A stretch of DNA of 32,597 nt from Planctomycetota bacterium (lineage in GTDB: Bacteria; Planctomycetota; PUPC01; JABMSA01; JAUWKK01), in NCBI GenBank assembly GCA_030614245.1, contig JAUWKK010000002.1, positions 1 to 32,597 of the forward strand, read 5' to 3'. A program made the position numbers and the translations under genes. The notes beneath the pieces were generated by a model. That model had not been told where the DNA came from, made no database searches, and worked only from the letters and a program-made list of their open reading frames with translations. Position 1 is the first letter of the stretch, and every line of letters starts with the position of its first letter. Shown here in pieces: positions 1-32,597 of the stretch.

Positions 1-596
<596 letters not shown>

Positions 597-609
597 CGCC
601 CGTCATCTC

Positions 610-789
610 CTACCGTCCGCTCCTATCAGCGTTCATCCGCGGTTCCCGATTCTTTTCCGCCAATCCCTCCAGCTTCGCCTCGCACCCCGTGCAGATCTTC
701 CGATGCCGCTCCATGCACAGCTTCCGACCGCACATCGGGCAATCGATCAATCCCATCCGCCTGAATATCCGCCGCTGCCGCCCGTTCAC
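610..789 (-). CDS. Small zinc-finger protein (59 aa)
   Basis: The start is GTG at 789, overlapping the TGA of the upstream PP-loop gene as GTGA, with GGAGG about 9 bases upstream. That spacing favours GTG over the ATG directly abutting the GGAGG. The protein is basic at its N-terminus and has CPMCG followed by CTGC, a four-cysteine zinc-binding pattern, then an Arg/Lys-rich tail. I do not recognise a named family. Translational coupling to the PP-loop gene and its place just before the replication initiator suggest it is co-expressed with both. A DNA- or RNA-binding role is only inferred. Confidence 0.65.
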   Translation of the reverse strand: MNGRQRRIFRRMGLIDCPMCGRKLCMERHRKICTGCEAKLEGLAEKNREPRMNADRSGR

Positions 790-1619
790 GTCCCACATCC
801 TCCTTCGCAATCCTCGCGGAATTCGTCGAAGAGCTGCAGCTGGGCGTCGCCCAGGTCAGCCTCATGTAATGGCTGACAGCTTCGGTGCACATAAAGTTTC
901 TGGTCGAGTTTGCGGTTGCAGATGGCGCCGGGCCGCCGCAGCCCTTCGTCGACTTGACGGGCACGCTGCCAGCCGTTCGGATCGCCAGCCCGCAGGCATC
1001 GCCATTCCCGTTGCGATTTGAACGGGCAAAACACGCACGCGGAACGACCAACCGGATGGGGTACGCGTCGCTGGAGGGCTTCTATGGAATCTCGTCGCCT
1101 GATCTCCCGATCGATCAGTGGGAAAGATGCCTCGCTCCACGGCTCCCGAGCGAAGCGGGCTAGCGTGCGGCAGGCCCGCCCCTGCTCCTCGAACGAGAAA
1201 CCGAAGTATTGCACGACGGTCGTGCCCTTCGGCACTCGCTGCCGCGGCTGCATGCCCAACAGCCGTCGACGAATGATCTGTTTGACGACATTGATCTTGT
1301 AGTCTTTGGTGCATTGTCGACGCGTGCGGCCGATAGGCCCGCCCTCGACGGCCCTGGTGTAGGCCGGTATGCTCGCGAACCGGCCGCCTCGGGAGTTTAC
1401 CCCGCGCAGCAGGTCATCCCCGAGCTTCCCCGCTGTACCGGTGAGGATTGGGGGGCCGCCAAGCGTCTGCAGCCACTCAAGGTGCTGATAGACTGCTGCC
1501 GGCTCCTCTTGGGTGTCCGCGAAGATGGCGGCATCTATTTGCAGCCGGTCATCGTAGGCCAGCAGATACAGATGGGTGGAGTTGATGCCGGCGCCGAGGT
1601 TCAAAACGTGCAGGATCAT
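786..1619 (-). CDS. PP-loop ATPase of the PAPS reductase/DndC-like superfamily (277 aa)
   Basis: The start is ATG 1619 with GGGAG 9 bases upstream; the open frame extends further 5' but without family resemblance. LNLGAGINST (6-15) is the adenylation PP-loop, followed by IFADT (32-36) and a YQHLEWL segment typical of PAPS-reductase-like phage and bacterial proteins. Cys103 lies in a CTKDYKI segment, and CVFC (195-198) near the C-terminus forms a second cysteine site. Known relatives adenylate a substrate and transfer or remove sulfur (PAPS reductases, DndC, some tRNA thiolases); those with extra cysteines often carry an iron-sulfur cluster. The substrate cannot be read from sequence. No other dnd or cysteine-biosynthesis gene is present. 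Confidence 0.75.
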   Translation of the reverse strand: MILHVLNLGAGINSTHLYLLAYDDRLQIDAAIFADTQEEPAAVYQHLEWLQTLGGPPILTGTAGKLGDDLLRGVNSRGGRFASIPAYTRAVEGGPIGRTRRQCTKDYKINVVKQIIRRRLLGMQPRQRVPKGTTVVQYFGFSFEEQGRACRTLARFAREPWSEASFPLIDREIRRRDSIEALQRRVPHPVGRSACVFCPFKSQREWRCLRAGDPNGWQRARQVDEGLRRPGAICNRKLDQKLYVHRSCQPLHEADLGDAQLQLFDEFREDCEGGCGT

Positions 1620-1620
1620 A

Positions 1621-1824
1621 TTAAAGCATCTCCCGACCGGGACCATCGCGAATCTCTCGGAACATCTGTCTGACTTCGGCCCGCCCGGCGTAACGCAGTC
1701 CGCGCCGATAGTGGTTCTTGGCGAAGCGCGCCATCCCCCTGCGTGCCCGAAAAAGTCTCCGAAATCTCGTGAGGATATCCTGCTCGTCGCCCCCGCAAAG
1801 TGCAATGCGTCCCTCGCGGCTCAT
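1621..1824 (-). CDS. Small basic protein of unknown function (67 aa)
   Basis: The ATG at 1824 overlaps the TGA that ends the corrected DUF4031 frame (TCATGA), the coupling style used throughout this operon. The stop is two bases before the PP-loop gene start. The product is Arg-rich (REGR, RFRRLFRARRG, YRRGLRYAGR) with no motif I recognise. In the sequence as given, the DUF4031 frame is shifted and runs straight into this gene, so an automatic annotation may show one 156-residue fusion instead. Confidence 0.5.
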   Translation of the reverse strand: MSREGRIALCGGDEQDILTRFRRLFRARRGMARFAKNHYRRGLRYAGRAEVRQMFREIRDGPGREML

Positions 1825-2091
1825 GATGTCGCCCCCCGCTCCTGCCGCAGCCGCACGAGGGTCGGGGCCGTCACCTCGTGCGGCCCCGTGCAACACCGCC
1901 AGGCGGCGTTTATTGGCCGTCAAGTCGTAGCGATCGGTCTGCAGCCACGATCGTCGCAGCCCGATCGCTTTCCGCATCATCTCCAACTTCTCGTCCGTAT
2001 CCGCCATCATGTGACAGCATTCGCGGCATCCCTCCGGGAACCTCCCAACCCAGTCTCGGCTAAGGAAGAGTTTGTCGACATAGACAGCCAT
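1621..2091 (-). CDS. DUF4031 protein, frameshifted and fused to downstream small gene
   Basis: The start ATG 2091 overlaps the upstream TGA (TGATG). Residues 1-70 match DUF4031: MAVYVDKLF, then CHMMADTDEKLEMM, then RSWLQTDRYDLTANKRR. After AVLHG the in-frame reading becomes a low-complexity Arg/Ala stretch and continues through the 67-residue gene to 1621. Removing one base within 1880-1888 (a GGGGCCG stretch on the minus strand) restores HEVTAPTLVRLRQERGATS and a TGA at 1821, giving 89 residues, about the normal family length, with an ATGA overlap to the next gene. A one-base insertion, real or a sequencing error, therefore explains the fusion. DUF4031 proteins are small and of unknown function, common in phages and actinobacteria. 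Confidence 0.7.
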   Translation of the reverse strand: MAVYVDKLFLSRDWVGRFPEGCRECCHMMADTDEKLEMMRKAIGLRRSWLQTDRYDLTANKRRLAVLHGAARGDGPDPRAAAAGAGGDIMSREGRIALCGGDEQDILTRFRRLFRARRGMARFAKNHYRRGLRYAGRAEVRQMFREIRDGPGREML

Positions 2092-2477
2092 CAATGCTGT
2101 CCTCCACTGTAGCGAGTGCCCCGGTTCCAGAAAATGTGGTGATTGGAATTGATGGCCATTTCGTGTCCGCATCTGCAACAGCGCATGATCGGCTGGTGCG
2201 TTTCTGCAGACCATCGGAGGCGAAGGTTATAAGCCTTGGGCGCATTGGGCTCGGCGGCCAATCCGCAGAAGGGGCAGGGATCCGGGTAACGGCCTATGAC
2301 CGGCACCAACCCATGTTCGTCCAGGCATTCCCGCCGGCCGACGACGCCGCAGACGGGGCATGGCCGGCAAATGCACCCAAACGTCCCATCCGCGGGATCG
2401 CGGCCACACAGCTCGCAAAGTCCTTCGGTAATCCGCGGCGAGAGGGCGGCACCGCCTCGTAGATCATACGTCCCCAT
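2091..2477 (-). CDS. Zinc-ribbon protein with C-terminal Lar-like (restriction alleviation) domain
   Basis: The start is ATG 2477 with AAGGAG 6 bases upstream. The 128-residue protein holds four or more Cys pairs: CELCG, a CICRPCPVCG cluster, CPFCG and CCRCG. The last part, from CPFCG through CCRCGHE to WNRG, has the layout of the Lar_restr_allev family (CPFCG ... C..CG ... WNRR). Known Lar proteins relieve type I restriction by stimulating modification; many phage relatives are uncharacterised. With an orphan methyltransferase at the other end of the window, a counter-restriction role is plausible but inferred. The stop overlaps the DUF4031 start. Confidence 0.6.
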   Translation of the reverse strand: MGTYDLRGGAALSPRITEGLCELCGRDPADGTFGCICRPCPVCGVVGRRECLDEHGLVPVIGRYPDPCPFCGLAAEPNAPKAYNLRLRWSAETHQPIMRCCRCGHEMAINSNHHIFWNRGTRYSGGQH

Positions 2478-2487
2478 GATTTGCTCC

Positions 2488-2751
2488 TTATGGTATCCTC
2501 CTGCCTTCCAGAATTTCCTTGACACTATTTTGAAGCTGTCTCGTATATTCCTGGCGCACGCCAGAGTGCTCGGGCTGAACGATGCGGCGCGCTAGTTCAA
2601 CCAACTTCTCCAAAGCCCGCCACTCCGCCGCGCAGCAGCACACGACAGGCTCCGTGATTGTGACTATGTCGATGATGGGCTCGCCAGCTCCATTCAGGCT
2701 GCGGCAGGCGATCTCACTGCTCGAGGCCTCGATCGGCTTTATCCACGTCAT
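2488..2751 (-). CDS. Unknown small protein with CCCxAEW motif (87 aa)
   Basis: The ATG 2751 overlaps the stop of the upstream gene (ATGA) and is preceded by AAAGGAC. The central segment VVCCCAAEWRALEKLVELAR strongly resembles the C-terminal part of the DUF2695-type protein two genes upstream (CTICCRAEWQAWRRLV), so the two are paralogous over about 25 residues. The rest is predicted helical. Function unknown; the Cys cluster could bind a metal. Confidence 0.65.
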   Translation of the reverse strand: MTWIKPIEASSSEIACRSLNGAGEPIIDIVTITEPVVCCCAAEWRALEKLVELARRIVQPEHSGVRQEYTRQLQNSVKEILEGRRIP

Positions 2752-3050
2752 GTGTCTGTCCTTTCGGTAATTTCCTGGATGAGATGGTGAAACTTGCGAC
2801 ACTTTTCTCCGTCTGCGTCTCCCAGCAACAGATCCGCATCGATCTCGGCGGCCAATTTCACTAATCGCAAGAGCGCGAGGAAGTGGTCGAGTTCGCAATA
2901 TACCCCTTCGTATTGTGCCCAGAATACCGGGCACGATGAGGCCCCGCTGTATCGCATGGCGGCCTCGAGGATAGGATTTTTCATGCGCTCGGGCACGTAG
3001 ATGTCGGCTCTCACGCCCCGTAGCGCGGGTTTCCATTTTTGCAGGCTCAT
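2748..3050 (-). CDS. Unknown protein, probable paralogue of its neighbours (100 aa)
   Basis: The ATG at 3050 overlaps the TGA of the upstream gene (ATGA). The 100-residue product has a Cys (SSCPVFW) followed by a helical stretch YCELDHFLALLRLVKLAAEI that aligns loosely with the CC..EW...LV.LA segment of both adjacent genes. The C-terminus is charged and helical. It sits between the two clearer paralogues, which suggests a tandemly duplicated family. No function can be assigned. Confidence 0.65.
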   Translation of the reverse strand: MSLQKWKPALRGVRADIYVPERMKNPILEAAMRYSGASSCPVFWAQYEGVYCELDHFLALLRLVKLAAEIDADLLLGDADGEKCRKFHHLIQEITERTDT

Positions 3051-3616
3051 TTGGGATCTGGCTCCGTTTCTCCCGCAGACGGGTCGGCACCACCGCAAAG
3101 ATCGTCCCGCCCACATTGGCCCCTCAATGCCGCCTCGAGGGCGAGGTGGAAGGCCTCGCCACCGTGGATCAAGCGCAGCGCGTCGACGCGTAGGGCGGCC
3201 CCGGTCGCCACCAACCGCCGCCAAGCCTGCCACTCCGCTCGGCAGCATATCGTGCACGAGCCGCCAAGATACACCTGCGGCCACGGCTCGGGCACATCGG
3301 GTGCCGGAGAAGGCGGCGTGCAACCAGTCGGCAGGAAGTGACCCTCCCGCTTGCAGCCCGCGCTCAGTCGGTCCGTCGGGTCAACATTCAGCAATATTTC
3401 GCAATCGCAGAAGGCGTTGTAACAGTGCTGGAAGTGCTGGAACGTTCGTGCGATAGAGATGTCATCGAGCGAGCGCAAGACACTGGCCGCAACCTCATAG
3501 GTCCCAGTGCACTTCAAGGTAACACGGCCATCGGGATGTTTCCGGCATAGCCGTGCGGCGAGTTGGTCTGTGAAACACTCAAATTTCGGATGGTCTCGGT
3601 CCATGCGTAGCATCAT
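3047..3616 (-). CDS. DUF2695-like protein with C-terminal Cys-rich domain (189 aa)
   Basis: The start ATG 3616 is preceded by AAAGGA 5 bases away. Residues 10-77 show the DUF2695 pattern: LAARLC near the start, an internal helix, and the signature CDCEILLNV (about 70-78). After a Pro-rich linker (about 96-115) comes CTICCRAEWQAWRRLV, shared with the 87-residue protein downstream. DUF2695 function is unknown. The DUF2695 module joined to the CC-EW module is a two-domain arrangement I do not recognise from elsewhere. Confidence 0.65.
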   Translation of the reverse strand: MMLRMDRDHPKFECFTDQLAARLCRKHPDGRVTLKCTGTYEVAASVLRSLDDISIARTFQHFQHCYNAFCDCEILLNVDPTDRLSAGCKREGHFLPTGCTPPSPAPDVPEPWPQVYLGGSCTICCRAEWQAWRRLVATGAALRVDALRLIHGGEAFHLALEAALRGQCGRDDLCGGADPSAGETEPDPK

Positions 3617-3663
3617 AACATCCTTTCAAACAGTATCGATTCAAAACATCCTGGATTGAACTG

Positions 3664-4041
3664 TTATCCAGCAAGCTCCTTCTCTAGCAGGCACTCGGGA
3701 CAATACGGCCCAAAGCCCTCGGCGGCGAAGAATCTCTTTCCGCAAGAGCAGCTTCGTTCCGTTATGCCGTAGTGGACAGTAATTCCTGCCGCGACACACT
3801 CGGGGCAGAACGGCTCATAGCCAGGCAGCGGCTGTTCCTTTTCGGGGAATCGTCGGTGGCAGTGCTTGCATTCATAGGTGGTTTGATGATTCGCCGGAAG
3901 AGGATTATCCTGACTTTCCTTACTCGAGAACTCCGCCCAGTACTCAGACATGCCTTTGATGGTCAACGCACGCCGACGGACGGTGGTCGCCAGATCCAAT
4001 GCGAGCGTGTGCCGTGGCACCCTAATCGTCGGCCGATCCAT
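3664..4041 (-). CDS. Double zinc-ribbon protein (125 aa)
   Basis: The start is ATG 4041 with AGGAG 8 bases upstream; it overlaps the end of the preceding gene by 20 bases. A short N-terminal region is followed by CKHCHRRF ... CPEC and then CSCGKRFF ... CPEC, two consecutive four-cysteine zinc knuckles. This resembles the probable zinc-ribbon proteins that phages carry in early regions, but no named family is evident. A nucleic-acid or protein-binding role is inferred only. A 47-base gap separates it from the DUF2695-like gene downstream. Confidence 0.65.
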   Translation of the reverse strand: MDRPTIRVPRHTLALDLATTVRRRALTIKGMSEYWAEFSSKESQDNPLPANHQTTYECKHCHRRFPEKEQPLPGYEPFCPECVAAGITVHYGITERSCSCGKRFFAAEGFGPYCPECLLEKELAG

Positions 4042-4450
4042 CGTTTTGATCTCCTGACGAGTGCCACGTGACGGCACTCGCGGCCATAGTTGCCGGCGTG
4101 CCGGCCACCGATGTCGGCGGGCATACCGTACCAGCCGCAACGCCTGGCGGCATGATGGCCAACACCGTCGCTGTGGGCTTCTGCAAACTGCGGACAACCG
4201 TGCTGATGATGTTGGCCGCAGCTATTTCCAGATGCTTCTGCGACCAGTTATCGTTCCAACGCTCATTGTACTGCCGGATCATGATAGGCAAATCCGTCCC
4301 CTCATCGAGCTTGAATAGCAGCTTATGTTCGGTGCGGCGCATGAGAAAGCGGAAATCGCATACACGCTGCAGCCCCCAGGCCTCGCATTGGAGGTACTCC
4401 TCATCCGACGGCTCACGCGGGCAGTGCCACGCGTAATCATCAGTCAGCAT
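4022..4450 (-). CDS. Hypothetical protein (142 aa)
   Basis: The start ATG 4450 has a purine-rich GGGGGAC just upstream and overlaps the preceding gene by 11 bases. The N-terminal half is acidic and aromatic (DDYAWHCPREPSDEEYL), followed by a basic middle (RFLMRRTEHKLLFKLDEG) and helices with a WNDNW segment. The last 40 residues are low-complexity Ala/Thr/Pro/Ser and probably disordered. No family recognised. Confidence 0.6.
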   Translation of the reverse strand: MLTDDYAWHCPREPSDEEYLQCEAWGLQRVCDFRFLMRRTEHKLLFKLDEGTDLPIMIRQYNERWNDNWSQKHLEIAAANIISTVVRSLQKPTATVLAIMPPGVAAGTVCPPTSVAGTPATMAASAVTWHSSGDQNDGSADD

Positions 4451-4844
4451 GGCCGTCCCCCTTCGGAGCATCCGCATCATGTGGCACCATCGAGAGCCGC
4501 AGCGGGCCGGACGGGCTCCGATGCTCTTCCTGTAATCGCTTGAACTCGACCTGCGTCTCGGCCTCGACCTGAATCGCTTCGGTGCGTTGGCCGAGCTTCA
4601 TCGCCTCCCTCGCGTGCTCGTCCAGCCGGCATGCCAGGCCGAAAATAATATGCTGGAATTTCGCCCGCATCTGCCGCGTCCGCCGCTCCAGCACTATCCC
4701 TTTGGCCCGCGAGCGGAAGATGGCATTTTGCTGCTCCACGTCGAGCTGGTTGCTCGTATCGAGTAGATTCCGCTCATGCTGCTCGATGGAGGCCTGTGCT
4801 TCCGTCAATTGTTGCCGAAGTGTTTGCTTTTTCGCCACGATCAT
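4440..4844 (-). CDS. Coiled-coil protein of unknown function (134 aa)
   Basis: Residues 1-50 and 60-110 are strongly helical with heptad-like Leu/Gln/Glu patterns (LRQQLTEAQASIEQHERNLL), consistent with a coiled coil. No catalytic motif is seen. AAGGAG lies almost against ATG 4844 and at an ideal 7 bases from GTG 4838, so either may be the real start. It follows the alpha-CTD-like gene after a gap of about 96 bases in which I see no feature. Confidence 0.6.
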   Translation of the reverse strand: MIVAKKQTLRQQLTEAQASIEQHERNLLDTSNQLDVEQQNAIFRSRAKGIVLERRTRQMRAKFQHIIFGLACRLDEHAREAMKLGQRTEAIQVEAETQVEFKRLQEEHRSPSGPLRLSMVPHDADAPKGDGHAD

Positions 4845-4940
4845 TCTCCTTCTGTTGTTCGATGCCAGGCGACGAGGCGGGCGCCCAGTACGGGCAAAAG
4901 TGATGTGGCATCCGCCTGCCGCCGGCTTTCCCCCGGAAAT

Positions 4941-5282
4941 CTATGCTTGCTGCTCCTCACTGGATGCCGACTGCAAACGCAATTCCATGTCCGCCAATGC
5001 CAAGTTGCTCTTGATCTCGTTGAGCGTCGTGGAACCAGCGTTCCTATGGCGGAGGATGTCGTTTTCGGATAGCCTCGCCAGCTCCTCCATGCTGCTGATG
5101 GCATGATGACTCAATACATTGCGGGCCCTGACGCTCCATCCGAACTCCGATACCGGCGTGAACCCGGATCGCTTTTCGTCGGGCGACTTCCCGAGATAAA
5201 CCGCGCGCCGCAGGCGTTCAATCTCCAAAGCCGCGGCGATAAGTAGCTGGGCCTCTTCACGCAGTTTTTTCACAATATCCAT
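4941..5282 (-). CDS. Free-standing RNA polymerase alpha-CTD-like protein (113 aa)
   Basis: ATG 5282 is preceded by AAAGGGG. Residues 1-40 form a charged helix. Residues 43-102 align by eye over the whole helix-hairpin-helix fold of the bacterial alpha-subunit C-terminal domain: PVSEFGWSVRARNVL matches PVDDLELTVRSANCL of E. coli, and RNAGSTTLNEIK matches PNLGKKSLTEIK. R52 and N55 correspond to UP-element-binding R265 and N268, G83 to G296, while K298 and S299 become Thr85 and Thr86, and sigma-contacting E261 becomes Gly. Known: alpha-CTD binds UP elements and activators. Inference: the protein may redirect or block alpha-CTD contacts. Copy A of the 111-bp leader element lies 30 bases upstream of its start. 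Confidence 0.7.
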   Translation of the reverse strand: MDIVKKLREEAQLLIAAALEIERLRRAVYLGKSPDEKRSGFTPVSEFGWSVRARNVLSHHAISSMEELARLSENDILRHRNAGSTTLNEIKSNLALADMELRLQSASSEEQQA

Positions 5283-5311
5283 GATGCCCCTTTCAAGAAG
5301 CGCGGGGCCTG

Positions 5312-5422
5312 TCCGACGGCCTGGTCTTCGACCCCAGCCCGGGCGTCGAGCGCCTCTATCGGCCCAGGCCCCGCATTGCTCCGTGGAACGTTGTTAGTTC
5401 GATGATGCATCTCGACACCGCG
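5312..5422 (-). repeat. 111-bp structured leader element, copy A
   Basis: This segment aligns without gaps to 6631-6741 with 13 mismatches in 111 bases (88% identity). In minus-strand orientation it can fold into short consecutive hairpins: GTTC-CACG-GAGC, GGC-CTGG-GCC, GGCG-CTCGA-CGCC and GGTC-GAA-GACC. It occupies the leader between the 265-residue protein gene and the alpha-CTD-like gene. A 46-codon frame beginning MHHRTNN crosses it, but most differences from copy B change the amino acid, arguing against protein-level selection. Confidence 0.7.
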
Positions 5423-6220
5423 TTATCGCACGCGTCGGGGTTTCAGTTTTTTCCGTGTGACTATCCGCCCCGTGCCGCCACAGTATTTACACTTCGCTTT
5501 CCGATACTTGCCGTCGTAATTACTTCTCGTTCCTCGCACGACCCCATCGCCGCCACAGCGAGGACAACGAATCTTTATCAGGCGAAATCTTGGCTTTGAT
5601 GTTTTCTGACTGAATGGCTTGGAGCCAATCGATTTGTTCCGGTGCGGCGCCTGCAGATCATCTGGAATCGTCTCCTCGAGGACGTCTGTATTTTCCGCTT
5701 CGTCTTTCCCGATAATTCTGCCCCGACGGTCTACGGCAAAGCGACAGATGAGTTTGAATTCATAAATCTCATACGTCCCGAACTTGGGGCCTTTGGGAGC
5801 AAACCGCCGAATGGCGGCTTTTGCTTTCCGGTAAGATGGAAAGAACATCAACCGATGACCAAGAGTGACCGGGGCTCGTCCAGGCGTTGAGAAGAAGAGT
5901 TGTTGACGTATTTCCGGTTTCTTCGCCGAGGCCGCAGCATCATTCATTGTCTGCAGCGCCCTGCCAGAGAGAGGCTGGAGGGTATCATCGCCATCACGGA
6001 TTGCCCCACACTCCGCTCCATCGACGTTGTAAAAGCGAAGGCCAAAGACAGATACAATCTTTTGGTCCCGTTCCTTAATCGCGGCACGTGGTACAGCCTG
6101 GCCGATTCGCTGGCCCGGGGCCGGTCGTTCCTGGGGCTGGTCGAGGTCGGGGGCCGCAGCTGCATCGCCGGCATCGGCGCCGGCGATGAGTCCCAGCAAG
6201 AACATAATAAACACATTCAT
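5423..6220 (-). CDS. Secreted or membrane-anchored protein with DnaJ-like zinc motif (265 aa)
   Basis: The ATG at 6220 has AGGAG 7 bases upstream. Residues 1-17 form a hydrophobic signal-like segment (MNVFIMFLLGLIAGADAG) lacking the usual positive charge. An Ala/Pro/Gln-rich linker follows, then a mixed domain with GHRLMFFPSYRKAKAAIRRF. The C-terminus (about 217-252) carries CPRCGGDG and CKYCGGTG, a pair of CxxCxGxG repeats as in the DnaJ zinc centre, then a basic tail. In DnaJ four such repeats bind two zincs; two repeats would make one site. The combination of signal-like N-terminus and cytosolic-type zinc motif is unusual. Function unknown. Confidence 0.6.
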   Translation of the reverse strand: MNVFIMFLLGLIAGADAGDAAAAPDLDQPQERPAPGQRIGQAVPRAAIKERDQKIVSVFGLRFYNVDGAECGAIRDGDDTLQPLSGRALQTMNDAAASAKKPEIRQQLFFSTPGRAPVTLGHRLMFFPSYRKAKAAIRRFAPKGPKFGTYEIYEFKLICRFAVDRRGRIIGKDEAENTDVLEETIPDDLQAPHRNKSIGSKPFSQKTSKPRFRLIKIRCPRCGGDGVVRGTRSNYDGKYRKAKCKYCGGTGRIVTRKKLKPRRVR

Positions 6221-6276
6221 TTCGTTCTCCTTTTTCGCCCCTCGATAAAGCCCCGTTCCCCCGGCGAGGGGTTTGA

Positions 6277-6298
6277 TCGCTGACCCCGAGGCCAGCGA
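6277..6298. repeat. 22-bp intergenic stem-loop, copy 1
   Basis: A near-perfect 22-base inverted repeat with 9-bp arms and a 4-base loop. Its single mismatch is a G-U pair in minus-strand RNA. The same 22 bases occur in reverse orientation at 26114-26135, and a 3-mismatch version at 27071-27092. It lies between the zinc-ribbon gene ending at 6321 and the gene starting at 6220. Confidence 0.6.
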
Positions 6299-6320
6299 AC
6301 CGGGAAGGGCATTGCGTCAT

Positions 6321-6605
6321 TTACCGACTATCCTCCAGCGCCCGCACCGCGTTGTCGAGAGCCGGATCATTGTGGAATGCCCCCGAGCTCCCGCCCGTGC
6401 GGCCGGCGTTCTCGTCCAGAATCTGCTCGATGTTGTCGTGGATATCGCCGCCGAGCACCTCGTTCGCACAATCAGGACAATACGCCGTCGTCCCGACCAT
6501 CAGCATTGCCCTATCGCCGCACCCGCACCAGCGCGGCCGCGCCTGCTCGGACAGCATATATATCTCCCCGCGCCGCCCTGCCCGTCTTTTACGTCGTGGC
6601 CTCAA
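6321..6605 (-). CDS. Zinc-ribbon protein (94 aa)
   Basis: A perfect AGGAGG lies 5 bases upstream of TTG 6605; an alternative is ATG 6557, which has GGGGAG 6 bases upstream and would drop an Arg-rich leader (RPRRKRRAGRRG). The body has CGCG then CPDC, a four-cysteine knuckle, followed by an acidic region (GGDIHDNIEQILDEN). No family recognised. Copy B of the 111-bp element ends 26 bases before the TTG, the same arrangement as at the alpha-CTD-like gene. Confidence 0.6.
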   Translation of the reverse strand: MRPRRKRRAGRRGEIYMLSEQARPRWCGCGDRAMLMVGTTAYCPDCANEVLGGDIHDNIEQILDENAGRTGGSSGAFHNDPALDNAVRALEDSR

Positions 6606-6627
6606 CCCAACCTCCTATCTGCGGAGC

Positions 6628-6852
6628 TCATCCGACGGCCTGGCGTTCGGCCCCAGCCCGGGCGTCAAGCGCCTCTACCGGCACGAGCCCTGCATTGCTC
6701 CGTGGAGCGTTGTTAGTTCCATGATGCATCTCGACTCTGCGCGACATGTCGTACGATTGTCGGGTGCGGGCGCACGCATCGATGTCACGCGGTATGAAGG
6801 CGTGTGCGTGCACCCGCTGGAGCTCTGCATTTGTAACTATCTCGCGTGACAT
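6628..6852 (-). CDS. Doubtful 74-aa frame overlapping leader element copy B
   Basis: An ATG at 6852 preceded by AAGGTG opens a 74-codon frame that runs through copy B of the 111-bp element. Against coding: the related frame in copy A starts much later, and most differences between the copies are non-synonymous. The only support is the ribosome-binding-like sequence and lack of any other gene in 6606-6922. Confidence 0.2.
   Translation of the reverse strand: MSREIVTNAELQRVHAHAFIPRDIDACARTRQSYDMSRRVEMHHGTNNAPRSNAGLVPVEALDARAGAERQAVG
6631..6741 (-). repeat. 111-bp structured leader element, copy B
   Basis: Ungapped partner of 5312-5422. Differences fall largely in predicted loops (CTGG to TCGT; CTCGA to CTTGA) or keep pairing: GTTC/GAGC becomes GCTC/GAGC, turning a U-G pair into C-G. 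That wobble is only valid in minus-strand RNA, matching the direction of transcription. It ends 26 bases before the TTG start of the zinc-ribbon gene at 6605. Confidence 0.7.
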
Positions 6853-6896
6853 CGTGCGGTCACCTTATCTCGGTTGGTTCCGTCAATCAAGGGTTT

Positions 6897-6914
6897 TTTC
6901 GCCGAGGGGCGAAA
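6897..6914. repeat. Stem-loop between genes
   Basis: TTTCGCC and GGCGAAA form a perfect 7-bp stem around GAGG just after the 113-residue membrane protein gene (minus strand). The T-tracts flank it on the plus strand, so it is not a classical terminator for the minus-strand operon. It may mark a processing or pause site. The rest of 6742-6896 shows nothing I can assign. Confidence 0.4.
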
Positions 6915-6922
6915 GTTTTATA

Positions 6923-7264
6923 TTATCTCTCATGGTTGAGGAGCTTCTTGATATCGAGTAGGTGATTGGCGATGACGCCGAGTCCGCCGATTATGAATGC
7001 GATGCCAACACTTAAGATACCGCAGCCCAAGATGATACACCCCGGAATTGATCGAGTCGCCGCTTGAGTTCCTCGTAAAATCTCGCCGCGACTATGCCAA
7101 AAACTCTCATGCCTTATATCGTATCCGACCGGCGTTGCCATCATGAACCCGATGAAGACGAGAAAAGCGGCCAGCAGTCCCAGGCCGACCGCACCCACTA
7201 TCATATCAGACCCGCGTTGTCGCTTCTTCTCGGTTCCCGGTATCGGTCCTTTGTGTCCCATCAT
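6923..7264 (-). CDS. Small two-pass membrane protein (113 aa)
   Basis: Two adjacent ATGs, 7264 (overlapping the upstream TGA as TGATG) and 7261, share an AAGGAG 4 and 7 bases upstream, so the start is uncertain by one codon. After a basic N-terminus (HKGPIPGTEKKRQR) there are two hydrophobic helices: IVGAVGLGLLAAFLVFIGF and a longer Gly/Ile-rich one near the C-terminus (GCIILGCGILSVGIAFIIGG). The short loop between them is polar. The size and topology fit a holin or a superinfection-exclusion membrane protein, but its place in the early operon and the lack of family signal leave function open. Confidence 0.6.
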   Translation of the reverse strand: MMGHKGPIPGTEKKRQRGSDMIVGAVGLGLLAAFLVFIGFMMATPVGYDIRHESFWHSRGEILRGTQAATRSIPGCIILGCGILSVGIAFIIGGLGVIANHLLDIKKLLNHER

Positions 7265-7611
7265 CAAACTCCTTGCTTGTTGGTTGGAACGAGCGAGCGC
7301 GCCACTTGCATCGAGGCCCACGGGATCGGCCGCTCGCCCCGCTCATACCTGGCGATGTTGTTGCCCGTTGTGTGCAGCAGCTCCGCCAGGCGGGCCTGAG
7401 TGAGGCCGAGCCGCTTGCGGATGGTCCGCAGCTCTACACCCGAGGCCCAGCGGCGGTCGACGGTGCGCACAGATGCGTCTATGCCGATCATCGCATAGCT
7501 ATCCGGCTCGGCGAACCGCACGAGCGCGTAGACGTGAAGTCCGCCGCGTTCCTCATCGGCAGGGTGGCGGAGGAACTCGGCTATCAGTATGGCGTTCTGT
7601 GGTAGATTCAT
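7264..7611 (-). CDS. Xre-family helix-turn-helix regulator (115 aa)
   Basis: ATG 7611 is preceded by GAGGAGG and overlaps the upstream stop (ATGA). Residues 1-50 are a small domain of unknown type (LHVYALVRFAEPDSYAMIGI). Residues 58-105 form a Cro/C1-type helix-turn-helix: LRTIRKRLGLTQARLAELLH is the first part, followed by a recognition helix containing TTGNNIARYERG. Known relatives are phage or toxin-antitoxin repressors that bind short palindromes. It is the third gene of the operon from the promoter at 8426-8454, so autoregulation of that promoter is possible, though I saw no clear operator there. Confidence 0.75.
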   Translation of the reverse strand: MNLPQNAILIAEFLRHPADEERGGLHVYALVRFAEPDSYAMIGIDASVRTVDRRWASGVELRTIRKRLGLTQARLAELLHTTGNNIARYERGERPIPWASMQVARSLVPTNKQGV

Positions 7612-7913
7612 TGTCTGCCTCCTCGCCGTACGAATTCATCGATCACCGGATCGTAATCGCCGCCGCGGGGATTGTCCGGCAGCATCTCGTCGGCGAGGCT
7701 GCGCAGGGCGCGGCGCGTCCTCGGGCCATTGTGTATGCCCGCGGCATCGGCCAGCATATCAAGGATGTTGCATTCGCACCGATCGGCCTCATACTCGACG
7801 CCGATGTCAGTGATCTCGCCATCCACAAGCACAACCGGCAACCCGTAGCTGCTCGTTGCGTGCTCGTTGGTGATGATTACTTGTCGGCCATCGATCATTA
7901 GTTTCGCATTCAT
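7608..7913 (-). CDS. Hypothetical acidic protein (101 aa)
   Basis: The start ATG 7913 is preceded by GAGGAG. The product begins with a beta-rich segment (AKLMIDGRQVIITNEH), then an acidic region with CEC and a helical C-terminus containing RTRRALRSLADEML. It is coupled to the Xre-type regulator by an ATGA overlap. No family recognised; as the small gene next to the regulator it could be a functional partner, but nothing in the sequence shows this. Confidence 0.55.
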   Translation of the reverse strand: MNAKLMIDGRQVIITNEHATSSYGLPVVLVDGEITDIGVEYEADRCECNILDMLADAAGIHNGPRTRRALRSLADEMLPDNPRGGDYDPVIDEFVRRGGRQ

Positions 7914-7960
7914 TTCGCTCCTCCTCGTCCGTGGGGGGCCTGGCGGCGACCCGGGTGGCG

Positions 7961-8368
7961 TTAGTCTCTCATTGCCGCCTCGTGGCAGTATGCGTGCCAC
8001 TCGGCCTCCATATCACCGATCACTTGGATGTAATCCTCACCGGCATCAAGCCGGGCAAGTGCCTTGCGGCCTGCAGCGCCCTTGACATAGTTGGCCGCAT
8101 CGCTGTAGCCGCGAGCATCCGAGCGTGCTGCGATAGCGGGATAGGTTTCTCGCCATTCGGCCAGCCGCCGTGCTGCATTGTCGCGAGCGCGGCGGCTCTC
8201 ATCCGGGTCAGTATCCGCAAGTGCCTCAGCACGGTCCCGCAGCCGTCCGATAATCTCCATGTCCCGCTCGTGGGCGAGGCGGTCATCGCCGTGGGCGGCT
8301 CGCTCGGCGTCGACCTTCTGCTGCGCTGCCCTCAGTTTCCGGTTGATGTCTTTGCCCCATCTCATCAT
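7961..8368 (-). CDS. Hypothetical helical protein, first gene of left operon (135 aa)
   Basis: AAAGGAG lies 4 bases before ATG 8368 and 7 before ATG 8365, so the start is uncertain by one codon. It is the first gene after the promoter at 8426-8454, with a leader of about 50 bases. The protein is charged and predominantly helical (REKR-type periodicity, ARDNAARRLAEWRETY), ending with a Trp/His-containing segment. No known domain recognised. Confidence 0.6.
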   Translation of the reverse strand: MMRWGKDINRKLRAAQQKVDAERAAHGDDRLAHERDMEIIGRLRDRAEALADTDPDESRRARDNAARRLAEWRETYPAIAARSDARGYSDAANYVKGAAGRKALARLDAGEDYIQVIGDMEAEWHAYCHEAAMRD

Positions 8369-8425
8369 CTCGCTCCTTTGTCCCGTGTTTGCCTTTGTTT
8401 CGTGCATGTCTCTCATTCCACCCAT

Positions 8426-8454
8426 ATTATACCACGGGCATAGGCCGAAGTCAA
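8426..8454 (-). promoter_or_regulatory. Sigma70-type promoter of the left operon
   Basis: On the minus strand TTGACT (8454-8449) and TATAAT (8431-8426) are separated by exactly 17 bp, 5/6 and 6/6 matches to consensus. An A/T-tract region (8455-8500) lies directly upstream of the -35 and resembles an UP element. Transcription would start near 8419 and proceed leftward into the gene at 8368. Confidence 0.8.
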
Positions 8455-8557
8455 AGGAAAAATAAAAAACTTTCGCCCTTTTTTCGAAGTTTTTTTCGGC
8501 CCGGGATGCCCTGGATACCATATGTTGTATTCCAATTCCGCATGGCTACAAGAGCAG

Positions 8558-8593
8558 AAAAAAAGCCCGGGGCCGCTGGTGCAACCTCGGGCT
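8558..8593 (-). terminator. Rho-independent terminator of the late operon
   Basis: On the minus strand AGCCCGAGG pairs with CCCCGGGCT (one mismatch in nine) across a 12-base loop and is followed by seven T residues. It lies about 75 bases past the stop of the last late gene (8669) and upstream of the left-operon promoter, separating the two units. A second GC-rich dyad (CCGGCC...GGCCGG) lies at about 8612-8631. Confidence 0.8.
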
Positions 8594-8668
8594 GGGTGCG
8601 GGGATATAGGACCCGGCCATTGGGCCGGCCCTCACGGCATGGAGCCGAATTTAATCCCCATCAAATGC

Positions 8669-9163
8669 TCATGCTGTGCCGTTGCCGGCTTTGAGCTCCT
8701 TGATTTTGCCGTTCTTGCGGATATTGTCGGTGAACGTGCCCAGGCCGGCTCCGGCGCTCAATAACAGGAGCGCGGAGGTGACGAGGCCGCCGGGGTCGAT
8801 AGTGCCGGCCGCTGCGTCGGCGAGGGCGCCGCCGACGAACTTGACTATCGAGCCGCGAAACTCGTCCTGCCTGTCGAGGTGCGATCTGCCGGCCTCGATA
8901 TCCGCGTTCGCTGCTGCGATCTCGGTATTGAGCGTATCAATCTGGGCCTGCAACGCCACATTGCGGGCCGCGAAGCTCTGCTCGACGGATATGACCTGCC
9001 GCTCGAAGGCGGGCCGCGTGACGGCTTCCTGGGCGATGAGTCCCGTCGTCCTGGCCTGGCAGCCGACGAGCCAGGCGGTGGCGGCCAGGGCTAGCACCAG
9101 GCCGATCGCTAGATATCGGTTATAATCGATCCATTTCAATGCTCCGTGCAACACATCATTCAT
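8669..9163 (-). CDS. Membrane protein with coiled coil, possible lysis-related lipoprotein (164 aa)
   Basis: ATG 9163 has AGGAGG upstream and overlaps the preceding gene by 8 bases. Residues 17-34 are a hydrophobic helix (YLAIGLVLALAATAWLV) ending in a Cys at about residue 35, resembling a lipobox. A long helical coiled-coil-like region follows (AARNVALQAQIDTLNTEI), then a second hydrophobic stretch (LVTSALLLLSAGAGLG). The membrane anchor plus coiled coil at the end of the tail region fits a spanin or holin-associated protein, but no endolysin is seen nearby, so this is a guess. Confidence 0.55.
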   Translation of the reverse strand: MNDVLHGALKWIDYNRYLAIGLVLALAATAWLVGCQARTTGLIAQEAVTRPAFERQVISVEQSFAARNVALQAQIDTLNTEIAAANADIEAGRSHLDRQDEFRGSIVKFVGGALADAAAGTIDPGGLVTSALLLLSAGAGLGTFTDNIRKNGKIKELKAGNGTA

Positions 9164-9356
9164 CAGCGTCTCCTCCTATTGGCCCCGGTGATTCTCGTAT
9201 TCGGCGGAGCGCTTCGGCGGGACCTATTCCGAGCACTCTGCATAACTCGACGAAACGCGGAGAATCTGCCAGCCGCCGAGCCTCGACTATGTCGCCGGCA
9301 GCGAGCGCCCTCTGGATTCTCCGCGTAATCTCTTCGGCTGCCTCTTGGTCGAACAT
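9156..9356 (-). CDS. Small helical protein (66 aa)
   Basis: The ATG at 9356 lies inside the 3' end of the glycosyltransferase-like gene (70-base overlap), and the stop overlaps the next gene by 8 bases. The product is helical and charged (FDQEAAEEITRRIQRALAAG) with an acidic tail. No strong ribosome binding site; a GGGGG lies 11 bases upstream. No family recognised. Confidence 0.55.
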   Translation of the reverse strand: MFDQEAAEEITRRIQRALAAGDIVEARRLADSPRFVELCRVLGIGPAEALRRIRESPGPIGGDADE

Positions 9357-9919
9357 TTTATCGGCGGCCCCCGCCAGCCGTCCCGGAATTCGTGGATTAT
9401 GTGTCCCCCGGCGGGCGCGAGATGCAGCGTCTCCGGGATGTTATGTTGGATAGCCCGCAACATCTTGGCTCCGTATCTCGCTATCCGGTGGTCGCCCGTC
9501 ATCTGTCCCGGCAATATGGCGTTGATCGTTTTCCAGGCCCCGCACTCGGGCGTCGCCGCCATGCACCACACGTCGGGATATTTCGTTCTGCCCCCCTGGA
9601 CGAGTAGCTCGGTGGTAATCGGATGCAACTCAGCCAACTTTGTGAGACAGAAAGGAAATTTCGGCCGCGTATCGCAGTGAAGCATCCAGCCTGCTGGAGC
9701 CTGCCGGAGGATGCTGTATTGGAGGAGTTCCGCCTGGTCCCCGATGCAGCCGGCGGCGTCGAACATCTCAAAGTATTCGGGCAGCAGCATAGACGCATCC
9801 CGGTGCAGGGAGATATCCCAGCCGAGGTGCGCCAGACGCCACCGTGCGATGTTGTCAGCGGCCCAGATCGGTATCTTCTCGCCGAGCCAGACGAAGTGGA
9901 TGTGTTTGGGGATTCCCAT
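9287..9919 (-). CDS. GT32-like glycosyltransferase (sugar-binding DXD family) (210 aa)
   Basis: The ATG at 9919 overlaps the stop of the tail hub gene (TGATG), with GAGGG 7 bases upstream. IPKHIHFVWLGE (3-14) is the N-terminal signature of the Gly_transf_sug/OCH1-like family, followed by a GDQAELLQYSIL helix (60-71), the usual place of the SDLLRY helix. The metal-binding DXD is expected next but reads HCDTRP (81-86), with only one Asp. The C-terminal 30 residues are basic and overlap the next gene. Known: such enzymes transfer sugars from nucleotide sugars. The activity and target here (virion, host surface or DNA) are unknown and the altered DXD leaves activity in doubt. Confidence 0.65.
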   Translation of the reverse strand: MGIPKHIHFVWLGEKIPIWAADNIARWRLAHLGWDISLHRDASMLLPEYFEMFDAAGCIGDQAELLQYSILRQAPAGWMLHCDTRPKFPFCLTKLAELHPITTELLVQGGRTKYPDVWCMAATPECGAWKTINAILPGQMTGDHRIARYGAKMLRAIQHNIPETLHLAPAGGHIIHEFRDGWRGPPIKCSTKRQPKRLRGESRGRSLPAT

Positions 9920-12636
9920 CAGTTGACCCTCTGGATGAAGCCGAGCACCATGAACGGCATAGGATCGTCATAACCGGCACTGATAATATCGAGGTCGCCG
10001 CCGCTGCCGACGTCGTTATCATAATCAGGAAGGGTTTCGGTCGTGTCGTGTGCGACGACGAGTTTGCCATCCATGTTGATCGTACCCGTGCCGTCGCAGA
10101 CGTGCCAGCCGTCGGGTACTTCGTCGGGCGTGCCGTAAGTGTGGATAGCCCACATCTTGATCGTGCCGATCTTATCGTCGCCGAAATCATCGAGCGTCAC
10201 CAAGCGTCCGGTCTTGGATACGGTATATGGGACAACCATGCCGACGCGGATGTTCGGATCCTCGCTCGTGGGATGGTAGCAATAGACGGAGAATGCGTCA
10301 CCCGTTACGTCGCCGCCGTCCTCGCCGCAGAACTTGATCTTGACCTCGGCGATGCCGGCGACTTCGGTCTCCTTCCAGGCGACTTCCGCGTGCTCGTCGG
10401 CATAATGCTGACCCTTGCCGAATTGGATGCTCGATGCCGTAACCCCCGGCCACCGCACCGGCAGCATGCCGACGTGGCGGCGGAGTTCGACGAGATCGTT
10501 CTGCATCCCATGGACGGTGCGCGCGACTGCCCGCAGGTTGCTCATCCCGGGCACATCGGCCATCCGCACGGCATCGAGCTCCCAAAAGCTTGTCTGGTAA
10601 CTGCTCCGGCCATGCACGAAATCCCAGCTGATCGCGCTGATGGGCGTGCCGACGGTGGTGTGATTGGTTTCGTCGCCGATGGCCGTAACGATGGTGCCGA
10701 GGCGGAATCCGGGGCGCAGGTTGTTCAGTTGTATCTCGATGGCCGTGCGCTCCTGGCGATACCATTCCATTGCGAGCGCGGCGATCAACCGCAGCCGCGG
10801 GCCGTCGTCGCGGAGCGTGTTGTAGCCGCCGGCCCAGAACTCGCGGGCGCCCTCGGAGATACTGATGGTTGTCATTAGCGGGATATACCAGAGCTCGGCA
10901 TCGGGCACGTTCAATGTCAGGGTCCGGGGCCGCGCCAGTTCAGCAAAGTTCGGCACGCTCCGGATCACCTTCAGCCGCTCGTCGGTCTCGGCGAATACTG
11001 TTGCAATCATCTCCTTCCAGTCGAACGCCGGCTGAACTTTCGACGGCCCATCCACGGTGGGATCGAAGCTGTTGAGGCCCAGTACATGGCCGATGGCGGA
11101 CACGACCGAGAACGCCATCTCGCCATCGAGCATGCGCACGCGGGCCGGCGGCTTCTCGATGGCCTTGAGGCCCTCGACCTGATAATACTTGCCATCATCG
11201 GGGTTCACGACGATCACCAGGGGCATGAGAGCTTCCGGCTCCGTGTCGGCAGCACCCGGCCTCATCATAATGGGCAATGCGCGCAGCAGCGCCCTGTTTG
11301 CGTTCCAGTACTTGGCCGTGGTCTGGGAATCGACCCTGCCATCGTCTTTGACAGCCGGATGTGCTATGTAATAGTTGCTTTTGCCGCGACCGTTCCGCAC
11401 CATCCACCCAAAATCGCGGGGGATGCGGTAGACTTGATACACTCGAGACCTGGCATCCTCCTGGCGGAAGGCGTCATTCAGATCGGGATCGGTCCCCAGG
11501 GCGGCATTGTAATCGTTCTCCTCGGTGGCCGTCCAGCCGGCCTCGAGCGTCCCATCCGCGAATGAAACACTAAAACACGACTTGACCCTGGCCCCCTGAA
11601 CGACGATGCGGTCATACCGCGCGGAAGTGCTGTGCTTGATCAGAGCACGTTTCGTGTCCAGATGGTCGAACGATGGCGCCGCGTTTTGCCTGTTGCCCCG
11701 CATCGTCGTGCCGTCTACTGTGATGTCCTTCTCGAAGATGCCGAAAATGTGCAGCGTCACCTTGCCGGGTGTCGCCAATAGCGTGTCACCGTTCATGTCG
11801 CCGGGGGCATCGACGTACCAGCCGATGCCGCGATGCCGGGCGATCAGATGGTTGACGGCCTGCAAGACCGTAAAGCCCTCGAGCTTATGCAAGGTCACAA
11901 TATTATGGAGTAGCGCCGGCTGGCCGGCAATCTCGAATTTCAGGTCGTCCTCCGCCTCGCCCCATTGCTCCATGTGATAGTGCAGGAGGTACTCGAGGAT
12001 GTCCTCGTTGGTCCAGACGGCACCGCCCTCGGAGAACACGTGTGTACCGGCTTCCGTCGGGCTGGTCGATCGATTGCCGGATAAGCCCATGCCGTAACGC
12101 CGGCGCTCGTTGAAGATCGGCAGGTGCGCGATCTTATCCACCTCACTCGTTTTTGCGTTCCAAATGTGCCCGCCGCGTATGGTCACCAGGTCCAGCAGAT
12201 GCTCGAGGCCGTAGGCTATTATCGTCTGCCTGCCGGAGCGCACGGGCTCCTCGTCCAATGCCTCCGGATCATCGAAACTGCTATCGACGTCATACACGCG
12301 GTCCGTGATCACCCCCGTCCAGACCACGCTCGTACCGCGATCGTTCACGAGCACGATCTGAATGAACTGATCTTTGAGGTCGAGCGGCGGTTGGACTTTG
12401 AATGCAGGCGCGTCCTCACGGGTGTTCTCCCCGTACTCATACTGGAAGGCCGCCCGCGATACGCTTGGCCCGACGGATGATCGCGCCGATAAGGGCGTGA
12501 GATACGGCACAGCCTTCCACTTCGCATCCTTGTCGCTCCCGCCCCACAGCTTCTTGGTGCGGACGATGAATGAGTCGGTACCGTGTATTTCCGGCGCTGC
12601 CCCGTCCGGGATGATGTTGGGTTGCACTCTGGCCAT
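9919..12636 (-). CDS. Tail hub/baseplate protein with C-terminal collar-like domain (905 aa)
   Basis: ATG 12636 has GAGGA about 9 bases upstream. It is by far the largest tail gene and follows the distal tail genes, the position of hub and receptor-binding proteins in siphoviruses. The N-terminal 600 residues are beta-rich without an obvious enzyme motif. The last ~70 residues (about 835-905) look like a phage tail collar/fibre end: PDGWHVCDGTGTINMDGKLV followed by a final PMPFMVLGFIQRVN, matching the usual 'P.GW..CDGT...PDLRG.F' and 'PPYY.L..I.RV' ends. The fusion of hub-like body with receptor-end collar domain suggests the protein serves both structure and recognition. Confidence 0.7.
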   Translation of the reverse strand: MARVQPNIIPDGAAPEIHGTDSFIVRTKKLWGGSDKDAKWKAVPYLTPLSARSSVGPSVSRAAFQYEYGENTREDAPAFKVQPPLDLKDQFIQIVLVNDRGTSVVWTGVITDRVYDVDSSFDDPEALDEEPVRSGRQTIIAYGLEHLLDLVTIRGGHIWNAKTSEVDKIAHLPIFNERRRYGMGLSGNRSTSPTEAGTHVFSEGGAVWTNEDILEYLLHYHMEQWGEAEDDLKFEIAGQPALLHNIVTLHKLEGFTVLQAVNHLIARHRGIGWYVDAPGDMNGDTLLATPGKVTLHIFGIFEKDITVDGTTMRGNRQNAAPSFDHLDTKRALIKHSTSARYDRIVVQGARVKSCFSVSFADGTLEAGWTATEENDYNAALGTDPDLNDAFRQEDARSRVYQVYRIPRDFGWMVRNGRGKSNYYIAHPAVKDDGRVDSQTTAKYWNANRALLRALPIMMRPGAADTEPEALMPLVIVVNPDDGKYYQVEGLKAIEKPPARVRMLDGEMAFSVVSAIGHVLGLNSFDPTVDGPSKVQPAFDWKEMIATVFAETDERLKVIRSVPNFAELARPRTLTLNVPDAELWYIPLMTTISISEGAREFWAGGYNTLRDDGPRLRLIAALAMEWYRQERTAIEIQLNNLRPGFRLGTIVTAIGDETNHTTVGTPISAISWDFVHGRSSYQTSFWELDAVRMADVPGMSNLRAVARTVHGMQNDLVELRRHVGMLPVRWPGVTASSIQFGKGQHYADEHAEVAWKETEVAGIAEVKIKFCGEDGGDVTGDAFSVYCYHPTSEDPNIRVGMVVPYTVSKTGRLVTLDDFGDDKIGTIKMWAIHTYGTPDEVPDGWHVCDGTGTINMDGKLVVAHDTTETLPDYDNDVGSGGDLDIISAGYDDPMPFMVLGFIQRVN

Positions 12637-12661
12637 CTTTTGAGTCCTCAGACTTCAGACT

Positions 12662-12802
12662 TCAGGCTTCAGGTACGGATTTCGGTCGGTCTTTCTTACC
12701 CTGCAGCCTGTAGCCTGCAGCCTGTAGCCTTCTTCTCATGGATTTCGGTCGGTCTTTCTTACCCTGCAGCCTGTAGCCTGCAGCCTGTAGCCTTCTTCTC
12801 AT
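12662..12802 (-). CDS. Candidate 46-aa basic repeat peptide encoded by tandem duplication
   Basis: An ATG at 12802 overlaps the TGA of the upstream structural gene as ATGA, the coupling used throughout the genome. It reads two identical 21-residue units beginning MRRRLQAAGYRLQGKK, then VPEA and a stop, 46 residues in all. The frame survives because the DNA repeat is 63 bp. The underlying DNA is simple-repeat-like (CTGCAGCCTGTAGC in tandem), which generates such Arg/Leu/Gln peptides by chance, and no separate ribosome binding site is seen. Confidence 0.35.
   Translation of the reverse strand: MRRRLQAAGYRLQGKKDRPKSMRRRLQAAGYRLQGKKDRPKSVPEA
12677..12802. repeat. 63-bp perfect tandem duplication
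   Basis: Bases 12677-12739 and 12740-12802 are identical. Each unit holds two copies of the 14-mer CTGCAGCCTGTAGC. Next to it (12649-12672) are shorter CAGACTTC/CAGGCTTC repeats. It lies between the gene ending at 12799 and the hub gene start at 12636, and its composition differs from the surrounding coding DNA. Confidence 0.9.
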
Positions 12803-13515
12803 TGGGCCTGCTCCATATCGATGCGGATGAAGATGCCGCCGTTAATCAGGTCGGGGCCATCGGTGTTGGCCGTAATTGTGTGGATGGTCGTGCCAATGCT
12901 GTCGATGTTCACCGGGCCGGCATCGACGCGCCGGGTTCGGACGAGTATTTTAATGACGGTCTCGTCATCTTCGGCGCCGGACAGCCAGTCGAGAATGGCG
13001 ATCCCGCCCCGGAATATCATCGCTTCCGTTTCCGGCTCGTCAACGCCGGGTTCCGGATCACCGCCGTCGTTGGTCAGATAGATCAACCAGGTATCGGCCG
13101 CGTTATCGCCGTCAGCCACGTTGGAGTACATGGCCTCGACGGCGGCCTTGCCGCCGGCCGCGGGCGCCACGGTAACAGCCTGCGGGTCCGAGGGCCTGAC
13201 GGCCACCTGGTCGCCGCCGGCGTCGATCTCGATAAGCGTTTCAGCGATGTTCTGGCTGAGCAAGTTATAGGCATGGCGTTTGCGGAGCACGAGGTGATAT
13301 GCGTGGTCTGCGGCCAAAGTCGCCGCGGTTTCGTGCGGCAGACCCGCGAAGGTCTCCAATGGTGCCCCGCTGAAATCCGGGCTCGCATCCGTGCCCTTGT
13401 ACAACTCATAGCGAGCCAGGGCATCGTTGGCGGCCCGGTAAAATCCGCCCACCGCACCCGATATGCTGCGAAGTGCCCCATATAATCCAGCCGATGTCCC
13501 GATGTAACTCGCCAT
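12799..13515 (-). CDS. Distal tail/baseplate structural protein (238 aa)
   Basis: ATG 13515 opens a 238-residue protein starting MASYIGTSAGLYGALRS. No clear Shine-Dalgarno is seen. The middle and C-terminal parts are beta-rich with acidic loops (DGGDPEPGVDEPETE), as in virion proteins. Its position between distal tail genes and the hub gene supports a tail role. Its N-terminus resembles the 17-residue frame just upstream (MANCTGASTGIMSG), both preceded by the sequence TGAAATGGCGA. Specific family not recognised. Confidence 0.6.
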   Translation of the reverse strand: MASYIGTSAGLYGALRSISGAVGGFYRAANDALARYELYKGTDASPDFSGAPLETFAGLPHETAATLAADHAYHLVLRKRHAYNLLSQNIAETLIEIDAGGDQVAVRPSDPQAVTVAPAAGGKAAVEAMYSNVADGDNAADTWLIYLTNDGGDPEPGVDEPETEAMIFRGGIAILDWLSGAEDDETVIKILVRTRRVDAGPVNIDSIGTTIHTITANTDGPDLINGGIFIRIDMEQAQ

Positions 13516-13530
13516 TTCAGCAACCAGTTC

Positions 13531-13584
13531 TTATTGCAGAATGCCTGACATGATCCCTGTCGACGCCCCGGTGCAGTTCGCCAT
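13531..13584 (-). CDS. 17-aa micro-ORF resembling the next gene's N-terminus
   Basis: ATG 13584 to TAA 13531 encodes MANCTGASTGIMSGILQ. Aligned with the start of the next gene (MASYIGTSAGLYGALR), it shares M-A, G, S, G, G and L at the same positions, and both ATGs sit in the context TGAAATGGCGA. It follows the stop of the upstream gene by one base. It may be a remnant of a duplicated gene start or a genuine micropeptide. Confidence 0.35.
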   Translation of the reverse strand: MANCTGASTGIMSGILQ

Positions 13585-13585
13585 T

Positions 13586-14620
13586 TCAAACATCAAACGA
13601 GAAGTTGATGGCGTTCTCGATAGCTGCCGATGCCACATAATCCGCCGGCGTCTCCCGCTCTATCCACAGGCCGTATATCTCGCCGGCCGCCAGCGTGCCG
13701 ATGCTGATGCCGTCGGCGGCGATGATGCCGGATGCCCAGTTTCCGACGCCTGGATCGACCTCGTCGGACGCGGTTTCATCCTCGAATACTCCGTCGGGCT
13801 GTGCGTCGGGCGCGTCCTTCGCGATTCGGATGCCGGGCACTGCATCGACGGTATCGTCGGCCTCGCCGGCTGCGGCTGTCGTGCCGAGCAGTTCGCGGCC
13901 CGTAGCCGCCACGGTGAGTACGATAGATGAGCGCGACGCATAATAGACGATTTCCCGTTCGGTGCCATCGGCCTCCTGGATGCGGCAATAGCCCGTCGTC
14001 GGCCAGTCGTCGAACGAGCCGGCCGCGATAGCTATCGTACCCGCGCCCGAGGCCTCAAGCTGCGCGGAGGCTGATACGCGCTGCGTGCCGAGCGTGTTGA
14101 GCCAGACCTTGAGCAGCGTAACATCGTTGGCCGCGTGGTCGTTTTTGAATGCAATGCACCGATATTTGGTGACGCCCGCGGAGGCCTCGGCGCTGCTGAT
14201 GTCGCCGGAACCGGGGACATTGTTCATCACATTCGCGAGCGCGACGGTCGCCGTACCCAACATAGGATCGGCGGACGTACGCTTCAGGCGCACATATTTG
14301 CCCGGCGTCTCGCTTTCGGCGATCTTGGTCTCTCCGTTGGCGATGGTTGCATATTGGCCGTTCGACTCATCGGGCGCGTACCAGAATACGGTATCGCCTC
14401 CCCCCTGAAGCGTGCCCGAGCCAACGCCGTTGGCGCCGCTGATGTAATCGATGGTCACGTTATCGATGGGATTCGTTACCGTCGCCCCGAGTTGCTCGAC
14501 CTCCGTGGATGACCGATATTTGCCGAGCGATTGGTCGGGATCGGTCTGCGCCCCACCATCAGAGTCGGCACCGGTCAAATACAGCCGCAATGCATCGCCA
14601 CGCGTTTTCTCGTCAGGCAT
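13586..14620 (-). CDS. Tail structural protein, beta-rich (344 aa)
   Basis: Start ATG 14620, one base after the stop of the upstream gene; the longer frame upstream of this Met overlaps that gene and has no virion-like composition. The sequence is rich in Gly/Ser/Thr/Ala/Asp with repeated short strands, a style typical of tail fibre or baseplate-wedge proteins. No enzyme motif is seen. Position among distal tail genes supports a structural role; family unknown. Confidence 0.65.
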   Translation of the reverse strand: MPDEKTRGDALRLYLTGADSDGGAQTDPDQSLGKYRSSTEVEQLGATVTNPIDNVTIDYISGANGVGSGTLQGGGDTVFWYAPDESNGQYATIANGETKIAESETPGKYVRLKRTSADPMLGTATVALANVMNNVPGSGDISSAEASAGVTKYRCIAFKNDHAANDVTLLKVWLNTLGTQRVSASAQLEASGAGTIAIAAGSFDDWPTTGYCRIQEADGTEREIVYYASRSSIVLTVAATGRELLGTTAAAGEADDTVDAVPGIRIAKDAPDAQPDGVFEDETASDEVDPGVGNWASGIIAADGISIGTLAAGEIYGLWIERETPADYVASAAIENAINFSFDV

Positions 14621-14621
14621 A

Positions 14622-15146
14622 TCAAGTCTCCGATATCGTAACCTTTGTCGTGCCGCTGTCGTAGGCGTAGGCCACATCCGGCGGATCGGGATGGCGAACC
14701 ATCAAGCTCGTCAGATTGATAGCGCCGCCCTCGTTGCCATCGATGCCCACAGGAACGATGCGGAACTGGTGCGAGGTCACGTCCGCCAGGAAACGCGTGC
14801 GCCAGGTAAAGAACCCCTCGCCGTGGTCTTGCACGCGCACGCGCTCTAGCCAGGCGGAGTTGTAATACTCATCGATGCGGTAGTAGTCGACGTCGGGACT
14901 GGGCCACCAGCCGAGAAGCAGCCGGCCGGGATAGGCCGCTGCTGGTTCGGCGGCGGCGGCGTCGAACACGTCGATAATCACCGCCGCGCCGGCCGCCATT
15001 GTGAATACGCCTTGTGTCAGTGCAGTCTTGTATGCGTAGACGCCGTCGATCCACACATAGAACGTGGGGTCGCCCAGGCCTGACGACCAGAGCACACGGA
15101 CGCTCCTCGCATCAATCTGCTGCACGGTTTCGATAGTCACGGTCAT
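14622..15146 (-). CDS. Tail protein with fibronectin type III-like fold (174 aa)
   Basis: ATG 15146 overlaps the upstream stop (ATGA). The sequence has regularly spaced Trp/Tyr-containing strands (VRVLWSSGLGDPTFYVWIDG, YYRIDEYYN, FRIVPVGIDGN) as in Fn3-type beta sandwiches found on phage tails. This is a pattern-level call, without a family match. It is co-transcribed with the adjacent baseplate-type genes. Confidence 0.6.
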   Translation of the reverse strand: MTVTIETVQQIDARSVRVLWSSGLGDPTFYVWIDGVYAYKTALTQGVFTMAAGAAVIIDVFDAAAAEPAAAYPGRLLLGWWPSPDVDYYRIDEYYNSAWLERVRVQDHGEGFFTWRTRFLADVTSHQFRIVPVGIDGNEGGAINLTSLMVRHPDPPDVAYAYDSGTTKVTISET

Positions 15147-15496
15147 GTGTAGGTCTGGTCCTGCTGAATCGTTAGCGGGCCGGAAACGGGTGTAATGACA
15201 TGGCCCGAGGCCAGCGTGACCTCCAAATCCCAGTTGTAGTTTTTGCGGCCGACCGTCATCGCAGCCGTATCGGCCGCGGTTATCGTTACCGTTGCGATGT
15301 TGTCGGATGCGCCGCTGACGACAATCTCGCCGGCTGTCGACGTCTTCTGGAACGCGAGCGTATCGTCGGCCGCGAGGCGGACTGTGAACTTGATCGTCGC
15401 CGCCGATACATCGATGGCCGCACCATCACCATCGAGGATGGTAATCTTGGGGTTGCGGGAATCACCCCGCGGCCATTTCAGATGAATGAATTTCAC
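15143..15496 (-). CDS. Baseplate BppU N-domain-like protein (117 aa)
   Basis: The start is taken as GTG 15496, which overlaps the upstream TGA as GTGA and has GGGGG 8 bases before it; a TTG at 15511 in the same frame is less well placed. The sequence begins with a short strand (KFIHLKWPRGDS), then DGDGAAIDVSAATIKFTVR, and ends with a TLASGHVITPVSGPLTI segment, the layout of the BppU N-terminal immunoglobulin-like domain of phage baseplates. The assignment is by pattern. Confidence 0.55.
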   Translation of the reverse strand: MKFIHLKWPRGDSRNPKITILDGDGAAIDVSAATIKFTVRLAADDTLAFQKTSTAGEIVVSGASDNIATVTITAADTAAMTVGRKNYNWDLEVTLASGHVITPVSGPLTIQQDQTYT

Positions 15497-15708
15497 GAAA
15501 TTAACCCCCAAAAGAAGGAAGCAATGGATTTCAGCAGCCGCCTTCTGGCCTTGAGCTCCGCGACGTCGATCCGGATCAGCGTGATTTCTTTACCTTGCTC
15601 GACGAGTACCACATCGTGCTTTTCCTGACCTCTTTCGAGGCGCTCGAGCGATTTCTCCACATGAAGGCGATGCTCGGACCAGCCGTCGCCATCGTCGTGT
15701 TGTTCCAT
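15493..15708 (-). CDS. Small coiled-coil protein with C-terminal hydrophobic end (XhlA-like) (71 aa)
   Basis: The ATG 15708 overlaps the stop of the upstream gene (TAATG). The first 55 residues are a charged helix (VEKSLERLERGQEKHDVVLV, then EITLIRIDVAELKARRR), followed by a short hydrophobic end (ASFFWGLIS). The pattern resembles haemolysin XhlA or phage-tail-associated membrane-tethering proteins, although the hydrophobic part is short for a full membrane helix. A lysis role is possible but not shown. Confidence 0.55.
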   Translation of the reverse strand: MEQHDDGDGWSEHRLHVEKSLERLERGQEKHDVVLVEQGKEITLIRIDVAELKARRRLLKSIASFFWGLIS

Positions 15709-16097
15709 TACTGCGCGTCCTCGGATAGCTGCAGCTGCCACGTCACGAATACGGCGTGCGTCATGTCGGCAGTGCCGCCCGCGGGCGTTGAAATCTTCCG
15801 GATCGCCGCCTGGGTGATCCTCAGGACGACAACGTTGTTCCAGGTGATATTGTGATCGTCGACGAGGACGACGAGTGTCCCTACCAAGTCGCGATAGCCC
15901 TCGATCAGCGTGTTAGCCGCGGCCGCCGAGGCCGCGCCCGACATCGTCCTGATCTCGAACCACTCGGCGCGCTTGCCGAGTTTCTTGAACGCACTGCCAT
16001 CCACGCCCGGGCGCGTGATATCCCGCAGCCGCTCCTCGAGCAGTCGGGGCGTGCCCGTCATTGTAATCATCGGGTTTCCGCCGACGGTTCTGGCCAT
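15708..16097 (-). CDS. Tail protein downstream of the tape measure (129 aa)
   Basis: ATG 16097 is one base past the tape-measure stop. The protein is mixed alpha/beta, with GKRAEWFEIRTMSG and a C-terminal strand HAVFVTWQLQLSE. The position immediately after the tape measure is that of distal tail or baseplate-initiation proteins in siphoviruses. No specific family recognised, and the role is inferred from position. Confidence 0.6.
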   Translation of the reverse strand: MARTVGGNPMITMTGTPRLLEERLRDITRPGVDGSAFKKLGKRAEWFEIRTMSGAASAAAANTLIEGYRDLVGTLVVLVDDHNITWNNVVVLRITQAAIRKISTPAGGTADMTHAVFVTWQLQLSEDAQ

Positions 16098-16098
16098 G

Positions 16099-17463
16099 TC
16101 ACTCGCTCTGGTTCCCTATTTTTGACGTGTGGACGTCGCCGCGGAGTGCCTTCGTATTGTCTTTGAGTGCCTCGATGTATTCAGGGGCTACGTCTATCGG
16201 TTTCTCCCTTGCACGCGGCCACGTTCGCGACTCTAATATTGGCCGCCCCCACTCGGGCCCCGCCCCGGCCCACTCTGCCGCCCCTAATAGCTGCTGCTCC
16301 ATCCATCTATCCCAAGGTGAGTGACCAAGGTCGCGGCCGCGCGTCGTAGCCCTGATACGAAATGTCTCCCATTCCATAGCACGTAAGGCCTCGCCGCTGG
16401 TCATCGCGGATACAGCCTCGCTGCCTCTCGCCCTCAGCAATCTCCGCATAGCCCCCACTCTCGGATGTGCCTCGGCCATCGCCTCCATTCTTGCAGCTTC
16501 CCCCGTGCCGGGCGTGGCCATGCCCCCCGCTATTACCCGCGCCACCCCCCCGCTGACATGTGCGATATTGACGGCGTACATGCCGAAGGCCCGGGCGGCT
16601 CTTTTCTCCCCTATATAGGTTTGCAACTCCTGCGCCGAAAGCCCCCGACCAAGGGTCTCCGTCAGGAATTCCATACCACGCCCCTCAAAACCCTTCGCGC
16701 TCCCGACGGTGAAAAGGGTGTTAAGGGCCGTGCCGGCTCGCTCCGGGCCCATCGAGCGCGATACTATCGCCACAAGTGTCTGCAATTGCGCGGGCGAAAT
16801 GCCGAGTTGGCTGGCCGTGGCAGCGGCTCGTGATGCGCCCATCAGCACCTCGGGGGCGCCCGCCTTTGTCGATAATTGCTGGGCGATCGCAGCCTGGTTG
16901 TATACTTGACGCGCTGTACCCGCCGCGGGCATGCTTGCCTGCAGCCCAGCGATAGACCGTGCTAGCTCGGGGATATCATCGACGATCCCCGCCATGCCCG
17001 CAAACATGCCTCGCGAGCGCTCCATGCCGCCACTGCGCAGCACATATTGGAGATTGGCCGCCTGCTCCGCGACCATCCCCTGCCGCATACTCTTGAACGC
17101 CTCGCTCTCCAACTTGCTGTATACCCTGGGATCGCCGCCGGCCATTTCCGCCATGCGGGCAAATGGGCGAAAGGCTTCCTTGACTAATTCCGCGCCCTTC
17201 TTGCGCTCCTCGTTCGCGCCGGCCATCGCCCTGGTCATTATGCCGATGGCTGCGGCTACGGACAGATACTGCAGCGCCATGCTTCCGAGCGCCTTGACCG
17301 CCTTGTCCGAAGAGCTCTCTACCTGCCGGATGTTCCTAGAGCCGCTGCGGACGCCTTTGGCAAACCCCTTGTCCATCCTCGCCGACGCCGCCGTCACATT
17401 CATGATTTTCATCACCGCCTTCGCGGTGTCGGCGTCCATGTGGAATACCACGTCCTTGGCCAT
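16099..17463 (-). CDS. Tail tape measure protein (454 aa)
   Basis: The ATG at 17463 overlaps the stop of the frameshifted chaperone extension (TAATG). The protein is helical and Ala/Gly/Met-rich with a hydrophobic segment at about 58-82 (MALQYLSVAAAIGIMTRAMAG) and long amphipathic stretches, typical of tape measures. Its place directly after the frameshifting chaperone pair fixes the assignment. At roughly 0.15 nm per residue, the known proportionality for tape measures, 454 residues imply a tail of about 70 nm, shorter than lambda's. The length should be treated as an estimate. Confidence 0.8.
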   Translation of the reverse strand: MAKDVVFHMDADTAKAVMKIMNVTAASARMDKGFAKGVRSGSRNIRQVESSSDKAVKALGSMALQYLSVAAAIGIMTRAMAGANEERKKGAELVKEAFRPFARMAEMAGGDPRVYSKLESEAFKSMRQGMVAEQAANLQYVLRSGGMERSRGMFAGMAGIVDDIPELARSIAGLQASMPAAGTARQVYNQAAIAQQLSTKAGAPEVLMGASRAAATASQLGISPAQLQTLVAIVSRSMGPERAGTALNTLFTVGSAKGFEGRGMEFLTETLGRGLSAQELQTYIGEKRAARAFGMYAVNIAHVSGGVARVIAGGMATPGTGEAARMEAMAEAHPRVGAMRRLLRARGSEAVSAMTSGEALRAMEWETFRIRATTRGRDLGHSPWDRWMEQQLLGAAEWAGAGPEWGRPILESRTWPRAREKPIDVAPEYIEALKDNTKALRGDVHTSKIGNQSE

Positions 17464-18334
17464 TACATTCCCTCACTCAACCAGTAGAGGTCGGCATACG
17501 TCGGGTAGTAATTACCGGGCATCAACCCGTTGCGCCACTGGATGTAGATGAGGCGTCGGGCGGTGAAACCGGTGCGTTCTTTTTTTTTTCGTCGGCCGCC
17601 AGCGCTGCGGCTTCCGCCATTATCGTCGGCACGTCGATGATCGCCTGAAGGATCGCCCACAGCACGGGCGTTCCGATGCTGATCAGCCCCAGCATGGACA
17701 TCCCGACCGCATCGATGCGGTAGTTGATAGCAAGCGCCTCGGCCGCGATATCCCACTGCTCCTGCACTTCCATATCTGGTTTCGGATCCTCGCCGGCTGC
17801 AATGGCTTTCGATTCGGCGTTCATCACGTCCCACAGCCGTTCCGCCCGCTTCGAGAAGGCGATATATTTCGGGAGCGTTTCGCCCACGAGCTCGCCGGCG
17901 GGGCCCAGTCGGAGCGTCTGCGGGAGGACGATGCCATGAGGGAATGCCCGGGCCACGGGAATCAGCCATTGATTATCGTCAGCCAGGTTCACCAGGTGCC
18001 CGCCCAGCATCTCCGGCCTTGCCAGGTCAGCGGGCAGCACGGGTTCAGCAGTTTCCCGCCCGAGCCAGTATTTACCGCCCGGAGCCTCCTGCCATTCTTG
18101 TTTGTCTTTGAAGTATCCGGTTCGCGGTGCGGTGCCGGTTCGCTGGCCTGGGGCCAGTCGATCATGCGATGGCTTCGGCGCGATTATGATGCCCGAGCCC
18201 CCGCCTGGCCCGCCGCCGGTCACTCCCCGGGTCTCGGGGGCACCTCCGGCCAACACCTCTGCTATGCCGGCCTTGGCCAGCACTTCAGCGTTCGCCGAGG
18301 CCGCCCCCGGCAGAAAATACAGAAACCCTGCCAT
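17463..18334 (-). CDS. Tail assembly chaperone extended by -1 frameshift (gpGT-like, 290 aa)
   Basis: Ribosomes slipping one base back at the A10 run (17589-17580) leave the 270-residue frame after AADEKKK and continue as ERTGFTARRLIYIQWRNG and on to a C-terminal YWLSEGM ending at TAA 17463, which overlaps the tape-measure ATG. The extension has sense amino-acid composition (Trp, Tyr, Arg-rich) with no homopolymer tract. In siphoviruses the G and GT proteins occupy this very position and GT is made by -1 frameshifting in a slippery heptamer. The count is 271 zero-frame-derived plus extension residues adding up to 290. Confidence 0.75.
17522..18334 (-). CDS. Tail assembly chaperone, zero-frame product (gpG-like, 270 aa)
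   Basis: ATG 18334 has GGAGGG 6 bases upstream. The protein has an Ala/Gly-rich beginning, a proline/glycine linker, a central part with helices (FSKRAERLWDVMNAES and AAEALAINYRIDAVGMSML), then a hydrophobic helical region and a low-complexity Pro/Ser end after the A10 run. The first gene after the tail tube and ending just before the tape measure is the place of gpG. It is longer than most gpG proteins (often about 110-150), so an extra N-terminal domain is likely. Confidence 0.7.
   Translation of the reverse strand: MAGFLYFLPGAASANAEVLAKAGIAEVLAGGAPETRGVTGGGPGGGSGIIIAPKPSHDRLAPGQRTGTAPRTGYFKDKQEWQEAPGGKYWLGRETAEPVLPADLARPEMLGGHLVNLADDNQWLIPVARAFPHGIVLPQTLRLGPAGELVGETLPKYIAFSKRAERLWDVMNAESKAIAAGEDPKPDMEVQEQWDIAAEALAINYRIDAVGMSMLGLISIGTPVLWAILQAIIDVPTIMAEAAALAADEKKKNAPVSPPDASSTSSGATG
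17579..17590 (-). other. Slippery sequence for -1 ribosomal frameshifting
   Basis: The minus strand reads GAA AAA AAA AAG in the zero frame, ten consecutive A residues, containing A AAA AAG, the heptamer known from E. coli dnaX. Slippage back by one at this site joins the 270-residue chaperone frame to the one ending at 17463. No obvious downstream stem-loop or upstream Shine-Dalgarno stimulator is evident to me in the immediate context. Confidence 0.75.
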
Positions 18335-18346
18335 GTCGCCCTCCTC

Positions 18347-19285
18347 TCATGGCGCCACAATCGCTGCAGTCGTATCGATCGCAAGCGGCGCATTGCTGCC
18401 GTCATACGTTGGCGTGATCTGCACAATGGCCATCAGCGGCACCCCGTGAGATCCCCCCACCGTCCGCGTGGTGATCCTGCCCTCATCGACGATAAAACTG
18501 ATGTGCTGTTCCGTCGCGTCGGCTACTCTCGTACCGCCCTTGGCGATCTTACGCAGATATATCACGCTATCATGGATCTCATCCTGTGCCGAACCCTCCA
18601 GACCAAACGTATTGAGCGCGAGCACATCGAGTGTCGTGATTGTAACGATGGGCTGGATGTTCTGGATGGCGACGAAGCTGGGCCAGACCTCGCCGTCTCC
18701 GGCGACCACCATTTCGCTGATGCCGAACCCGATGCTGATGTTCTGGATCGCTGTCAATGCGGCATTGTTGATCTTGACCGGGCCGGCGGTGAATACCTCA
18801 TCGACGGCCGGTGTGCCCGGCAGCGACTGACCCGCCAAGAGCACGATGGGATCGTGCGTGCCGTCCCATGTGGCGATGCCTTCATAGGTCAGCACCGCGC
18901 GATCACCGTGCGGGGCCTCGATGCTGCGGGGTACCAGGAGGCCCTCGTTGATGGATAGCTTGAGGTGGCTGCCGGCGCCCTCTCGCGTCCCACCCTCGGC
19001 CACCGCCTGGAAGTACATTTCGAGGACGTTTGCAGGGTCGGCGCCTAGCGCCAGGCCGACCGCGCCGCACTTATCGAGCGCGGTCTTGATCTTCGTCGTC
19101 GTAAAGCCAACGCAAGGCGCCTGGCCCTGGACCGCGACGAAGCGATTATAGACCTCGCCGGCGCCGCCCAGGATCATCTCGGCTATGCCGGCATCGACGC
19201 TCTGGTCGGTGATCTGGTCGATCAGGACGTCAGAGATCGCGTTGATGTTCACCGCGTATAACACGTGTGCTGCTGCTACACTCAT
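18347..19285 (-). CDS. Major tail (tube) protein with internal duplication (312 aa)
   Basis: ATG 19285 has GAGGG 7 bases upstream and overlaps the upstream stop. The product is beta-rich with no enzyme motif and sits between the neck genes and the chaperones, the canonical place of the tube protein. Residues ~13-150 and ~171-302 repeat: AEMILGGAGEVYNRFVAVQ versus SEMVVAGDGEVWPSFVAIQ, and later HLKLSINEGLLVPRSI versus HISFIVDEGRITTRTV. The protein is thus two homologous domains, which could give a pseudo-hexameric tube from trimers of tandem domains. That is an inference. Confidence 0.65.
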   Translation of the reverse strand: MSVAAAHVLYAVNINAISDVLIDQITDQSVDAGIAEMILGGAGEVYNRFVAVQGQAPCVGFTTTKIKTALDKCGAVGLALGADPANVLEMYFQAVAEGGTREGAGSHLKLSINEGLLVPRSIEAPHGDRAVLTYEGIATWDGTHDPIVLLAGQSLPGTPAVDEVFTAGPVKINNAALTAIQNISIGFGISEMVVAGDGEVWPSFVAIQNIQPIVTITTLDVLALNTFGLEGSAQDEIHDSVIYLRKIAKGGTRVADATEQHISFIVDEGRITTRTVGGSHGVPLMAIVQITPTYDGSNAPLAIDTTAAIVAP

Positions 19286-19770
19286 CGGATTACCCTCGTT
19301 TCTCGTTTTCGTGCATGATTCATTCGCCTGGTCAGTTCCCTATGCACCCACTTGGCCATCTTATCGATCTCGGTCTGCGACACCGCGACAACCTCATCCG
19401 CTTTGATAATGGGCGTTATATGCTGGGTTTTCGGATACTTCCACAAATAGTGGGGCGGCTTCATCTTGAGTCGCATGCCCCGCCTCGTCGTCGTAATGAC
19501 GTAGGCGCCGGTCAGTGCTCGCATCAGCCGGCCGGTGTAGACCAGCGGTCGATTATGTCCGAGCTTCTTCCGCTTCGCCTTGCTGTATTTCAGCGTGCGC
19601 CGGTGGTAGCCATATTCCCTGGCCCCCCGTGCTGTAAAGTGCTTCGGCAAGGTACCGCGGTGCCATAGCCGCCCCAGCTTTGTCAACGCCGGCGGCACGC
19701 CCTGCTTGAACGCCTTGAGCGTGGTGCCCGGGCTCCGGGTGTACTCGATGCGGCCTGTCATCCCGCCCAT
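19282..19770 (-). CDS. Neck/tail-completion protein, HK97 gp10-like (162 aa)
   Basis: The start is ATG 19770, one base after the upstream stop, with GGGGGC before it; the longer frame upstream overlaps the previous gene without support. The sequence is strongly basic (KRKKLGHNRP, RLMRALTGAYVITTTRRG) with a PPHYLWKYPKTQHI stretch and a C-terminal MAKWVHRELTRR helix, the layout of HK97-gp10-type completion proteins. It lies between the connector genes and the tail tube gene. No exact family match claimed. Confidence 0.6.
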   Translation of the reverse strand: MGGMTGRIEYTRSPGTTLKAFKQGVPPALTKLGRLWHRGTLPKHFTARGAREYGYHRRTLKYSKAKRKKLGHNRPLVYTGRLMRALTGAYVITTTRRGMRLKMKPPHYLWKYPKTQHITPIIKADEVVAVSQTEIDKMAKWVHRELTRRMNHARKRETRVIR

Positions 19771-19771
19771 T

Positions 19772-20287
19772 TCACAGCCCCCAGGTAATGCGGAAGGTAA
19801 TCCCATGCAGATCCCCTTCGATGGGAACCTCGTCGTCATCGTTCCGCCACGCGGGATCGACCATGCGGATGGCGTTGATGGCTACATAGCCCGCCTGCCC
19901 GGCCAGGGCCAGCATGTCCTCGAGGATCGCCCCCATGTGATTGAGGAAATCCAGCATCGCATCATCGGCGTTATCCGCCAATTCCGGGGGGATCGGGCCC
20001 TGGAAACATACGTCGAGAGACCGGGTGGTTTCGAACCACTCGGCCGCCCCGCCGGCGATGGACACGGTTTCCCAATCGTCGGTCATATAGACATGGGCGA
20101 ATGGCAGATCCTTGGTTTGAGGATCGAAGGCGACTATGTGCACGCGAGTCTTTGCCCGTTGCGCCGTCTCCTCGTTGACCCAGGTCTGGAACGCCGAGCA
20201 CGACGCGATGTGATCGCGCAGCATAGCCATCGGTATCGACAAGATGCTCGAGGGGGTAATGACACCCATTGAAGGCAGAACGCCCAT
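19772..20287 (-). CDS. Tail terminator/neck protein (171 aa)
   Basis: ATG 20287 overlaps the upstream stop (TAATG). The N-terminal helix region (SILSIPMAMLRDHIASCSAFQTW) is followed by alternating strands and a long amphipathic region, with AHVYMTDDWETVSIAGG in the middle. Size and position between head-completion and tail genes fit a tail-terminator or neck protein as in lambda gpU or HK97 gp10 neighbours. Family not certain. Confidence 0.6.
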   Translation of the reverse strand: MGVLPSMGVITPSSILSIPMAMLRDHIASCSAFQTWVNEETAQRAKTRVHIVAFDPQTKDLPFAHVYMTDDWETVSIAGGAAEWFETTRSLDVCFQGPIPPELADNADDAMLDFLNHMGAILEDMLALAGQAGYVAINAIRMVDPAWRNDDDEVPIEGDLHGITFRITWGL

Positions 20288-20634
20288 TATTGTCGCCTCC
20301 GTCGATAGCCAGGCCGACTGCGCTCGATGGATATCGCGCGTTTGACACCAAGCATCCAAGCGTCGCCGTCGCACGTTCGCTCGATGTCGCAGACCGACCA
20401 CTCCTCGCCGTCGAAGGTCGTGCGATCTCTCCGATCGGGCTCGCCTACAACTATGCTCTGGACGGTCACCGTTGCCCGCTTGATAATGACCGTGCCGTCC
20501 TCCGCATCCTCTTCGCGATATTCATCCCGCTTGATGATGGCAGTGATTTCAGACGCTTCACCATCGTGCGGAGAGTACGTAATAGTCCCCCCGAACGTCT
20601 CGGCATTCGCGGCAGTCAGATCGGCGCAATCCAT
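20287..20634 (-). CDS. Head-closure/connector protein (115 aa)
   Basis: The ATG at 20634 is preceded by GGGAG 9 bases upstream, but this GGGAG is the 3' arm of the perfect hairpin at 20644-20659. The protein is acidic with beta strands (GTVIIKRATVTVQSIVVG) and a CDI/CDGDAW motif. It follows the capsid gene directly and fits a connector or stopper protein in size. No family identified. Confidence 0.55.
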   Translation of the reverse strand: MDCADLTAANAETFGGTITYSPHDGEASEITAIIKRDEYREEDAEDGTVIIKRATVTVQSIVVGEPDRRDRTTFDGEEWSVCDIERTCDGDAWMLGVKRAISIERSRPGYRRRRQ

Positions 20635-20643
20635 GTTGTGCTG

Positions 20644-20698
20644 CTCCCGTCAGCGGGAGGGGCCCACCCCCCAGCCCGTGTGCGGTCGGGATGGGGGG
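20644..20698 (-). promoter_or_regulatory. Two hairpins between capsid and connector genes
   Basis: Minus-strand RNA can form CCCCCCA/TGGGGGG (20692-20698 with 20667-20673, extended by CCCG/CGGG across a mismatch) and then the perfect CTCCCG-CTGA-CGGGAG (20659-20644). The second covers the Shine-Dalgarno GGGAG of the connector gene. No T-tract follows, so this looks less like a terminator and more like an attenuator or translation-limiting element after the highly expressed capsid gene. Confidence 0.6.
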
Positions 20699-20710
20699 CA
20701 GGCGTGGCGA

Positions 20711-21682
20711 CTAGTTGTCGACCCTCACTAGGTGCCCCATGTACTTGTCGATGATTTTCTCATCGGTGTACATGTCGGCCTGGGTGATGTTCGACTTGGT
20801 CTGATTCTCGTAATACTGGGCCATCTCCACGAGATTCTTGACCATCTGCTTCCAGTAGATGATCCGACCGATGCAGGGCTCGAGAGGATTGCTGGTGACG
20901 GCGACCTTGGCGACCATCACGTAGTCGTCGCCCCAAATCTCGCCGCCGGTGAAATCCTGACCATCACTCGCGGTGTTGTAGACCGCCTGGCCCTCGATAA
21001 CCCGGTCGATGCCCAGCACTTGCGCGAGGTTATCGAGCTTCAGCTTCCGTGTAACGATCGCGCTCGCGGCAAACTTCGCCTGGATGGCCGTGTTGGTGTT
21101 GATCATCCTGTCGATGTTCGTGGTGTTGCAGATGAGCGCGTTGGGCATTACCCCAGTGACCATCAGCACTTTGAGCATGGCTGCCCGGATGTGACCGATG
21201 ATGTCCGAGGCGGCCGCGTCCCACGGCTTGTTGCCGTCGGCCGCGCTCCAGTCCGTGAACAGGGCGGCGCCCGACCACGTGCTGATGTTCATCACGGCAA
21301 GTGACACGCGGTACTCCAGCGAGCGGATCAAATCCGCAAACGCCTGCTCCGCGGCGACCATGTCCGCGTTGAACACGGTATCGTAGTTCTTCAAGTGCTC
21401 GACGGGCATCGGTATCTCCTGACCGTACCCCTCGCACTTGTAGGTCTGACTGTCGGCCGCGATATCGCGCCTCGGGTAAGTCGTCCCCGGAGCCCGCGTC
21501 AGCTGACGCAAACGAGTCATCGCCTCGCGCGTAAGCATCGTTATCGTGCCTTGCTGTTTCGGCAGCCCGATCGGTCCCAGCACCTGACTGGCGATCATCT
21601 TCTGGCCCTGGAGGTCAAACTCCCTGAACGCGCCGGCCAATTCCGGCTTCGGCCTCGAGGCCACATCTCCATGCTGGATCAT
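20711..21682 (-). CDS. Major capsid protein (323 aa)
   Basis: ATG 21682 has AAAGGGG about 8 bases upstream. The sequence has the style of the gpE-like/Mu-like capsid families: an N-terminal arm, a helix with EAMTRLRQLTRAPGTTYP, a central QGQEIP-like loop, then DWSAADGNKPWDAA and a C-terminal part with WGDDYVMVAKVAVTSNP and EPCIGRIIYWKQM. It comes after the protease/scaffold and decoration genes, the expected position. It lacks an obvious signal for extra processing beyond the scaffold. Identification rests on length, order and motif style. Confidence 0.75.
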   Translation of the reverse strand: MIQHGDVASRPKPELAGAFREFDLQGQKMIASQVLGPIGLPKQQGTITMLTREAMTRLRQLTRAPGTTYPRRDIAADSQTYKCEGYGQEIPMPVEHLKNYDTVFNADMVAAEQAFADLIRSLEYRVSLAVMNISTWSGAALFTDWSAADGNKPWDAAASDIIGHIRAAMLKVLMVTGVMPNALICNTTNIDRMINTNTAIQAKFAASAIVTRKLKLDNLAQVLGIDRVIEGQAVYNTASDGQDFTGGEIWGDDYVMVAKVAVTSNPLEPCIGRIIYWKQMVKNLVEMAQYYENQTKSNITQADMYTDEKIIDKYMGHLVRVDN

Positions 21683-21749
21683 GTCGTTTTCCCCTTTCAG
21701 TTAGGGTCTGCGTTGCGGTCAATTCTCAAGCTCCGCGGCGGATCGTGGC

Positions 21750-22715
21750 CTACGTCGCGACGATTTCACTCGTGTACGCGGCCTTGATCTGCGAGACATA
21801 GAGCGCATCACTGCCGTGCGCTGCGGGCGTCAGTTCGAAGGTCGCAGTCTTCGCCCCAGCCGGGATGTCACCGTGCGCGATCGTGATGGTGTAATCGGCG
21901 TACGATGTGCCGGTAACGGCCGCCGAGGCATCCTCGACCTTCGTATCGAGTTCATCGAAGTACGAGTCGCAGTCGATGACCGGCGTGTCGTTCGTGTTGC
22001 TCATTGCCGCCCGGACGTGAATGACCAGGTCAGCCCCGTCGTTCATGTCATCGGGAAGGGAGACACTACGAACGATGGGCGTGACATCGGCGGCCACCCA
22101 GCTCAAGCGCAAACAGCTGTTCGTATCGCCGTTTATGTACTCGAGGATGGGTTCGCTGGAAGCACCCAAAATCCCGCCGTCGGCGGCGATGGCATCACCA
22201 TCGTTCTCCCGCCAGCTGCCGATATCCATCGGGATGTGCCCGGGCAACACCGCGATCTCTTCGATGGCGGCCTCGACCGTGCCGGCGAGCACGAGCGCCG
22301 TTGCTACGGACACGGTGCCCGCGGTCGTGCTCAGCACGTTGAACGGCAGCATCTCGATGATGTCGTGCGCTGCAGTCGAGGCCTCTATCGCGATACCGAT
22401 GGCGGAGCCGACCGCTGCGTCGTCGACCTCGCCGTCAGCAGCCGCGTAGAGTATTGCCCCCGCGGCAAAACCGTCCGCGAGCTCTGCCACGACCTTTACC
22501 GTGCCGGGAGCGGTCGTGAGCCGTATCGGCACCGCCAGGTTGCCGGCGGCGAACTCGGTCGCGGTCACCGGAGCGAGGGTGGTGCCGATGGCTTGTTCGC
22601 CCGCATCAGCGTATTCCACGAGGCTACCGCTTCCCGCGTGCAGCTTCACGCGCCTATGCAGCGCCAGCGCTTCATAGGCTTGAAATGTCATCGTCGGTCC
22701 ATGAGTCTCAGCCAT
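21750..22715 (-). CDS. DUF2190-type capsid decoration protein with extra C-terminal domain (321 aa)
   Basis: ATG 22715 has AGGAG 8 bases upstream. Residues ~12-125 match DUF2190 in layout: HRRVKLHAGSGSLVEYADAG, PIRLTTAPGTVKVVA, ILYAAADGEVDDAAVGSAIG and a closing MLPF, as in capsid-cement proteins that are found next to the capsid gene in many siphoviruses. Residues ~150-321 form a second beta-rich part with SWRENDGDAIAADGG and IVRSVSLPDDMNDGADLVIH, similar to jelly-roll or lectin-like modules. The extra domain may decorate the outer capsid surface. Confidence 0.7.
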   Translation of the reverse strand: MAETHGPTMTFQAYEALALHRRVKLHAGSGSLVEYADAGEQAIGTTLAPVTATEFAAGNLAVPIRLTTAPGTVKVVAELADGFAAGAILYAAADGEVDDAAVGSAIGIAIEASTAAHDIIEMLPFNVLSTTAGTVSVATALVLAGTVEAAIEEIAVLPGHIPMDIGSWRENDGDAIAADGGILGASSEPILEYINGDTNSCLRLSWVAADVTPIVRSVSLPDDMNDGADLVIHVRAAMSNTNDTPVIDCDSYFDELDTKVEDASAAVTGTSYADYTITIAHGDIPAGAKTATFELTPAAHGSDALYVSQIKAAYTSEIVAT

Positions 22716-22777
22716 GTCTGTTCTCCTCTTCGTAACATGCTTACTATTTCAACATCCACCCGACTCGCGTACGGCGC

Positions 22778-23212
22778 CTATGCGCCGTCGAGGGTCGGCC
22801 TCTTCGCGATCTCCACCTTGTACGCCTCGGCGTACGCGTCCTGATAGCGGATGCCCGGCTCCGCCCTGACCCGCGCTTCCGCGACCTTCTCCGCGGCGGC
22901 TATAGCCGCCTCTTTCGTCACCGCATCGGGCTCGGGCACGTGCTGCACGCCATCGGAACCAGCCAGCAGTTCTTTCCTGATCCCGGCGTTCTCCTCGGTG
23001 AGCCTCGCCACCTCTACTGTCTGGACCTTCAGGGCCTCGGCTCCTGCGGTTTTGACCCTGGCCAGTTCTGCCTGCAGCTTGTCGCAGTATGCCGCCTTGG
23101 CCTCCATGACGCTCAGATCGCCGATCGCCGAAGCCAGCGCGAAGTCGGCATCCTCCGGAAACGCCTGCTGCATCGCGACCAATATCTCCTTCAAGCTCTT
23201 CTTGTCAGCCAT
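22778..23212 (-). CDS. Nested scaffold protein from internal start (144 aa)
   Basis: An ATG at 23212, in frame with the protease gene, is preceded by AGGAG and GAGGAC within 15 bases, a stronger site than the protease's own. The product would be residues 263-406 of the fusion: helical, charged and Ala/Glu-rich (AELARVKTAGAEALKVQ, TKEAAIAAAEKVAEARVRA). Lambda C/Nu3 and many phages produce scaffold in the same nested manner. No direct evidence of use exists in the sequence beyond the start site. Confidence 0.6.
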   Translation of the reverse strand: MADKKSLKEILVAMQQAFPEDADFALASAIGDLSVMEAKAAYCDKLQAELARVKTAGAEALKVQTVEVARLTEENAGIRKELLAGSDGVQHVPEPDAVTKEAAIAAAEKVAEARVRAEPGIRYQDAYAEAYKVEIAKRPTLDGA

Positions 23213-23998
23213 GTCCTCATCTCCTGAAAAAGCCGTGGGGGTGTCCCCCGAAATCGTCAATCCGTTTCTGATCAAGAACTCCGTTATAAACTTTCGCACC
23301 CGCTGCGGCTTCAGACCGCCGAATATATCGGCCGGCGGTTCGGCGTCCCGCAGCCCGAATACGTATCGGCAGGCGAGCTCGCCCAACGCCGTCAATTCTT
23401 GGGGTTGGCTCAAGAATCCTCCTGGATTCGCCGCCGGATCGTCCACAACATCAGTCGATGCCAGACTATCCAAGCGTGCGTGCATCAGGTCATCCTCATT
23501 CGCCTCGTCCGGACTCACGAAATCACCATCGTCATCCTCGTTCTCTTCGGCGAATTCCTTCTCGGCATCCGGGTCGTGGTAAAAGACGATGCTGGCGCCG
23601 AACATATCCGGCTCTTTATCGGCCATGCGCAATATGTACGAGCCGAGCTTGCCGTCGGGCGATTCGTCCGCCAACTCTGAGACATGGAGATCCGCCCGGA
23701 CGATATTCCCATCCAGACGATAATCCTTCGCCCGCCCGAGGAACTTGCCCAGGCCGTCGTTGCAAAGCCCCGGGTGCGTGAACCGCACCTTAACCCCCAG
23801 CTTCTTGGCATTGCCTCCCTCGACCACCTGTGCCAGGAAGGCGCGGTCAATCCAGAAGTCATGGCCCAGGGCCTCGCCCTCGGTTATCACCGCGAAGTCG
23901 CGGATGAGCTGCCGGTCAGCGTCCACCCGCGCATCCTTCATGCTCCCGGCAAAACTAAGGCGTTCCCGGTTCGGTCTACTTATCGTCGCTGTCGTCAT
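22778..23998 (-). CDS. Head maturation protease fused to scaffold (406 aa)
   Basis: The start is ATG 23998 with AGGAAAG upstream, overlapping the portal 3' end by 23 bases. The N-terminal ~250 residues have a prohead protease pattern: RFTHP (72-76) carrying a candidate catalytic His, a GxxLGR loop, and FGASIVF (133-139) carrying a candidate Ser, spaced as in HK97-type proteases. A long acidic linker follows (EENEDDDGDF) and then a coiled-coil scaffold region from about 263. Known: such proteases cleave the scaffold and capsid N-terminus after assembly. The catalytic assignment is by eye. Confidence 0.75.
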   Translation of the reverse strand: MTTATISRPNRERLSFAGSMKDARVDADRQLIRDFAVITEGEALGHDFWIDRAFLAQVVEGGNAKKLGVKVRFTHPGLCNDGLGKFLGRAKDYRLDGNIVRADLHVSELADESPDGKLGSYILRMADKEPDMFGASIVFYHDPDAEKEFAEENEDDDGDFVSPDEANEDDLMHARLDSLASTDVVDDPAANPGGFLSQPQELTALGELACRYVFGLRDAEPPADIFGGLKPQRVRKFITEFLIRNGLTISGDTPTAFSGDEDMADKKSLKEILVAMQQAFPEDADFALASAIGDLSVMEAKAAYCDKLQAELARVKTAGAEALKVQTVEVARLTEENAGIRKELLAGSDGVQHVPEPDAVTKEAAIAAAEKVAEARVRAEPGIRYQDAYAEAYKVEIAKRPTLDGA

Positions 23999-25598
23999 CT
24001 TCTTTCCTCTCTTTGGGCGGCGTGCCTCCTGCTAGCACAGCCTGCAATGTCTTCCCCTGGTCTACGCCGGCCAGGAGGGGCCAGAGTTCTTTCGCCGTAG
24101 CAAGACCCGCAGCGCCTTCCTCGACCTCCTGCGCCCTCTGTATGGCATCGAGGATCTCTTGACCCCGCGTCTCCAGGAACTCTCCCCGGTCCTGCGAGAG
24201 CGCGCCCAATGCATCCGTCTGCGTCGCCAGACCGCGGTCCATCTTCTTCGCCCAGGCCGAGACCTCTTTATCCTCGTCCACCCACGGCCAACTTGGGACC
24301 ACCCATTTGTGCTCGAGGATGCTAGACCGCCATGCCAATTTGCCCTCGGCCACCCAGCGCGCGACCTGCCAGCGATAGAGCCGCGAATAGAAACTCCGGA
24401 TCAGCAGCTGCTGCCACGCCCGGAACACGATGAATGCCTGCAGCAGCACGGCGCGCGAGCTCGAGTAATTCAGTTTGCCCCAGTCCAGCAGGATCAACTC
24501 GAGGGGAAGGCCGACGGGGATGGCGAAAAGCCTGATGAACAGCTTGACCGCTCCCTCGAAGTTCTGAGCGGGCCGCGTCTGGCGGATGCCCTTGATTTCC
24601 TGGCCCTTATCGCCGAAGAACGCCGTCGCCATGCCGACATTCATCACCTTCATATCCAGGTCGGGTATCTTCGCGACCGTCCGGTCTTCCGAGCCCGTTA
24701 CCCTGACTGGTTCCCCGCCCTCGGATGTCGTGACCGACAAGGCCAGCCGCGACAGCACCTGCCATGAAATGGCCTCGCTCGTCAGGATATCCTCGAGACG
24801 GTGAGCGATGGCCATTGAGGATACGAGTACCGGCACCCCGCGCGTCTGCGAGGACCGCTTGACGCGATTCAGGATATAAATTGCGTGCTCCGCCTCGATC
24901 GTCGTGGTATCGGCGTGTTCCGGATAGCCCCGGCCGCTGTCCGCGCCCGTTATTTCGAAGCCGACGATCCTGCCCCGCTTATCGAGCCGCACGCCCTGCT
25001 CGACCCTGATGCCCCGATCGTCCTCGCCCGCGGGCATCCTATTCGATCCGATGCGCTCTGCCTCGACGTGCTGCATTTGACCGTCCGCCAATTTCAGCAG
25101 CAACGTATCGCCGACTACCATCAACTCGCGCAGAACGATCTCCTCCATCTTCTTCCCGGGGTGGATTTCCCGCGCCTCGGGATTTTTCCACCACTCGTGC
25201 CATAATTTCTCGATCTTATCGTTCACGCTCGGGATGCTGGATTGGGCCTGCAAGCTGAATCCCGTCGGCCCGAGGATGTAATCGCACGCGCGGTTGATCA
25301 CCGCCTCATACAACCAGTTGTTGCGGTCGAGCCCGCGCGAGGCATCCACGAGCAGACCCCGGTCGTAGCGCATGTGGCTGTCCGCACTGCCCCCCACCTC
25401 CCAGCTGCCGGTCGACCGCAGGTAATCCGTGGCCTTATAGCCGAGTGCCGTATATTTGCCCACAGGCTGAAATTCCAGCGTATCGTCGGATTGAGAGGCA
25501 GTCCGCTTTCCCGGTTGGACGCCATCATTCACCTCGGCGGCCCCGGACCGCCCTCGACCAAATAGGCGTTGGAATTGGTTGCGAGCGGATTCAGTCAC
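23976..25598 (-). CDS. Portal protein, lambda gpB type (540 aa)
   Basis: The start is GTG 25598, inside the end of the preceding gene (GTGACTGA overlap). The order of elements is that of the lambda-type portal: N-terminal arm, DYILGPTGFSLQAQ, LWHEWWKNPEAREIHPG, VLRELMVVGDTLLLK, then GVPVLVSSMAIAHRLEDI and a C-terminal coiled region ending in an acidic tail (KERKEDDDSDDK). It forms the dodecameric DNA channel at one capsid vertex and binds TerL. The downstream protease-scaffold gene overlaps its end, consistent with head operons. Confidence 0.85.
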   Translation of the reverse strand: MTESARNQFQRLFGRGRSGAAEVNDGVQPGKRTASQSDDTLEFQPVGKYTALGYKATDYLRSTGSWEVGGSADSHMRYDRGLLVDASRGLDRNNWLYEAVINRACDYILGPTGFSLQAQSSIPSVNDKIEKLWHEWWKNPEAREIHPGKKMEEIVLRELMVVGDTLLLKLADGQMQHVEAERIGSNRMPAGEDDRGIRVEQGVRLDKRGRIVGFEITGADSGRGYPEHADTTTIEAEHAIYILNRVKRSSQTRGVPVLVSSMAIAHRLEDILTSEAISWQVLSRLALSVTTSEGGEPVRVTGSEDRTVAKIPDLDMKVMNVGMATAFFGDKGQEIKGIRQTRPAQNFEGAVKLFIRLFAIPVGLPLELILLDWGKLNYSSSRAVLLQAFIVFRAWQQLLIRSFYSRLYRWQVARWVAEGKLAWRSSILEHKWVVPSWPWVDEDKEVSAWAKKMDRGLATQTDALGALSQDRGEFLETRGQEILDAIQRAQEVEEGAAGLATAKELWPLLAGVDQGKTLQAVLAGGTPPKERKEDDDSDDK

Positions 25599-25863
25599 GG
25601 CGGGGCACCATTCCTACAAATTGCGGCGAGGCGGATCGCACGGTCGCATTGAGCGCATCCATTAATTTGGCGAGATGCACCTCGAGGTCTCGGCGGTATT
25701 CGCTAAGCACATACCGGTCTGCAGATTGCTCTCCTGCAGCCTGCGATTTGAAGCCGGCGAGACGCTGCTCGACCTCCTCGATATGCAGCTGCAGTTCCAG
25801 GCGCTGGGCATCGAGCCCTTCCTCGCGTCGCCATCCACCATGCTCCCAAACCGGAACTGCCAT
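25591..25863 (-). CDS. Small helical protein before portal, gpW-position (90 aa)
   Basis: ATG 25863 has AGGAG about 8 bases upstream. The 90-residue product is charged and helical (LQLHIEEVEQRLAGFKSQAA, YRRDLEVHLAKLMDALNA). It occupies the position of lambda gpW between TerL and portal, and shares its approximate size, but sequence resemblance is not claimed. It overlaps the portal start by 8 bases and is the first gene after the terminator at 25921. Confidence 0.55.
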   Translation of the reverse strand: MAVPVWEHGGWRREEGLDAQRLELQLHIEEVEQRLAGFKSQAAGEQSADRYVLSEYRRDLEVHLAKLMDALNATVRSASPQFVGMVPRRD

Positions 25864-25920
25864 CGATACTCTCCTGATTCCCGATCTGTCATCCGAGGCG
25901 GGCGCGGCCGGGCGATCATG

Positions 25921-25964
25921 AAAAAAAGCGAGCCGCGTGATTGTGTGGCCCCACACGGCTCGCT
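25921..25964 (-). terminator. Rho-independent terminator after the tRNA
   Basis: On the minus strand AGCGAGCCG and CGGCTCGCT pair over nine bases, with a smaller inner hairpin (GTGTGG/CCACAC), and seven T residues follow. It stands between the tRNA and the portal operon, in the middle of what is otherwise one co-directional late gene block. Readthrough, antitermination or a promoter downstream would be needed for the head genes; I saw no promoter in 25864-25920. Confidence 0.8.
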
Positions 25965-26036
25965 TCAATATCGACCGCTCCGGCCCGCAGCGGGGGATCG
26001 GCCCGGCGCGTGCCCGCGGAAGTTCAAATTATCGGA

Positions 26037-26112
26037 TGGAGGCGGGAGCTGGATTCGAACCAGCGACCTTCAGGTTATGGGCCTGACAAGCTACCTACTG
26101 CTCCATCCCGCC
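26037..26112 (-). tRNA. tRNA with CAU anticodon, initiator-like but atypical
   Basis: The 76-base minus-strand sequence folds fully: a 7-bp acceptor (GGCGGGA/TCCCGCC), D-arm GAGC/GCTT, anticodon stem TCAGG/CCTGA with loop CCCATAA, T-arm GCTGG-TTCGAAT-CCAGC, and an encoded 3' CCA. Anticodon CAU: Met, or Ile2 if modified. A11-U24 and the overall D- and T-arm sequence resemble bacterial initiator tRNA. Atypical: position 33 is C instead of U, the 1-72 pair is G-C instead of the initiator mismatch, the G-C triplet of the anticodon stem is A-U/G-C/G-C, and the discriminator is U instead of A. It lies alone between a terminator and an intergenic stem-loop. It may be functional, specialised or decayed. 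Confidence 0.85.
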
Positions 26113-26113
26113 A

Positions 26114-26135
26114 TCGCTGGCCTCGGGGTCAGCGA
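26114..26135. repeat. 22-bp intergenic stem-loop, copy 2 (reverse orientation)
   Basis: Identical to the reverse complement of 6277-6298, starting one base 5' of the tRNA on its coding strand. TCGCTGGCC-TCGG-GGTCAGCGA folds with a 9-bp stem and UCGG loop on the plus strand. It lies between the zinc-ribbon gene ending at 26194 and the tRNA. Confidence 0.6.
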
Positions 26136-26193
26136 GCTCTTCGCGGCCATAATAATACCACCCGGTATGAAGCATGCAACAATAAACTCCCAC

Positions 26194-26550
26194 TCAGTGG
26201 GGAATTTCATCATCGCCTGGACGAGACAGTTTCCGCCGTTCCTCGGTGGTCACCGGCTTGGTGTATGTGCATCCCTGATCCCGCGCCAAGCAATAGTAAA
26301 GCCTGGTGACGATATCGATAAAAGGACGCACGCGGGATGGTTCGCGGTTATCCGTCTTGCCAATCCGCATGTCGCTGCCGCATTTCGGGCATTGCGGGCC
26401 GGGCCCCGGTGCAGACCGCTCCCGGTATACCGGCACGATCTTTTTAGCCGTCTCCGGTACCGTCCCCGCCGGTTTCTTGCGGGCTGAGCCGCCGCTCTTT
26501 CGCCTGGCCCCCGCCTTCTTGCTATGCGATCTCTTCTTCGCCTTTGGCAT
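26194..26550 (-). CDS. Basic zinc-ribbon protein, possibly Ogr/Delta-like (118 aa)
   Basis: ATG 26550 has AGGAG 7 bases upstream. Residues 1-35 are Lys/Arg-rich and probably bind nucleic acid. CPKCGSDMRI at about 54 and YYCLARDQGCTYT (about 85-97) provide two cysteine pairs in the spacing of an Ogr/Delta-type zinc finger. Known: Ogr/Delta proteins activate phage late promoters via RNA polymerase alpha-CTD. The similarity is loose, but the alpha-CTD-like phage protein makes it worth noting. Confidence 0.55.
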   Translation of the reverse strand: MPKAKKRSHSKKAGARRKSGGSARKKPAGTVPETAKKIVPVYRERSAPGPGPQCPKCGSDMRIGKTDNREPSRVRPFIDIVTRLYYCLARDQGCTYTKPVTTEERRKLSRPGDDEIPH

Positions 26551-26593
26551 TTGTTTCTCCTGATTTTGCGCTCAGCCGCGCTTGATATAATCA

Positions 26594-27052
26594 CTAGGCG
26601 GTCGATGCGGCACCGGCGCCACCATCGCAGTCGGCGCGCCCCGTGCCCCCCCCTTCTTCGGCCGAATCTTTTTCGCTCTCTGCTTCTTCTCGTTTTTGCG
26701 CATCTAATGCTACTCCTATGTCATGCCAGGCGCGGTCGATACCCGCCTGAACGATGCCCCGTTGTTCATCCTCCAGCTCGACTATCGCCTCCATCCCTCC
26801 AATCTGCTCCCCGTGGAACTCCGCCGCTTGTTTGCAGGATTGCTTCTTGAGGTTTTCCAGACTCGCCTGCACGTTCCCCTCACGGGCAGCGAGCAGTACC
26901 AGCTCTTTCTCAAGCAGGATGATGGACTGCAGGCTTTGAATCTGCTCCCCATAGAACTTCGCCGCTTTTATGCAGGATTGCTTCCTGAGCTCTTCCTGCT
27001 GAATCCAGACTTTCATCTCCGCCACGTAGGTCTCGGTCTCCGCTTTCGTCAT
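26594..27052 (-). CDS. Coiled-coil protein with internal repeat (152 aa)
   Basis: ATG 27052 has AAGGAG 6 bases upstream; an in-frame ATG six bases earlier overlaps that site. The protein is helical with two ~30-residue repeats, at about 22-51 (LRKQSCIKAAKFYGEQIQSL) and 68-97 (LKKQSCKQAAEFHGEQIGGM), 16 of 30 identical, each keeping a Cys. The C-terminus is acidic then Gly/Ala-rich and looks disordered. No function assigned; located directly after terL. Confidence 0.6.
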   Translation of the reverse strand: MTKAETETYVAEMKVWIQQEELRKQSCIKAAKFYGEQIQSLQSIILLEKELVLLAAREGNVQASLENLKKQSCKQAAEFHGEQIGGMEAIVELEDEQRGIVQAGIDRAWHDIGVALDAQKREEAESEKDSAEEGGGTGRADCDGGAGAASTA

Positions 27053-27070
27053 CGGCATCTCCTTACAGTA

Positions 27071-27092
27071 TCGCCGGCGCCGAGGCCAGCGA
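27071..27092. repeat. 22-bp intergenic stem-loop, copy 3
   Basis: Same length as copies 1 and 2 and 19 of 22 bases identical to copy 1. Differences are mostly pairing-compatible in minus-strand RNA. It lies between the terL stop (27094) and the next start (27052). Confidence 0.5.
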
Positions 27093-27093
27093 G

Positions 27094-29184
27094 CTAGTAC
27101 TCCGTCGTTATGTCCTTGGGCACGATTACCCGCCCAGCCCGCCTGGCGAGACGCGATCCCCGCGGCCCGCCCGGTTCTACCCATCCCCTCGGCTGTTTGC
27201 TGGCCGCCGCGGAGGCAGCGGCCACCTGCAACTTTTCGGCCTCGACCTCGAGAACCGTCATCATGGCCCCGCCCAGAGAATAGCAGGCACAGTCCCAGAC
27301 GTGGTAGCTCCCCTTTTCCACCCATACCCGCTTTTCCCTGCCTTTCACCATCGTTACCTCGCGCTTCGCGCGCATGAAGTGTGCGAATATCCATCCCTGA
27401 TTGCCGGGGCCTTTGCCGCGACCAGACCTGTCGCTGTTCGCCGCGTCCCGGGGGAAGTAATGATAGCCCGGACTCCCGGCTTCCCGAAATAGGCGGAACA
27501 GCACCTCGTCCTTGATGCGATCCACATCGAAGAACCACAATATCGAGTTATCGGGTTGCCTTCGGGCCTGCACCATATCCGGCGCGCCATCGATGAGCTG
27601 CAGTTGTTTGCCCGATGCCTTCATCTTGTTGAGCTGGCCTTCGGAGCGCCCGACGAGAGCATGCACCGCCCCACCCTGTTCTTTGCACCAGGTTCGTACC
27701 GTGTGGCCGAGAATGCCCTCGTGCTTGTAGCCAGTGTCGATCCATATCGATACGCAGTTGTAGATCGCCATTTGGGCCCGCACGGCGTCCAGAGCACGTC
27801 GCACGTCAGCTTTGGTCGGATCGCGCTCCAGACCCTCAGGGATGATCTCTTGCACGCCATAGTGCAACGTCCGGCGTGTCAGTGCCGCGTTGTAGCCATC
27901 GATGAGCCAGTATAGATTGATCTTCTGCACGTCGACCGCTCCCACGCAGAAATCCACGCCCTCGGGCAGGTCGCCCCCATCACCCAAGGGATCGAACCGG
28001 TAATCCGCAGCGTGTCTGGCGAGCAGGGCGTATGTAAGCGGCACTCCCTGCACATCGTCTTTCCACGGGATCGCCCAAGTGAACTGGCAGAGGGCTTTCT
28101 CTGCCGAGGTGCCCTCGGTTCTCTCGCCCGCCCATTCTTCTTCGGCGATGTCCGCCATCTTGCGCATCGTGCTATGCAGGGCATTCCAGCGGAAGCCGAA
28201 GGTACGCGTGGGCGGCGACGGGCCCACCACCTCGCCGTCGGGTTCCACGTGTTGGCCCCGGTGGACGATGCGAGGGTTGACTAAGGCGTTGCGCCGATCC
28301 AACTCACACCACACCGTGCCGCAATCAGCGCAGGCGTATGCACCACTAGCACGCGCCGCGAATTCATTTTCGGCATCCTCCCAGCCCCCGAACTGCTCCC
28401 GTTCGGGGCATTGCCAGGTACCGCAATGCGGGCATGCTACCATCACACGAGAATCCGAGCCGTTCTTGATCTCGGTATACACCCGACCCTTCTCTATGGA
28501 CATGGTACATTCGCCATAGAACACGGCGTCCTCGCTGAACGAGGCGGATCGGGCTTCAAATTGCTTGACCGGATCGGTCTCGCGAGAGACCGCGCCCGGC
28601 TGATCCATCTTATCCAGCTCCGTAGCTAATATGACCCGGGCCGTGTAGGAGGATCGCTGGGCATCGCTGCCGCCCGCGCCCATGAACCGCACCCTCGCGT
28701 CGTTCAGCAGCAGCAGCGATTTCGCCTTGCCGCCCCGACTGCCCGTCCCCGTCTCGGGCAGCAGATGCTTGTATCGGGTCATTTCCAGCGCCGGCAGTAT
28801 CCGCTCGATCCACACGGACTGCGCCAGCTCGATCACCGGCGCGCAGATTATGATATCCTCGGCCACCTCGAAGAGGTGATACGCGGCCGGGATCACGAGA
28901 AAGATGAAGGTCTTGCCGCCCTGCACTGGCCCGCTGCCGATGAACCGGCGAAAGACCCCGCCGTCCATAATCTGCAGCACCTGGCGCGTCCAGGGCATAA
29001 ATGACGTCTTGAACCGCAGGCCCCGCCTCGGCCCGGTGGGCAGGATCATCTCGGTCTCGGCGAACTCCAGGCGCGAACGCAACTTCCGCGGGCTGATGGC
29101 CCTGTAGAACGCCGTGATCGGCGCCAGCCAGTCCATCGCGGCACCTTGTTTAGCGGCCTTAGATAGTTGCGTCCGCTTCACCAT
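27094..29184 (-). CDS. terL: Terminase large subunit, GpA family (696 aa)
   Basis: ATG 29184 has AAGGAA upstream. The lambda gpA-type order is clear: a GPVQGGKT Walker A at 85-92, ATPase middle with RVILATELDKM (183-193) at the Walker B position, a zinc-binding CPHCG ... CADCG (251-288), and a nuclease domain with VGAVDVQKINLYWLIDGY and WIDTGYKHE. It packages concatemeric DNA into procapsids with TerS and portal. Compared with canonical DE at Walker B, Thr-Glu is seen. Directly downstream of terS. Confidence 0.9.
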   Translation of the reverse strand: MVKRTQLSKAAKQGAAMDWLAPITAFYRAISPRKLRSRLEFAETEMILPTGPRRGLRFKTSFMPWTRQVLQIMDGGVFRRFIGSGPVQGGKTFIFLVIPAAYHLFEVAEDIIICAPVIELAQSVWIERILPALEMTRYKHLLPETGTGSRGGKAKSLLLLNDARVRFMGAGGSDAQRSSYTARVILATELDKMDQPGAVSRETDPVKQFEARSASFSEDAVFYGECTMSIEKGRVYTEIKNGSDSRVMVACPHCGTWQCPEREQFGGWEDAENEFAARASGAYACADCGTVWCELDRRNALVNPRIVHRGQHVEPDGEVVGPSPPTRTFGFRWNALHSTMRKMADIAEEEWAGERTEGTSAEKALCQFTWAIPWKDDVQGVPLTYALLARHAADYRFDPLGDGGDLPEGVDFCVGAVDVQKINLYWLIDGYNAALTRRTLHYGVQEIIPEGLERDPTKADVRRALDAVRAQMAIYNCVSIWIDTGYKHEGILGHTVRTWCKEQGGAVHALVGRSEGQLNKMKASGKQLQLIDGAPDMVQARRQPDNSILWFFDVDRIKDEVLFRLFREAGSPGYHYFPRDAANSDRSGRGKGPGNQGWIFAHFMRAKREVTMVKGREKRVWVEKGSYHVWDCACYSLGGAMMTVLEVEAEKLQVAAASAAASKQPRGWVEPGGPRGSRLARRAGRVIVPKDITTEY

Positions 29185-29210
29185 CAGATGCTTTCCTTCC
29201 CGCGAATCAT

Positions 29211-30002
29211 CTACATTCCCAACTCCCGGACGACCTCGTTGATCGCGTCCCTGATGGCCTCGCCAACATCCGCACCGTGCTCTCGCGCGATGCCTTCGAA
29301 TGCCGTGCGCAGTCTGTGGCCGGCCACGCGGAATTGCGACGTTATCTCGAGGGCGTTAACCAACTCGCCGGATTCCCGATCAAGCTCGATGCGCATCAGC
29401 TGCGACCGCAGGTCTTTAATCTCCCGTTCGAAGAAGGCTATCGATTCCGGTCTCGGATCGGCGGCCTTCTTCAGCCGCTTGTCCATGTACTCCCGGAGGT
29501 ATGCGCACAACGAGCGGAGGTCGATACGCGCCTTACCACCCGCTTCGATCTTGCCGGCCCGCCGCATTTCCTTCACGTTGCGTTCCGTGCAGCCCAGGAG
29601 TTCAGCGGCCAAGCTCAGCGTTACGTCTGGCACATCCTTCGGGCCCTGCAGGCTCTGCCACTCGCGGAGCTGCCGGTACTCGCTGATGGTCAGGCTGTGC
29701 GCGTTTTTCCGGTACTTGGCGAGCAGCTGCCCGAGCGATGGTTCAAATACATTGCCAAAGACATCCTTCGCCGGCGGCTTCTCGCCGGCGGGTGCGGGCT
29801 CCGGTTGGCGCGGTTCAGCTCTTGCAGCAGCTTTTCGGCGGGGCTCTGGGCGACGGCTTCGAGCCGCCTTTTTCCGCACTCGCTTCTTCGCTGATGGCTT
29901 TTTGCTCCCGGACTTCGACGGACCTTTTACCCCCGCCTTTTTCCGCCTCGCTGGCGCCGGGGCCAGTGATACTCTCTTCCGCGTCGCCTTAGCCACATTC
30001 AA
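29211..30002 (-). CDS. terS: Terminase small subunit, Nu1-like (263 aa)
   Basis: The frame starts at TTG 30002 or GTG 29996, both close behind GAGGG; the first 60 residues are Lys/Arg/Pro-rich and would bind DNA. Residues ~130-152 are a helix-turn-helix (LSLAAELLGCTERNVKEMRR) as in Nu1-type small terminases, followed by helices for oligomerisation (YLREYMDKRLKKAADPRPES, IAFFEREIKDLRSQLMRIEL). It lies 26 bases before terL. Known: Nu1 binds cos and loads gpA. The basic N-terminal arm is longer than usual. Confidence 0.75.
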   Translation of the reverse strand: MNVAKATRKRVSLAPAPARRKKAGVKGPSKSGSKKPSAKKRVRKKAARSRRPEPRRKAAARAEPRQPEPAPAGEKPPAKDVFGNVFEPSLGQLLAKYRKNAHSLTISEYRQLREWQSLQGPKDVPDVTLSLAAELLGCTERNVKEMRRAGKIEAGGKARIDLRSLCAYLREYMDKRLKKAADPRPESIAFFEREIKDLRSQLMRIELDRESGELVNALEITSQFRVAGHRLRTAFEGIAREHGADVGEAIRDAINEVVRELGM

Positions 30003-30296
30003 TTGCCCTCATGCGGCATCCGCACTTTCATCAATGGTACATAATATCGACAGCCGCTGCAACTCACAGCCAGCCGGGGCCCACAGAAGAGGATGCCGCA
30101 TGGTGGTGTGCCCCATTCCGGTTTCCATGCGCATCCGGCAGGCTGGTTTGCCCGCTGTCGGGGCGCACGTGGTCGCCTCATTCTGGGCGCCGCGCAGGCT
30201 GTTCTGCCCTCCGCCGGCCACATTACGAGAGGCTTCGGGGAGATCCATCTAGCAGCCGCCCCAGTCCTATCATTTGGATGCCCTCCGCAAAAACCC
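30003..30296. other. 294-bp region without recognised gene, between terS and the TudS promoter
   Basis: Both strands carry only short frames (up to 79 codons) without Shine-Dalgarno sequences or recognisable composition. In lambdoid phages the cohesive-end site lies just upstream of the small terminase gene, and this is the matching place, but I did not find a defined cos-like sequence by eye. Confidence 0.4.
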
Positions 30297-30332
30297 TTGA
30301 CTGCTAATATCGGAGTCTCGATAATTCCGATA
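30297..30332 (+). promoter_or_regulatory. Promoter and overlapping operator-like inverted repeat for TudS-like gene
   Basis: TTGACT (30297-30302), 17 bp and GATAAT (30320-30325) form a near-consensus sigma70 promoter on the plus strand. TATCGGA (30308-30314) and TCCGATA (30326-30332), a perfect 7-bp inverted repeat with 11-base spacer, flank and cover the -10 and the expected start. This is the layout of a repressor operator. The only promoter-gene pair found on the plus strand. Confidence 0.7.
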
Positions 30333-30372
30333 GAATGTTATAGCTATGGCACACTTGTTAGGATGTGTTCCG

Positions 30373-30729
30373 ATGTCGGCCATCATCGTTTCAGCGTGTT
30401 TATTAGGCGTACCCTGCCGCTGGCATGGCCGCGCCGTCAGCCCGTCCAGCGTTTTGCGGAGATTCCGTCTGGCACATCCCGATATCCGGCTCATCGCCGT
30501 CTGCCCGGAAGAGATCGGCGGATTGCCGACGCCCAGGCCGCCGGTAAAGCGGCGACGCGGCCGTGTATTCGAGACCTGTGCCGAGAAGCCAAATCGGCGT
30601 GATGTTACCGGACGCGATGTCACTGATGCTTTCCGGGCGGGAGCCGCCGGCACGCTTGCTATTGCCCGCGAGAATGGCTGCCATGCCGCCATTCTTTGTA
30701 AGTGGAGCCCGTCTTGCGATCTAATATGA
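30373..30729 (+). CDS. TudS/DUF523-like (2-thiouracil desulfidase family), C-terminally truncated (118 aa)
   Basis: ATG 30373 has AGGA 9 bases upstream. The family signatures are clear: SACLLGVPCRWHG (7-19), VCPEEIGGLPTPRPP (43-57), RDVTGRDVTDAF, and WSPSC (111-115). Known TudS proteins use three Cys to hold a [4Fe-4S] cluster and desulfurate thiouracil; the three positions here are C9, C44 and C115. The protein ends three residues after the third Cys, about 30-40 short of the usual length. It is the only plus-strand gene and has its own promoter, so it looks like a moron. Its end overlaps by nine bases with the end of the broken ParB gene. Confidence 0.7.
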   Translation: MSAIIVSACLLGVPCRWHGRAVSPSSVLRRFRLAHPDIRLIAVCPEEIGGLPTPRPPVKRRRGRVFETCAEKPNRRDVTGRDVTDAFRAGAAGTLAIARENGCHAAILCKWSPSCDLI

Positions 30730-31159
30730 TTCTGCCCGCGGGATTGTCAAGCCGGAAGCCGGCACCTGGTCCTCGACTACCTCGCCGTATGCTTCACCCA
30801 GCAACTCGGTCAGTGCATCCTCATCGAACCCGAGCAGCTCGATGTCGAAGTCCAATTCCTGCAACTCGCCGATCTCCAGCTTCAGCAGCGCCTCATCCCA
30901 ACCCGCGTTCGCAGCCAGCTTGTTGTCCGAGATTATCACCGCACGCTGCCATCACCCGGCCGTGGCCCGCGATGATGCCCCCTTCCGGGTCAATCAACAC
31001 CGGGTTCGTCCAGCCGAATTCCCGGATGCTGGCGACGATCTGAGCCACCTGCTCTTCGCTATGTGTCCGGGCGTTCCCAGCGTAGGGTTCCAGCACGTCC
31101 ACCGAACGATATATCACGCTCAGCTTTTTGCCGGCGACTTTCTTTTTCCTTTTCGACAT
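30721..31159 (-). pseudogene. ParB-like protein with internal out-of-frame deletion
   Basis: From ATG 31159 the frame reads LSVIYRSVDVLEPYAGNART and GIIAGHGRVMAA, the first half of a ParB/Srx nuclease-type domain. At about 30945 it leaves frame. The next frame resumes RAVIISDNKLAANAGWDEAL, the normal second half, then ELLGEAYGEVVEDQ and stops at 30721. About 21 residues that normally join the halves are absent and the frame has shifted, so a deletion of roughly 60-70 bases not divisible by three is likely. The N-terminal part could still be made as a short protein. An assembly error is the main alternative. Confidence 0.7.
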
Positions 31160-32439
31160 ATCGGCTTCTGTCTCTTTGCCTTCTGTCCTGTCATCATCTG
31201 CCATCGGTCCACGATCACATCGCAATACCTCGGCTCGATCTCCATCCCATAGCAAACACGCCCGAGCTGCTCGGCGGCGATCAGCGTCGTGCCCGAGCCG
31301 AGGAAGGGGTCGTAGACGAGTTCGCCGGGCTTTGTGCTGTCGCCCATCTGCTCTGCTACCAACTCCATCGGCTTGATTGTTGGGTGCGCTTCGCTTTGCG
31401 TAGGGCGCTTGTATTCGAAGATGGTGTCGCGTGTCCTCTCCTTTGTGAAGTAGTGACCGGCACCCGGAGTCCAACCATAGAAGATCGGCTCGTGCCTGTA
31501 GTGATAGTCACTACGCCCCATCACGAAACTACTCTTCACCCATATCAATGAACGACGCCATATCTTCAAGTCGATGAGCACGGCACCAAAGACGTTATGT
31601 AGCGGCCCCGGCGGGGCCGCTACATACCACGCGGCTCCCTTCTCGCAGACCGCCACTGCAAGCGTGAACGCATTGGTCAGCAACGATTGCAGACCAACCT
31701 CGTCCAGGTTGTCTCCGGCGACCTCCATTCCGCCCATTCGCTTTCGTTCGGCGGGGCTGTATTGATGGCTGAACCCATCAACATACCCAACTCCGTACGG
31801 CGGATCAGTCCAAACCAATCGAGCCTTCTCGCCCGCCATTAGCATCGCAACGTCTTCCTTCTTCGTGCTGTCTCCGCACATCACGCGGTGCGGTCCCATC
31901 GTAATCAGATCGCCGGTTTTCGTCCTGGCCTTCTTCGGGGGCTGTGGCACCGCGTCCTCTTCCACCTCCGGCTCATCGACCGGGAAGTCCACCAGCAGCA
32001 GATCGAGGTTCAGTCGCTCGAATTGTTCCGGGTCGATATCCTGGAGGCCGTCCAGCAGCCCGGTCACGTCGATCGTGAAGTCGCCCGCGATGTGCGAATT
32101 GTTCGCCGTGAGGTTCGCCGCCTGCTCCGTCGCCAGGTCCCAGTCCACCACCCGCACATCGAACCGGTCACCCCCACACACCACATAGACTTTGCCTTGC
32201 CTCTTGTGGAACTTGCCCCCTGCCGCCTGCAACTGTGCCACGCGCTGATGCCCGCAGACCAGATTCCCGGTCTGAGAGTTCCAAACGATGCCGCTTATGT
32301 CCCCAAACTCGACCAGACTGTGGCGGAGGCCCTCCGCGGCTTCTTGTGTGATATCCCGCGGGTTGTAATGCGCGGGCCGCAAGTCGTCGAACGACCCCGG
32401 TATTTTGGGGTATGTTGTCATTTTTTTCCGCCGCGCCAT
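31120..32439 (-). CDS. ParB-domain/DNA methyltransferase fusion (439 aa)
   Basis: ATG 32439 has GGAGG 8 bases upstream. The N-terminal part (10-130) is a ParB-like domain with GHQRVAQL (63-70). The C-terminal part is a beta-class N6-adenine/N4-cytosine methyltransferase: DPPYGVGY (212-219) as motif IV, HPTIKP (352-357), and DPFLGSGTTL (377-386) as motif I. The IV-before-I order is characteristic of the beta class. Known: this fusion is common in phages of diverse hosts, used to modify phage DNA against restriction. No restriction partner is present. It overlaps the broken second ParB gene by 40 bases. Confidence 0.85.
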   Translation of the reverse strand: MARRKKMTTYPKIPGSFDDLRPAHYNPRDITQEAAEGLRHSLVEFGDISGIVWNSQTGNLVCGHQRVAQLQAAGGKFHKRQGKVYVVCGGDRFDVRVVDWDLATEQAANLTANNSHIAGDFTIDVTGLLDGLQDIDPEQFERLNLDLLLVDFPVDEPEVEEDAVPQPPKKARTKTGDLITMGPHRVMCGDSTKKEDVAMLMAGEKARLVWTDPPYGVGYVDGFSHQYSPAERKRMGGMEVAGDNLDEVGLQSLLTNAFTLAVAVCEKGAAWYVAAPPGPLHNVFGAVLIDLKIWRRSLIWVKSSFVMGRSDYHYRHEPIFYGWTPGAGHYFTKERTRDTIFEYKRPTQSEAHPTIKPMELVAEQMGDSTKPGELVYDPFLGSGTTLIAAEQLGRVCYGMEIEPRYCDVIVDRWQMMTGQKAKRQKPICRKGKRKSPAKS

Positions 32440-32503
32440 GCTTTGCGCCTCCGGGCCGTTTACATCCTAACTCTATGCTCTGGCCTGCTTTACGCATGAA
32501 TTC

Positions 32504-32519
32504 CTTATCATGCGATAAG
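32504..32519. promoter_or_regulatory. Palindrome in the 5' leader of the methyltransferase
   Basis: CTTATC and GATAAG flank a four-base centre, about 65 bases upstream of ATG 32439. TTGACG lies beside it on the minus strand, but no properly spaced -10 is clear. It may be an operator or a stem in the leader. The remaining bases to the contig end (32520-32597) show nothing more that I can name. Confidence 0.4.
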
Positions 32520-32597
32520 CGTCAAAAGCGTTTGGGATACAACATAGTCCTTTTTTTCGCCTTAGTGCGTAAAAATGCCGACATATGCGTCGCTGAC

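Follow-up and report, generated by a model that had tools for sequence, protein, structure and literature searches.

U33 is among the most conserved positions in tRNA. The DNA analyzed here (the window) is a whole contig of 32,597 bases from a 2.85-Mb draft genome (83% complete), and it encodes a CAU tRNA that has the body of a bacterial initiator and C33 in place of U33. The question raised by this locus is whether the gene is a lone error or belongs to a class of viral tRNAs in which C33 recurs, and, if so, how such a tRNA might be used. A preliminary description had listed C33, G1-C72, U73 and A29-U41 as departures from the bacterial initiator and A11-U24 as a likeness to it, and had offered three readings, namely a specialized initiator variant, a decoy or a decayed gene.

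The tRNA gene

Exactly one tRNA is found by ARAGORN in the 32.6-kb window, a tRNA-Met(CAT) at 26037-26112 on the minus strand, which scores 65 bits (E 3.9e-12) against Rfam RF00005. The tRNA reads GGCGGGA UG GAGC AGUAGGUA GCUU G UCAGG CCCAUAA CCUGA AGGUC GCUGG UUCGAAU CCAGC UCCCGCC U CCA, and a structural parse gives a complete cloverleaf with every stem intact. The perfect fold and encoded CCA first described for this CAU tRNA are borne out by the ARAGORN call and the RF00005 score, and C33, G1-C72, U73, A29-U41 and A11-U24 are each present in the parse. The gene and its unusual positions are:

26037-26112, minus strand: initiator-like tRNA, anticodon CAU, encoded CCA (ARAGORN; Rfam RF00005, 65 bits; structural parse)
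26077-26079, minus strand: anticodon CAU, positions 34-36 (ARAGORN and Rfam)
26080 (plus-strand position), minus strand: C33 replacing the near-universal U33 (sequence, Rfam, structural parse)
26072-26084, minus strand: A29-to-U41 part of the stem-loop with A29-U41, G30-C40 and G31-C39, which keeps two of the initiator's three G-C pairs (structural parse)
26037-26041, minus strand: C72 (26041; its partner G1 is at 26112), U73 (26040) and the encoded CCA (structural parse)

Bacterial initiators are marked by a 1-72 mismatch, which serves formylation, by A11-U24, by G2-C71 and C3-G70, which assist formylation, and by three anticodon-stem G-C pairs (PMC7949028); methionine identity depends on A73, with U33 as a minor element (PMC9976931). 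The window tRNA has the CAU anticodon, A11-U24, G2-C71 and C3-G70, and lacks the weak or mismatched 1-72 pair, the full set of three anticodon-stem G-C pairs, A73 and U33. A different CAU tRNA, the lysidine-modified tRNA-Ile2, is ruled out by U73 and G4-C69, where isoleucine identity calls for A73 and C4-G69 (PMC9976931).

The phage contig and the gene neighborhood

Judging from its terminase, portal and major head protein genes, all on the minus strand, the contig is that of a phage or prophage. The features around the tRNA are:

27094-29184, minus strand: terminase large subunit, upstream of the tRNA (PHROG 15, E 5.3e-44)
26194-26550, minus strand: 118-aa gene upstream of the tRNA with no family match (open reading frame; family searches)
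25921-25966, minus strand: 16-pair hairpin with a T run after it (-28.9 kcal/mol, z -4.7; folding)
23976-25598, minus strand: portal protein, downstream of the tRNA (PHROG 21, E 2.6e-52)
20711-21682, minus strand: major head protein (PHROG 1005, E 4.2e-32)
25675-26487 and 25941-26309, plus strand: open frames antisense to the tRNA (WIRTSDLQVMGL... and ELDSNQRPSGYG...; list of open reading frames)

The tRNA lies between the small gene at 26194-26550 and the portal-side genes, all on the same strand, and a promoter scan found no promoter. By its form, the hairpin with its T run is likely an intrinsic terminator; it lies downstream of the tRNA, at a distance of about 70 nt, and precedes the portal-side genes. 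The terminator consensus scan takes loops of 3-8 and hence does not list this hairpin, which has a loop of 10. The two antisense frames resemble the spurious frames often annotated over initiator tRNA genes, and we take them not to be genes. A role for the tRNA as a prophage attachment site is not supported, because the gene is complete and sits within the packaging module.

The window terminase has a relative at 45% identity in a Planctomycetales MAG, which points to Planctomycetota as the probable phylum of the host MAG. A terminase search of the host phylum turned up distantly related prophages, and the related stretches examined contain no tRNA; a search of the viral contig collection with the portal protein gave no close relatives. 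Three other minus-strand genes of the contig may be mentioned. A 113-aa phage protein (4941-5282) carries an RNA polymerase alpha C-terminal domain (PF03118, E 9.4e-12) and may act on host transcription; a helix-turn-helix protein is encoded at 7264-7611, with a weak match to the MqsA antitoxin that is below the cut-off; and the gene at 31120-32439 specifies a DNA methyltransferase whose N-terminal part is ParB-like (PHROG 498, E 9.7e-108; PHROG 620).

Comparison with the host initiator and the host phylum

The host genome's own initiator (with a second matching site on contig C88) has U33, C1xU72, A73 and three G-C pairs, and the phage tRNA is therefore no copy of the host gene. With bacterial tRNAfMet, of which the host's is an example, the window tRNA shares CAU, A11-U24, G2-C71, C3-G70, G30-C40, G31-C39, C32, A37 and A38. 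It differs from the host initiator in having C33 rather than U33, G1-C72 rather than a mismatch, U73 rather than A73, and A29-U41 rather than G29-C41; the anticodon loop is CCCAUAA in the window tRNA and CUCAUAA in the host.

A pattern scan of 149 host-phylum genomes found U33 in all 121 cellular initiator matches. The same genomes gave two C33 matches, one being the window tRNA itself and the other a sequence that is not a tRNA. Every one of the 38 distinct host-phylum initiators that were parsed has U33, a mismatched 1-72 and A73. The A29-U41 pair is a mild departure and not odd in itself, because several U33 initiators of the host phylum also carry it.

Recurrence of C33 among viral initiator-like tRNAs

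The picture among viruses is different. An exact-pattern scan of IMG/VR, a collection that contains prophages and fragments, for the GGG/CCC anticodon stem with C33 matched 44 stretches, of which 41 are clear tRNAs, and a second scan, which combined C33 with the A29-U41 pair of the window tRNA, matched 78 stretches, all of them tRNA sequence. Parsing and deduplication left 91 distinct C33 initiator-like tRNAs (60 with A29-U41, 31 with G29-C41). The contigs that carry them form about 89 clusters at the DNA level, an upper bound on the number of lineages since the stretches may not overlap, and beyond the tRNA itself few of these contigs have even distant protein similarity to the window. Because there are 91 distinct C33 tRNAs on about 89 clusters, C33 is no lone error. 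Together with the high tRNA score, this recurrence in many unrelated phage tRNAs also means that the window tRNA is more than a chance match.

Purines were not found at this position: the A33 or G33 initiator pattern matched 16 stretches in IMG/VR, none of them a tRNA. Among deposited viruses, C33 initiator-like tRNAs are carried by Pseudomonas phage D3, its Detrevirus relative FBPa47, Janthinobacterium phage Donnerlittchen and Virus Rctr197k; of the remaining phage initiators examined in deposited records, the majority have U33. A longer viral pattern that left position 33 open matched 17 stretches, giving 12 distinct tRNAs. Three of these 12 have C33, against 0 of 121 in the host phylum (Fisher p 6e-4), frequencies that are to be read as estimates, the viral scans being fixed sequence patterns. 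The U33 scan of IMG/VR, whose matches count as a lower bound, and the scans selected for C33 yield no frequency. A 30-base C33 query had no perfect match among 155 plasmid records, a scan with the 5' half (GGCGGGATGGAGCAG) returned three tRNAs only, all with U33, and a near-exact pattern of the T arm and acceptor of the window tRNA had no matches. Among tRNAs with other anticodons on the viral contigs examined, 8 of 287 have C33.

C33 is accordingly a minority yet recurrent variant, concentrated in viral initiators and absent from the bacterial sets checked. A search of the open literature, with subscription journals outside its scope, found no description of C33 in phage initiator tRNAs, and the C33 phage initiator looks like a real, previously unremarked viral variant.

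Some minor observations come from the same contigs. C33 also occurs in a few phage Pro, Thr, Gly, Ala and Val tRNAs, and three predicted phage tRNAs on two contigs have G33, these cases involving eight contigs in all. Among the U33 viral matches listed, many consist of only the 3' part of an initiator gene after unrelated sequence (at least 14 contigs), as would be expected of prophage attachment sites in initiator genes.

The acceptor end: G1-C72 and U73

Across phages, C33 recurs commonly and a paired 1-72 with pyrimidine 73 rarely, and the full set of departures is not a large class. Only one other contig among those of the 91 C33 tRNAs has the full combination of the window. This is L311 (IMGVR_UViG_3300019889_000008), an unrelated phage contig whose tRNA (1776-1852, minus strand) has G1-C72, U73, C33, A29-U41, A11-U24 and CCA. 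A G-C or C-G pair at 1-72 is found in 6 of the 151 viral initiator-like tRNAs with A11-U24. Pyrimidine 73 accompanies this pair in 4 of the 6 and is found in 11 of the 145 others (p 9e-4); in so small and pattern-biased a sample, this association of the two features among viral initiators is suggestive only. Vibrio phage D479, Erwinia phage phiEa21-4 and Pseudanabaena phage Pan5 resemble the window in having U73 with a closed 1-72 pair, but their pair is A1-U72 and their position 33 is U. The tRNA-Met of phiEa21-4, with its initiator body, loop UUCAUUA, A1-U72 and U73, is another departure from the initiator rules.

By E. coli rules, the G1-C72 and U73 of the window predict weaker formylation and weaker charging. 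Initiation by such a tRNA is nevertheless conceivable, because a G1-C72 tRNA is used in initiation in T. brucei mitochondria when it is partly formylated (PMC7949028). As a conjecture, the window tRNA may be poorly formylated or of dual use, in adaptation to its own host. The acceptor end, less common than C33, may alter how the tRNA is used.

How a C33 initiator might be used

The C33 class as a whole has the look of working initiators. Among the 91 tRNAs, A73 is present in 81, A11-U24 in 81 and a mismatched 1-72 in 66, and the stems are maintained despite many pair changes. (G30-C40 and G31-C39 are present in 91 of 91, but this is little informative, the two pairs being fixed by the scan patterns.) The kept stems, the A73 and the mismatched or weak 1-72 of most members are the reasons for seeing these tRNAs as working. 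By the published initiator rules, most of the class should therefore acquire methionine, undergo formylation and enter the P site. The window tRNA shares with the class (D3, FBPa47, Donnerlittchen, Rctr197k and the 91 from IMG/VR) the C33 initiator body, the intact cloverleaf and the phage genome, and differs in its G1-C72 and U73, where most members have A73 with a mismatched or weak 1-72.

The reading that we favor, to which we give somewhat better than an even chance, is that the window encodes an initiator-like tRNA of a recurrent viral C33 class used at AUG in the P site. The body that defines the class has A11-U24, G2-C71, C3-G70, G30-C40, G31-C39 and the loop C32-N33-CAUAA, with C at position 33. 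In infected cells, the window tRNA would carry methionine and serve at AUG codons in the P site. The sharp turn at U33 matters most in A-site decoding, and initiators skip the A site. Since an initiator would go straight to the P site and bypass A-site decoding, a pyrimidine at 33 could be enough and C33 could be tolerated; C33 would also discourage use of the tRNA in elongation. The concentration of C33 in initiators and the lack of purine 33 fit this P-site reading. A further benefit may come from evading host anticodon nucleases that cleave initiator tRNA.

Of the three readings in the preliminary description, the specialized initiator variant comes out best, although only in part: the recurrence of C33 and the intact fold speak for it, and the absence of A73 and of the 1-72 mismatch speaks against it. 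The parallel drawn there with vertebrate initiators is real, since C33 occurs naturally in eukaryotic initiator tRNAs (PMC9023262). The likeness is confined to C33, with the domain of life, the acceptor end and the T loop all differing, and nothing here ties the two by descent.

This variant matters as a viral class in which C has repeatedly replaced U33, mostly in initiators and seldom in other tRNAs, while no replacement by a purine turned up in the sets checked. It makes two questions testable, namely the reason for initiator tRNAs in phage genomes and the role of position 33 when bacterial translation starts, and phage D3 offers a laboratory system for both. In a bolder and doubtful extension, phages of many lineages would keep the C33 initiator by selection, as a P-site-only or tRNase-resistant tRNA, and those tRNAs that join a closed 1-72 pair to pyrimidine 73 (the window and L311) would start translation without normal formylation, providing the phage with a separate initiation channel.

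Alternative explanations

C33 could instead be explained chiefly by escape from anticodon nucleases. On infection, host tRNases (VapC and others) would stop translation, and the phage tRNA would be a spare initiator whose C33 loop they leave uncut. Examples of phage tRNAs with altered anticodon loops that are predicted to escape host tRNases have been described (PMC10264068), and the anticodon loop of the window tRNA likewise differs in sequence from that of its host counterpart. Initiator tRNA is cleaved by both enteric and leptospiral VapC, in the enteric case between A38 and C39 (PMC4105405). The host MAG encodes one PIN-domain protein (1408-1947 of L268, contig C186) preceded by a VapB-like reading frame, possibly a VapBC pair. 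However, the 38/39 cut site of VapC is unaltered in the window tRNA, and no effect of position 33 on VapC cleavage was found in the open literature. If nucleases exerted a general pressure on U33, C33 would not be expected to be concentrated in initiators and rare in other phage tRNAs. In S. flexneri, tRNA-fMet is a VapC target, and phages there tend not to encode this tRNA (PMC10264068). As the main cause of C33, nuclease escape is unlikely.

Relaxed constraint, which we rate as quite improbable, would make C33 nearly neutral because the host supplies a good initiator, with G1-C72 and U73 as further drift in a dispensable gene. C33 is indeed the transition product of U33, the combination of C33, G1-C72 and U73 is rare, and U33 is retained by most deposited phage initiators examined. 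Drift of this kind fits poorly with the absence of A33 or G33 tRNAs among the 16 IMG/VR pattern matches, with intact stems throughout and A73 kept in 81 of 91 C33 tRNAs, and with the return of the full window combination in the unrelated L311.

A decoy or regulatory tRNA, occupying MetRS, IF2, a toxin or a nuclease rather than serving initiation, is very unlikely. In its favor, G1-C72 and U73 are expected to make formylation and charging weaker (PMC7949028, PMC9976931), but most members of the C33 class have a normal acceptor end, so that C33 itself would be left unexplained. Finally, a decayed gene or an assembly error might be suspected where a single gene on one MAG contig differs from the canonical initiator at four points, but it is extremely improbable given the perfect cloverleaf with intact stems, the score of 65 bits, the encoded CCA, the 91 distinct phage tRNAs with C33 and the same departures in L311.
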